DNA of 64,000 nt from Tetraselmis striata (Eukaryota; Chlorophyta; Chlorodendrophyceae; Chlorodendrales; Chlorodendraceae): contig VCJN01001770.1 in assembly GCA_006384855.1 (NCBI GenBank), positions 1 to 64,000 of the forward strand. The letters are read 5' to 3'. The notes beneath the pieces are model-generated. The model saw nothing but the letters and a program-made list of their open reading frames with translations. It had not been told where the DNA came from and did not search any database. The translations under genes were made by a program, and so were the position numbers. This document shows positions 1 to 64,000 of this stretch, piece by piece. How positions within the stretch are numbered: position 1 is the first letter of the stretch; each line of letters opens with the position of its first letter.

Positions 1-23
1 CCCCCCCCCCCCCCCCCCCCCCC
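1..23. repeat. Poly-C homopolymer at window start
   Basis: The window opens with an uninterrupted run of 23 C. Similar C or G runs recur throughout the window and several lie in introns, so this may be the end of an intron or spacer whose other side is outside the window. Confidence 0.9.
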
Positions 24-552
24 GTCCCCGCGTCATGTATAATATATTCGAGGCGACTATGCGGGCGGCGGCGTGGGTCGGCGGAGCGGCGGGCGGCGGG
101 AGCCCTAATGGCCGCGCAGTATCCACACCCACACCGGCACCGCCGCTCACCTCCGACGCGGATGAACCGCCTCCCAAAGGAAACATGCCGGTTGGTGGTA
201 AGCGCAGCAGGCGTGGGGTGCCGGTGCCGGTACCTGTGCGACGGAGCTGTCGCGTCAGGAACCGCACCGCAACCGCAACCGCACCGCATGTGGAGCAACA
301 CATGGCGGTGCCGGCCCCACCTATGTCTAGGGCCACCTCCTCACAGCACCCCGCCACGACGGCGTCGGCCACCGCCGACGGCGCCGTTGCGGGGGGGGAC
401 GCCCTGCCAGGCGACGACGATGCGCCTGATGCGCCGCATCAGGAGGCGGAGGAGGCCGTGGTAGAGGCGACAGTAGGGATGAGGGGGTTGTCGAGGCGAG
501 CGAGGCTGCGCTCGCGCCACCCGCCCCGCAGCCACCTGCGGGACATGCCGAC

Positions 553-930
553 TTGCTCGTCGCCATGTTGACCGGAGCACTACGAGCAGTGGCGGGAGGC
601 GGCTACATGCACTATCATGTGCGTGTCCTGGCCGGACGCCCGTCATGCGTGTACTGCGGCCGACGGACGGACTGGGAGTGTTGCTGCGACGGCACCCAAG
701 CTTTGTGCGGCCCCAAGTACCCATGCATGGCGACCCATCAGCGGGCAGTCCCCTGCCCGACCACGGCCGCGGTGAGAGCGGAGTTCCGCCATGCCAGGGA
801 CGCGTTCCACGACGCGACTCGCGCCGCCGTGTCTGAGGCTTCCGAGAAGGCACGCGCGGCTGGTAGGGTGCGCAGGGTGAGGCGGCGGACGGCCCAGGAG
901 ATGAAGGAGAGCGAGACATGCCGTCAGTGA
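553..930 (+). CDS. Cys-rich hypothetical protein, possible transposon accessory ORF
   Basis: This open frame of about 125 residues has a compact Cys/His cluster near residues 30-60 (CVYC, then CCC, LC, a further Cys and a His), followed by an alanine/arginine-rich helical tail. The spacing resembles a small zinc-binding module such as those at the C-terminus of some transposases (for example piggyBac-like), but I see no catalytic domain and do not assign a family. It converges tail-to-tail with the tnp2-like transposase, with only about 15 bases between the stops, so it could be a second ORF of the same element or the tail of a neighbouring one. The 550 bases upstream are GC-rich and open in several frames with no recognisable domain. 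The true start is unknown. Confidence 0.3.
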   Translation: MLVAMLTGALRAVAGGGYMHYHVRVLAGRPSCVYCGRRTDWECCCDGTQALCGPKYPCMATHQRAVPCPTTAAVRAEFRHARDAFHDATRAAVSEASEKARAAGRVRRVRRRTAQEMKESETCRQ

Positions 931-944
931 GGTCGGGCGCAATG

Positions 945-3900
945 TCATTGGGTGGGGCACACGGGCGTGTAACACTTGCACTTTGCGCGTACTGTTGGGT
1001 TACATCCAGGCGGCGTCACACTATGCAACCGGAAAGGCTGCCTTGCTACTGCAAACGACGCTAAGCCTCCCTCGGTAGCAACCGCTGCGCCGCCTATCCC
1101 ACAGCCGCTGCCCCCCCCCCCCCCCCCCCCTCGCGCACCGTCCTGCGATCTTGCGTGGATCCCCGCCACCAGCAGCTCCCCGGCGTCGACGCCCAAGTCG
1201 GCAGCCTTCGCGGAGGACATGTCGGCAGGGGCCATGAGAACAGCCACCTTGCGGATGCCCGGACCATCTAGTAGGACCAGGGCCTCCTCCCCGCCGGATC
1301 CACCGCCGCCGCCCGGCACTCTCCACAAGTCCAAGCCCACGGCAGTGTGGGCTCGTTCCGGCGTCCACACCGGTACACAATGCAGCCCGAATGGGCCGCG
1401 CGCTGCCACGGCTGCCGTCCGAGTCAACCCCTAGCGGGGGCGGTGGCGTGGCAAGGTAGAAGTGTTGAGCTCGCGCGACCATGGTGGTGTACTTGGCGTC
1501 TTCGCGCTCCGCCAGCAGGTTTCTTGGCAGCTCCTCCTCGCTCTCCAGCTCCTCGGTGGTGTAGGGGGGTGGGTCGGCGTCGGGGACTTGCTTCAACATC
1601 TTGTACACAAAGAAGGAGTTGTCTCTCGACGTCTCCCCGTCTTCCCCCCCCCGGTGAAGCCGGGGCTTGTCGCCGTTGCGAAGCGACGCCGCCTTGTAGG
1701 CCAGGAGCCCCCCAGCGCCACCGCTGGGGCTCCAGCCCGGCAGGACCGCACCCCACCCCGCGAGTATGGGTGCATACGAGTGCGAGCCCTGCACCGTACG
1801 TCGGACGTCGTCCAGCAGCTTCTCCAAATGGTCCTTGAAGTCCACCGCGTGCTCCCACGCAGCGGATGCGCTCCCAACCAACCGGATGGGCGTCTCCACG
1901 GCGCCGGGGCCTGCGTCGTCTGGGGCCATGTACCCCTGTGTGTGTGGGTGGGGCGCTGTGAGTGCGAGTGTGAGTGTATGTGTGTGTGTGTGTGTGTGGG
2001 TGGGTGGGTATGGGTGCACGTGGCTGAGGAGGCAGCAAGAGGCGGGGGGAGGGGGGGGGGGGGGGGAGAGACCTTCTTGTTGGGGTTGGGTTCCCGGTAG
2101 AGGCGATGCGCCTTCAGGCGGTTGATCTGCTGCGCGAAAAGGAGGTCCCTCATCATGGTCTCGCAGACATTCTTCTGCAGCACGCGCTTGGCGCCCGCCT
2201 TCAAGAAGCCCATGAGGTTCTCCATCCACAGCTCCGCAAGGGGGTGCCCGCAAGCCAGCATCTGGTGGATCATGCGGCACACCGCCGAGTGCAAGTTGGA
2301 GACGAGGAGCGACACGAAGCCGTTTCCCTCAGCCAGGCGGGCATACACGGTGATGTCCGCTAGGTATCGAGTCCTCCCCTCCCTGGTGAGCGCGTCCACC
2401 TGCGCCTTGCGCTCAGGGCCGTCCTCCTCCGTCACCACGTTCTGCAACCCCCACCGCGTGACGAACCACACAGCTCCTTGCAGGCGCTTGTACATGTGCC
2501 CAAGCACCCCCAGCTGCGACACCGCACGCATCACCGCTGGGGACGCGAGCTCCTTCCCGGTCATGATTGCCTTCACCCGGGCCTCCTCGAACAGCGGACC
2601 GGCGGTAAGAAGAAAAAACGTTTCCGAGTGGTGCCAGCAGTCCTCTATGACCCAGCCGGACAGGACCGTCACCTTGCCTGACCCTGCAGTCATGAAGGGG
2701 AATGCCGTCACGCCCCCGCGCCCGCCCACGCCGCCCACGCCCATGGGGGGGGGGGGGGGGGGGGGGGGCTTACCTTTCGACTTCTTGGACACCGCAAACG
2801 AAGGGCGCAACCCGCGTCCAAAGTTGTTGGGTATCAGGACTAAAGCCTTGCGCCGGTCTTCATGCTTCATAGCCCGAAATCCAACGTGGCCCAGCACGTC
2901 GAGGAAGTTCCTCCAAAAGTCCTTTCCCAAGCCCAAAAAGCACAGGTGGTCCGGCACGAGGGGGAAGAGGTTGACCATGCTGACATAGCCCAGGACCACA
3001 GGCACCTGGCACACGCCATGGCAGCCAGTGTTCTGCTTGGCCTGCTCCAGCCGGGTTGTGTTGAACGCACGCCGGGCAGCGGGGCTCACTTCGCCGACCT
3101 CATCCCCATCGAGGTCCGACTTGGCCAAGTCCTCCTCTATCTGGCCGATGACGCCCATCTGCTCCAGCATCTGCTCGCCGGAGAGCAAGAGGCAGCTCGC
3201 GCCTGTGCGCACAGCCTGGTACTCTACGCCATCCACCCTCTGGATGACGTCCTTTTCATACCCCGCAGGCGCCACCTTCACCGTGCCGTCCGGGCCCTCC
3301 ACATGGCTCCGCAGACGGCATCAGGGGCAACCTCTGAGCTGGCTAGGCCCCCCCCCGCATAAAGATCTTTCGTCTGCCCTGGGCGTCGCACACCCACGTA
3401 CCAAGGAAGACCTTGTGCACGAACGGTCCCCCCCCTGTTTGCGGGGGTGACCCTCACTCCATGCTCGCCAAGCACCGCGAGCTCGTCCAGCACCTCTAAC
3501 AGTATTTTGCCCAGGTTGGGCGGCTCCGGGGGCCCGATGAGTGCGACTGGGTGCCAGTTGCTCCTGGAGGTCAGCATGTGGGGCGGCATGTCCTCACACC
3601 TGATCCCAACCCCGGTGACAGACTGGGTGGCCCGAAGGTGCGACAGGAAGCCATCATCTGTGAGTGTGTAGATCCCGTTGTCGGCATGGAGGAAGTCTCC
3701 CGCGGCGAGGCCGGTGCCGTGCCCGCCTTCATTCAGGCGCTCCGCCTCCGACGAGGCGCGGAAGGCGTTGATAGACACGCCCGTCCCCTTCTTCCAGCAA
3801 GCGTACCACACAGGGTCTCGGAACCAGCCCTTGATGATGTCCACCACGCTCATGACGTACCAAACCCGTGCAGCCGTGAGCTTCAGGGACTGCGGCGTGC

Positions 3901-5189
3901 GGATAAACCTGTCGGCATTGCACTCCGGGCAGTGCTGGTCGGGGAGGTTCGCCCATTCGGCAGCCTTCCCGGGCGCCCCGCTGAACGCCACGCACCCCTT
4001 GGGGCACATGTGCCGGACATATCTGGATGTATCAGGCACCTACATGCATCGGGAGGCGAGGAGCGTGAGGGGCCTGACACCCCAAGACGCGCCGCGTCAA
4101 GCACGCACCCAGGCACATCCCGGCCGTACCCGCAGGAACTTCCGCATCGCCTTGTGGCTGCGTGGCACGGCCATCCCACCCCAGGTGAAGCCGGCGGGCA
4201 TGATGTCATGCAACAGCTGCCACTCGCTGTCAGCGGAGTTGTTGGAATTCTTGCTCTTCACCTGGGCCGAGCACTTCATGACTGCAAACGTGAGGGCATT
4301 CGTCTCGGACCCCGGCACAGCCGCAGACTCCCACGCCCGGAGGTGCGCCTCCTCCTCCTCCTCCTCCTCATCGCTCGTCCACCCGGCGCCAGCCGCGTCC
4401 CCCCCCCCTTCCCAGCCCTCCTCTTCGGATTCACTGGACTGGTCACCGCCTTCAGGGACGGTTACCAAGCGAGCCTCCCCGTCCGCATCCACAGGGGGGT
4501 GCTCCTGGGCAGCCGCCATAGCCTCCACAACCTGCCACGCCGACCGGGCGGGTGCGTGTGATTCCATACAACCGCAGGTGAGTGGTGCCACCAGCACACA
4601 GGCCGGGCCCACTCACCTCTGAACGCAGAAGGTCCACAGTGTCACCGTCCTCGAAAACAGCGCGCCACTGGGTCGCCCCGCCGTAGTCCTCCAACACCCA
4701 CTCGGTAACAACGCCGGTTATCACGCCGTAGTGCCATACTCCCCGGAACTTCTTGGCGATGACCTTCATGTAGAAGTCACCGGGATCGCCTTCCCGTATC
4801 ACGCCCTCATCGGCGGCTTCCACGCCCGCCGGCGGCCACGCAGGCGCGTCGATGTCCATACCGTCTTCGCCAACGGGGTCCTCCCCCACGCCCATCACAT
4901 CGTCCTCCGAGACCGGCGCCGGCGGGGCGTTTCCGACGGCTGCAGCTACTCCTGCTGCCGCCCCTGCCGCTGCTGCTGCTGCTGCCGCTGCTGCTGCTGC
5001 TGCTTGTTGTAAGGCGGCCTTGTGGCGCAACTTAGCCGCACGCTTCAACGAGTGCCTACACTTCGGGAATTTTCGGAAGTGCCGGTCTCGCGCCGTCCTT
5101 TCACTACTGCCCGCCACGATGCCCTCGCAGTGCTTGCATGCGTACACGCCTTTCTTCGACACACTCGATATCCATCCCTCTCCCGGCAT
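945..5189 (-). CDS. tnp2/CACTA (En/Spm)-like transposase with BED-like finger and Tudor-like module
   Basis: Exons whose splice phases agree are 5189-4617, 4531-4130, 4039 to about 2774, 2683-2073 and 1935 to about 945. Exon 1 starts MPGEGW, then has a BED-like zinc cluster (YACKHC, later RDRHFRKFPKCRH), a poly-Ala run from GCT/GCC repeats at about 4964-5005, and a Tudor-like stretch (GVWHYGVITG). Exon 2 has an acidic linker, then the tnp2 N-terminal pattern (LTFAVMKCSAQ, HDIMPAG). Exon 3 has the tnp2 C-x2-C region (CPECNADRF, RVWYVMSVVDIIKGWF). Exon 5 has the ELWMENLMGF stretch typical of the DUF4218-like C-terminal part. These match CACTA-superfamily transposases, which excise and reinsert element DNA. 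The frame shifts at a G8 tract near 3429-3436, meets a TGA near 3323, and shifts or splices near 1431; indels in homopolymers could cause these. Introns at 2684-2773 and 1936-2072 hold C-tracts on the sense strand. I found no convincing terminal inverted repeats. Confidence 0.72.
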
Positions 5190-5842
5190 GCCTGCTGCCG
5201 CGCGCGCGCGGGGGGGGGGGGGGGGGGTTGAGAGTTGGGGTGGATGTAGCCCACCGCCGGCAGGGAGCACAGATGCGAGTTCGCGGCTGTCCGCGCTTAC
5301 TTGATTCAGCGGTGAGCGGCGGTGACCGTGAGGCGACCCCGTACTTCATGCGCGTGCTGGGGCGTTACACAATCATCAGCAGTTAGGGCGGCTGCATTAA
5401 AACGCGCACCTACGAACACCACCTACCGCCTACCAGCCACCTAAGCTACCGGACCACCTACATCCGCCCACACCTCCGTCAGTCGTGCCGCACATCGCCG
5501 CACACAACGTGACGCACAACGTGCCGCACATCGCCGCACACAACGTGCCGCACATCGCGCGCGCACACGTCGTGGGGGCGCGCGCCCGGGACTGCACCGA
5601 TACATCGTACTACTACTCGCGCTGCGACTACGCAAATAAGCGTCAATACACCGGGCTAATATCGGGTGTATATCGCCGCTTATCTTTCTGTTCACGCACA
5701 CCTAGCGACGGCAGCACTTGCCCACTCCCCGATATGTATATCGCGCAGCAGCGCCGCGACGGTACGGACGCGCGACGCCGCCTGCTTCGCAAGGATATCA
5801 ATCACAAGAGGCGACGAAGGGTCACCAGTTGCACCACCCACC
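5190..5842. other. Spacer between divergent genes
   Basis: The transposase upstream region (minus strand) and the upstream region of the unknown gene at 5843 share this divergent spacer. It holds a G tract at about 5211-5227 and a 12-bp minisatellite at about 5487-5572. I see no gene in it. Confidence 0.5.
5487..5572. repeat. 12-bp minisatellite (GTGCCGCACATC-type)
   Basis: About seven 12-base units in tandem, alternating GTGCCGCACATC with GCCGCACACAAC and variants. A related motif (GATGTGCGGC and similar) lies in the opposite orientation at about 7038-7080, on the other side of the gene at 5843-6670. Confidence 0.8.
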
Positions 5843-6670
5843 ATGGCACTATCGATGACACCCCAGAAAAGGGCCAGGATGGTGGAGCGTTGTACACGCA
5901 CCCAACTAGCATACATGAGCGTGGAGGAGAACACGCTACAAAATAGACTCACCGACGAGGACATGAGAGGGGAATACATCCATCTCCCCGGCGGCTGGAC
6001 TCCCACCCAGTCCAGCAACCCGGCCCTCTACCGCTCCCTGCGCCACGCTTGGCACTGGCACACTTTGCTGGATGTCGGCGCGGACGCGCTCGCCCAGTAC
6101 AAGCTCTTCCTGCTTGATCAGCCCGATCTGGACGGGGACATCGTCGACGCTGATACGCGTCTCAAATACCTGCGCAGTTCGGATTCGGTGTGGCTGCAAG
6201 GCGCCGAGGATATGCTCGAGATCGCTGCGAAGCAGGCCGCTGTACTCGTCGAGAACGATGACGACGGGGCTATGGAGCCTCTCCTCGCTGGGGCCCACGC
6301 GGAGCAGTTCCCGCTGTTCCAACTCATGCGGCTGGCCGCACGCGTGGTGCAAGAAGCCCTCACCCACACATGGATTCAGACGGACAGATTCAGCCGGTTC
6401 TTGTCCGACATCACAAATGAAGCCCACAAGTGGGAGACAGACAGAGCGGCAATCCCCGGGAGCACGCATCACGTCGGGTCTTTCCTCCCCTATGCCCCTT
6501 TGACGTGGACAGCGACTTCCCCGCCAAGGCTTGCGAACATGGAACCCATTCATAAGTGGCGCGAGGGGTATTTCCCAACGGTAAGCCCAAGGAGGCACAG
6601 TATCCTCACAGCTTCCAGGGAACACTTGGCGCAGCTTCCAACTGTGGCAGACCTCACGAAGGTGCCCTAG
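5843..6670 (+). CDS. Hypothetical protein, 275 aa, intronless
   Basis: The frame is open from well upstream; the ATG at 5843 (start MALSMTPQKRARM) is the first one followed by protein-like sequence, while the residues before it read like translated leader. The product is balanced and mostly helical in composition: an acidic middle (LLDQPDLDGDIVDADTR, VENDDDGAMEP) and a Trp/His-containing C-terminal half. I see no signal peptide, membrane segment or known catalytic motif. The gene sits between oppositely oriented GC-rich minisatellites and is followed by a TGTAA motif about 100 bases past the stop, the usual algal poly(A) signal. It could be the internal ORF of a small mobile element or a host gene. 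I do not recognise the family. Confidence 0.5.
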   Translation: MALSMTPQKRARMVERCTRTQLAYMSVEENTLQNRLTDEDMRGEYIHLPGGWTPTQSSNPALYRSLRHAWHWHTLLDVGADALAQYKLFLLDQPDLDGDIVDADTRLKYLRSSDSVWLQGAEDMLEIAAKQAAVLVENDDDGAMEPLLAGAHAEQFPLFQLMRLAARVVQEALTHTWIQTDRFSRFLSDITNEAHKWETDRAAIPGSTHHVGSFLPYAPLTWTATSPPRLANMEPIHKWREGYFPTVSPRRHSILTASREHLAQLPTVADLTKVP

Positions 6671-6767
6671 CCGCCCCCCTAAAGTCTGAATTTCATATGT
6701 ATAGAACATTAGGCAGGAGCTGTTTTGTGGTGGGCACCGCCCACAACGGCGAAGTGATGCCCAGCAA

Positions 6768-6772
6768 TGTAA
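6768..6772 (+). terminator. TGTAA poly(A) signal candidate
   Basis: TGTAA in the context CAGCAATGTAATAAAAGCG, about 100 bases after the stop of the gene ending at 6670. TGTAA is the typical poly(A) signal of volvocine algae, and here it overlaps an AATAAA-like string. Confidence 0.35.
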
Positions 6773-7019
6773 TAAAAGCGCCTCCGCGACACCGGCCACA
6801 CCTCCGCCGTGACTGCCGCGCAAGCCATGATCGCATGCCGGCAACTTGCGATCCGGGTTTGCCAAGCACTCCCGGCACCCTGCCGGCACATGCATGCTGT
6901 GCCGCAACGCTTCGCGCGAACTAAGCACCATTGCTGTGCGAGAGTCGGCCGTGCCAGTACTTATCGTGATTACTCCTTGGCAGGGGCCGGGGGCACGGCC
7001 CGCCAGCGTGGCGCACTGC

Positions 7020-7085
7020 AACGCCAGCGACCCCGCGGTGTGCAGCGATGTGCAACGATGTGCGGCGATGTGCAGCGAGCACGTG
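7020..7085. repeat. GTGCAGCGAT-type short tandem repeat
   Basis: Tandem degenerate units (GTGCAGCGAT, GTGCAACGAT, GTGCGGCGAT, GTGCAGCGAG). This is the opposite-strand counterpart of the minisatellite at 5487-5572. The rest of 6671-7387 shows no gene. Confidence 0.6.
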
Positions 7086-7387
7086 CAGCCGCCTGTACTT
7101 AGCCCGGGTGCTCCGCGTCGGCGGGCGACACGCGAGCCCGCGTGCGCATATCAATTTGATGAAATTATGGAAACGAGAAATTCATATAGTACTTTACAGG
7201 TCGCGCGCGATAGTCGTCGCTACTCGGTATGAAATCCACGTCCCTCGTCCGTCCCGTATCGTCCCCGTATGTCGTCGTTCGTCACCAGTAGGGCACATTT
7301 ACGTCACATCTGAATCTCACAGTGAGATCATAGAGCGGCTTCGCTCCGGACCCACACACTGACAGCTCCATCATACTTGAGGCTGAG

Positions 7388-9241
7388 GAAGAACAGCCCA
7401 GCACAGTGGAGATGGACATGGATGAGCAGCAAGAGCAGCCACAACAGACAGCCATCAGCGATCAGCACAACAAACTCATCCGGGAGAGACGGCCCCCGGC
7501 TCGGTATCAAGCCATGATGGCATGCGGCAGCATCTGCTTAGACCGTGACCCATCTGATCCCCAACCAGATTATGCCCGCTACCCTCCAGACCCTAGCGGC
7601 GAGAGCAACAACATGCAACAAAAATTTGCACTCTTGAGCGTTGCGGGCATACCTACGCCTCGCAACTTCAAAGAGGCGATGAGCCCTGAGTTCCGCGACC
7701 TGTGGGAACCAGCCATCCACAAGGAGTATGAGGGTCTGATGGCCAATCGTACGTGGGGACTGGTTAACTGCCCACCTGGTGCGACAATCCTACCCATCAG
7801 TGGGTTTTTGTAGCCAAGGCAGCACCCGATGGCACCCTGGACAAGGCGAAAGCCATGGCTATTGTATGTGGCAACTACCAGAAAGATGGCGACACGTGCA
7901 AGGAAACATACGCACCCGTCATCCGTATTTCCAGTCTGCGAGTCTTCTTCACCATTGTGGCCGCCATGCAGCTCCACCTCCGGCAGCTTGATGCTGTGGC
8001 TGCGTACCTCAACGCTTCCATTCCGGCAGATGAGTATATGTACATGCGACAGCTTCAGGGGTTTGATGATGGTTCTGGCAGAGTCTGCAGACTTCTCAAA
8101 TGTCTGTACGGCCTCCGTTTATCTGGCAAATACTGGTGCAAACTGTTGGCCATGTGGCTGCTCAGTGTCGGCTGGATCTAGTGCAAGGCATACCCATGCA
8201 TCTTCATCCTACGGCAGGGAGACATATACGCTGCTATGGGAGTCTATATGGATGACATGGAATTGGCTGGCAATGACGATACGTGGTTGGACAGCTTTGA
8301 GACTGACTTGCGTAATCGGTTCGTGGTCAGGAGGCAACACGACCCTTGGGTCATTGGGATGTCCGTGTCCTACGATCGACCCAACCGACGCATCACTCTC
8401 ACACAGACAGCCTACATCAAGGAGATTCTAGAGAGATTTGGCATGCTTGAATGCAAGAAGTCCGATGTGCCTATGGTGGCCGACTTCTTCAATCAGCCAC
8501 TCACCAGTGTCTCCGCATCACCTTTGATGGTTGCTGACGGTCGGTCCCAGTACGTGCGACTGATAGGCTGCCTCATGTATGTCAAAACTTGCACTCGACC
8601 AGACATCACGACATCACTAAGTATCATGGGCAGTGTTCAGAAAGAGCCGAGTGTGATGCACATGACAGCGCTTAAGAAGGTGTTACGATACCTGAAAGGC
8701 ACTATGCATCGTGGCATCACTCTGGGTGCCGACTCGGCTGACAACCTGCGACTGGTCGGATATGCAGATGCCGACTTCGCTGCCGACCTACTCCAGCGCC
8801 GATCTCGTGGTGGGTACCTGTTCCGTCTCGGAGATCACGGGGCATGCAGCTACAAGCCAGCTCTTCTGCCCACAGCGACGCAGGAAACTGGTGGCGGCAT
8901 TGCACAGTCGACTGTCGATGCCAAGACAGTGTCATTGATGTCAGGCGATCAAAGATGGCATTCACCTCAAAATGCTTGTCTCTGAGATCCTTGGCAGTCC
9001 GGTGCAACCACTCATCATGATGGAGGACAACCAAGGGGCGATCAGCTACGCCACAAACGCTGTCATCAGTGACATGACGAAACACATCGACATCAAGTGG
9101 CACTTTCTCAAAGACCATGTGAAGGCAGGCACAGTCAGGGTCAACTACATCGCCACCGACCTCAACACGGCGGACATGATGACCAAACCCCTGCCCTGTC
9201 CTGCAATGGAGAAGCACGCCCGCTTTGCTATGGGGTGGTGA
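7388..9241 (+). pseudogene. Ty1/copia pol remnant (reverse transcriptase and RNase H)
   Basis: This is the 3' half of a copia polyprotein. A linker ends in FKEAMSPEFRDLWEPAIHKE, the segment that normally precedes the RVT_2 reverse transcriptase. RT pieces follow in 7829-8181 (ETYAPVIRISSLRVF, QLDAVAAYLNA, CLYGLRLSGKYW). The catalytic YVDD-type box appears as VYMDDMELAG at about 8239-8268, then the connection region (YIKEILERFGM, VRLIGCLMYV) and RNase H (VGYADADFAADL, then EDNQGAISYATNA and KHIDIKWHFLKD). The frame is broken after 7811, by a stop at about 8179-8181, and near 8970. No gag, protease, integrase or 5' LTR is present upstream, so the copy is 5'-truncated and inactive. Confidence 0.88.
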
Positions 9242-9310
9242 GCACACTCCGGATGTGACGACGCCACACGGGTTCCACCCTGGAACCCCCGGTGTACCGT
9301 CGAGGGGGGC

Positions 9311-9598
9311 TGTTGGAGTATGTGCTCTGACAGGTCCTTCTGGCAATCTACTGATACCAATATCAATAGATGGCGTGCTGCGCGCGCGTCCGGACTTCAC
9401 ATTCGACCCGAGCAAGACAAGACACTAGTACTGTAGATATTACATGACTAGTATCAGCACGCTAGTGCGCGCCCCCCGCCCATGATAATAGGCTCGGCCT
9501 GCGCAGCTGCTTTGCTCACTTCATTAGTCCCATCACCTCGAGCCCGGCTCGCTGACCCAATGTTAATAGCTCCGAGCACTTCCACCTTCCATCACTCA
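9311..9598 (+). repeat. 3' LTR of the copia remnant (right edge approximate)
   Basis: A purine-rich tract (GAGGGGGGC at about 9302-9310) directly precedes TGTTGGAGTATG, the canonical layout of polypurine tract followed by the TG of a copia 3' LTR. No second copy exists in the window, so the right boundary is a guess, placed at the last CA before the next ORF remnant. Confidence 0.55.
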
Positions 9599-11027
9599 CC
9601 GCCGGTTGAACCGTTTAAGTGTTGCCTCACAATTCTCCCGCCGCCGGGGTCGTCTGGCTGAAGGGGTGGATGAACAGCTCCGAGGGGTAGAACTCGGACT
9701 CCGTGAGGTAGGTGACGATGGTGCGGAGGCGTATCGATGGCCTCCGCCCGCTGCTCCACCGTCGACAGCTCCATGTTGGCCATAGGGCCGGTGCAGATCG
9801 CTTTTGGAGTCAGTGCGCATCGGAAGACCTGTTTGGATATAGTGCCGGGGGCAGTACTCCTAGGAGCGGGGTGGTTGGATGGTCCTTTCGGTCCTCGCTG
9901 TGTTCTATTGTGACTTGGATCACTGCTCGGCCCCGCAACTGGTTGCCAAGCGGCAGCGCCAATACTGCGTCGCGGCACACGTCCTGGAATAGGCGCGCCG
10001 CTTCAAGATCAAGGAGTTTGAGGCGCATCAAGTCGGCTTAGCGGCGGGCTTTCCATGTCTCGCGCATCTCCAGGAGGGCCAGTAGTGTGCGGGTTGGGGG
10101 GCAGATGACGGCGTCGTCTGCGTCTGTGTCGGCCTCGTACTCGGCCCAGGCTCTCACTCCAGCGAATGCCAGGGCGTCTGCTGGTGTCGCCGCCGGTTGG
10201 GCTGTCGCCGCTTCACTTGGCTGGGGTTGGTCGTACGCTGGGAGGAGGCCCTCCGCGAGGCGCGGCCACATGTCGGCCTCAGTGAGGCCTCTGAACGCGG
10301 GGGAGCGATGCCACACCTTGTGTACCGGTCGCTCGATGTCGTCGAGGTGCGGCGCTCCGAGCAGGCAGGTGGAGCAGCGGCGGCTCTGGCAGTCGAGGAT
10401 CGCTGTGCCCTCCTGTCCGCTGGGTCTGTAGAACGCTCACGGCTGTTTCTCTGCGGGCCAGTCGTAGGATGACGGACCCAGTGGTGGTGTAGAGCCTAGT
10501 GCCGCTCGGTCCAGTGGGGTCGGCGGCGGTGGGCTTAGGGGGGCGGCGAGTCACCACTATGACGTCTGATGGTAGGATTTGAACGCCGATTCTGGGGTTG
10601 AGGATGCGGATCATGTTCCTCACAGTCCGGCCGCGCGATGACTCCTCGTCCATAGCTTGGTGCTGGGCCATCAAATCGCCAAACATTAGGGCCACATGGG
10701 TGGCATCTTCCGTGTCGGCGGGGAGGCCGGTTAGAAGTAGGTGAGTTGGACGTTGTAGCACGCGTATGTGGCGGCGGGTTGCTGGTGGGAGTTGGGTGCC
10801 TGCGATTTTTTTACAGTAACAACCTTGCGGATTGCTGGCTGTTGCACTCTGCCGCCTCGTAGCGCTGCCAGAAAGGTGCCGACCCTTGCGTCATGTTGCT
10901 CCTCAGATATGTTTGTGTCCATGCTGGCTGTGGTGGTGTCCTCTTGGACGGCCTGCTCTTCACGCCACTGTGGGCGCAGGCCGGCAGTTGGCATGGTGGT
11001 GGGTCGCCCGGTCGTCGGACGGTCCAC
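9592..11027 (-). pseudogene. Decayed mobile-element ORF, possibly a LINE ORF1-type protein
   Basis: Successive minus-strand frames form one disrupted protein. The N-terminal part (11027-10731) is hydrophilic. The next block (10761-10400) has a fold-like stretch (HLLLTGLPADTEDATHVAL, then SDVIVVTRRPPKP and RLARRETAVSVLQ) reminiscent of an RRM/ORF1-like nucleic-acid-binding domain. After a frameshift near 10400-10440 comes a Cys-containing segment (LDCQSRRCSTC) and a conserved-looking block (KVWHRSPAFRGL, ADMWPRLAEG). The last part, 10031-9592, is in two further frames. There is no catalytic domain, so the family is inferred only from the general look of the middle block. Confidence 0.35.
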
Positions 11028-12478
11028 CGTTTCGCATGAGGATCACGCTACCAATACAAGTAGCCGCGCCGGCTCGCCCGGATTAAGTACATACACAGTA
11101 CTTCGCCCGGTGTTAGGGGCCGGCTGGAAAGTGAGAAGACACATGGTCTAGTGGGTGTCGATGGGGAGCCATTCTCCAAGCCCCAGCGTAGGCATGCGTC
11201 GCTGTACTAGCTCTTTTTGCAGCAGCGCCCCGCCTCTCCTCCTTCGTCGTTGCTCGAAGCGGACGCTGCCGTTTCACAAGCAGAGCGGAGGCGCTCAATA
11301 CCACCATCACCGCTTGGCTAAGCAGCCTTCTCCTGGGACGCCAGCGTTGAGGAAGAGCTGCCAACCGCTGCTCGCGACGGCGTAGATGCTCTGATGTCGC
11401 TAACGGCATGCGACTCTCGCGATCTCGCCCATATTGTCAAGCCCCGCGCTTGCCGAAGCATGCTTCTGACGGAGCTACCAGAGACACCGAACGAGCACAC
11501 GTGGAGGGATGATGCGCCTCTCCTCTACCCGTTTCATCCGCACCACTTTCGTAAGCGGAAGGGGCGGCCTCTTCCGTTTTACATTATTGACAGCAACGGT
11601 GTTCTACACTCGGACTCATGCACATGTGATTGTCATCATCCATAGTGCCTTCATGGGCAAATTGTCTGCTAGACAGTTGGATGGCGGCCGGCGCACCAAT
11701 TGGTGCACCTTATCTTGAGGGGTTATTATGGGGCGTGCGCGGCAAATTTCTCGCCGTAGAACACCTTATATCTACATGTAGGGACGATGCGGTAACTCGG
11801 TGGGATCATATCTGGTGAGTTACGGAGTAGTTCGTAGACCCCCAGTTCGGGCGATTGTTGAGGCTTTTCAGTCCGAGCTAAATTCGGGGGTTCAGTTCGG
11901 TTTTGGCCCGAACTCCCGAACCACCCCGAACTTAATTGAGTTCGGCACAACCCCGGTATGGTCTCCCGTGGTCTGGGTGGTCAAAACGCGTGCTTCCCCG
12001 AGTTCTCGCGTATGGCAACGAGTCAACGACTAAGACTATCGATCATGTGCTTGCTCGTTAGTGCATGTGCTACAATCATGGAGCCACTTACGGAGCCGGT
12101 ATAGCAACCAAGTCTGTGGAGTAGCAACAACACAAGTGCCAGTGGATTAGTAGGCTCCTTAATGCTCTTACTTTGCGACGGCACGACGCATGAGTTGGGG
12201 CGTCGTGGTAAGAGACTGAACACGCGATTAGCTAGCACTACCGCTCGCCGATGTGAGCGACACTGCCCCTAGCCCCTCATCCATTCTGACAGCAACTTGG
12301 GCAACCATCGTCGCCACTTGATGGCGGCTCTGAGCGAGGTGGCGCGTCGTGGGCACTTAGCAGCCCGGGGCACTTGGAGCTGACAGTGGGATGCAGTGCC
12401 GAGTCATTTAGCGCCGGCAGTCAGTCGCTACCGGTAGTACTTGGGCCACCTCGCCGCCTAAGTCGGTTGCACGTGTTT
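11028..12478. other. Non-genic stretch
   Basis: I see no coherent gene. Short open frames on both strands have no domain. Around 11870-11950 there is a local cluster of TTCGG/CCGAA motifs that could fold back on itself. Confidence 0.4.
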
Positions 12479-12784
12479 TTAGCAACTGTAAATCCATATC
12501 AGTAAAGTCCATATGATCCTGTAATTCCACACCGCCGCGCAACAATCCATTGCTTTCGCTATGCACCTGCGGCCGTCGATCATGTATCGGTCCCGTAGCA
12601 ATCGGATGGTATTGGTGGAGGCAGCGAGTTTTATTGTGTATACGGGTGCAACCATAGCGGCATTTTCATTGGACAGTGACTCCACGCTGGACATGCCATA
12701 GTTTATTAGGTCATCACGCTGCAGTACTTTGTACATTTTTACATCGTCGCACGGAGAGCTTTGATATTTCGCTTTGACCCGCAA
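12479..12784 (-). CDS. Hypothetical ORF, 101 aa
   Basis: In a more AT-rich stretch, this minus-strand frame encodes a protein-like sequence (starts MRVKAKYQSSPCDDVKMYK, later NENAAMVAPVYTIKLAAS) and ends with an aromatic, hydrophobic tail. No family is recognised. It is short and isolated, so it may be an exon or a chance frame. Up to 13021 nothing else is seen. Confidence 0.25.
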   Translation of the reverse strand: MRVKAKYQSSPCDDVKMYKVLQRDDLINYGMSSVESLSNENAAMVAPVYTIKLAASTNTIRLLRDRYMIDGRRCIAKAMDCCAAVWNYRIIWTLLIWIYSC

Positions 12785-13021
12785 ACTCGGTCATATTTGG
12801 AGCAACATCGCATTGTCATGCGGGTAGCACAATGTACTAGTATTGTATGTGTTTCCATATGTGCCACGGCAGTGCGCAACGGTTACAACATACACGTTTA
12901 AATAATCAATACTCATGATGATGAGGGCGCGGGCCAAAGCATTACAATACAGGTAATTACATGAGCTGGCAGCAGAAGGCGATATCAGGAAATCACCAAA
13001 AAGGACAATCAGAAAGGTCCT

Positions 13022-13699
13022 CTACATCAACAGCGAGGTGGAAGCAGTAACATGAGAAGAAACAGAATGGGCACGAGCCCACGACGCATCAGACTTGGCC
13101 ATCTGCACACCGGCAGAGAGAATGCCGCCCAGGGTACCATGCGCGCAAGCCGAGACCCGCTGCAACAACCCCCTCCGTGTGCGCGACAGGTGACGGCGGA
13201 ACTCAGCAGGTTGGCTAGCGACAAAGTTCCGAAGTGCCTGAACGGATTGGCCACGAAGGAAGCATGAGGTCGGGGCGGAAGGACCGCCATGGAAGTTGCG
13301 CACAGCCAACAGCACCGCGAAGATGTAGACCACCGTCAAAGCGGACTTCCCGAGATGGCCGCGGTCCTCAACCACAAAGGGTAGTACCGGTGAACACCTT
13401 GCACTGCGGCGGAAAACGCCCGGTCCGCTGCCAACTTATCCTGCTCCGCCTCGGTCGCCGCGATTCCTGGGGTGCACCAGCGGGGGTCGTTGCTCCAAGT
13501 GGGGGTCGTGGAGGACACGCACGCGAAAGTCGATAATGTAATCGCACGCCGCCCCCTCCCCCCACCCCGCCAGCGTCAAGTCCGACGGCCGCGAGCGGTC
13601 CGCTGGGCGCATCCCACTTGTCTCAAGGATCAAGTCGCCGGCTCCCGAGCGGTCCCGGTCAAGCACCGCGCCCGCATCAATTGCCACAGATGCCCACAT
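13022..13699 (-). pseudogene. LINE-type polyprotein tail (post-RT domain), frameshifted
   Basis: Three overlapping minus-strand frames read as one protein. The first contains RPSDLTLAGWGEG and YIIDFRVRV, the next AEQDKLAADRAFSAAVQ and HRYYPLWL, and the last FVVEDRGHLGKSAL followed by a basic tail. This order (RP-x-D, a β-strand 'DF-V', a lysine-rich helix, then a 'VVE..G' strand) is the nuclease-like tail found after reverse transcriptase in many algal non-LTR retroelement proteins, and it parallels the tail at 20585-21735. Two frameshifts and the missing RT mark it as a fragment. Confidence 0.5.
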
Positions 13700-14590
13700 A
13701 TTCTTCAGAGCAGTACAATACGTTGCTAGAACATTAGTAACCGAGCTCCATGCAATGAACCCGCAATGATAACCGGCACCCCCTGAGATTCGGCCGTTGC
13801 CCCATTGCTATCGTCGTTGGCTGATGATGTTGTCTTGCGCCGCTTGCTGCCGCTGCGCATTCGGCATGTTGCCGGCTTGACCCAGGCTGCGGTGCGGCTG
13901 CGGTTTGCTTATGGGCGCCTAGCCTGCGGCGGCAATGGCCGGGGTGGGCTTCTGGCCCGCGGGCGGCGGCTGCTCCAGCGCGTGGATCGTCCGGCGCGGG
14001 GGGTGACATAGGTGGTGGGTCTCAGCCGGGAGCTTGGCCAGGCGGGACTCGAGGGCGAGCTTGTTGGGATGGGATGACAACTCGAGTAGCGCGGTGGCCT
14101 CCGTAGTGGTCTCCATGTCCAGCTTGACGAGGCGTTCGGCCGTGGCGTGCGGTCACGTTAAAGCCGCGCAAAGACGGGGGCTGGCGACTCATGCTCCAGC
14201 GATAAGGCATTCATATCGGAGGTGCTGTCTGCCGACTTGGCATGTTTGCCGTCGAGTTCCATGCCGGACTCCGTGTAGTCGAGGAGGAGCTCCTCAGACT
14301 CGCGTGGCATCGCTGCGGATGGAGCCCCAAGGATGCGGCTGCTGTCGGTGCGGGGGGTGTCGCCCGATGTCTGCTCCGGCCGCCGGCTAATGTTGCTCCC
14401 GGGCCACCACTACCCACTCACGCAACTGTTCCTCGATGGATGACAACGTGCTCGAAACCCGATGGAGGGCTTTCGTCGACATTTCGCCATATTTACGTCC
14501 TGAGGGCTGCCGCGATGGGAGAGTAGGGGTCGGCCGGGAGCTGGGGTGCCGGTACGTAGCTCTAGCGGCTCATGCTAGGGCTAACCGTTC
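13700..14590. other. GC-rich, no assignable gene
   Basis: Several open frames on both strands lack domains. A minus-strand stretch around 13919-14116 (LELSSHPNKLALESRLAKL) looks helical and may continue the mobile-element ORF whose tail is at 13022-13699, but this cannot be shown. Confidence 0.3.
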
Positions 14591-14599
14591 CGACGGGCG

Positions 14600-14770
14600 A
14601 GCAGGTCGGCTGAAATCAAGTTGAAATTTGTTGCAACATGCTAATCCGCTGCCCGGACCGAGTCTCATGACCTGCCATCTCTAACTATTATATGTAAACA
14701 CAAGATGTACTATACGACTCAGGCTACCGGCCTTCCTCCATTGTTCCAAAGCCGTGCCTCCATCTTTGCA
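14600..14770 (+). repeat. Partial copy of dispersed repeat family R
   Basis: The sequence from GTTGAAATTTGTTGCAACA through CCGGACCGAGTCTCATG and the CGGCCTTCCTCCATT region aligns by eye with the first part of the copies at about 32062-32620 and 58735-59285. This copy lacks the downstream GC-rich half. Confidence 0.6.
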
Positions 14771-16800
14771 ACTTTGGGCTGCCCCCCAATTATCGTGTTG
14801 CTAAGTTCGCGGCTCGTCCACGGCTTCCGCGCGCGCACCGTCAGCTTCGAGCCCCATGCAATCCGCGGGTTTGATGTTTGTCCGCTGACGAGCGCATCAT
14901 CGACCTGCATCATGTAGGGCCCATCATAACCCGTCTAGCTAGGGCGGCGCCATGTCACCGCCCACTCATTCGCAAATGGCGTCATGAAGCCGAAGTATGG
15001 TCGGACTAAGGCAGCCTAAGCGTCCCGCCCTCCGTATGCTTCTTACATGGGTCTCCATCATCTAGAAGGTGTCATCACGTGCCTTTTTGGGCGGGGTGCT
15101 TGCTACTACCGGGTGGCGTGCTATAATTGTGTGGCTAAGCTGGCGAGCTGGCGGCGCAGTGCTCGCCGCGGATGTTTTGAATGTAGCGATCTTCGCCTCC
15201 GGCGTAGGCGAGTGGCGTTGCGGGGAGGGGCATAAGGTGGCTTACTAAGCGTATGTATTATGTCATGATTTCCTTTTGTGTTGGCTGTACTAACTGCTAG
15301 GCTTCACTGGTACCAGTCCTGTCCCGGGGGCGGAAAAAAAAACTGCTAGGCTGCCGGCTGCAATCTGCAGCCGACTGCAGCCGACTGCTGGGCTGCAAAT
15401 CCGCAATCGATACTCGTATGTACATCGCGATGTAATACTATAATCCTTACACAGTATGCCGGTCTCCAGCAGCGAACCATACACAAAAACTCATACAGGG
15501 TAGTCGCTACAGGTACACACACACGATAGCGACTATATATAATCCTGTAATCCTGTAATTATATATATATATAATCCTTAGCTGTACTCCGCAAGCTACG
15601 TACAGCTACATCCACGGCAGTTGAAAACGCCTGATACGCAGCGTCGACGCGACATTATAGGACTTTCGTCCGACATCACGACTGCTTCCTTTGCTGAACA
15701 GCCAGGCCTTGTTTCCCGCCCGGGGGCCAGAAAAAGCAAAGCAGGGGCGGGCATATCAAGCAAGCTTCTGTCCCGGGGGCGAAAAAACAATCAAGCAAGC
15801 TCAAATTATATCCGCCTGCACATGGTCGCTACCGTACAGTCTGGGCTCCCGATACAGCATCGGTGGAGGCGCCAGCTACAGGTACTGGAGTACAGTTGGT
15901 GCAAACTTCAGTAGCGATGACGAGCGCAATGCCCACACAGTCAAGCAGGGGCCAGTCAGCGTGTGATAGGATGCGCCCTTCCGCTCGTCGCTCCGGTGTG
16001 CCCGGCTCAGGTAGCCGGACAAGTACAATTCGTGCAATCGCCATTGTGCCTAGCCCCACCGCACTCCAGATTCCTCACGCTCGGCGGGGGAGGGGTGACA
16101 TAAGCTTCCGGAAGGCGCAGACAGCGACGCCTGGCGGTGCAGTGGCGGGAAGAGCGCGCTGCAGGGAGCCAGACGGCGGCGTGGCGCGCGCATTTGCGAG
16201 TCGCAGCCGGAGTGCCTGCTTTGTGTGCGAGGTGATCGAGTGGGACGTCGTGCTATACACCACCGCAAGCTCGGATGGCAGTGATGAAGTTCTGCGTTTG
16301 GGCCGCGTGGTAGCCTCCGAGAAAGGAACGTACATGGTCGAGCCCTTGGTTGAGCAGGTGGGCTGCCTGCGTGCTTGATAAGCGTATTGGCGCTGGTACC
16401 CCGCGTGATGCTGCCTGGTCAAGCTATCTGCACAGTTGACGCTGGTCCGCCGGGGTGCGATGCAGACAACCGGGATGTGGGTGCTCGACGGGGATGAGGA
16501 AGCGGCAGTTGAGATTCAAGAGGCGGCGGTGCGATGCGTAGTGGAGACGGACTACGGGCAGCGGGCGATCGAGGACAGGTGCGGGCGGGTATCGAGCAGG
16601 CTGCGGTGTGGACACACCCATTGCAGGACATGTCGCACTGGCAGCGTTTCTAAATGCCAGTGCCGCCCTGCAGGGTGTCAAACCCGCATGGCGAGCACGC
16701 AGAGGAGGTGTGGGAAATACTGCAAGCCATCCCCGATGGCATTTACAAGGGGCTGTGCGGCCACTGAATCCCTCACCCCGCCTCCCGAGCAATTGCCAGA
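14771..16800. other. Intergenic, with fragments of poly(A)-ended repeat family P
   Basis: A family P tail (CACTGGTACCAGTCCTGTCC, then GGGGGCGG and A9) lies at about 15302-15345. Related strings (GGGGGCGAAAAAACAATC and similar) lie at about 15716-15800. A plus-strand frame at 15863-16378 ends with a protein-like stretch (VCEVIEWDVVLYTTASS) but has no identified start or family. 16380-16800 is the downstream flank of the kinase gene. Confidence 0.4.
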
Positions 16801-19800
16801 CTACAACAGCGCACTGAGTGAGGCATGAGCAGCCTCAGCTGTGGGGCGCGCCGACGGCTGGATAGCTAGCATATCTTTCACTGAGACCAGCAGAGCTGCG
16901 CCAAAGGTCTTGCCAAAGGTGCCGGCAAAGCAAGTGGAGAAAACAGTGCTATGGTCGGCGACAACTTGCCCCAGCTCAAAGCTGGACAAGTAATCCTTCG
17001 GCAGCTCCGTCCCCAGCAGCTTCACCACAGCCGTGTTGATTGCCTGTGGACAGTGCCATGTGTAAGCACGCCAGCAGGGCCCGTCACCGCTGCCACTGCT
17101 ACTGCCCCTGGCATAGGTGCTGTCAGGCTACTCACCGGGGTGCCCAGATGCGGGAAGTCAATGCCGGTGGCGATGCAGACAATGATGATGCCGGCCATGT
17201 ACATGTCAAATGCGAAGGCGTGATCTGCTTGGTAGCACCGCTCTGGGGGGCAGCGGTTCTCCCACTTGGGCTTGGGCACCTGCACACAGCAGCATAAATA
17301 CACACGTTGAGCCCTCTACATCTAACTACATTTGAGTAATCTAGACTCTACTTGAGCATGTCCCTCCCTCTTCGTTGTGAATGTTAAGTATCAAAGCTGC
17401 AGCTGCTATACTAACAGATATGTTCATATATAAAAAGATCAGTGGTATTCCTTTCAATACATCTTCATGTTAGCCTGATTGCCAGGCGTACACATCGGCA
17501 TATTCCCTGTGGCATTGCACTGCACAGTTCACCAGGCAGGCGGCCCACCTGCTTCTGCGTGTCGTACCACCAGCCAACCAGCTGCTTCCGTACCTCCTCA
17601 TCCGGCGAACCAACGCGCGGCCGCCTCAGCCTGCTTCCGCCCTCAGAGAGGTCCACCGCCAGCCCAAAGTCGGACCACCTCAATGTGGGACATTGGATGT
17701 CAGAGAGCCAGGAAATAGGAGGGGCGGCGGCGGTGAGCAACAAGCACGGCTTGGCAGAAGGCATTGACTGTAGGAGAGCGCTCTAGTGAAGCAGGCGCAC
17801 CTGGCCAGGATACCGTGCTCCCCCGTGGTATCCTCAGTCAGCTCCACCAAAACTGCATGCACCACAAAGTTTGTTCGGGGCGGGAGGTGCTGAGAAGGAT
17901 GCCTCCTCATAGACGGTAGCGGGAATCAAGGGTGAGCTGCCGTACCGTTGTCAGGCTTTACGTCGCGCATCACCACCTCAAGGCGCGCTGCATGAGCCAG
18001 GCCGGCCAAAATCTGCAGCACCGCAATCCGTGACAGGGCCGCGTGCGCTGGCTTCTGGAAAAACCCACTGGAGATGTACTCATTCTGCAGCGAGTGCGCC
18101 AGCAGCAAGGTCAGCGCGTTCTAAGGACACACCAAGAAGCAGGGGAGGCCGTGGAGCACGTGGTTATTGCCACAAATCACGAAAACACCCAGTTCAAGGT
18201 AGGTACCCCCGCAAGCACGACCATTCATGTCCGATCCCATATAAGGGGCTTGTTGGGGGCGAAAGGAGGGGGGCAAAGGGATTACCAGGTCAATGCCATA
18301 GGCACTGGGGTTGACACGCTGCAGAACGAGCCACAGCTGCTGCGTGTCCTCTTCAACAATGCGGTCGACGTAAGGAATGCAGTACCTGCACAGGCGAAAC
18401 CACGCATCATTAAGGCTCTTGCAACAAGGCGAAGCGGCTGACACGGGCGGTGGGGACATGGGAAGCGCGGGGGGGGGGGGGGGGGGGGGGGAGGCGCACA
18501 GCAACCCGTTGTTGGTTGCGAGCTTGGAGGCAATTCTGTACTCGTTCTCAGCTGAATCCTTCTGCGTGGCGTTGATCTTCTTCAGCACCACTTGCGTGGA
18601 GATGTCCAGGGAGGGCAGGCCTGCACCACCTTTGCATACGTTCTCCGCCACCACCTCCCAGCGACTGCCGCCCGCCGCTGGCTGGATGTACTTAGTGGGT
18701 TTGGCAGACACGGAGACCGCTGAGTAAACCAGTCCGGCGGAGCCGGCCTTGATGAAGTTAACTGGTAGTGCGCGTGCAGGTGATTGAAGGAAACAGCAGC
18801 CCCAGCAATGAGTCTCCAAAACACCTGCTGGCGGGAAACGTATACCGCCATGGGAGGACAAGGGGGGGGGGGGGGGGGGGGGGGAGGGGCGGTCGGCGAG
18901 AAATATTACCGGGGCGGTATATTCCGTTGTTGCCTTTGAGCTCGCACAGTTTCGAAACGAGCGCGTTGTCGGTTTTGTCGCCCGTGGCTGCGGGCTTGGG
19001 CAGCGAGCGGGCCAGATAGCTCTCCGCAATCTCCCTGCAGACCAAGGGTGGTGACTGGTTACATTGCTGAATTTACCAGCCGTCCCCGACACGATCGCCA
19101 GGGGCAGACCGGAAGGAAGGCAGGGAAGTAGGGTACAATCTAGGAAGGCAGGGAAGTAACCTCATGGAGGCCGCTAGGACGCCTATCCTGGCGGTCAGGA
19201 AGTGGCGCAGCTCAGCGTGCAGCGACGGCTGTGCCTCCAGCGCAGCCGCCAGCGCAGCTAGCGAGCCTCCGGTCGCGCCGTCCGCGGCTTTCACTTCCCG
19301 CGCCAGGCTCTGGAAACACGGGCCCTGCTGCTCCAGCGCCGGCCAGGCATGCGCAGCCAGGTCGAGTTGATACTTGCGGCTTAGTAGCTGATCCACAATA
19401 GCGCTGTCGCTGAAGTGCGCCGACCCGAACAGGCTCCGCCCGTCGAGGCTGGGCTGCAGATAAAGAGGGACAATGTTCGGCGAGGTCAGTTTAAAGTTGC
19501 CAGAGCTGCCCTACTATAACGCATCGGCTGCCGGTTTACTTTCTGTCGTCCTGCCGCGGGCCGTCGAGTGAGGGCAGGCCGGGTCGCACGGGGTCACTGA
19601 GGTGTGATAGCGCAACGCGCTGGTGTTCAGGTGGGCCCCGATGCACGCGCCTCTTCTCGTACTTGATCGCCCAGTCCAGCTGCCGGTACGGTGCCAGAAC
19701 CTGCATTTTCTGCCGCGCGCAGGAGCGCGAGCTGCCCCTCCAGCAGAACCCGGCGGTCCGCGCGTTCACCTATTGACAACGCCACGGCCTCCGCGACGCT

Positions 19801-19839
19801 CTGCAGGGCAGGGAGGGATCCAGTGGGCGCGGCAGCCAT
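16801..19839 (-). CDS. Protein kinase, 564 aa, ten exons
   Basis: Exons (minus): 19839-19663, 19453-19161, 19034-18910, 18761-18506, 18385-18286, 18120-17946, 17852-17801, 17678-17549, 17279-17136, 17043-16801. All introns are GT-AG, all phases agree, and the coding sum is 1695 nt. The N-terminal ~195 residues are helical with no known domain. The kinase domain follows: Gly-rich loop KAGSAGLVYSAV (~203), β3 Lys in QVVLKKIN (~260), αC Glu in DSAENEYRIA, catalytic loop VVMRDVKPDN (Asp ~370, Met instead of His in HRD), WSDFGLAVDL (Asp ~396), RCPPER as the APE equivalent, subdomain IX FDMYMAG and an Arg-containing end (DMLAIQPSARPT). All catalytic residues are present, so it is probably an active Ser/Thr-type kinase; the substrate is unknown. 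There is no membrane segment. Two introns hold C-tracts on the sense strand (plus-strand G at about 18471-18491 and 18861-18884). Confidence 0.88.
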
Positions 19840-20159
19840 GACGCCTACTATGGCAGTATGGCAGGAAGATCGACAGTCAGCAAGCCAAGGACTGGGTGAG
19901 GCTAGTCGTCATATGCAGGTCGGAAAAGTCAAGCTCTGTCGACCAGCGCAGAAGCTTGCTGCGCGACCCTCACACCCTCACCTGATCCACGCAAGGGGGA
20001 TGGGGCAACGGGCGCGAATTTCGCTCCACAGGGTTGGTCTTGTGAATGTGATGGGTGATCGCGTGGATGTATCTGCTGCGGGTTTGGTTACAGGGCAAGC
20101 GTCCGGAGAACGCACGGAACGTACTGGGGAAGGAAAAGCCCGCATTAAACAGAACTATT

Positions 20160-20240
20160 AACTACAGAAATATTAACTACTATGTGTTTAGTTCTGTTTG
20201 TAGTGCGCATATGTTGAAGCCCTAATGGAAAAAAAAACTA
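20160..20240 (+). repeat. LINE-like 3' end fragment
   Basis: Contains the string GTTCTGTTTGTAGTGCGCAT, then GAAGCCCTAATGG and A9. The same terminal string ends the longer LINE-like copies at 21735 and 41462, and it appears inverted at 39661. The flanking 20380-20560 contains a segment (GGATCCATGA, TTTTAATGTTTTTTGG) that also occurs at the arm ends near 25115 and 30975. Confidence 0.6.
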
Positions 20241-20584
20241 CAGGTCGCTACTGCAGGCACATACAGTACAGCATCTCTGTTTTGCTTGCAACTTTTCGTA
20301 AACGCTTAGCGTAAATTGCTTTTCGTTTTGCTTTCTGTGCTCATATGTTTTAAAAGCACTGATGTAAGTACAAGAGCAGGTACTTACTTAGGGACTGACT
20401 GCGTTACTGCAGACAGACCTCGTAAGGATTGATCAAGATCGATAATAATCGCCTTGTTGGATGCCGGTCCCGGCGGGAGGATTGGATCCATGAGGGGTTT
20501 TAATGTTTTTTGGCAGAGACGGAAATAAAGACACCCTGAGCCACCGCGCATTCACACGGTCCGTTCGCAAAGCTTGCTGCGCGT

Positions 20585-21735
20585 ATGCCTACAAGCGGCC
20601 CTGACAGTAACCGCTTCCGGGGCCGCCTCTTACGCGCTGCGACAGCGTCCCTGGTGACTGATCCTCCAAGTGAGGGTCGCCTCGGTAAAGTCCGTAAGCA
20701 TTCCCCTGAGTCCTACGATTCCATGTTCCGCGTTGCCGCTTGCCGCCCATTTGACCTTCCGGCGGCTCCTGTCCTCTCCCTTGGCGAGCCATGCCCTTGT
20801 GCTTTTTGCTCCTCGGTACAAGGCATGCTGGCCCGAGGAAGTTTGCGTGGAATTCACCCCTTCGGCTTGGGCGGTCGCGTACGTTGATCACATGGCCCGT
20901 TGCTCTGGGGGCGACTCCAATCACGCCGCACACGAGTGGGCGGCACATGACCTTTCCGACGTTTGCCACGACGTGATGAAGTCCGCCCTGGGCGTGGGTT
21001 TCCATATCATCACGGACCCGTCGGTGCTTGTTTCTCTTCCGAAGGGCAGCGACGGCCGGCCGGCCGATGTTGGGCTTTTGCGTATTGTGGTATCCGCGGG
21101 AACACGGTTGCTGTCGATACCACCATTGCCCATATCCTAGGCGTGTCAAGCTCGGATCCAACGATTGCATGGCGGGCTGCAGAGCGCCGCAAAATCCAGA
21201 AGTATGACGAGGGTGTCCGAAACGCCGCCGGCATGCGTCGCTTTGTTCCTTTCGCCGTTTCCGAGTTCGGCTCGCTGGCCCCGCACGCTGAGGCCTTCTT
21301 GGTGGAGCTCGCGAAAGCTAGCCACACACACACCGGCCAGAAAATCGGCCAGCTCTTGTCTGCGTGGCGCCGCCGTTTCTCCTTGCTCATCAACATGGCA
21401 CATGCATGCCAACGTTCTTGGCGGGGTCGCGGCCGGGCGCGCGGCACGTGATGGTGCTCCAGCATCTGCCTCGCGTCGCTCGTCGGCATGTGTCGCTATG
21501 ACCCGGGTCATTGGCCGCAAGCGTCCTCGCCGCGGCTGATGGCCTACCCCGGGGGGGTGGTCCCTTTGATTCCAGGCAGCTTGGCGACTTCGTGGTTCCC
21601 TTGGCTCTCCCTTGGTTCTTGGCTCCATGGCCTCCTGCTCGACCCTGGTTTTAGGCTTATGTCTCTCTTTTGCTGACAACCTTTCATAGTTGCCGTTAGT
21701 TCTGTTTGTAGTGCGCATATGTTAAAGCCCTAATG
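20585..21735 (+). pseudogene. LINE-like retroelement 3' end (post-RT tail and 3' UTR)
   Basis: The first frame (20670-21140) reads AWAVAYVDHMARCSGG and ends RPADVGLLRIV. After a frameshift near 21080 the second frame continues VAVDTTIAHILG, AERRKIQKYDEGVRNAAG, FVPFAVSEFGS and AEAFLVELAKAS. This is the conserved tail (RPAD, VD-T, lysine helix, FVP-V-E-G) downstream of reverse transcriptase in algal non-LTR elements. The 3' UTR ends GTTAAAGCCCTAATGT followed by A7, as expected for target-primed integration. It is 5'-truncated and frameshifted, so not autonomous. Related truncated copies lie at 39661-40470 (minus) and 41060-41465. Confidence 0.7.
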
Positions 21736-21744
21736 TAAAAAAAT

Positions 21745-22925
21745 AGACACGGAAATAAACGACATTATGACAAGGGCTTGTTGTCGCGTGCAGTCGCGCG
21801 CAAAGGCTTCAAGTTGTACCTCGGTACGCCACTATTACCTTTCTCGTGTACTGCTAGGGTCCAGTGCTATGACCTAACCTAGTCTTGCCTGGCTGTGGGC
21901 CGTCGAGACGCGCCGAAGGGAACACGCCCACCGGGGAGATGCCGAAGGGTGGCCAAATATGTGCGCAGGTGCGGGGCGCCCTCACCGGTCACAACGACGA
22001 CTCCCCGAGCGGACTACCACCAACACATGGCGATGAATGATGGGAACGGACGCCACGATGAACGCATATCACGCTCGACGCGGATGTAGTGAGATGGCGA
22101 GGGGCGGGTCACCTGTATCGAGGGTAGTGACCGCGGAGTGCTCAACGACACGGCGCGGTTGGGGATCGCGGGCGGGCATAGCGACGGGTTCACATGTCGG
22201 GACGCCACTACGGGAAGCGGACCCTCTGAGAAGGGGACCCTCTAGAGAGGGGACCCTCGGGAGAGGGGGACACAGGGTAGCGCGTATGTGTATTCACACT
22301 AAGTGTCTGGTGCAGGTGTTTGCGGTGCCCACGCCACCTCTGGCACGATACAACGGGTAGTACCCTCTAGGGAGGGAACCTTATCGGAGAGGGGGCCCTC
22401 TGGAGAGGGGGACACAGGGTAGCGCGCACGTGCATTCACATTGACTGTCTAGAGCAGGTGTTTGCAGTGCGAGGCAAGCATATGCGTCATGTTTGCGGTC
22501 GTGGATGCTTTCGAGGGTCCCGGGACTGCGTTCGACCACTTCTTGGCCTTGTATCCGAAAGCACCCGACGAAAGCAGTTACGACAACGGGTTAGCACCTA
22601 AAGAACTGTCACCACTTCCCTGTTGTTGCGTGCCCCTTTATTCACTCAGTCATATTAGGCGCACATGTGCCGGCCCGTCCCGAAGCAAGGTGGAACCTGC
22701 ACAACTACGCTTTATTACGAGAGGCGGTGTTACTTCATGTGGACCGAGCTCTACATCGACGAATTCGACGAGTTCCGCGCGAAGAATTATGTCGATTGCG
22801 GTTGCAACTACAAAATCGCGGAGCTCAAGAGTCGGGCGTGCAACTTCTCGTTGGCGGAGCATCCCTATCGCCGGTCCCTATCGCAGATCATTCGCCAACT
22901 CGTTCGCGCGTATGGATCAAATGTT
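21745..22925 (+). repeat. Inverted-repeat arm A (left)
   Basis: From the GACACGGAAATAAACGACAT region to the REQ-coding end, this ~1.2 kb segment is matched by the reverse complement of about 23935-25105, with scattered substitutions and small indels. The spacer between the arms is about 1 kb. A third copy of the outer 220 bases lies at about 30990-31215 in the same orientation as this arm. Confidence 0.85.
22206..22420. repeat. ACCCTCT-GAGAGGGG minisatellite blocks
   Basis: Two clusters of ~16-base units (ACCCTCTAGAGAGGGG and variants) at about 22220-22275 and 22364-22415, each followed by GACACAGGGTAGCGCG and a diverged ~40-base common segment. The inverted arm carries the matching blocks at about 24420-24640. 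Confidence 0.7.
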
Positions 22926-23134
22926 TTTTTCTGCTTTTGCTGTGCTTGAAGCTGGCGTGCATGAACTATTACCGACGGGAGCAGACCCGCAACACCGGGC
23001 GTGCGTTTTGGCGTCCGACTACCAGGCATCAGGTCGTGCCGCGTGACGATTCATCCAACGACGATCAGTCCGACTGTTACATGGACACCACGATGTGGGA
23101 CTTATCGTTGCATAATGTGGTACTCAATATGTGA
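22462..23134 (+). pseudogene. Unknown protein remnant, copy 1 (arm A)
   Basis: The first frame reads FAVVDAFEGPGTAFDHFLAL and YPKAPDESSYDNG. A second frame at 22665-22949 reads YYERRCYFMWTELYIDEFDE and SLAEHPYRRSLSQIIRQLV. A third frame, ending at 23134, reads YYRREQTRNTGRAFW and DTTMWDLSLHNVVLNM. The middle segment is also present, with few amino-acid changes, in the oppositely oriented copy at 23833-24354. That points to a coding element duplicated and then disrupted by frameshifts. The family is not recognised; given its neighbours it may belong to the same KDZ-like element as the CxC-type ORF at 27109-27642. Confidence 0.4.
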
Positions 23135-23832
23135 TGCATTTAATTCATGAAGTGGGGGAGAGCCGCAGTCCTTGGCTTATTATAGGTTGTGAATGTAATG
23201 CAGCATATCGACATGGCGTGAAAGCTGGGCCCGATGTGGGATATGTCGTTGTATATAATGTGGTACTCATTGTCCGCTGCATGCACGTATTGCTGTGCCT
23301 AGCTCATAGGTGGAAATGTAGTACATATTATGAATTATCAAACCTCTCTCGGCGCTCCCGTGCTGTCGCGGCGCCCCCGCGCCACTGCGGCGCCTAGATC
23401 GCGGATCGCGGCGAACTTGCGGTTGGTTCACTCGTCGAAACGGGGTCCGCTTAACCGCGCTTAATACGGTACTTCTACTGTATTCGTGCTCATTTTTACT
23501 GTACTAGTACCGTATTTCGTATACCCTGACGACTACCCCCGCTTTATGTGAGCTTATCCGCGTTTATCCGCGCTTGTCCATGCATGCCACCAGTACTTGC
23601 GCCACGAGGTCTCAACACTACAGCATTACCCGTACGTGAAACGGTACGTGATGCCCCTCCCGCCGGCCCACCAAGCGTACTTCGCCATGGTGCGCTACCG
23701 CGTGGCGGGCATGCCGCTGCTGATGCGCACGCGGCGGCGGAGCGACTACCTTTATCATCCCTCGTATGACGTGCTTATCATCCGCCGCTCTCGCCCATAA
23801 TCTAACCACTCGCTATCCCACAGCCGCCCCCC
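22950..23832. other. Spacer between the two copies of arm A
   Basis: Besides the end of the remnant described above, it contains an AT-richer stretch, a GGCGCC-rich hairpin-prone segment at about 23350-23400, and a short plus-strand frame at 23597-23800 (HYPYVKRYVMPLPPAHQAYF) that looks protein-like but is unassigned. Confidence 0.35.
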
Positions 23833-24354
23833 TCATCGCACCCTCGTCGCGATGCCTCGCGGCAAATCGAGATCATGCGGCAAGAAGAGCGTCTTCGATG
23901 TATGCGATCGTGCACGCAGAAAAGACATTTCATCCATACGGCGAACGAGTTGGCGAATGATCTGCGATAGGGACCGGCGATAGGGATGCTCCGCCAACGA
24001 GAAGTTGCATGCCCGACTCTTGAGCTCTGTGATTTTGTAGTTGCAACCGCAATCGACACGGTTTTTCGCGCGGAACTCGTCAAATTTGTAGATGTAGAGC
24101 TCGGTCCATATAAAGTAACACCGCCTCTCGTAATAAAGCGTAGTTGTGCATGTGACACCTTCGGGACGGGCCGGCACATGTGCGCCTAATATGACTGAGT
24201 GAATAATAAAGGGGCACGCAACAATAGCGAAGTGGTGACAGTTCTTTAGGTGCTCAACCGTTGTCATAACTGTTTTCGTCGGGTGCTTTCGGATACAAGG
24301 CCAAAAAGTGGTCGAACGCAGTCCCGGGACCCTCGAAAGCATCCACGACCGCAA
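23833..24354 (-). pseudogene. Unknown protein remnant, copy 2 (inverted)
   Basis: Mirror copy of the remnant in 22462-22949. It keeps YYERRCYFIWTELYIYKFDE and SLAEHPYRRSLSQIIRQLV in one frame for 173 residues. At its N-terminus the frame differs from copy 1, so at least one indel separates them. Most differences from copy 1 are single substitutions. Confidence 0.4.
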
Positions 24355-25105
24355 AAATGACGCCTATGCTTGCCTCGCACTGCAATCACCTGCACTAGAC
24401 AGTCAATGTAAATACACATGCGCGCTACGCGGTGTCCCCCTCTCCAGAGGGCCCCCTCTCCGATAAAGGCTTCCCTCCCTAGAGGGTACTACCCGTTGTA
24501 TCGTGGGCACGGTGTGGGCACCGCAAACACCTGCACCAGACACTCAGTGTGAATACACATACGCGCTACCATGTGTCCCCCTCTCCCGAGGGTCCCCTCT
24601 CTAGAGGGTCCCCTTCCCAGAGGGTCCCCTTCTCAGAGGGTCCGCTTCCCATAGTGGCGTCCCGACATGTATTAAACCCGTCGCTCTGCTCGCCCGCGAT
24701 CCCCAACCGTGCCATGTCGCTGCGCACTCCGCGGTCACTACTCTCAATACGGGCGACCCGCCCCTCACCCTCACTCCATCCGCGTTGACCTTGATATGCG
24801 TTCATCGTGGCGTCCGTTCCCATCATTCATCGCCATGTGTTGGTGGTGGTCCGCTCGGAGACTCGTCGTTGTGACCGGTGAGGGTGTCCCGCGCTTGCGC
24901 ACATTTGGCCACCATTCGGCACCCTTCCCTTCGACGCGTCTCGACGGCGTACAGCCAGGCAAGACTAGGTTAGGTCATAGCCCTGGACCCTATCAGTAGG
25001 CGATCGGGGTAACAACGGCGTACCGAGGTACAATTCAAAGCCTTTCCGCGCGACTGCACGCAACATAGCAACGCCCTCATCATAATGTCGTTTCCGTGTC
25101 TACAA
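23935..25105 (-). repeat. Inverted-repeat arm A (right)
   Basis: Reverse-complement partner of 21745-22925. Its outer end continues straight into arm B (about 24880-25965), so the bases 24880-25105 belong to both repeat pairs. Confidence 0.85.
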
Positions 25106-25965
25106 AAACAGTAAAAATCATGGATCCATAAATGGTCCCGGGCGGAAACTAACACGGTAGACAAGGTAAGCTAGCAAGATGACCGCACGTTGCTAACAAG
25201 GTGAGACCGCACCTTGAGATCGACTATGATCATCTTGTTACATGCCCCGCCCGGCCGGTATGTCGATGTAGTCCGGTCACCTCATAGTGCGTCCGCGGAT
25301 GCAACCCGCCCGAACTACTCGCCCCCTCGTGTGTACTACTCTTAGCGCACCACTGCTCGCCCGGACGCCCAATTGCCCATCATCTCCGCCCCGTTATGCT
25401 TCAACTAGTATCCGTAAGGCCCCCCCTCCGGTCTCCCCATTCGTCTTCTAGTATCTACCAATATCGACTGTGTTCGGAGGTGGGGGGGGGGGCGGGGGGG
25501 GGGGGGGGCGCGGATGGCGAGCGTGTAGTAGGCACGTTATGTCCGTATAGCGCCGACGTGGCGCTAACGACCTGCCGACCTCCCACCCGCACCTCGGCAT
25601 CATGGACGCGCGGGCAAGCAGTCACGAACTTTTGATTAGCCCATACGTCCGGGCGTATGTCTGGTGGACGATGTGGGGAGTCGCGGCCTATTGCGTCAAC
25701 TGATGGCCCGTCAACGCAGCACTGCCGGCTCGGCATGTCAATTCCCCATTTCCGCACTGCGTTGCTGAAACCATACATCCTTTGCCAGTATCTGTAAGCA
25801 CCCCCCCCCCCCCCCCCCCCACTTCTTCCCCTTCGTCTTCCAGTGTCTAGCCTGTCTACCAATATGGAATGTGCTCGCGGGTAAGATGGGGGGGGGGGGG
25901 GGGGGGGGCTTACTACACACAGTCGGACGGCGCGTGTGTAGGTCCGTGGTGTGATCGTGTCCATG
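24880..25965 (+). repeat. Inverted-repeat arm B (left)
   Basis: About 1.08 kb matched base by base by the reverse complement of 30188-31215, apart from scattered substitutions and different lengths of C/G runs. It contains two similar modules, each with a GTAAG donor-like site followed by C-rich sequence and a CTTCGTCTTCTAG or CTTCGTCTTCCAG acceptor-like site, then TACCAATAT. These read like introns of a multi-exon gene on the plus strand, though I could not assemble a protein from the exons. Confidence 0.85.
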
Positions 25966-25975
25966 GCGCCTACAA

Positions 25976-26120
25976 CATGCCGACCTCCTCCCCGCAGCAC
26001 CTCGGCATCACGCACGCGTAGACACGCAGTCACAAACTTTTGATTAGCCCATACGTATGAGCGTATGTATGGTGGGCGATGTGGGGAGTCGTGGCCTATT
26101 GCGTCAATTGATGGCCCGTC
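25976..26120 (+). repeat. Direct copy of the 25569-25712 module
   Basis: About 145 bases containing CTTTTGATTAGCCCATACGT, then GATGTGGGGAGTCG and CTATTGCGTCAA, repeated in direct orientation about 407 bases after the first copy. The right arm carries only one (inverted) copy at about 30398-30545, so arm B was rearranged on the left. Confidence 0.75.
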
Positions 26121-26165
26121 GACTGGTCATCCTCGGATCGTGCGCAATATTTTCCGACTTGACGA

Positions 26166-26693
26166 TTGGGAATGCGTGGGTGGAGCGGCGCATACTACGC
26201 GGTGCGCGTGGTCGGTGCCCGCGGGAGTGGAGCTACCTACCAGCCGGTGGGAGTGGGGATGTCGCACCGCGGGTGGCATGTGGCCGTGTTCCAAGGGTCC
26301 GGACGGAACTTGCCGCGCGGCGGGAGGGCCGCGGCGGTGTCAGTCGTCGGAAGGAATGCGCCCTTACCACGCATGGGAAGGCTGCTACGCCATTACGCCC
26401 CACGCTGATACGGGCAGGGTGCGGCCCGTCGCGTCAATATGTATCCGGTGCAAGGGCTAGGGCGTAGCTTGGGAGACGAAGGGAGTATCTATCTCGTAGC
26501 GTGCCTATGGCCCCCGGAGGCCAGGCAGCTAGCGTCATGGCGGGTGTGGGAGGTACAACCGCTGTATCGGGCGGGAGTTGCTATCCTTGCCCAGCTTATT
26601 GGCATGAGGTCGATAAAGCCCTCCGCCATGTTGCCGGTAAGACAAGGGCATATGTGCTCGACCACTGAGCCCGCTGCTATGGATACGCCTTAA
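26166..26693 (+). pseudogene. Unassigned interrupted ORF inside the palindrome
   Basis: Two open frames in the same phase (26166-26408 and 26439-26693) are separated by one stop. They include SHRGWHVAVFQGSGRNLP and YLVACLWPPEARQLASW. Composition suggests coding origin but no family is recognised. It lies in the ~1.1 kb that is present only on the left side of the palindrome (about 25975-27090). Confidence 0.25.
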
Positions 26694-26703
26694 GCGAGGG
26701 TAG

Positions 26704-26765
26704 TCCCCCCCCCCCCCCCCTCCCCCCCCCCGCCGCCCCCCCCCCCTCCCCGCCCCCACCCCCGC
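26704..26765. repeat. C-rich low-complexity tract
   Basis: Almost pure C interrupted by single T, G or A over about 60 bases, directly after the ORF ending at 26693. Confidence 0.85.
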
Positions 26766-27108
26766 GCGTCGGCCCCCTGAGTCCCCCGCAGGCGGGGTGC
26801 AATCATTTACCAAACGTAATAACAACGGTTGTCTCTCCACCAGCAGATGTGTCCGCACGTAGAGGCTACACTCGACATATCTCCGTGCTAGGTGCGCTCA
26901 TGTTGCCACACCGTCATCTAACCCTTCTCACTGTGAAGCGTCCTCACCAACATGGGGTACTACCTCTGGATCGGGGGGACCTCCACCCGCCCCTAGCCCG
27001 TCATCATCTAGTGGCAACCCCATTCTCCCAAGATTTCGGAATCGGGACCCACTGTAAAACCATGTTGTCATTGATGAGGAGTTAGACAAAGCATGAGGTG
27101 GTCGTGCT

Positions 27109-27642
27109 TTGACATGTGAACCGTTTGCGTTGCGGGTCGATGGGCCGTTTCAGAGTACATCAAGTGGCTCATATGACGGTCCCTATCAAGGGGCATTGTT
27201 GAACGCAGTGCATGAAGTGCATGCACGACTGGCCGGGGCGATGGAAGGTAACAGAGAAGGAGGCGAGAGTCTCGGGGAAGAGGCCGCCGACGACATGACT
27301 GACGGCCCGTTTCAGGAGTGGCGACGCAAGATGCAAAATGGCATGTTGCACCTGAACCAGGCAACTGGGGGGAAGAAGCGGGGAAGCGTGAGCGCACATG
27401 GGACCGGCGGCAGAAAGCCACGCATGACAGTTTTTTCTTACGTACGGCCCGAATTTGCCGCTGCCATACTTGAGTTAAGCGCTACCTAACCCCCAATGTG
27501 TGAGAATTGTAATCTAGAGGAGGCAGTGGTCATGTGTCTGGAATGCACGTGTTTGTCCCCCACGTTGCTGTGCGCAACGTGCGACGGGAAATCCCACAAG
27601 AACGCGCAATTTTATCGCCGCGAGGCATGGACAGAGGAGTAG
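27109..27642 (+). pseudogene. KDZ (Kyakuja)-like protein fragment with CxC-type zinc cluster
   Basis: One reading phase, interrupted by a single TAA at 27487-27489. The first 126 residues are hydrophilic (DGPFQSTSSGSYDGPYQGAL, then FSYVRPEFAAAILEL). After the stop the same phase gives MCENCNLEEAVVMCLECTC, then LLCATCDGKSHKNAQ and YRREAW. The spacing C-x2-C, C-x2-C-x-C, L-C-x2-C-D, H, R-x2-W is that of the CxC clusters found at the N-terminus of Kyakuja-Dileera-Zisupton transposases. No KDZ catalytic region was found, so this is a fragment. A mirror copy lies at about 29770-30171. Confidence 0.5.
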
Positions 27643-27659
27643 ATTTGTATGAGACGCGT

Positions 27660-29085
27660 AAATGCGAATGAGGCGCCACAACACTTATGCACGTAGACAC
27701 CCCCGTAACGCATGACATGCATAATATATACGTGTCTAGAAGACACTACCCAAACCGGTGTTAGTCGGGCCACGGACGCCACACATGAACACAACAATGG
27801 CAATGCCGCGCCGCTGCTCCACACTCCATGCTCCGACACCCTCTATTCCCCGCAGCATAGTTCGCCAGCCCACGCCCACGCTGCCCCATATGTGCTGGCC
27901 ATTGCAGACAAAACCATGGCAGTGCCTTGTAACATGTGTGTAAGCAACTCTTGCAGCGAGTTTGAGCTCCAACCCCACTCATCGGTTCCCCCGCGTGTAT
28001 TTCTAGGCAATGCCACAAACTCGTTGCCGGGTGTTGCACTACACTAGCAGTGCGTATACGGCCCCACAACAAATAATGCACGCATACACCCTCGTATCGC
28101 ATGACATGCATAATAGTCACACGCCCAGAGGACACCACACAAACCCTTGATTACAGTTATTTCCCGCATCATAGTTGGGAGGCCCACACGCCCGCACTTC
28201 CCCATATGTGCTGGCCATTGCAGACGAAAATCATGGCAGTGCCGTGCAGTATATGTAAGCAACACTTCCTATGAGTTTCAGCTCGAACCGCACCGATCGG
28301 TGCCCCCGCGTTCATTGACGTGGTGTACACTTGTCATACGATATCCCCATCGTTGATATCACATCGCACGGCTGGAATATTCAAGCGCATTTTCGTGGGC
28401 GCATAACGCGGCTGGATTGTTAAGGCGCGGGTGGCGGCGGCGCCGGCGGCGCGGGCGGCGCGGGGATGGCATTGCCATGTAGTATATGTAAGCAACGCTT
28501 GCTGCGAGTTTGATTTCTGATCCATCAAACCGCACTAATCGATGCCCTCGCGTTAATTTACAGCGAGCTGTCAAGCCCGTTGCCGGCATGGTATTGCATA
28601 GCACCAGCAGTGCGTATACGGCACCACAACAATGATGCACGCAGACACCCCCGTAACGCATGGCATTCATAACACATGTCTAAAAGAAACTACCCAAAGC
28701 GGTATTAGTAGGGCCACGGACGCCACACACGCCAAACACAACAGTGTCATGGCCGCGCCGCTGCTCCATACTCCATGCTCCGAAACCATATATACAGCTA
28801 TTCCCGCAGCACAATTCGCGAGACAATGCCCGCGCTGCCGCATATGTGCTGGCCATTGCAGACAAAATCATGGCAGTGCCGTGTAGTATATTATGTAAGC
28901 AACACTTCCTGCGAGTTTGGGCTCATACCGCACCGATCAACGCCCCCGCGTTCATTGACGTGATGTACACTTGTCACATGGTATCCCCACCGTTGATAAC
29001 ACATCGCATGGCTGGAATATTCAACCGCATTTTTGTGGGCGCACATCGCGGCTTGATTGTTCAGGCGCGGGCGGCTACGGCGTGG
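27660..29085 (+). repeat. Diverged tandem repeat, three units
   Basis: Unit starts (CCACAACA, then ATGCACGCA and CCCGTAACGCATG) occur at about 27669, 28063 and 28625. Later landmarks repeat too: TGTGCTGGCCATTGCAGAC at about 27892, 28210 and 28848, and CGTTCATTGACGTG at about 28310 and 28950. Units are roughly 390-560 bases with internal deletions. Short frames such as ADKTMAVPCNMCVSNSCS are shared, so the unit may once have been coding. Confidence 0.7.
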
Positions 29086-29289
29086 GGGCGCGGGTGGCGT
29101 GGGCCACACCTTCTTGCCGTAGCTTAATTCGTTGGCCCATGCCCATTTCAGCCCAACGCACGCCAGAGGCCACCGTCATTCCGCACTCAAGAAGGGAGAT
29201 CCCCATATAGTGTCGATCACAATGGGATATGGGTTACATGGGTTGTGCTGTTGGTACATCCGTCGCAACAAGATGGTTTAGTCCAGCGG

Positions 29290-29660
29290 TCACGCGCCTG
29301 TCACATGCCATGATTGTGCTATCATCGCTATACTTGTGGTCCATGCTACCCAAAAGTGTATGGCGGATACTGTAGGTTCCCTCGCAGCGTTTACACCATG
29401 CATAACCCCAGCGTGCATGACTACAAGGACATGTGTGGCGACGCGTATCAATTCCTGTTAGCACGAGATTCCGGTGTGTTGGGAGCACCCCCCTCGTCGC
29501 CACAGCCCGACCCGCGACAGCTTGGCACCTCGATTTCACTTGGGTGCAATGACTCGTCATCGCTCCCATCGTCGGCAATTCCGTCGACGCCTAGGTCGCG
29601 CAAAATGTCTCTCGCAAGATATTTCTGCACCGCACAAAGACATGGCGTGGCCAATTAATG
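29290..29660 (+). CDS. Possible ORF fragment, unassigned
   Basis: A frame from about 29314 encodes MCYHRYTCGPCYPKVYGG and then HDYKDMCGDAYQFLLARDSG, ending in a serine/proline-rich tail. Cys pairs suggest a metal-binding segment. No family is recognised. It may belong to the same element as the CxC-type fragments on either side. Confidence 0.25.
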
Positions 29661-29769
29661 TGCATGAGGATGGGGCGAAGGAAGCTGAGGGGGGGGGTAC
29701 TATTCATGGGGGGCGACGTACAGCACGCTTTATTAGGGGATACACATCATCAACACATTGAAGGAACAC

Positions 29770-30171
29770 GTGCGCAGGGATCCGTTCGATCTACTCCTCT
29801 TTCCATGCCTCGCGGCGATGAAAGTGCGCATTATTGTGGCATTTCCCGTTGCACGTCGCGCACATCAGTGTGGGGACAAACACGTGCAGTCCATACACAT
29901 GACCACTGCCTCATCAGCACACTTGCCACTCCATCTCGTCAGTCATGCCGTCGGTGGCCTCTTCCCCGGGACTCTCGCCTCCTTCTCTGTTACCTTCCAT
30001 CGCCCCGGCCAGTCGTGCATGCACTTCGTGCACTGCATTCAACACTGCCTCTTGATAGGGACCGTCATATGAGCCACTTGATGTACTCTGAAACGGCCCA
30101 TCGACCCGCAACGCAAACGGTTCACATGTCAAAACACGACCAGGTCGTGGGCGCGCCACGGACACCATCAC
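29770..30171 (-). pseudogene. Mirror copy of the KDZ-like fragment
   Basis: On the minus strand 30171-29914 reads LTCEPFALRVDGPFQSTSSG and NAVHEVHARLAGAMEGN, matching the N-terminal part of the copy at 27109. Further on, 29915-29800 encodes in shifted frames a Cys cluster ending HFHRREAWKEE, the same CxC-type end as the left copy (there YRREAW). The middle part (about 27300-27520 of the left copy) is deleted here. Confidence 0.5.
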
Positions 30172-30187
30172 ACCACATACCTACACA

Positions 30188-31215
30188 CGCGCCGTCCGAC
30201 TGCGTGTAGTAAGCCCCCCATCCTACCCGCGAGCACATTCCATATTGGTAGACAGGCTAGACACTGGAAGACGAAGGGGAAGAAGTGGGGGGGGGGGGGG
30301 TGCTTACAGATACTGGCAAAGGATGTATGGTTTCAGCAACGCAGTGCGGAAATGGGGAATGGACATGCCGAGCCGGCAGTGCTGCGCTGGCGGGCCATCA
30401 GTTGACGCAATAGGCCGCGACTCCCCACATCGTCCACCAGACATACGCCCGGACGTATGGGCTAATCAAAAGTTCGTGACTGCTTGCCCGCGCGTCCATG
30501 ATGCCGAGGTGCGGGTGGGAGGTCAGCAGGTCGTTAGCGCCACGTCGGCGCTATACGGACATAACGTGCCTACTACACGCTCGCCATCCCCCCCCCCCCC
30601 CCCCCACCTCCGAACACAGTCGATATTGGTAGATACTAGAAGACGAATGGGGAGACCGGAGGGGGGGCCTTACGGATACTGGAAAAGGATGTCTAGTTGA
30701 AGTATAACGGGGCGGAGATGATGGGCAATTGGGCGTCCGGGCGAGCAGTGGTGCGCTAAGAGTAGTGCACACGAGGGGGCGAGTAGTTCGGGCGGGTTGC
30801 ATCCGCGGACGCACTATGAGGTGACCGGACTACATCGACACACCGGCCGGGCGGGGCATGTAACATGATAATCATAGTCGATCTCTAGGTGCGGTCTCAC
30901 CTTGTTAGCAACGTGCGGTCATCTTGCTAGCTTATCTTGTCTACCGTGTTAGTTTCCGCCCGGGACCATTTATGGATCCATGATTTTTAATGTTTTTGTA
31001 GACACGGAAACGACATTATGATGAGGGCGTTGTTCTGTTGCGTGCAGTCGCGCGGAAAGGCTTTGAACTGTACCTCGGTACGCCGTTGTTACCCCGCTCG
31101 CCTACTGCTAGGGTCCAGGGCTATGCCTGGCTGTACGCCGTCGAGACGCGTCGAAGGGAAGGGTGCCGAATGGTGGCCAAATGTGCGCAAGCGCGGGACA
31201 CCCTCACCCGTCACA
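30188..31215 (-). repeat. Inverted-repeat arm B (right)
   Basis: Reverse-complement partner of 24880-25965; see that entry. The C/G runs differ in length between arms, while unique sequence matches closely. Confidence 0.85.
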
Positions 31216-31239
31216 ACGACGACGGGGGGGGGGGGGGGG

Positions 31240-31545
31240 GGGGGGGCTTACGGATACTGGGAACGGATGTCTAGTTTAAGCATAACGCGGCGGAGAATGG
31301 CAATGGGGCGGCCGGGCGGGCAGTGGTGCGCTGGGGAGCGCGCCGGCGTGGCACAAGCGCGGACGAGTAATCCTTGGTCCGGGCGGGTTGCATCCGCGGA
31401 CGCACTACGTGGTGACCGGACTATACATCAAGACACCGGCCGGGCGGAGCATGTAACAAGATGTTCATGGTCGGCCACAAGGTGCGGTCACCTTGTTAGC
31501 AACATGCGGTCACCTTGTTAGCAACGTGCGATCATCTTGCTAGCT
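31240..31545 (+). repeat. Extra copy of the arm-B terminal segment
   Basis: Repeats 30660-30960 in direct orientation (CTTACGGATACTGG, GGGTTGCATCCGCGGACGCA, CACCGGCCGGGCGG). It ends with two tandem copies of a CGGTCACCTTGTTAGCAAC unit and CATCTTGCTAGCTT, directly before the 5' LTR of the copia element. Confidence 0.8.
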
Positions 31546-31559
31546 TCCCCTGTCTACCT

Positions 31560-31838
31560 TGTTGACGAACACTGGTCGAAGCAGATAATCAACTGGTCCA
31601 CTGGTCCATACCCCATATTTCTGACAAGTGTCCGACTGAACCTGAATAGCCTTTTATATATTGGAACCAGATCAAGAAGCATGAGAAGTGGACAGATGAG
31701 CAGATGGAGCGTGCGCCCCTAGCAAGGGCATCATGTGGATGAGATTGAATATAATGGGATATTTCTCATCATTTGCAAACAAAATATTCTGATCCCACAG
31801 ACTCTGTCTCAGCAGCAAGCTAAGAATTCTCCGAAACT
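31560..31838 (+). repeat. 5' LTR of the copia element
   Basis: Aligned by eye with the 3' LTR from TGTTGACGAACACTGGTCGA to TTCTCCGAAA. It lacks about 190 bases present in the 3' LTR between CCACTG and TACCCC. Roughly a dozen substitutions are visible over the best-aligned ~165 bases, so the insertion is not recent. Confidence 0.85.
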
Positions 31839-31913
31839 ATAGAGGTTATGGCTAGCTACACGACTCAAAGCGTCCCAAGCTTCTAGCTCTGCTGTTCAGT
31901 TCTTCGTGCATGT

Positions 31914-32061
31914 GTGCCTGCGTGCCTCGAGCTGTGTGCTCGCTTACTTCGTGCCAGCAGCTTCGCTGCTAAGGAGGGGAGGCGATGTGCCTCTCTCAAA
32001 CCTTTTCTGTCCACCTGTCAAACCCCTGGCCAGCTCTCTCTCGGCAAACCTGGACCTTTCC
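31914..32061 (+). other. Copia leader
   Basis: Sequence between the 5' LTR and the family R insertion. No clear primer-binding site or gag was identified. A short open frame (31914-32102) has no recognisable domain. Confidence 0.3.
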
Positions 32062-32620
32062 CTAAATTGAAATTGAAATTTGAATTGATTACAACGTGCT
32101 AGTTTGCTGTTCTCCACCGCCCAGACCGAGTTGCTCTTAGGGCCTGCCATCCCCTAACCATAGTAGGGAACACATATAGCGTAATTACAGCTCCGGCTTC
32201 CGGCCATCCTTCGTTTCCAAGCCCCGCTTCCTTCCATCACGTGATCATTAGCTGTGTTACTTTCGGATAACTACGGGTAGTCGCCAATACGAGCGACTAC
32301 CGCTAATTGGCAGTACGGGGATTACGAATGCAATACTCGCCCCACCCCTAAAAGGTTTTCCTATACATTGGCAATGCACCGGCACCGCGCAAGCAATCTT
32401 CGGTCGTCGTGCGTCTTGGCTCCACCTGCCGCCATCGCTGAAAATATCCCGCAGGTCGCGGCGCTGATCGCCCCACCACGCCGGCTGTGGCGGTCCGTCG
32501 ACCTCGGCCGCGGTCCGCCGATGCTGCCTCCATCTCGCCCGCCTGAGCTCTTGCGGTAGGATCCCCAAGGGGGTCTGGAGGGGAAAGGCGGGCACCAACC
32601 CCCCCCCCCCCCCCCCCCTC
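32062..32620 (+). repeat. Dispersed repeat family R, copy inside the copia leader
   Basis: About 560 bases matching 58735-59285. Both start AAATTGAAATTGAAATTTGA or the like, share CATAGTAGGGA, GCGACTA and GGGGATTACGAATGCAATA, continue with GCGTCTTGGCTCCACCTG and GCCATCGCTGAAAATAT, and end at a C tract after CCCCAAGGGGG. It has no obvious coding capacity or terminal inverted repeats. Confidence 0.85.
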
Positions 32621-33499
32621 GTGTCCCCGTGTCGTCGCTCCGTGGTCGGCAGGCAAATCATGCTCGCCCGCGCGCCGCTCGCCTCCGCAGCGCGCCTTCG
32701 TCGTTGTAGCCGCCGGTCCAGGGTCAGACCGAGCTGACCGCCTGCTGACTCCTCCCTGCAGCATGGCTGCGACTCGCTCAGGGCACCTTGGCTCCTGTCT
32801 CATGGCCCCTGAGTCGTTGCCATGCCCGGCCGCTCCGCCCCCGAACGCCCGCCCCGCCTTTAAGTGCCGGGCTCCTGTCTCCTCGCGCTCGCCGCCCTCG
32901 CCCGTTCTCACGGGACGGCTGAGGGTTTCCCGTGTGTTCCGAACGGGTCGGCCGCAGGGCGCCCCCGAACACTCCGCCGTACTTTCGCCGGGATTCGAGT
33001 GATTCGCAGGTGGAATATATACGGGTGGGGGGTACGCCAGATCTTCTGCAAGGTCGGTCGCGGGTCGTATACCGAGGTACGAGAACACGATTTTATTTCG
33101 AACAGCCCTCGCGAGTAGGCTTCCCCCTTCCGAGTCGTATAGACCCCCCCTCTCCACCCGTAGGCGGATCTCGGAGAGGCCGACGGAAGGCGGAGGTCGT
33201 ACAAGAATTAATTTTAGCAGCCCCCCGTACAGGGCTGCTGCCCGGCGGCGCCAGCAGGCGCTACGAGGACTACGAGTATTATTTTTAAAAGCCCCCCATA
33301 GGGCTTCCCGGTCGTCGCAGGATCCAAGGACCCGCCACAACCGGCCACCCCGCTCAGCCCCCTGCCGCACCCAGCCGGGTACGGGTCTTAGGGGTTACCA
33401 GCGCCCACCACGTGGAGGTGGGGGTGGTGCCGCCGGGCCTGCCGCACCCAGGATCCTCCGTCCGCTCCTAGTCGGACGCCGTATGGCGGCGGGCGCCAC
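32621..33499. other. GC-rich leader/insertion, no gene assigned
   Basis: Between the family R copy and the start of protein-like sequence. It contains small hairpins (for example GCAGCCCCCCGTACAGGGCT at about 33219) and long minus-strand open frames that I regard as composition artefacts. Confidence 0.3.
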
Positions 33500-33773
33500 C
33501 TTTCCCTACCTGAGATCCAGATCCCAGCTCTTCTGCCCCATTCTCAGCCTCACTGAGTTCCACTCTCTGATTGGGGCTGTGACAACCGATCCTCTCAACT
33601 TTGGCAAGCTCCCCCTGTCAGCCTCACACGATTGGCGTACCCACTCAGCCTCAGCCTGACAAAGTCTTCCCCGACTCTGACAACATACCGCACGTGGCCC
33701 CAGACAGCCTGATGATGACAAGGCCGTCTCGATTTGTCGCTGCTCCACCTCGCTGGTCGCGCGAAGCAATCCC

Positions 33774-35180
33774 AACACCCGTGCATTAGAACTTCACCGC
33801 CACGCCACTCGTGCCGCTGCCCGCACCTTCACAGCGTGGCCCAATGTCAGCCTCCCTGGGATTTCCCCAACTGCGCATGCTGTCATGCGCAACACATATC
33901 TGGACGACGCCGTGGACTCCTTTCGCCTCGTGCCCAGCGATGACATGTCCATTCGAAATCCATCGACGCTGCATGCAATTGCTCACGAGGGGGGTCTCAT
34001 ACTGTAACGCCGGGCTCTCCATGACCAAGAGCGCACGCCGTATCGCAATCGCCGCTCAGCTCGTCGCCTTCGGAAGCGCGACCCCTTTGCCATCGGAGGC
34101 GCCAAGCACGTTGCAGCCACCACCCCAGTTGTCATCACGTGGTCCCCTCCCAACGTTGTCGACCAATCGGAGGCTGCTCTTGCGGCCGCAGAGCAGCGTT
34201 GTTTCCTGGGAGAGGCAGTGCCACTACCGTCCATCCGTCACGTTCGTGCCGACCATGCAGCACTGGTACCCCACATCCACTCCATTTTGTCATCCTCTCC
34301 GCAGGACGGAGCCACATTTGGCGTCATCGACGGACTCTGTGCAGTCGGACACCGCATTGTTACCATCACACTCGTGGAGAATGGCGACCCAGTGCGTGCT
34401 GCCGGGATCCTGGAGCTCAACAGAGTCCGTGCGAAATGGATTGCGCTCATCTCATCTGATGCGATCGCCTATGCCTACGACCGCCTCCGCACTCAGGACG
34501 TCAAGCTCCTCACCACAGACATGTTTGCCGCACTTCCGCGTGTGGACCTTCTCGTGGCGACACCTCCGTGTCAGCCGTTCTCATCAGATGGGAGGAATCA
34601 AGGCATGCATGACCAGCGAACCAAACCCTTCTCTGCCGTCTGCCGTCTCATCAAGCCGCTGAACCGCGCACATATAGCAATATTACATACATACGTCATC
34701 GAGAATGTCGCTGGAGCCGGGCGCTTCCCCGCCATTCGCGCAGCCCTAGGGGACCATGTCCTGGCCCGCGCACACGAGCTTGGAATATCATCCCGCTGCG
34801 ACACCCTACTCTGAACCAACGCGCGCCACCCGGACGCCATGCAAGCCCACTACCATCGTTCGCTCCGTCGCCCAACCAACGTGGGCGATTTGTTTGCCAA
34901 GGGTTGCTTCGCACCGGAGTGGCAGGCTCCCGCCCACATGCGTCACAACAAGTTTGGCAAGTTTGTGTCCCGCAAGGGAGGCTTCGCGCATCGGATGCAT
35001 GGGTCCACCCCGGGCAACAGTATTTTGCTACACAATGGCGTGTATGAGGAGGCACCCACCGACATCAAATGCAGCTCTAGGGGCTTCGATGCCAATGCCG
35101 TCGACTTCCCCGAGTGTCCGCCGATCTTCGTTGGCGTATCATTGGAGCTTGTGTGGACTCAAACGTGGCGCGCTGGATGA
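33774..35180 (+). pseudogene. C5-cytosine DNA methyltransferase domain in copia element
   Basis: One phase holds the domain: about 33774-34004, TAA at 34005, open 34008-34811, TGA at 34812, open again to 35180. Motif I region: ATFGVIDGLCAVG (about 34311-34350). An Asp before motif IV: TTDMFAALPRVDLLVATPPC. Motif IV with the catalytic Cys (codon at 34569): PPCQPFSSDGRNQG, followed by DQRTKPFSAVCRLI. Motif VI: YVIENVAG (Glu codon at 34701). A motif VIII-like GISSR precedes the TGA. After it the phase continues HPDAMQAHYHRSLRRPTNVG, HNKFGKFVSRKGGF and FVGVSLELVW, a candidate target-recognition and motif X part. Such enzymes move a methyl group from S-adenosylmethionine to cytosine C5. The reading frame overlaps the protease frame by about 65 bases, as at a frameshift junction. 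The two stops mean the copy is dead unless they are read through. Confidence 0.8.
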
Positions 35181-35533
35181 TGGCGGGCATCTCCTCCGCG
35201 TCCAAGGACGAGAGCTCTCTTCCTAGCATTCACACCTCCCCCCACAAATGGATCTTCGACTCTAGAGCTACCTCACACATGGTGGCACGGTACGAGGACT
35301 ACTCCGACTATCAGACCATACCGCGCCGATGGATTAGCGGCATGTCCGCCTACGGTGTAGGTGTATATATTGATATGGATTGTACCAGTATACTGTATAT
35401 ATATAGTATATATATATATATATGGTATACTGGTACAATCCATATCAAAATGCGAGCCGTCAACGGCGACACATCCTGCAGCACCCTCCATAACGTTCTT
35501 CATGTGCCTAATCTCGCTTCCCATACCAAATAA
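35181..35533 (+). pseudogene. Copia aspartic protease region
   Basis: WIFDSRATSHMV is the copia protease active-site segment (DSGAT-type, here Asp-Ser-Arg instead of Asp-Ser-Gly), followed by the typical NVLHVPNLASHTK end. Between GMSAYGVG and the MRAVNGD strand sits a 79-base AT-rich hairpin that adds foreign residues. The Gly-to-Arg change and the insertion should abolish activity. Confidence 0.7.
35370..35448. mobile_element. 79-bp palindromic hairpin (MITE-like) inside protease
   Basis: Perfect 24-base inverted arms (beginning TTGATATGGATTGTACCAG and ending with its complement) around a TA-repeat loop of ~31 bases. It interrupts a conserved protease strand, so it was inserted after the element was coding. 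No clear target duplication is visible. Confidence 0.75.
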
Positions 35534-35613
35534 CGAGGTGCTTCGTCTCTTCAGTGCGCGGCAGGCGCAAGACGCCAATGCAGCCCTACAGATAGTCGTG
35601 ATAGCGCGCACCA

Positions 35614-35985
35614 GTGCCCATGCAGATCTCCGATGCCGTGACCATTCCCATCGAGAATGACGGGCGCGTATTTATCCTCCACAGTCACGTGCTCCGCAAG
35701 GGACGGCGTCAGCGTCATGGTAGTCCGGTGGACGCTGCCACAGCCCTCTCCGCAACACCCTCCAGCGCGTTTCCATCGGACAAACTGTTGTGGCATGCGC
35801 GCCTCGGTCACATCCACGGGCGCGCCATGCACCGTGTTACCAATGGGGGACCCAATGCCGACCTGCGTCATACCATCCTTCCGTTCTGCAAGTCATGCGC
35901 AATCGTCAAATCCACTGTGGCCCCGATGCCGCGCATGTGTCATGAGAAACCAATTGTGCCATTCTCTCTCGTTGGGAGCGACTGA
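35614..35985 (+). pseudogene. GAG-pre-integrase / integrase zinc domain
   Basis: LLWHARLGHIHGRAMHRV followed by ILPFCKSCAIVKS forms the H-H-C-C zinc motif at the N-terminus of copia integrases. The frame shifts before and after this block. Confidence 0.8.
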
Positions 35986-36524
35986 TGGGAGCTGCGCTCT
36001 CCTTCGCTACAAGGCCACACGTATTGCTGTGGGTACGTCGACGGCGCGATGTCCATGGTGTGTTTGTTCATCTGCAATTTCTGACAATGTGCTACCGGTA
36101 CTATGCGTTCATTCAACACCATGGTTGTCAGCTACAACCATTCGATCGCAACATTGCGTCTAGACAACGATACAGCCTTCCGCGGTCAAGCATATGTGTC
36201 CGCCCCCGACGCCCTAACCATTCGCCGCACATATGCAGCAAACACCATGCAGCCAGTTCCAAAATGGGCTGATGGAGCGCACCTGGCGCACCCTCAGCCA
36301 ATGGGCTCGTTGTATGCTGGACTGCGCCAGCCTCCAAGACACCTACTGGGAGTTCGCTATGTCACTCGCAGCCTACATATATAACCGCACCTTCCGCCGT
36401 GGAGTTCATGGCATTCCGCTCCACCTTGTGACTGGCGCCATCCCGGACTTGCGTCACCTCCGCGTGTATGGCTGTGATGTCTATGCGCACATTCCCGCAG
36501 TACCCGGCACAAGGCTGCCCGCCC

Positions 36525-36561
<37 letters not shown>

Positions 36562-36720
36562 ACCCGCCCTGCCTGTCAAGGTATCTTCGTTGGATACTCC
36601 ACAGACTCGTCGCCGGCATGGCTTGTGTACTTTCCCGCCACGCGCTCTGTAGTGGCCAGTCGATCCGCCACCTTCGATGAAACTGATCGCTCAACGCCTT
36701 GCACCCTGGAGCACCATGAT
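35986..36720 (+). pseudogene. Copia integrase core with C-tract insertion
   Basis: Split over frames: TLRLDNDTAFRG (second catalytic Asp region), then FQNGLMERTWRTLSQWAR with the catalytic Glu, DTYWEFAMSLAAYIYNR, and PDLRHLRVYGCDVYAH. Downstream of the C tract (about 36521-36561) another frame resumes with GIFVGYS-type sequence ending SRSATFDE, the normal continuation of copia integrase. The C tract therefore interrupts a once-continuous frame. Confidence 0.78.
36521..36561 (+). repeat. Poly-C tract of about 40 bases in integrase
   Basis: The longest homopolymer in the window. Unlike many others it lies in a region that should be coding, not intronic, and it splits integrase. Confidence 0.9.
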
Positions 36721-36846
36721 TCATGGCCGTCTGCGGCCCCTTAGGAGGGGATGACTACAGAGTTAGGAGGGGCCACAGCCGCCAAGACATGAGGGGCTGC
36801 GCCCCGAGCAGTATTATGCCCTACCTGCTCGGCATCAACTAGCTCC

Positions 36847-37917
36847 ATGGAACTCCCACCCGCATGGAAGCCCACTCGCGTCTGCAACATGACAATACCA
36901 CCCTATGTTAGCGAATCCGACAGCTACAACGACAACGACAGCAACCCTACCGAGCACCACCGTGTACGCACTCCACCACCGCCTCGGCCACCAACAATGC
37001 CATCAACAGAAGGACCAACACCTCAGCCACCTACCCTAGCTTTACCTCCCAGCACCCGCCCGCAGCCCCTAGCTCAGACAATCGCACCCCCCGACTCCGC
37101 TGCAAACCTCAACCGCCCGCGGCGCAGCAGACATGCCCCCGTCGTATACGATCCCACCGATGACAGCACCGTACCACGCGGGGCCACCTACGCATCTATG
37201 GTTCAAGAAGACTTCATCCGCAACATCGACCCGTGTGAATGGGTACTACTGGCGGGCCAAGAACCTGGCGACCCGCTGACCTACACGGAGGCCATGAACT
37301 CGTCTTTGACTGCCTGGTGGCTGGAGGCAATGCACCAGGACTACAACTCGCTGAACTCAAGACGCACGTGGGAGCTGGTGGTCCTGCCCGGCGGACGCAA
37401 GGCTGTCAAGTCCAAGTGGATGTACAAGACCGAGCACAACTCGGATGGCACAACTGCAAGATACAAGGCCCGCGTGGTACCAAAGGGGTTCTCACATGTC
37501 CAGGGCATCGACTACACCGACACCTTCGCACCCACCGTGAAGTTCACAACCCTGCGAGTCATTTATTCCATTGCCGCCCACCATCGACTTCACATCGAAC
37601 ATACCGATGTGGACTACGCGTTCATGTACGCGGATCTGAGCGAGGAGAGATACATGGAGCAGCCCTGCGGCTTTGAGCAGTATGGACCCAATGGCGAGAA
37701 GCTGGTGTGCAGACTGAGGAAGGCCGTTCACGGTTTAAAGCAAGCACCCCACAACTGGCACAGGCTACTCAATGACTACATGAAATCACAACACTACTGT
37801 CGACAACTGCGAAACGACCATGGCGCCTACGTCTTCTGGAGCAGCGACGGCGTCAATCTGGGCATTATCGCAATCTACGTGGACGACGTCATCATTGTCA
37901 GCAACTCGTGCCCCTAG
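36847..37917 (+). pseudogene. Copia reverse transcriptase (RVT_2), largely intact
   Basis: A 356-residue frame. After a proline-rich linker come TEAMNSSLTAWWLEAMHQDY, RTWELVVLPGGRKAVKSKW, YKARVVPKGFSHVQGIDY, TFAPTVKFTTLRV, the first catalytic Asp region HTDVDYAFMYADL, RLRKAVHGLKQAPHNWH and the catalytic box IAIYVDDVIIVSN. The frame ends in TAG at 37915-37917 within the palm; the protein-like sequence continues in the same phase after the stop. Confidence 0.88.
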
Positions 37918-38853
37918 ATCGCCCACTTCAAGCAGGCTCTCGGAAAACACTTTCACATCAACGAGCTGGGCACCTGCTCATGGCTGTTGGGCATTAAGGT
38001 GGAGCATGACCAGACAGCCGGCGTGATCAAGATTCATCAGTCCAAGTACATCCATGACATGCGGGAGCGCTTTGGTATGAGCGACTGCACCCCCACACAT
38101 GTCCCAAGTACGATCCGAGGGCATCAACCGCACATGATGACAGCGCCACCATCACATACCGGAGCCTTGTTGGAGCACCGATGTACGCAACCGTTGCAAC
38201 ACGTCCTGACATCGCGGAGGCCGTCTGCCGCCTATGCCGATTCATGCCATCAACAACTCAAGCACACATGCTGGAAGATGCACGACACTGTCTCCGGTAC
38301 TTGGAAGCAACTCATGACCGGGGGCTGACTTTCGGAGGAGACTGCGAGTTTCTTCTTCATGCTTACAACGATGCTAACTTCCCAACAACGTATCCTAGTC
38401 AGTGCAAGTCGACCAGCGGTAAGTTATGTATTCTTTCTTGCAGGAGCAGCCGTAAGCTACCTATCCAAGTTTTAGCCATTGGTAGCACTCTCGACAACCG
38501 AGGCAGAGTATATAGCATTTTGCGTCGCATCGCAGGAGGCAATGTTCTTGAGGTAGATACTGTCAGAACCGGGATTCAGGCAGGACGGCGCAACAACAAT
38601 CGGAGAGGACAACCATGCATGTATTACAATCGCCACCAACGACGTGACCACAGCCGTGATAAAGCACATGGACATCCGACTTCACTTCGTGCGAGATCCA
38701 CAACGCTCTAAGAAAATCAAGGTGTACTATGTGGCCAGTGCTACCATGCTGGCTGACACCGTCACGAAGCCGCTTGCGTTCCGGCAGCAGTTTGAGGCCT
38801 TGAACTCGCGCATCATGAACTACAATATTGCACTTGCAACCAGTGAGGAGGGG
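37918..38853 (+). pseudogene. Copia RT connection and RNase H, frameshifted
   Basis: Reads FKQALGKHFHINELG, WLLGIKVEHDQ, YIHDMRERFGMSDC; then in another frame TRPDIAEAVCRL, HCLRYLEATHDRGLTFGG and AYNDANF (RNase H). The last frame (38644-38859) has IKHMDIRLHFVRDPQ and VYYVASATMLADTVTKPL, the standard copia C-terminus, followed by the polypurine tract. Confidence 0.85.
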
Positions 38854-39328
38854 TGTTGACTAACACTGGTCGAAGCAGGTGATCAATTGGTCCACTGAAG
38901 TGTAAGTGAGCCCATTTGGCTTATAGACAAATAAGGCCTGATGATAATATTCGTAATAGTGCAGTTTAAATTATGGCTACTGCAGAAATGATGGAATGTA
39001 GTAGTACTATCAAGTGACATATACTGGACCTGCAGAGCAAGACAGGTGTGAGCACGTGAAGACATGCCTCATATAACATTTGATCAAACATACCCCAGAT
39101 TTCTGACAGGTGTCCGATTGAACCTGAAGACCCTTTTAGATATTGGAACCAGATCAAGAAGCATGAGAAATGGACATATGAGCAGATGGAGCGTGCGCCC
39201 CTAGCAAGGGCATCATGTGGATGAGATTGAATATAATTGGACATTTCTCATCATTATTGTACTCACAATATTCTGATTCCAAAGACTCTGTCCCAACAAC
39301 AAGATAAGAATTCTCCGAAAATTTAGAT
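38854..39328 (+). repeat. 3' LTR of the copia element
   Basis: Starts directly after GAGGAGGGG. It contains a segment at about 38899-39088 that is missing from the 5' LTR. The right edge is set where the similarity to the 5' LTR ends (TTCTCCGAAA, A/C). Confidence 0.82.
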
Positions 39329-39329
39329 A

Positions 39330-39660
39330 ACTTGCTAGCTTACGCCCGGGACAGGCATCCAACAAGGCGATTATCTTGATTACCTATGAAGTCTATCTGA
39401 CGATGAAGAGTAATTTTTTAAATACGGTATATACATACTGTCCTACTAATAGCGTCGGGCCACATGGCTGCGTGTATGTGATGCATTTGTTTATACTCGA
39501 GGTAGGGTAGCGCTAAGGCAAAGTACTTTTAGAAACCTTGCCTCCGGTGAAATTTACCGACGAGCAGCTCGGGGATGCAAGGGTGAAGGCCTTTTCTTGC
39601 ACAAGGCGGCAGCCGCACATTGACACTACCCCTATAAGATTGCTTACATCAATGCTTTAA
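39330..39660. other. Short intergenic stretch
   Basis: 39330-39400 resembles the arm terminal repeat (GCATCCAACAAGGCGATTAT is the complement of a string at about 20445). The rest shows no gene. Confidence 0.4.
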
Positions 39661-40470
39661 CGTATGCGCACTACAAACAGAACTCAAAGCAACCATGAAG
39701 GGTTGCCAGCAGCAAAAGAGAGACATTGGCATGGAAACATTAGCATGGAACTAAGGGTTAAGCAGGAGGCCAGGGAGCCAAGAACCAAGAAAGAGCCAAG
39801 GGAACCAAGAAGTCGCCAAGCTGCCAAGGAACCAAAAAGTCAAGGGAAGCACCGAAGCCAAGGAACGACTAGAAAGACCGAAAGGGAAATAACATGAAAC
39901 CAATGGGGACCACCGCCCCCGGGTACTAGGCCATCAGCCGCGGCAAGAACGCTTGCAGCCAATGACCCGGGTCATAGCAACACATGCCGACGACGAGCGA
40001 CTCACGTGACGCATGCGCATGAGCACCATCACGTGCCGCGCGCGCCGCCGCGACCCCGCCAAGAACGTTGTCTACATGTGCCATGTCGATGAGCAAGGAG
40101 AAACGGCGTCGCCACGCAGACAAGAGGTGGCCGAATTTCCGGCCAATGTGCGTCTGGCTAGCTTTCGCGAGCTCCACGAGAAGGCCCCAGCGTGCGGGGC
40201 CATGGAACCGAATAACTCGGAGACGGCGAACGGATGAAAGCGAAGCATGCCGGCGGCGTTTCGGACACCCTCGTCAAAATTTTGGATTTTGTGATGCTCT
40301 GCGGCCCGCAATGCAGTCGTTGGATCCGAGCATGACACGCCGAGGATAGGGGCAATGGTGGTATCGACAGCAACCGTGTTCCCGGGGATACCACCATACC
40401 CAGAAAGCCCAACATCGGCGGCCGGCCGTCGCTGCCCTTCGGGAGAGAAACAAGCAAGAAATACCCCTAT
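39661..40470 (-). pseudogene. LINE-like 3' end, inverted truncated copy
   Basis: Minus-strand copy of the element at 20585-21735. It begins (at 39661, the 3' end) with the complement of GTTTGTAGTGCGCATA and holds the tail frames IQNFDEGVRNAAGM, FHPFAVSELFGSMAPHAG and, upstream, LVSLPKGSDGRPP. It is frameshifted and 5'-truncated. The outermost 3' poly(A) is missing. Confidence 0.65.
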
Positions 40471-41059
40471 CAGATACCTACCCCTACAAGAAACCTACCC
40501 ATATAAGCAAAGGGTGGGGGGTCTTAACACTTGGCGACATAAGGCTTTAAGAAACATAAATAAATTACGAGGTGAGTCTGTTTGTCTGTCTGTCTGTTGC
40601 CTACCTTCGGATCAGTTGCGCATAGATTATTAGATAAATCAAAAATATATCCGTTATAGATTCCGTGATAATTCCGCGCGGGCCAAAATAGCCGTCGCGC
40701 TTACCTGCTGCTGACTACCTGTACATGTATATGTACCGGTATGGGTACAGGTACCCGCCGCCCGGCCGCCGCCGGTCGGGCCGGTCGTCGCCGTTCGTCA
40801 GGTCTAGGGGGCGGGCATGGCGCGAAGCGCCGAGCCCGCCGCGTGGACCGGACCCGGACGCCGGACGCCGTCGTTCGTCCGTCGCCGGATACCGGACGGC
40901 CGTCGTCCGTCCGCCTCGCCGCCATCCGTCGACGGACGCCGGGCCCCGGGTGGGCGGGTCGGCGGACGCGGGGCTGTACAATGTAGCGACTACTACGATC
41001 GTCCCTTGAGGCTCTCCGGATTCCACACTCATGCAACCGGTCTACTTGTCTAATCGAAC
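40470..41059. other. GC-rich low-complexity stretch
   Basis: 40740-40980 is dominated by CCGTCG, GGACGCC and CCGGAC strings with internal symmetry; every frame is open on both strands because of composition. 40720-40755 has GTAC-rich short palindromes (TGTACATGTATATGTACCGG). I see no gene. Confidence 0.45.
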
Positions 41060-41465
41060 CAAAAAATCGGCCAGCTCTTGTCTGCGTGGCGACGCCCTTT
41101 CTCCTTGCTCATCAACATGGCACATGCAGACGACGTTCTTGACGCGGGGTCACGGCCGCGCGCGGCACGTGATGGTGCTCCTGCGCCTGCGTCGCGTCGC
41201 TCGTCGGCATGTGTTGCTATGACCTGGGTCATTGGCTGCAAACGTCCTCGCCGCGGCTGATGGCCTACCCCGGGGCGGTGGTCCCTTTGGTTCCCAGCAG
41301 CTTGGCGACTTCGTGGTTTCCTTGGCTCTCCCTTGGTTCTTGGCTCCCTGGCCTCCTGCTCGACCTTGGTTTCAAGCTTATGTCTCTCTTTTGCTGGCAA
41401 TCTTTCATAGTTGCTTTGAGTTATGTTTGTAGTGCGCATATGTTAAAGCCCTGATGTAAAAACAC
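41060..41465 (+). repeat. LINE-like 3' end, short copy
   Basis: Matches 21345-21735: CGGCCAGCTCTTGTCTGCG, then CTCATCAACATGGCACATGC, ending GTTAAAGCCCTGATGT and A5. It is truncated at the 5' side inside the tail domain. Confidence 0.75.
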
Positions 41466-41984
41466 ACTTGTACATAAGAAATAAACGGCTATAAGAAATT
41501 TATCCCTATATAAGTAAAGGGGGGGGGCAGAATGCCAGCAGAGATGCTACCCCTGTAAAAACACCACTACTTTTAAAGAGCAGCATTAAAGCGCAGCCAA
41601 CCGCGTTTTAAAACGGACGAGGGGTCGAGGGCCCACCATGGGTAGCGGCACCGCCCAAACCTTATCCATGTGTAATGTACATACAGTATACAGTACAACT
41701 AACCCCTTTCTTGTCGTCGGCGATCATGCCCCCCCCCCCCCCCCCCCGCGGCCGCCCCCGCCGCCATGGTAGGTGGCAACTGCTCCCACGGAGAGCGCTG
41801 CAAGTTGCTTGGCCGCCCAAGCACGTAATGCCAGAAAAAAATGGAATTGTCCAACAATAACAAAAACAGTATAATTGTGCATAACCGGTGGAATAATAAT
41901 CGGGTGGATATGGTATGCGCGGTATGTACTACGGGTAATGCTCATCGTATTGCTATACCTATATGGTTGTATACGTGTGAGAGG
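41466..41984. other. Intergenic, with C tract
   Basis: Contains a G7 run at about 41520, a C tract at about 41729-41746 followed by GCGGCCGCCCCCGCC, and AT-rich flank. No gene seen. Confidence 0.4.
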
Positions 41985-42558
41985 ATGATGACCAAACCCT
42001 ACAAGACCTAGTGACCCTTCAACCAGTAACATGTAGACATAACGACCCGGGTACATGTCACCCGATGCGCTACTTGTCATTTGCTGATGCGCAGTGTCAC
42101 CCGATTGTCCAGCTCAAATATATATATATATATATAGGTGGAAGAATGATGACAAAGTTGTGCTACGGAGGCGACATACATATATATAGCTGGACCGTCG
42201 CAGCTGCACAGCTCTGTAATCATTCTTCCGCCTTCCACGAGATTCGTTTCCCGAGAATCTTTCTAGCTTGTTGGACCTCTCAAACCTGCTTCTCCCCACA
42301 ATTATACGGGGCTTAAGTAATATGGGGGGAAGGTGCGAGAGAGGTAGCATGGTTCAGGTTCCTGAGAGGTTCTCAAGGTTGGGTCGAGAGAAGCTGAGGA
42401 AGGTTGTAGAATGATTACACGTTGTGCTGCGGGGGTGACATATACATGTGAGATGGACAATCGGGTGACTAGCGCATCGGGCGACAAGTACCCGGGTCAT
42501 TGTGTGCATGTTACTTGTTGAAGGGTTACTAGGTCTTGTAGGGTTTGGTTATCCTCTC
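41985..42558. mobile_element. Small inverted-repeat element (about 570 bp)
   Basis: The left end (GATGACCAAACCCTACAAGA, ACCCGGGTACATGTCACCCG, TCACCCGATTGTCCAGCTC) is the inverted complement of the right end (about 42435-42555). The arms are ~110-130 bases with small insertions. The interior has a TA microsatellite (42118-42137) and no ORF. It is probably a non-autonomous DNA transposon. Confidence 0.65.
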
Positions 42559-45159
42559 ACATTCCTCCCCGCGACGGGAATCAGCTTTTGCTGGGTTTTG
42601 CAGCGTTTTGGGGGGTCTTGTGACATCCCAGGCAACAAGCCAGGAAAAGGTGATATTGTGTCAAATATCAACATGTATTATTTGCAATATTTGTCGGTAG
42701 AGTATTTATTTATCATACGTGTGGTAAGTAGGTGTGGTAGTGGGTGTGGTCAGTTATGGAGGGGGGAGGGGGGGGGGTAGTGCATTAAATGCACCGGTAG
42801 CAAGCTGGTCAGGTTGATCCAGCCGACTTTCGGCAAGATCGCCGTTCCGGTTGTTCTAGTTTGCCTCTTTGGGCGGTTGGTTTAGCCAGTTAGGGCTGTT
42901 GGCCGGCAATTTAGCTCATTGGTTGGTTCGGTTGGTTGGCGACCACAGTTTGTTGGTCAGCTCAATTGGTTTTGGTTGAAATTGGTATGTTCGCAGCATG
43001 TGGTGTCGTTGGCAAAAAAACACATTTTGTGCAATTTGCCGGCCCTGCTAGTGTCGCATAGGCATGGTCCATCGCGTTGTTTGGTCCCATGCTAGTAATG
43101 AACTTGCAATAACTGCAAGTGCAGTCTAGACCCGGGACCCGCACCTGGAGCGTCCCCCAGGGGATACAACCGGTAGAGCACGATCCAAATCATTACTAAC
43201 AAAGGTTGGCCAGTCATCATGCACCCCTTTTGTTCATGCATGTGTTGGAGCCGGTGTTGCGAACAAGATGGTGTTAGACAGGAAAAGAGAACGCAACACA
43301 TCACAACACTATACTTTCCTGATTTTCATCTTTTTCTGTGCTTTGTTGAGATCTCTTTGTGAATAGTATTGCAGTGGTAAGATAGATGAACTCTAGTTTT
43401 GTGGTTGAACTTTTCCATGGCAACAATCGCCACAGGAAACAAATCCTCATGAGGATCGTTAGCAGTCTTTTTGTTAATTCAGGGTAAAATTGACTGCGAG
43501 GTATTTGAGGTATTGGTAAAGACCATTCAAACAGTGAAGGGTCAACATGTTGGTGTGACAACATATCGTATTTGTTCAGTATAAATCGTGGAAGATATTC
43601 AAAAGGTTGATAACATGTTGATCACTTGAAGCATCTCGTATAACTTGAGGTTTAGCTCTCTCTTTAACAAAAAAACACAAGGTAAGAAGTGGTGAGGTGT
43701 CGTGAACAAAACTGGACTGAGAATTCAGAGTAGTCGAAGAGACATATGTAGTGTTTGGTGATATTGGTGTTCATTGTAGGTTTGGGGACTGGGACAAGAT
43801 TATAGCGTAAACGGTACATGCCACTATGCTTCACTATTAGCCTATTTTTTGGGGGACAATATCATAGCTTTAAACCCTGTGCAGGTTTTTTGGGTTCGCG
43901 TGTACTGGCGCAAAGTACATGATCACCTGGTGGCCGCGGAACGAGGCAAAGGCGGCGGGTCGAGGCAGGGGCACCTGTAGTGCGGGGGGTAGGTTGCCGC
44001 GCAGTCGAGGCAGCTATCCGCCTCCCACACCTGTCTAACCGTTCTCGCTGAAACAAGTAGGAAGTGGGGCTGTGGGGTCAGTATGGGTTCCCCCTTGCGG
44101 GCTATCGACGAACTTGGCGCTGCACTTGAGCGGGCGGAGGCACTCCTTCAAGCGCACGAGGAAACGTTCGGTAGGGAAGTTATTCTCGCGATGGCAACAA
44201 GTTGTATCGGGTCTGCCTTCGGGCGGCCCGTCTCCTCGCGTGGGGCAGCCTTGCGTGATGTTGCGGCCTTCGAAGAGTCGTTTAGGGGGGTTGGCATGCG
44301 CCCCTTGCGTCTTTGGCCGAAGTAGTGCCGTCTGAAGTGGGCGCCGCAGGCAGCCCCGGTATGCAAGGCGGCGCGAAGCGTTCCCACTCGGTAGTTGCAT
44401 GGGCCCCACGGACCACCCCGGCTGGGACTGAGGTAGAACCACACCAGATCGGTCACTGCCGAAGACGGCCACACTGAATATGCGGAGCTGTCAAGGCGGC
44501 AATATCTGGCCTCCCGACTAAATGGCGGTACTTGCATACCTCAGGGGATACTCAGGTGCGCAGCAACCCCCCCCCTCCCCCCGCCCGCCTTCCTACACAT
44601 TGTAGCCTTCCCGCTTTGCAATAAGTGGGCTGGACACAGCCAACCGGAAACAAGCCATTCGTTACATGGATGGGGCCCCGTGGACCCCGCCTAAGGTGCA
44701 GCCATAACCACATGAGACCTGGCAGTAGCTTCTTGCCGAAGCTGGCCACACCGAACATTTGGAAGTTTTTGGCCATTGGCTTCCTCCGAGTGAGAGGAAG
44801 GCACAAAAGTCGGCGCCGCCGAGGCTTGCCTTTCATCCGCCATGCTGGACGGTCGCGCACAAAGGCTCCACGGTAGCGGCTCCTCGCTGGCTTGACTTGC
44901 CTTACGCTTCGGCCGAGGCTGAAAGTCGGCCTCGGCTGCAGTCGTCAGACGACGCTGCTTCCGAGCACGAACGACGAATGCCGGGTTATGCTTGAACGGC
45001 GGCAGCATGTCGCCACCCGTTAATGCACTAGCAAAGCGCCTATATTTCAGCAATGGCTTATTATATTAAATGTAGCATAGGGCGCTGACATATAGCAGAA
45101 ACGCCCCTTCTCCTTGGTCTTTTTTGATAGCAACTATGCTGCCTTGTTGTGCTGGCGCC
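42559..45159. other. AT-richer region, mostly non-genic
   Basis: No convincing gene except a short candidate at 44083-44325. Around 42780-42960 there is a TTGGTTGG-rich stretch. About 43800-43840 is one half of an inverted repeat whose partner is at 46983-47021. 44380-44480 and 44655-44770 are diverged copies of one module (GGGCCCC, then CACACTGAA or CACACCGAACATTTGG). Confidence 0.4.
44083..44325 (+). CDS. Hypothetical short ORF, 80 aa
   Basis: Encodes an amphipathic, helix-like protein (IDELGAALERAEALLQAHEE, then GREVILAMATSCIGSAFGRP) ending at a TAG. No relative is recognised. It may be an exon or an element remnant within the 43800-47021 inverted-repeat interval. Confidence 0.25.
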   Translation: MGSPLRAIDELGAALERAEALLQAHEETFGREVILAMATSCIGSAFGRPVSSRGAALRDVAAFEESFRGVGMRPLRLWPK

Positions 45160-46015
45160 GCGTCGGAGGCGCCGTAGTATCTGCCTTCTGGGTAGTGCAT
45201 TTTGTGCCACATGGCGACAAGATGATTAGCAAGCCATAGAAATACAATGTCGAACAACAACATTATATCGCGGTAAGGTCACCCACCTTAGCGACTTGCG
45301 TCCCTATTTCGAGGCCGGCTGAGGATTGTCGGCATCAAGGCGAGGGACTGCATCGCTCGTGCAGCTAGCAGTCGGGGGGCTGTGGGTAGGTCGAACGCGA
45401 TGGCGACATAATTAGCAAGCCGAAAAGTTACTAAGTTGATCGACAACATTAAATCGCAGCAAGGCCGCCCACCCTGGCGACTGGTGGCGCATGCGAGCCG
45501 GCTGCGACTCGTCGGCAGCAAGGCGAAGGGGGTGCGTCGCTCGTGCCACATTTTGCACTCGGGGGCTGTGGGTGGAACGTGCGATGGCGACATAATTAGC
45601 CAGTCGAAAACTAAAACAGCCTAGCATAGCCTTACATCGCAGAAAAGGCCGCCCACCTTTGCGACTGGCGTCGCTTCATTTGAGGCCGGCTGCGACTCGT
45701 CGGCAGCAAGGCAAGGGGGGGCGTCGCTCGTGCTTTGCAATCGGGGGCTGTGGGTCGAACGTGCGATGGCGACATAATTAGCAAGCCGAAAACAACAGAA
45801 GCCCATGGCAATATTACATCGCAGCAAGGCCGCCCGCCTTTGCTTCTTTTGAGGCCGGCTGCAACTCGTCAGCAGCGGGGGCACGGAGTGCGTTGCTCGT
45901 GCTAGCTTTTGGAGTCAAGGGCTGTCGGTGGAACGTGTAATGGCGACATAATTAGCAAGCCATAAAATACAAATGTGCACCACACTACCACATCATTATA
46001 TCGCAGCACGGCCAC
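45160..46015. repeat. ~180-bp tandem satellite, about 4.5 units
   Basis: The landmark GGCGACATAATTAGCAAGCC (or close variants) recurs at about 45214, 45402, 45587, 45768 and 45943, spacing 175-188 bases. Each unit also has ATCGCAGCAAGGCCGCCCAC and GAGGCCGGCTGCGACTCGTC and ends GGGGGCTGTGGGT. Confidence 0.88.
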
Positions 46016-46982
46016 AACCTCCCCCCTCCCCCCGCCCTCCATCCCGCCTATTCCACAGCGTGGGCATGGTGGTTGTCGCGCCTTATTTAGCCTCTGAGCC
46101 GCTGGCATCCGGCACGCCCTCACCCACTCCTAATGCGAGCGCAAGTCCACAGGGTGTGGCTGCAGACGCGCCGGCTCCCTGCCCGCCGCTCTCCCCAGCC
46201 CGGTTATCGCTATGCGTAGGCCAGCCCTCGGCCGCATCGCAAGCGACAGCCAAGCTCGGCGACATGTCTGCCGCTGGCGGGCCCTGCCCCTGACCCGCCA
46301 CTGACTGCGTATCGGCCCGGCTAGGTGACTAGGTCCAACCGCAAGGGCCGCCACGCGACGAGAGCGTTGGGTGGGGGCACGTCGAGCAGACGCAGTCCGT
46401 GGTCGAGAGAGTCGGGCGGACCGGCTGGCAGACTCTCGAGAGGGTGGCCGCGTGCGGGGGGGAGGGGGGGGGGTGCTAGGCACCTCCATCGCGATGGGAC
46501 CTACCCCAGCCCGCATAGCAGTAACCGATAGCGTGAGCTGCAAGTCTCGCGACATGGCAGGGAATGCAGGGCAAGTAAGGCACAGGGACGCATGGACGTA
46601 AGAGGCGGCAGCATGCCTACTCACCAGCCGTGCAGACCTACGCCGATGGTAGGCGGAGTCCATTCATGTCACGGATCCGGGCGTTCGCGCCAATTTGTGA
46701 AAGTAAAGACCATGCATGCATGTGTCGCGTGGGATCCTTTCCTATGAATAACTGTCTGCCACGGCCCGGTTTGGGTTCTGGGCAGCCTTGGCGGTGGTGG
46801 AAAGGTATACCAGTAGCGACTAGTAGTACTGCGCAGCCCCCCCCCCCCCCCCCCCCACTCGAGTGGGCGGGATAAGGGATGGCGGCGGCGAGGGCGAGTA
46901 TACAGTACTTTGCGCTGTATACATATGTCTACAGTACATTGTTTGGTGCGCGAGCTAGTAAATTGTTCCATTTTCAGTGAGA
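46016..46982. other. GC-rich region with C tract, no assigned gene
   Basis: Open frames on both strands at 46083-46663 (up to 177 residues, minus) are alanine/arginine/proline-rich and lack domains. A C tract sits at about 46838-46856. Confidence 0.3.
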
Positions 46983-47021
46983 CAATAGTGAAGCATAGTG
47001 GCATGTACCGTTTACACTATA
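46983..47021 (-). repeat. Inverted partner of 43801-43840
   Basis: AGTGAAGCATAGTGGCATG and TACCGTTTACACTATA match the complement of 43801-43840 with one mismatch visible over ~38 bases. The pair encloses about 3.1 kb including the satellite. Confidence 0.75.
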
Positions 47022-47096
47022 ATATTGCCCTTTTCCCGCAGGTTTGTTGTAGGTTTGTTTGAAGTTTTCGATTTGTAGGGTCAGTTTATTTGTAGG

Positions 47097-47215
47097 GTTC
47101 GGTTTGTAGGATGCTGGATGAAGAATATGCCGACGAGTTCGATTCGTAGGATGCTGACTGAAGGATCTGCTGACGAGTTCGATTTGTAGGGTTCTGGCAA
47201 AAGGATGGCTGCACG
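47097..47215 (+). repeat. 40-bp tandem repeat, about three units
   Basis: Units start GTTCGGTTTGTAGGATGCTG at about 47097, with further units at 47137 and 47177. Surrounding sequence keeps GTTTGTAGGGTT-like words from about 47041. Beyond it, 47220-48357 shows no gene. Confidence 0.7.
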
Positions 47216-48357
47216 GTACGGGTATGGTATTGTTGGCTGACGTCGCCAACCGGCGGCGATATCCCGACAACTGGTCGAGGTTGGTTATGTCGGTATCTCG
47301 ACAACTGCGTCGAGATTGGTCGAGGTCGGTCGGGGTTATTAGTCAATATGGTACATTCCGACATACATTGACACAGATTTTGTAGGGTTCATTGGTTGGT
47401 GTGACACAAGGCGGAAAAGGTTCCACCGGCCGTAAATGCACAATGGTTGCGGGGTAGGTCGCTGGAGGATTGGTCATTGTAGGGTCGTTGCATGGTGGTT
47501 AGCTGACAGTCGTCGAGACCACAGGAAAGGTCCGGAACGAAACATGTCAGTAGTGCAAACTAGCACTACGAGTGTAGGGTCGTTGGTAGTTCTGGTCGTA
47601 TGCAATAGTCGTATGTCAAGGATCTTATCGCAGCAGCACAACGACAATACTGGCTCTACGACGAATATTAGCTGTTAGGTTTTATGTATATATTCAGTGG
47701 CGGTCCGTCGGCGCGACGATACGCTCGACGAAGTGTTGGAGGTATGCGCAGGTGGTGAGTCGCAACACGCGACTACTGATTTGAGGTTGGGGTAGTGGTA
47801 TCAGTGGCAAGGTGAGGTGGCGAAAGGTCGCCGAGTTTGTTGGAAGATGAAAAACAGAGGGGCGCCGTATGTATGAGGTCGCCATAACGGTAATTGCCGA
47901 GTTACGGGTGGCCAACGAGTAGCCAAAACCCGCAAAACGGTAGTGAACAAAGGTGTTCAACTTTATGAAGCTGGGCAGTGATGAAAAGTGAACATTGCAG
48001 CTTTGTCAAATCTGCGCGTTCTTGGTGACAACGTTATGAGTGTCGGCAAAAAGGAAAGTGGCCTAATTGGGCCGTAATCTCCGAGTTCGCCCTCGCAAAA
48101 GAACGACCCGTAACGTGTTCGAAAGGCAATTGGCCATACCGGTAAGGTGTGGTCCCGACCTACCACAACAAGGCGGAAGGAAAAGCGACCGAACACGGTA
48201 GTGGTGGAGGGCGGTGTCTCCTCACAACGGCTTCGAAACTGTTATGTTGGTTTTTCTGGCCGTAATCGCATAGTGTCGCTACGGGACGATCGGCAAAATG
48301 ATCGCTACAGGTTCGCGAGGTTCGCGAGAGTGACGATCGGTGCGTAGAAGCACCCAA

Positions 48358-48620
48358 TGTGGGGGGAAGGTGCGTGAGAGGCAGCAAGGTTCAGGTTCCA
48401 GAGAGGTTCTCAAGGTTGGGTCGAGAGAAGCTGAGGAAGGTTGTAGAATGATTACACGTTGTGCTGCGGAGGTGACATATACATGTGAGCTGGACAATCG
48501 GGTGACGGTGCGCATCAACAGATGATGACTAGCGCATCGGGTGACAGGTACCCGGGTCATTGTGTGCATGTTACTGGTTGAAGGGTTATTAGGTCTTTTA
48601 GGGTTTGGTCATCCTCTCTC
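48358..48620 (+). repeat. Second copy of the right half of the 41985-42558 element
   Basis: Matches 42328-42558 in direct orientation: GTTCTCAAGGTTGGGTCGAG, GAATGATTACACGTTGTGCT, CGGGTGAC, ACCCGGGTCATTGTGTGCAT, AGGGTTTGGTCATCCTCTC. It carries a ~22-base insertion (GGTGCGCATCAACAGATGAT region). The left inverted arm is absent. Confidence 0.85.
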
Positions 48621-49944
48621 AAGTACTTGTACTCGTACCTGCACGTAGCTTGCGCTACGCGTGCTCTACTGCGCGTAATGCAAAACGGTATTACACCTAG
48701 ACTGTACCATACATACATACATATATAATACACCAATACATATGAATGTGTGCATACACACGTAGATACATCACACCTAAACTGTTTATGTGTGTACACA
48801 TCTAAACTACACACAAGCAGCATTTTAGTGTGCACTACTTCAGGCGTCGAAATGAAGGGACGGGTTTTTAACAACCGAACTTATTCAAATCGGTGCCTCA
48901 CGCGGCACAGCGAGCCGTTCGGTACCGGGTATATATCACAAAACAATAAAGCGTGATAATTGTCGTCACTTTCGGGCTGCGGCCTGAGCGTTTAAGCGAC
49001 CCTCTTTGTACGCGCGCACCGGCCGTGCGCAGGTTCGATTCACTGTCGGCACTCGTACTAGTGAGGCGGGTCCGCCGCGAGCGAACCACGGTGCGCGGAC
49101 TAAGCGCGGATGTGGGTGCGGGGATGCGACTATGTACCGCGCACACAGCTTACAGCCACACTAAGACCTTATGTACTGCGCGCGTACACTGCGATTTTTG
49201 GGCATTTTCTTGCGAACGTGCAATTTCCGTTTTTCCGGAGCGCACTGGCGGGCGGGTATCGCTGATTTTTGAAGCGCATACGCCAAGCGCGGCCATGGGC
49301 TCGCGAAGCAAGATAGCCGCAACATGACCTCGCATATTTTCCGAGTAGGGCATCGAAATACCCTAGATAACCGCACTTGTACACCGCATACATGCGATGT
49401 AATGCATTTGCATATGGCAAGATGTAGCATTTCATCAGTACGCCATCGCATAAATTGTGTGACTACGGGTAAAGTATAATATGCGCGTCAGAATGGTCGT
49501 TTTGACGCGCAAATGCACCCTGTCCATTTGTCCACCCGTGCGACTACTTGTTAAATTCTCCGTGGGACCCTACGCTGGGGCACCAAAACCTTGCTTAACC
49601 CATGTAAACCCAACCAACACCCAATGAGGTCCATGCCGGGGACGAATCGGTTCCGTACTAAGGTATTGACGTGGCGCAGTCGGGCCCATGCGGTTATGCA
49701 ACGAGCTGGGGCGAGCTTTAGGTGGGGTCGGTCTAGCGTAGGTTAAAAACCGGCTCCGCGGTGCGACATTGGCGCTGACGCGCACCACAAACCGGGACCG
49801 TGAGACACGGCTCTTTTCAACACACGTGAGGTGTAGCAGAGGCACAAGAGAGCACCTTTGCTGTGGTTTCAGGCGACACCGTGCTTGAGGTGGTGGCCAT
49901 CGTAGGTCTGTGGGTCGCGCGATCCGCAAAGGGTCGCTTGTTCG
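48621..49944. other. Intergenic, no assigned gene
   Basis: Includes a TACA/CATA-rich stretch (48700-48830). At about 48985-49035 a sequence resembles Pol III A and B boxes (GGCCTGAGCGTTTAAGCG, GGTTCGATTC), but the arms do not pair as a tRNA. Short frames have no domains. Confidence 0.35.
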
Positions 49945-50440
49945 CTTATTCAATTTGCGCTGACCCATTGATTGCCACTCCGCACTCGGGTCAAGAACAA
50001 ACCGTCCTATGGCCTGTCCTATACCCTATAGAAAGGCCATGGTGCCCAATGTGCTTGCTGTGGCTCTGTTGTCCCCTCACCGGCCGGGCGCGTTTCCCAG
50101 CGTAGGTCCGGTGCGACAGTAGTGATAATACCCAAGACAAAAGAGTTCACGGGTAGCTGCTCGACGGAATAAGGTGAGGATATATGCGACCCGTATCAAT
50201 TTGCGCTGTTCCACTGGTTGCCACTCAGCACTCGGGTCAACCACAAACCGTCCTAGGGCTTGTCCTATACCCTAAAGAAAGGCCATGCATGGTCGCCCAT
50301 TGTGCTTGCTGTGGCTGAGTGTGTTGTCCCCTCACCGGCCTGGCGCGTATCCTAGCGTAGGTCCGGTGCGACACGAGTGATAACTCAGACAAAAGAGGAT
50401 TTAACGGGTAGCTCGAGGGAAGATGAGGATATATGCCCAC
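49945..50440 (+). repeat. Tandem duplication, unit about 245 bp
   Basis: Two adjacent units share CAATTTGCGCTG, GCACTCGGGTCAA, AAACCGTCCTA, TGTGCTTGCTGTGGCT, TCCCCTCACCGGCC, GCGTAGGTCCGGTGCGACA and GAGGATATATGC. Small indels and substitutions separate them. Confidence 0.85.
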
Positions 50441-50504
50441 CGGGTGGCAATTAGTTTGGGGACATGTGCTGTGCAGTCTGCCCACGGATTTAGATCCACT
50501 GGAT

Positions 50505-50590
50505 TGCTGGATTGCTGCCTAAACGCCCGTCGTAGAGACGCTGCAAGGGTTTCACTGGTGCCAGTCCTGTCCCGGGGGCGGGAAAAAAAA
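50505..50590 (+). repeat. Poly(A)-ended repeat family P, best copy
   Basis: Contains GGATTGCTGCCTAAACGCCC, GAGACGCTGCAAGGGTTTCA, CCAGTCCTGTCCCGGGGGCG and a terminal A8. An inverted copy lies at 63018-63110 and a shorter one at 15302-15345. The 3' A run suggests a retroposed SINE or LINE tail. Confidence 0.7.
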
Positions 50591-51524
50591 GACCCGCCAG
50601 TTCATTAATTTTGACGCATGTAATGCGAATCGTACCTCGGACCTGTACTGTTACCGCCGCGGCACACGCATGCTGTGACGCTGTTTGCTGGAACCCGCAT
50701 GCCCTCCGCGACACACCTCCCTCCCGCCCCCCGTGCAGTGCGAGCCAAGCGACCGGCCTGACAGCGCACGAGGTTAGTCACGGAAACCTCCGACAATACC
50801 TGTCTCGAACCTTCGACTTGGGTTGTGAGGGCAGGGCCCAGCGCCAGGTGCTGGCGCTCTCGAACGGGTCCTGCCAAACACTGCGTGCCAGAACAGAGGC
50901 TCCCTGCCAGAGGCTCCCTGGCAGTTGTTCCGCTCAACGCGGCAACACCACCCGAGCTATCGGAAGGGGGCAGGGGGAAAGAGGGGGTTCGACTTCTCTA
51001 GGCTGATAATTTGTTCGTCTGAATCCTGCAGGGGCGGAGGCCCGCCTGCTAGTGCACGCGAGCCTGCACAGGCTGCCGGGAAGCGGGGGAGAGAGGCCAC
51101 GCCGCGACACTCACGCAGCGCGGCAGCGTCGAGGGCGCATGGGGGCGGCCGCGTACAAGGCTGCAGTCACCATAATCTGCTAGCGCCGCAGCAGTAGTTC
51201 CGCGAGGGTAACAGGACGCTGACGGCAGCAATATGCAGGCCTCTCTGGTGATGTGGAAGCGCCGGGGCGGAGGCGAGGCCCCCGGGGGCTCAGAACGGTC
51301 CCGTTTTGGAGGTTTCCTCCCGAACCTGGGCCGTGCCCGGGTGCAGCCGGTGAATAGCCCTTCCTCGGAGGGGCAGCTCATCCCCGCCGGCACGGGAGAG
51401 TCGGACGATGCAGGGTGCGCCCCGCCCCGCATCTCCTGACCAGAGCCATCCTGCAGTAGCGGGAAGCTGGAATGTGTGCTGATGAGCCACCTGTTCCCCA
51501 TCTGCTCCAACCCTCAATATTTGC
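50591..51524. other. Upstream region of the channel gene
   Basis: GC-rich. A plus-strand frame at 51233-51439 (RFGGFLPNLGRARVQPVNS) and another ending near 51596 (SNPQYLQPQPGSNLEEDEG) are protein-like and could be upstream exons, but no splice combination was confirmed. 50611-51006 is open but unassigned. Confidence 0.35.
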
Positions 51525-51575
51525 AGCCTCAGCCGGGTAGCAACTTGGAAGAGGACGAAGGAAGTCGCAAGCCGC

Positions 51576-54500
51576 ATGGATTTTACACGGGAGGCTAGCA
51601 AGTCCCACTTCGATCAACTCGCAAAATCTGTGACTCGTGGCGAAAATAGACGGATGGTCATTGATCCAAGACAGAAATGGGTAAGGGACATGTTTGCGCC
51701 CCACTCCACTGTGGCCATGTGCCCTTTTGTGTGCTACATATATATGAGCTGCAGATTGTTTTGGAGAACATTACGAACGTCTTCTCAAGCCGAAGCTTTG
51801 TTGCTGTGCTCTCAGGTGAGAGGATGGGATGCGGTGACGGGCGTGGCTCTGCTGTTCACAGCGCTGGTGACAATATACGAGGTGGCGTTTCTGGAGGGCG
51901 GTCTGAACTGTGAGTGCAAGTGAAGCCTGTACAGTAAGGGCAAGTGCAGGGATGCGCCACCCATGTAGAACCCACTACCCGATCTTACAACATGTGTGGT
52001 GTGATTTGCAGCGTTGTTCTGGATTAACCGTGGAGTGGATTGCATCTTCCTTGTGGACCTTATTCTGCAATTTTTCATGATGTTTTATGACGAGGAGGAC
52101 GACATCTGGGTCACAGACCAGCGGCGCATCTCGCTGACCTATCTCAAAAGCTGGTTTATGGTAGACCTTTTCTCTATTTTGCCCTTTGATGCCCTGGGCG
52201 TAGTGCTGGAGCAAGACAACTTGAACAAGCTGAAGGTGAGCTGTTTGCTCTATTGTCTCTGCTCCTCCTGCCTTGCCCCCCCCCCCCCCCCCCCCCCTTT
52301 CAGGCAGGCAGAGCCTCTCTCTTAGCTTTGCATATCCCCTCCCCCACCCCTCGACTCCCTCCAAACAGATAATCCGCATCATCAAGTTGCTGCGCCTTGC
52401 TAAGCTGCTGCGTGTGCTGAGGGCGGGACGCGTGTTCCAGCGCATGGAGGCGCACATCAACATAAGCTACAAGGCGATGCAGCTGATCACGTTTGGGCTA
52501 GGCGTCATGTTGTGCGCGCATTGGATGGTGCGCTGCCGGGTCCGCATGCTGGATCCACATGTATACCAACAGCTCCCGAAGTTACTGCTGACCACAGCTG
52601 TGCTGACTATTGGTCTTTGGTCTTGTCCTGGCTGCACCGCTGGCTGTTTCAGGCCTGCGCCCTCCATCTCTGCGTCGTTATTGAGGAGTGCACCGTGGCA
52701 TCGTACGAGGACGGGGATTGCGTTAACTGGGTGTACAACTACAACGCAAACGGCGGAAACGGCGCCCTGCTTTTGACCAATGAGGACGGCAGCTTTGTCA
52801 CCACCTCCACTGGCGGCGCAAAGGAAAACCTCGCCACCACGTACTGGACCGCCTTTTACTGGGCAATGATGACCATGTCCACTATTGGTTACGGTGACGT
52901 TACGCCACAGACAGATGTTGAGCGCGTCTACGTCACACTCGGTACGCTAAGCCCCTCCCCTGGGGATGCAGGCGCATGTGCCAGTCCCAGAAGACTGTTT
53001 AGTTTGATTGCGTAGCATTTGGCTTGTTGCATTGCACTCCCCCGCCTGCAGTGCATGTGGTGTCTCTCCATACTCACATCAAGGCCGCCAAGAAAGGCAC
53101 ATGGCGTCGCAGTACGCCTTGGCGCTCTTGCTTGCGGGTGGCTGCCTAACACAATGGGCTTTGTATGGCCGCAGGCATGGTTGTCGGGGCCTCCATCTAC
53201 GCTTACATGGTTGGTAATGTTTGCTCCATCATCGCGGGGATGAATGCGGGAGAGGAGAAGTTCCGTATGGAGGTGAGGTGCCAACCCTCATGCTGCTGCT
53301 GCTCTTGCTTTAGCAGGTGTAACAGGCGGCATCTAAGCCTCCCTGCCCACCTTCTGGCACAGATGGACAGCTTGAACCAGTTTATGGAGGCCAATGGGCT
53401 GCCGAAGGACCTGCGCAAGGAGCTTCGCGCCTTTTACCGGTACCGCAACAGCAATGTCACCATCCATGAGGGGCAAGACGTGCTAAAGACGCTAACGCCC
53501 CGGCTGCAGTCGTACGTGGCCGGCTACACCCATGCCTCGTGGCTGCAGCACACCGACCTCTTTCGCTCCTTCCCTGCCGACCTAGTGGTTGAGCTCTGCC
53601 TCAGCATGCGCGCTGAGGTGTTTACACCGGACGAGCCCCTGTTCTTGGAGGGCACCGGTTGTGACCGGCTCTACATCGTGGAGCGCGGCCTCGTGTGGTA
53701 CCGCGGATGCGTGTATGGGCGACCCAACATGACCAAGGAGGGCGTCGTCGAGGGCCGCCGTCCAGTCAGCCACTGGATTGGCATCCAGGACCTGAACTCT
53801 GTATCTGGCCTGCATCGCTTTAGCGCGCGGAGCATGACATACTCTGTGTCGCTTGTCATCCGTCGGGAGACTCTTGAGTCGTGAGTGCCCTTACTTCGGA
53901 GTGAACCTCTCCCCCATAGCCACTTCGTTGTTTACACCCAGGTTGCTTCCCACCAATCCTCTAACACAGTTTGGCATTGCCCCTTAATTGTTGTATGCGT
54001 ACTTCAGGACGATATCGCGGTACCCAGAAGTGGCACGCACATTTCGGCGCACACAGGTGAAGGCGGTCATTCGTGAGATTGTACTCCTGTACGCAAGGGT
54101 CATCCACGGCTTTGAGACAAACCCGACGCAAATGATCGACACGCTGTACCAGAGAGGTGAGGTGGCAAGGATTTGGATTGAGCAAAAGCGGAGCGTCATG
54201 GGATCGTGCTTTTTGCTCACTATTCATGTCTGACACCTGCCATGCTCTCCTGCAAGTGTGGTGGCCTGGATCGATTTAGTGCTGATAGCTGCGCAACCTG
54301 TAACCCGCTCCAGCTTCGCTGACCAACAGCGACAACTGGATCCTGAAGTTCAAGCTCGCGACAGTCATGGAGCTCATAATTTTCAAGTATGGTGTAAAGC
54401 ATGCCATCAGCGAGCGGATTCTCCGCATTAAGTGGGCGGCGGTCACTCTGCAGGTTCGGGCCAGCCCGCCCGAGTTGTGTATCTCCCCCCCCCCACTGCC

Positions 54501-55132
54501 CCCTCCTTACCGGGATCTCTTTTTACCCAAAGATCAAAGCTTTTAACACACTGTGGTATGCTGTGCTCTGGGCGAAACAGTCCGCATTTCGAGGGAGTTC
54601 CACCCGCAAGCGCATCACTCAAATGATGCGATATCTGAAGTTCGTGAACGAGCAAGCAGACCAAAGCGAGGTAGATGGCGATTTCGCGGGTGTGCCGGCA
54701 ATGGGCAGCATCAGCCTGTCCGACCCTTGTGGCACGAAAAAGTACAAACAGCGAATGGTCAGACGATTCAGCAAGCAAATCTCATTAACAAAGTCTGGAA
54801 GTCAAGACGACACATCATCCAAAGCCGGGTTTCTGGAAAACGCACCGCCACTGTCCCATCGCCAGAGCAACCTGGCGCCACTGGTCGAGCCCGGTTCAAC
54901 TGCCAAGCCTGTGAAACCGTTCCCTGCCCATCAGCCTGACTCCAATTTGCCAGCTGAAAGGGCGCCCGGGACTTCCTACGCCTCGATAGACACGGTGATG
55001 GAGCATACGATGACGATGAAGGCCGTGAAGACCATGCGCAACCACATGAACAGCAACTTTGAGGGCCTGACTCGGGAGGTGGCAGATATCAAGCGCATGG
55101 TGCTGGAAATGCTGGCCACCCAAGCTCAATAG
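51576..55132 (+). CDS. Voltage-gated potassium channel, EAG/CNG-type (S1-S6, pore, CNBHD)
   Basis: Exons: 51576-51680 (5' end uncertain), 51816-51909, 52012-52235, 52369-52527, 52653-52941, 53175-53272, 53363-53880, 54008-54156, 54314-54453, 54533-55132; all GT-AG and phase-consistent, 791 aa from this ATG. S1 begins VRGWDAVTGVALLF; S2/S3 lie in exon 3 (VDLILQFFMMFYDEEDD, WFMVDLFSILPFD). S4 is KLLRLAKLLRVLRAGR (basic every third residue, about 142-170). The pore has MSTIGYGDVTP (271-276), the K+-selective signature. S6 ends near NAGEEKFRME. A C-linker and cyclic-nucleotide-binding homology domain follow (RSFPADLVVELCLSM, LYIVERGLVWYRG). I see no phosphate-cassette Arg, so ligand binding is doubtful. 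The tail is hydrophilic and ends with a short helical segment (MRNHMNSNFEGLTREV). It probably conducts K+ across the plasma or ciliary membrane. The intron at 52236-52368 has a sense-strand C tract. Confidence 0.9.
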
Positions 55133-55587
55133 TCAGCACGTGCAGCGCCTGAGCAGGCAAACTGGATCATCTACATAATGCAGTTCTGGCTGGCTCTACC
55201 CCTCCGGCCGGGCCTCGCGGCATTAATCATACTGCCGCACCAACCGACTCCTGTGACGTCACCCTCTGCAGAATGGATGATTACTGGCTCACTGTCCACT
55301 GCCGCTATGGTGATTGCCCCCAGATGACATGATGTATCACAACATATTAGTTTTGCATCATTTGAAATTTTAAGTCCATGCTGTCTACTATGTGCCTTTA
55401 GTTGGCTGCGGACATGCGGAGCCGGCCATCAATGCCACAGCGCATGATTAACTCACCCGTCATGTGCTGCTCTGCTTTCGAGCCGCTGAACGCTACACTG
55501 CCGCATTTCACTGCTTGGCAGTTCTACACGATACCAGACTACTCTTCTATGGCACTCATAAAAACTGCCTCATGCCCTCATCCGCCG

Positions 55588-55621
<34 letters not shown>

Positions 55622-56076
55622 CTTGCTCTATTTGTATCGTGTCAGAGTGCGGAGTGTTGCGTTTTGCTTACGTGCTAGAGTTCCATATCTCACTCACAGC
55701 TGGCATTTATGATACTTTGCCGTCTGCTCGACTGCTCGTCGGTGCATCTAACGCTACATGTAAGACCTGGAGGTACGTGTATGATTAGGGGCGGAGAGGG
55801 AATGGCCCAAATGGGAAGGGGCGGGGGAGGGTGAGGGGGGCTACATTGATTCCTTTGTTGTGGAAATGTACGTACCATTGTCTCCTGACGGACGATAGAT
55901 AGATACCGCTCGTATGTGTATTGAGCGCAGCGCCTGGCATCATTTCGATACGCGAACCGATTTTTTTCCGAATCTGTGGCGTCTTATAAGCAGGAGCACG
56001 CGCATGTACTACAGTTGTCGGATATATACTTTACTACATGGTGGTCGTTTTCGCGCGGGGCGACAATTTTCGTGAG
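55133..56076. other. Channel 3' flank
   Basis: Includes a (CT)15-type microsatellite at 55591-55619 and a TGTAA string at about 55759, a possible poly(A) signal. No further gene. Confidence 0.4.
55591..55619 (+). repeat. CT dinucleotide microsatellite
   Basis: About 14 uninterrupted CT units in the 3' flank of the channel gene. Confidence 0.95.
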
Positions 56077-56082
56077 TAATAT

Positions 56083-56107
56083 CAGGGGTCATGACCGATG
56101 ACCCCTG
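56083..56107. repeat. Perfect hairpin, 10-base arms
   Basis: CAGGGGTCAT, five-base loop, ATGACCCCTG. Flanking TAATAT and TAATATG extend the symmetry loosely. It could be a recognition site, a terminator-like hairpin, or chance. Confidence 0.6.
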
Positions 56108-58734
56108 GTAATATGCGAAGGTACACCTGTACACAGAAGTCTTTGCACATAGAAATCCGCGCGTATCCTCGCCTTGGTGCCCAAGCCATGGGGCCACGGG
56201 GCCATGGAGCCGTGTAATCCAGTGTATGCAAGCCTCCTACGCCAAGGAGGCAGCCGTTTCTCCCGGTTATCGCACTTTTAGAATTGTTCTTCGGCAATGG
56301 CATTGCTTGGCACATGGATAGGACCACAGAAAAAACGGGCGATGAATAGGGGGCAGCTTGTTGGCGGCGTAGCTACCATCCTTCGCATATGCCCGCGCGT
56401 TGCAGGTGGTGGGTGGACGTATGCATGCGCTGTAAGTCCACCGAGATTGAGCCAAATTCATGCACGCGACCGATGCAATGCATGATATTTCCATGAGAGT
56501 ATGCCAGTAATCTCGTCGTCGTGATGGGGCCAATCATCCCACAATTTTCCAAGCTGCAAGATAAGCGCCGTTGGCCGCGCCTCCCTGGGTGAAAGTAGCG
56601 CACATGAAAGTGCCTTCGATTCCATAGGTGCATGCCTATACCGCCCGCACCGTAGGCTAAGCGCGGGGTGGCCCCCTCGGCAGCAATGTCGCCACTGCTG
56701 CACAGGTAGTATGCGCGCATGTTGTCACACATGTCACCCATCACCCAAAGGGAAAAGCCAAAATGATGACGGGGTCCGCGCGACGTGGAGACCTATCAAA
56801 GGGGTCCTCGCGCCTGGGAGCTTGCGTAGAAGGGCACATTACATGCCCCCATTATGCGCCCCCTTTCACAGTGAGTGTGTTGGCTGGGACACCAGAACAG
56901 GGGGTAACTTTGACAGGCCATAACATTTCGTCACGGGCTTTCCATCTCACTAATTTGCAGCCCAATCTGATAAAACGCCGAAATGTTATGAAGTAAAACG
57001 TGATTGCATCATTATTGCTTCTTGAAGGGCGCACGGCCAGTTTGCGAATGTCACATGTAGCCCGCTAGCTGACCATAGACTCCAAACCATGCGCCGCCCG
57101 GCATGGGGTAGGTGGCCAATACATGTATCTCGGCGACCATGGGAGAAAAACACGGTTCTTTTATTTCCAAATGTCGGCGCGCCGTGCGCTTAAACCGTTC
57201 ACAACCCGGCCGTGCAGCACTTGTTACACTGGTAGTGCAGCATAACATGCGACGCGCGCGCGCCACGCGCAACGTCGCATTGGCCCTAGCATACCATGCG
57301 CACGCTCTTTCATGGTTATCCTCGCAATGGCTGCAACGGCGTAGACTATGCGTGGGTTTACAGACTAGAGGCGACCAAACCCAAATAATACCCATAAAAA
57401 CATGCAAAGACTTATGTGGGCTGCTGTACTTAATGAGGTTTATCCATTCCCATCCGCTTCTAGCTGCCAATATGCTACACTGCTGCACTGCTGCGGTGGT
57501 ACGGGTTACGAATGTCCCTTGTCGTTTCGCCCCTTTTTGTGATGCGCGGCGGACAGATTTGTAAGCAACTGCATCAAGGAGAATCTGCAATCTTTTTACT
57601 TTCGCCGTGTTCTATGTTTACAAATATTTGGTGTACGTGTGCGTTAGTAAGGGACAATAATATTGTTCAAGGCTCGTTCTACCGTCCATTATTCACGAGT
57701 GTGCATCCTCTTCCGTAACCCAATGCGTTACCATGCGGGAAGCAGGAGGCCCGTCATTAAGCCGACACTATAATCGATCCAAACGGACATGCGTGCCCAC
57801 CAATCCGCATTACTGCTTCTGAAGCCTTCTTGCGTTGCTGGGTCAGCTTAGGGCGGCCCGCGAGCGCGGGATGCCGGGGAGTGGGGCAGATTCTGTCGAT
57901 GACGCTAAGGTGCGCGACACGGCAACATATGCATGCGGCGAGGAGCTGCCGAGGGCTGCAGTTCGCCCCAGCATGCTGGGCTAACCCATGTCGCTTGTAA
58001 TGTGGTAGTTCAAATCCGCGAATGCCGAGCATGAAGACTACCTAATCGCGGTGCCACATCTATTGTGTGATGCAGAGCATGGTTATTGCGTATGAGGATG
58101 CGTGTCGAGTCAACCGAGATCCCGAAGACCGTTCCGACTGCGGGGCGTCTTCGCGTAGGATTTCCTTGTCGTCGAACACGAAGACCGGCGTGCTATTATT
58201 TGCCCGCCCGTCACATGAGGAGTGCGCCTTTGGAACTTTAAATGCCATGTTTTGGGGCGCAGCACACCGCCGTGCTTTTGTGCTTTTTGCCGACGAGCTA
58301 CTTCTCATCCCAACTACTACCAACCGCAATATGCCGCAGTAGATTGCTCATCCCTCGATCTTTCTCGCAGCTGCACGGAGGGTGGAGGCTATCGACAAAG
58401 CTTTTCGCTTTCTTCCAGGATTTCTTCGCAGGTTGCAAACATCGAGCGCACTCTTGGAGAAGACGGAGTGTTGGACGGGCTGCGGGCTTGACATTTCTAG
58501 CCCTCCGCCGAGCACCATTGCTCGTTGGTCTTTGTCGACATGATGCTTGACATGAGCGTCACGTTTTCGTGGCGACTGTCAACTGCGACGCCAAGACCAC
58601 TGCTATTCCGCGTGTGCTTGCTGTTCTTGCGCGCGGCGCGGGGACGCGATGACAGTCTTTGGCGTGGGTAGGCCGTGATGCTTAATAATGCGACTAGTGG
58701 TGTAGGCCGCCCCGCGGCGTCGGTGCTGTTAACG
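56108..58734. other. Unrecognised region with candidate ORFs
   Basis: Candidate frames without known domains: minus 56373-56744; minus 57051-57590 (179 residues, HVFMGIIWVWSPLVCKP); plus 58067-58342 (SMVIAYEDACRVNRDPEDRS, ending LFADELLLIPTTT). None has supporting motifs or clear splice partners. Confidence 0.3.
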
Positions 58735-59285
58735 CGGTTGAAACTGAAATTGAGATTGGTTACACCGTGCTAGCATGCTGCTCTCCGCCGCTCAGAGTGG
58801 GTTGTTCTTTTGGCATGCCATCTCTAACCATAGTAGGGAGCGCATAATTCAATTACATCTCAAGCTTCCGGCCGGCCTCTTTCGTCGTTTCCAAGCCCCG
58901 TGTCCATCCATCACGTCATCACTAGCTGTGTTATGTTCCGGATATACCCACGGGCGGTCGTCATTACGAGCGACTAATGCTAATTGGTAGTAGTACTGCG
59001 GGGATTACGAATGCAATAGTCGCCCACCCCCGACGAAGTAATGGTTTTTTGTACATCAAATATGCACTGGTGCCGCGCAATTTACGATCGCCGTGTTGCG
59101 TCTTGGCTCCACCTGATGCCGCCATCGCTGAAAATATATCGCAAACGGCGGCGCTGATCGCCCCGCCGCGCCGGCGACCGCGGTCCGCCGCTGCTGCCTC
59201 CACCGCGCCCACCTGAGCTCTTCGCGGTGGGACCCCCAAGGGGGACTGGGGGAAAGGTGGGCCATCGCCCCCCCCCCCCCCCCCT
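58735..59285 (+). repeat. Dispersed repeat family R, second full copy
   Basis: Partner of 32062-32620 with the same start, landmarks and C-tract end (after CCCCCAAGGGGGACTGG). Differences are scattered substitutions and short indels. Confidence 0.85.
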
Positions 59286-59665
59286 CCCTCCATGCCTCTT
59301 TTCGATATCTCCTCTCTACTTCCTTGAAGTGGCGCTCTTCTAAGCATCGGCACGAACGGATGAACCGTAAACCACCCCCACTGCTCATGTATGCGTTCGA
59401 CAGTTTAAACCCATGACTGCGGTACCACTTCAACCTACGATAGTTTGGCCGTTGTTTCCATTTATACTACAAAGGGCACACAACAACCCTCATTCGCATG
59501 TACACGCAAGTGTGCGAGTGATGACGCGCGGCGGGGCGTACCAGGCAGCCCTTGAACCTCAGCCTTGCTATGCAAACCCGTACGCTTCCAACAATTATGG
59601 GATAACGGCTGGTGACCTATCCCGTGCCACTGTTCTTATTCTTACACCCACCCCGCACGAAGCGT

Positions 59666-60247
59666 ATGCCACGCACCTACATTGCGGACGAAACCACCTT
59701 CACCCCCCTCCCCAATCGCCGCGATCTTCGGTGGACGGAATCGATGCGAGCTCGTTTGCAAGAGGCAACGAAGAGTCGGGTCATCACGTTAGTCTCCTAT
59801 GGTCCATGTGGCACCCTCGCTCGACACACAAACGTTCGTCAACGATTTCGCCGGCGGGCGCGCCAAGCTGTTCGCCGAGTTATATTGCTCATGACTCGAT
59901 ATTCGAGAAAATTGTCAAGCAAACTCTTGGAGGCAACTACGGCGGCGCCACTACTACTCTACCTACACTTCTCGTTGGCTTGGGGAGCGCGGGACCGTCC
60001 CGTCGAAATCGTAGCAACCGTTATTTTGCCGTTATTACATATTAGCACTTCTAACGATATAGTTATTTGTGAGTTGCACAACCTTACATACCCCCGCCCA
60101 GTGCCAAGGAAAGTGTGCACCTCACTACATCGCGGGTTGGGCTCATATTCCCCACCAACGCCGCACGGGGCCCGTGCTGTCCCACAAGTTTTTACCATGC
60201 ATGTTGACATAGCGTTCATTGAGCACGCCGAGCAGCTTGCTAAGTGA
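59666..60247 (+). CDS. Hypothetical protein, 193 aa
   Basis: The frame from MPRTYIADETTFTPLPN has a basic middle (RQRFRRRARQAVRRV) and ends HVDIAFIEHAEQLAK. An overlapping frame (59413-60045) is also open, so coding status is uncertain. No family is recognised. The AT-richer composition is unlike the GC-rich genes in the window. Confidence 0.3.
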   Translation: MPRTYIADETTFTPLPNRRDLRWTESMRARLQEATKSRVITLVSYGPCGTLARHTNVRQRFRRRARQAVRRVILLMTRYSRKLSSKLLEATTAAPLLLYLHFSLAWGARDRPVEIVATVILPLLHISTSNDIVICELHNLTYPRPVPRKVCTSLHRGLGSYSPPTPHGARAVPQVFTMHVDIAFIEHAEQLAK

Positions 60248-61909
60248 TTATCTATGCATGGCCCGAAAATTAAGCAAGAGTGCCACTCCGACTTCCATAT
60301 ATATAGTGCCCGTCTAGCTACGGTCGCCAATATTTAATTTTTTTCAAGAAGATCCGACTCGTTTAACTTATTTCATGTCGATTACTTAAAGGTTGTGCCC
60401 GTGCCCGAGCAATCCTTTGTCACTTATTCATCGCCGCCTACCGTGAATTTCGTGCCCGGGGTTGGCCCCTTTAAATTTGGCGATTCTATGTTTTGGCCAA
60501 TATCTCCGACCGATTACTCGGCCTCCTAGACATCAGCGGCAGACATGCCTCAATGCCCCGACATCGCGGTCAACCTAAACTTTTGGCTGGTACTAAGTAG
60601 ACGTCTCACAGCTTGCGCAAGCAAGCGCGCGCCCGCTTCCGCGCCCTACCAACTCCATCGATGTTTCACTTTCGTCTCACAGTATATGCCAAATGGGCGG
60701 GTGGGCGCGCAACCCCGATGTGAGTCGTTCTCGACCACGTCGATAAGCGTAACGTTTTTCCCAACCATGATGCCCGATTTATTTTCAGGTTCCTTGCGCC
60801 GCTCGGCCAGAACGTGTTTAGCGGGTTGCGGTGGTTGTCGTGCGGTTAGCCGCCGTTCGGCGGGGGTCGGTGTGAAAGCGTAGGCATGCCACCAGGACCG
60901 AGATCGCGCCCCAATGGCGCTGCGAAACGAGTAAGCGGCTGTGGCGGAGCTGAGACTGGGTCTGTCGCAGGGCATCGGGCTCGGCGGCGCGGCGTTGATG
61001 GCGCGCAGCGGATCGTAGCTCGGAGGCGGGCGGTCGTCGGTCGCTCCAACGAAAATACAGAAGTCGCGAAAAAAACATGCGATAGTACGCGGGGGCCGCG
61101 CGTGAATGGTTCAGTGGGTTGGCACACCGATTTCTCCGGGGTCTTTACATCTTGGGGCTTGAATTCGCGAGGCGAAAGCGTAGAGTTGGCTGGGGTGCGG
61201 CGGCTCGATGCCGACGGTTGAAGGGGTGGTGCTGATGGGGCGGTCGTGATGGCGGCGGGCGCTTTGGAGAGGCCACACTCCACCGACATTATCCTCTCGT
61301 GCCGCAACACTGTGGAAAGTACTACTTTCCTTAACAACGTAAAAGCGTAATTTGCGGTCAATCTCAGTCGATGCCGGCCCAATGGGCCCGACTGACCCGG
61401 ATTTTCCGCGCGCTCTTGACCCCCTCCCGCATAGGCATCCCCTGCCACCTGCGGCTTACTATATAACCCGCCGCACATGTACCGCCGCATGGCCTAGATC
61501 CTAGGGGTGCGATAGAGCCCATGAGTGACCCATGAGGTGGCCGGTGCGCGGTGCCTTATCTCCCTCCGTATTTTTCAGCCGAGATCAGATGCACGGTCTG
61601 AATTGGGGGCCAATTAACCACCCACCGTAGATGAGTGATCGACGCGCCACCCATCTACCGAGGGTCACTATATTCATATGCTCGTGATAGAGACCGATAT
61701 GGGTCGATGCGTCTGCTGGTAGGTGCACCGGGAGCCGATGGAGTGACGGGCAGCGGTGATAATCTTTGAAAATAGCGGAAACACGGTTGTCGGGCGGCGG
61801 CGAGACACTGGCTGAATCGCACGATTATTCACCCGTGCCTCACCAAATCCCAAACGACTCGGCCCATATCTCACTGTCTCTTAGCCCATAAGGGCCCATG
61901 GGTGGCGGT
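60248..61909. other. Intergenic with GC-rich candidate ORFs
   Basis: Open frames at 60545-60883 (plus) and 60846-61490 (minus, 214 residues, Ser/Pro/Arg-rich) overlap and lack domains. No repeat from elsewhere in the window was recognised. Confidence 0.3.
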
Positions 61910-62410
61910 CTAAAGGTTATCGTTCACGTCGTGTGCACGGTTAGTGGCGGATTCCGGGGTGGGATGGGGGTGGTCCTTGTACGGGTACATGAGACACTGT
62001 ACGCGCGCTATATCGCCGATTTTAAACACCGTGCGGTGCGCCAGTCTGCAACCACGGTATGCTCTCTGCAATAGCTCTGGCACTACGAGGTAGTCGTTCT
62101 CGCCACTCGCGGATTTTGCTCCGACACGGCCGCTCTGGGCAGGCTCTAGCAAGTCGAGGCTCGTTGCGGCTCCCCCACCGCATGTCGGCTGTCCCGCAAC
62201 GCACCGCGCGGATCCAGAGCCACGTGTTCCGTCTCCATCGACACCACGTCCACGAGCCGTCAGTTGGGCCAACGACGCTGTGAGCTCGAGCAGCAATTTA
62301 GATTGGGGGTGCATGTCTGCTTGAAGCGATTTGAGCGTCGGCTCGGCGACGGGTCTTCTCCATCTGGCTGCATGGTGACGCACGGACGTACGGATGATAA
62401 TTGCACACAC
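61910..62410 (-). CDS. Hypothetical protein, 166 aa
   Basis: The minus-strand frame has protein-like blocks: LQADMHPQSKLLLELTASLA, then ENDYLVVPELLQRAYRG and VFKIGDIARVQCLMYPYKD. No domain is recognised; the start and any introns are undefined. It may be an exon of a host gene or an element ORF. Confidence 0.3.
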   Translation of the reverse strand: MCAIIIRTSVRHHAARWRRPVAEPTLKSLQADMHPQSKLLLELTASLAQLTARGRGVDGDGTRGSGSARCVAGQPTCGGGAATSLDLLEPAQSGRVGAKSASGENDYLVVPELLQRAYRGCRLAHRTVFKIGDIARVQCLMYPYKDHPHPTPESATNRAHDVNDNL

Positions 62411-63017
62411 GGAGGGTGAGCCGGGTGTGGTCTTGAAACAACCTGTGACCTTTCCCGCAACATGATACGGGACAGTTAATCGTTGTGTAGTGCAACATAG
62501 CGAAACTAGAAGATGGAGCTCTTAGCTGTTGCGACTACTTTTATGGTTACTCGTGTTGCACACGAACAACGGGCGCAACGACGGGTGAACTAGTAACCCG
62601 TGCCACTTAAGAGCAACACATGTAGCCGGAAAAGCGCTTAGGAAAGAAGGAAACCCCCATAAACTACATTAGTTTATATCATCATTTTAAAATGGCCAGA
62701 ACCTAATCCATTGCTACAGTAAAAGCAATAGTAGCAGTACATTTCCATCGCCCGACAAACCCAATAGTGGTCGCCACAAAAAAAACAACACAAGTACCTA
62801 GTAGTAATAATCGCTTTTATGAGGACATATTGCCATCGGAGGTATACATCACCTTAAGTATACCTCCGAAACAACACCGCCGGCCCATCGTTTGCTGGCG
62901 GACGCCACACGCTCCTTGCCGGCCAGGGTACGATCGAGTGCTTAGCGTTTGTAGTGCCTTGCCCCCCGCGCTCGTCCATGTTTGCCGCATGTAGTAGCAC
63001 TTTGCCTTTGCCCGACT
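62411..63017. other. Intergenic
   Basis: AT-richer; includes a short perfect inverted pair, GGAGGTATAC and GTATACCTCC, at about 62838-62869. No gene seen. Confidence 0.4.
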
Positions 63018-63110
63018 CTACCCCGTGTTTTTTTCGCCCCCGAGATAGCATTGGCAGCAGTGAAACCCTTGCAGCGTCTCTTCGACGGCCGTTTAGGCAG
63101 CGATCCAGTT
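63018..63110 (-). repeat. Repeat family P, inverted copy
   Basis: Complement of 50505-50590: poly-T start, CGCCCCCGAGA, GTGAAACCCTTGCAGCGTCT, CGGCCGTTTAGGCAGC. It confirms the family and its poly(A) end. Confidence 0.7.
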
Positions 63111-63238
63111 ACGGAAAGCCCGGGGTAGGCGACGCTCCGTTGTAGTCAAGAAGCAATTTGCCAAAGCATTCTGCAAGAATAATTGAAGGCAAATAGCGGA
63201 ATTTCAACACGGTTGGATCACCGTCTAAAACACTGCCA

Positions 63239-63853
63239 TCAAAATACCCGGCACTGCCCAAAGGTCCGCCCTACCCGTTTAGGCGTCGGCTCATTCGAGT
63301 AATGCGAGTTGGGGCAGCCAAGCCCATCCCACGGAGCAAAACATTTCGAGAGTGCGATACATGTGCAGCAAGGCGAGGGAGGGCCCGACGCCATAGCTGG
63401 AAAAACTTCCCATTCCCAATGAAATCTAGGGCGCCGGGAAGGGAGGGGGGACCCCGCCCCCCAAGAGGCAGTTAAATCCTCAGGTGTTGACGCAATAACA
63501 TGGCTACTAATAAAATCCTTAAACTCTGGAACTCTGGAACCCCAAATTATGACGGCAATACCCCAACCGCGGGCACTCCACCAACATATGTTCGATAGTC
63601 TCAGATTCATTTCCGCCACGTGCAGGGCAGTGGTCAAGGAACCGCTCAGGCAGGGCATAAATCCGGGCCAATCGGCGATGAGAAATACTCGGATGCGTGA
63701 TTGTATCATAATGTGCAGCCCGGCCACAACCCTCACGGGGACACCCGCCCCGTATTGCCGCAACAGCTTTGACGTATAGAACGCATGGACATATATACCC
63801 CATGTTTTGATACGGGCTAACGCCGCCGACGATTCGCAACGCGACCACACCAA
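63239..63853 (-). pseudogene. LINE-type ORF2 C-terminal end with zinc motif
   Basis: A 109-residue minus frame (63848-63519) contains ISHRRLARIYALPERF, then HCPARGGNESETIEHMLVEC. This is the C...ET-x2-H-x4-C zinc segment that closes the second ORF of many non-LTR retroelements. A second overlapping frame covers 63853-63239. The upstream RT should lie beyond the window edge (above 63853 only ~150 bases remain). It is a different lineage from the tail type at 20585-21735. Confidence 0.55.
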
Positions 63854-64000
63854 TGCATTTACTAGTTTAGCGTCATCGCGCGCGGCTAGTGACCTCCACT
63901 CGAGTGGAAGGTGCGCCCGCTCAGCTAGCCCTACGCTCGCCCTAGCTAGTCGATCTGACTACCGCACAGTCCCAACGTCCACGTGTCAAGGCGCGCCCGA

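What the first reader, a model, noticed from the sequence alone, without database searches (positions are those of the whole stretch)
33774..35180. Cytosine DNA methyltransferase carried by a Ty1/copia retrotransposon
Seen: between the copia 5' LTR and protease, one phase gives PPCQPFSSDGRNQG, DQRTKPF and YVIENV in the order and spacing of C5-MTase motifs IV and VI, with a plausible motif I before and a motif VIII-like GISSR after. Known: LTR retrotransposons that captured cytosine methyltransferases have been reported in a few algal and dinoflagellate lineages, but they are rare. Inferred: the element could have methylated its own copies or host DNA, affecting silencing. No gag is recognisable, so the enzyme may have replaced or been fused to gag. 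The copy is disrupted by stops at 34005 and 34812.
Basis: partly seen in the sequence, partly recalled or inferred. Interest (0 to 1): 0.88.

Follow-up and report, generated by a model that had tools for sequence, protein, structure and literature searches.

The report
DNA methyltransferase inside algal jumping gene
A decayed copia-type retrotransposon, probably from a green alga, carries a cytosine methyltransferase inside its own polyprotein, and better-preserved relatives show the enzyme between the capsid and protease parts, so this kind of jumping gene brings along its own enzyme for marking DNA or RNA.

Summary
Window 33634-35190 (+) encodes a complete but broken C5-cytosine methyltransferase (MTase; Pfam DNA_methylase E=5.9e-10, above the curated cut-off), directly upstream of a copia protease and between LTRs about 90% identical. 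It belongs to the element: four EukProt clusters (22 member sequences; names jgi/Tetstr1, read as the green alga Tetraselmis striata) carry Gag with a zinc knuckle, MTase and protease in one predicted protein; three of the four also carry reverse transcriptase. They are 77-78% identical to the window. A metagenomic ORF, 46% identical in the MTase, has the same MTase-protease fusion, so the arrangement reaches beyond one family. DNMT-carrying retrotransposons are known (LINE and DIRS in Symbiodinium, Gypsy in Klebsormidium). Different here are the Copia superfamily, the probable chlorophyte host, the position between Gag and protease, and an orphan MTase clade. The MTase is nearly as conserved as reverse transcriptase, which suggests it matters to the element. 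Activity and substrate (cDNA, host DNA, RNA, primer tRNA) are not shown. The window's own genome could not be searched; the tool did not complete.

The parts
31560..31843 (+). 5' LTR (lacks about 190 bp present in the 3' LTR)
   Evidence: 44 nt at 90.9% and 239 nt at 90.0% identity to the 3' LTR; ends read by eye
31844..31851 (+). GGTTATGG, possible primer-binding site for an initiator-tRNA half molecule
   Evidence: Sequence; the comparison with Drosophila copia priming is recalled, not tested
31852..33633 (+). Unrelated DNA where relatives have gag and linker; includes the dispersed repeat 32067-32620
   Evidence: No gag found: best E 0.09 on the opposite strand; repeat matches 58738-59290 at 75%
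33634..34226 (+). Linker between Gag and MTase, decayed
   Evidence: tblastn of P0002 residues 595-640; 121 of 170 identical to P0001 over 33714-34226
34227..35190 (+). C5-cytosine methyltransferase domain, motifs I to X, broken by a stop and a frame change
   Evidence: PF00145 E=5.9e-10; 78% identity to P0002 over 453 columns starting at 33762; last motif; motif numbers are recalled
35243..35368 (+). Start of copia protease (WIFDSRATSHM)
   Evidence: PF22936 Pol_BBD E=8e-9, above cut-off; 35081-35368 is 78% identical to P0001
35367..35451 (.). AT-rich palindrome inside the protease-integrase region
   Evidence: Self-match on the opposite strand, 90.7%
35605..35985 (+). gag_pre-integrase region
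   Evidence: PF13976 E=5.9e-7, just above cut-off
36245..36496 (+). C-terminal part of integrase
   Evidence: 92.9% identity to P0001 over 84 aa; SH3_retrovirus E=3.3e-5 in the surrounding ORF, below cut-off
36793..38853 (+). Reverse transcriptase and RNase H, several frames
   Evidence: PF07727 E=6e-44; 86% identity to P0001 at 37195-38076 and 84% at 38653-38856
38845..38853 (+). Polypurine tract GAGGAGGGG
   Evidence: Read by eye
38854..39327 (+). 3' LTR; flanks TACCT before the 5' LTR and TAACT after this one agree in 4 of 5 bases

Best explanation
This is a dead, gag-less copy of a Ty1/copia retrotransposon family whose polyprotein is Gag (CCHC) - linker - C5-cytosine MTase - protease - integrase - reverse transcriptase/RNase H. 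Shown: the domain order in relatives, the LTRs, the MTase motifs and the damage in this copy. Inferred: because the MTase sits between Gag and protease in one polyprotein, it would be made with Gag, packed into the virus-like particle and act on the nucleic acid inside. I think it most likely that it methylates the element's own cDNA before integration (about 0.5). Methylation of the packaged RNA or of the priming tRNA is next (about 0.25). Action on host DNA, or a role without catalysis, takes the rest.
For: One predicted protein holds zf-CCHC and DNA_methylase above cut-off in 4 of 4 Tetstr1 representatives, RVT_2 in 3 of 4 and SH3_retrovirus in 3 of 4; they stand for 22 member sequences and are 94-99% identical to the first. 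A metagenomic ORF, P0008, has DNA_methylase and Pol_BBD both above cut-off at 46% identity in the MTase. The PPCQ and ENV residues are kept in P0001-P0004, P0008 and P0009. Window against P0001: MTase pieces 80.7-88.4% identical, RT 87.0%, linker 71.2%. The fold model matches C5-MTases. De novo CG methylation in yeast was reported for the SymbioDIRS-Dnmt3 enzymes (PMC5890265).
Against: No activity was tested. Pol_BBD is below cut-off in the 4 Tetstr1 proteins, and those models skip parts of pol, so no single intact gag-MTase-pol reading was seen. Motif I departs from the usual form. MTase and pol regions show no CpG loss (1.01 and 0.88) and none of 12 transitions between the LTRs is at a CpG, so no footprint of self-methylation was found in the body. 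By sequence the nearest solved enzyme is DNMT2, a tRNA methyltransferase, level with HhaI, so RNA remains possible. For the SymbioLINE and KnitGypsy enzymes, yeast expression gave no methylation, which the authors call inconclusive.
Confidence: 0.8

Rival explanations
1. A host or viral MTase gene fragment was inserted by chance into or beside an ordinary copia element; there is no inherited fusion.
For: The window copy is a pseudogene with a nested insert just upstream.
Against: 22 member sequences in Tetstr1 and one diverged metagenomic ORF repeat the same order. The MTase end joins the protease with the same residues in P0001 and P0008.
Confidence: 0.03
2. The enzyme is an RNA methyltransferase that acts on the element's RNA or on the tRNA primer in the particle.
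For: DNMT2 is the best or tied-best solved relative. de Mendoza et al. discuss RNA methylation for the LINE-borne enzyme. The possible half-tRNA priming site is read by eye.
Against: The match covers only motifs I-VI, and HhaI, a DNA enzyme, ties. The fold comparison puts DNMT3A/3B ahead.
Confidence: 0.25
3. The MTase is no longer catalytic and serves a structural or nucleic-acid-binding role in the polyprotein.
For: Motif I is unusual (CAGATFG, CCGGMLAG). That captured enzymes can serve without catalysis is general knowledge.
Against: PPCQ and ENV are kept in P0001-P0004, P0008 and P0009, whose MTases are as little as 31% identical. Only the fragment P0005 lacks them in part.
Confidence: 0.12
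4. The Tetstr1 fusions are gene-model artefacts that join neighbouring genes.
For: The models skip parts of pol at similar places, as automatic models do over broken elements.
Against: In the window DNA the MTase end and the protease lie in one frame within 35111-35350, and P0008 has both domains in one ORF.
Confidence: 0.05

Closest known systems
KnitGypsy-Dnmt3 of Klebsormidium nitens (PMC5890265; parts 1-4 of 7 read)
   Same: LTR retrotransposon of a green-lineage alga with a C5-MTase inside the polyprotein, several copies
   Different: Gypsy, not Copia; MTase in the Pol ORF and of Dnmt3 type; here between Gag and protease, and of unsettled type
SymbioDIRS-Dnmt3 and SymbioLINE-Dnmt of Symbiodinium (PMC5890265; parts 1-4 of 7 read)
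   Same: Retrotransposon-borne C5-MTases in many copies
   Different: DIRS (tyrosine recombinase) and LINE, not Copia; the paper says Symbiodinium Copia elements lack any DNMT domain
DNMT3 members embedded in 'LTR Copia and DIRS' elements (PMC12344493; section 5 and passages seen)
   Same: Names Copia as a carrier of a DNMT
   Different: One sentence that cites the 2018 paper, on streptophytes and dinoflagellates; 'Tetraselmis' has 0 occurrences in the main text; supplements not seen
DNMT2 and bacterial HhaI / HaeIII
   Same: C5-MTase motifs and fold
   Different: Only the N-terminal half aligns by sequence; a profile of the C-terminal half finds nothing in PDB up to E=10

Membership tests
C5-cytosine methyltransferase (PF00145) | Score above Pfam's curated cut-off | tested here: met
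   39.5 against 22 bits; 40.8-44.9 bits in P0001-P0004
C5-cytosine methyltransferase (PF00145) | PCQ and ENV motifs, with later motifs in the usual order (motif names recalled) | tested here: met
NCBIfam dcm (TIGR00675) | Score above NCBIfam's curated cut-off | tested here: not met
   36.2 against 100.65 bits for the broken window piece; intact relatives not scanned with it
Ty1/copia element | LTRs and a pol with protease, integrase, then RVT_2 reverse transcriptase | tested here: met
   the integrase core itself was not matched, only gag_pre-integrase and a sub-threshold SH3
DNMT-carrying retrotransposon (de Mendoza et al. 2018) | DNMT and retrotransposon proteins in one element, in several copies | tested here: met
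DNMT-carrying retrotransposon (de Mendoza et al. 2018) | Purifying selection on the DNMT (Ka/Ks) | tested here: inconclusive
   Only protein identities were available: MTase 80.7-88.4%, RT 87.0%, linker 71.2%
DNMT-carrying retrotransposon (de Mendoza et al. 2018) | Methylation activity | not testable with these tools
   Needs expression and sequencing
DNMT3 | Clusters with DNMT3 by sequence or fold | tested here: inconclusive
DNMT2 | Clusters with DNMT2 by sequence over the whole domain | tested here: inconclusive
   Best or tied-best sequence match, but only over motifs I-VI

The most novel reading that the evidence does not exclude
A separate, old lineage of Copia retrotransposons, present in chlorophyte algae and in unidentified environmental eukaryotes, carries its own active orphan MTase packed with Gag. 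It marks its cDNA (or its RNA and primer) inside the particle, so that new insertions arrive already methylated. This would be an acquisition independent of the LINE, DIRS and Gypsy cases.
Probability: 0.35. Interest if true: 0.82.

Novelty: new variant of a known kind. Interest (0 to 1): 0.66.

Why it matters
Retrotransposons are the usual target of cytosine methylation, and here a mobile element carries such an enzyme itself. In what I read, this was described from dinoflagellates (LINE, DIRS) and a charophyte (Gypsy). A Copia case in what is probably a chlorophyte, with near-identical and less decayed relatives in a named alga, makes the purpose of such capture testable: whether the particle holds methylated cDNA, RNA or tRNA, and whether new insertions are born methylated. 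The position next to Gag points to the particle as the site of action.

Tried and rejected
Short protein query (268 aa): none of 7995 scored candidates reached E 0.001; full-length polyproteins lie outside the length rule. A long single-frame query, scored on the MTase region, solved it.

Viral contigs: the window piece matched 1 stretch and A2 matched 46, none a confirmed relative. A4 matched 31 stretches, 3 confirmed: short phage-like MTases, to which tblastn of P0001, P0008 and P0009 gave no convincing match outside the MTase. Genome contigs: 31 stretches, 1 confirmed, a bacterial MAG, over 32 residues.

Structure job 1: mean pLDDT 44.8, not used. Profile of the C-terminal half against PDB: 0 hits up to E=10. 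DNMT1, CMT, DRM and DNMT5 are not named among the PDB sequence hits nor in the 50 fold rows shown; this is no proof of absence.

Tree placement beside phage MTases (94/84, very long branches) is not trusted; it holds no DNMT1/2/3/5, as none were at hand.

Methylation footprint: LTRs are CpG-poor (o/e 0.45 and 0.37; 6 of 785 and 0 of 469 windows outside the element are as low), but GC-matched windows weaken this (3 of 65; 0 of only 7, median 0.65). Of 12 transitions between the LTRs none is at a CpG (a few edge columns there are misaligned).

The genome search on the window's own assembly was asked 22 times with the same request and never answered. So copies in the window's own genome and the identity of the host were not tested.

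In print: eight paper searches were answered. In their listings and in the passages I opened I saw no Copia-borne cytosine MTase in a chlorophyte. Supplements, and papers outside the library, were not seen.

Full report
Observation. The open stretch 34008-34811 (+) scores 39.5 bits (E=5.9e-10) against Pfam DNA_methylase, cut-off 22, and matches six PHROG families named DNA methyltransferase, four of them with E under 0.01. NCBIfam's dcm model hits below its cut-off. Against solved structures the best single-sequence match is human DNMT2, E=1.7e-4, over the N-terminal motifs.

The element. LTRs lie at 31560-31843 and 38854-39327, about 90% identical; the 5' copy lacks about 190 bp. Between them on the same strand are Pol_BBD (protease region), gag_pre-integrase, a sub-threshold integrase SH3 match and reverse transcriptase (RVT_2, E=6e-44). 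GGTTATGG after the 5' LTR would fit priming by a half molecule of initiator tRNA, which I recall from Drosophila copia (sequence). A polypurine tract precedes the 3' LTR, and the pol stop codon lies in the first bases of the LTR. An 85-bp AT-rich palindrome sits in the protease-integrase region.

Relatives. A long single-frame query with X at stops, scored on the MTase region, gave 4 proteins with E up to 10 among 7994 scored candidates, all from EukProt with names beginning jgi/Tetstr1, at 77-78% identity over 100% of the region, standing for 1, 5, 14 and 2 member sequences. I read Tetstr1 as Tetraselmis striata (recalled; taxonomy). They are 98, 99 and 94% identical to the first. Pfam finds zf-CCHC and DNA_methylase above cut-off in 4 of 4, RVT_2 in 3 of 4 (not P0004) and SH3_retrovirus in 3 of 4 (not P0002); Pol_BBD is seen in 4 of 4 but below its cut-off. 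The order is Gag with the knuckle (277-293; 248-264 in P0004), linker, MTase, protease (GATSHM), then integrase end and RT where modelled. The models skip parts of pol at similar places; whether these are introns or artefacts is open.

Gag. P0002's first 480 residues find nothing convincing in 31840-34100 (best E 0.09, on the opposite strand) nor in the whole window (best E 1.3). Homology begins at P0002 residue 595, window 33634. So gag is lost in this copy, and about 1.8 kb of other DNA, with a dispersed repeat in it, stands in its place. The MTase did not replace gag in the family.

Reach of the family. A profile of the MTase domain gave 42 proteins with E up to 10 among 7996 scored. The first three are further Tetstr1 pieces. 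Then come P0008 (E=1.8e-37, 46% identity) and P0009 (6.1e-24, 31%), both from ENA, then 37 further C5-MTases from 6.5e-5 on, one of them a Symbiodinium protein (P0043, E=2.6). P0008 carries DNA_methylase and Pol_BBD, both above cut-off, and GGCVDSNVAKW before the protease, where P0001 has GACVDSNVARW. P0009 shows no pol domain, so it supports the MTase clade but not the fusion. The six element MTases form one clade (100/100) on a very long branch in a tree of 46 rows.

Conservation. Window against P0001, identical over aligned residues: linker 121 of 170, MTase I-IV 96 of 119, VI-VIII 84 of 100, TRD-IX 61 of 69, X plus protease start 70 of 80, integrase end 78 of 85, RT 254 of 292. The MTase is held nearly as tightly as the RT and more tightly than the linker. 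Without DNA of the relatives this suggests, but does not show, selection on it while the family was active.

Footprint of methylation. MTase and RT-RNase H are not CpG-depleted (1.01, 0.88). The LTRs are (0.45, 0.37), lower than nearly all windows outside the element, but few windows match their GC content. Of 12 transitions between the LTRs none is at a CpG. This neither shows nor excludes self-methylation.

Literature. PMC5890265, parts 1-4 of 7: DNMTs in LINE and DIRS of Symbiodinium and in Gypsy of Klebsormidium, Copia of Symbiodinium without DNMT, CG methylation in yeast by SymbioDIRS enzymes. PMC12344493, section 5 and passages: one sentence on DNMT3 in LTR Copia and DIRS elements of streptophytes and dinoflagellates, and orphan DNMTs with scattered distribution. 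PMC12477816, passages: a different methyltransferase in a DNA transposon of Ectocarpus. Passages of PMC9998398, PMC6338049, PMC11453091, PMC10120064 and PMC9033089 added no Copia case. Eight answered searches showed no Copia-borne cytosine MTase in a chlorophyte, in their listings or in the passages I opened.

Limits. The window's genome was never searchable. The host is inferred only from the element's closest relatives and could be another Tetraselmis or a neighbour.

Noticed in passing
window 7475-9193 (+): A second, distant and decayed copia element (RVT_2 E=3.8e-7, just below cut-off; 27-44% identity to the Tetstr1 pol). The window's MTase found no second match in the window, so none near it.
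   Followed up: partly
window 52404-53012 (+): Ion-channel domain (Ion_trans_2 E=1.1e-11) with GYGDVTP, probably a host potassium-channel exon; the next ORF, 53150-53881, has no Pfam match up to 0.01.
   Followed up: no
window 31560-31843 and 38854-39327: LTRs are CpG-poor with TpG/CpA excess while MTase and RT regions are not; possibly past LTR methylation, but GC-matched controls are few.
   Followed up: partly
P0001-P0004 (Tetstr1 proteins): Gene models stop at the same point after the protease (GAYAVA in P0001 and P0003) and resume at different places in pol; Drosophila copia is recalled to splice gag-protease away from pol, so real splicing is worth a look.
   Followed up: no
window 35367-35451: AT-rich palindrome of about 85 bp inside the pol region, perhaps a small inserted element.
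   Followed up: no
window 39644-41459, 21025-21738, 30283-31563, 24863-25415: Further dispersed and inverted repeats around the element, not classified.
   Followed up: no
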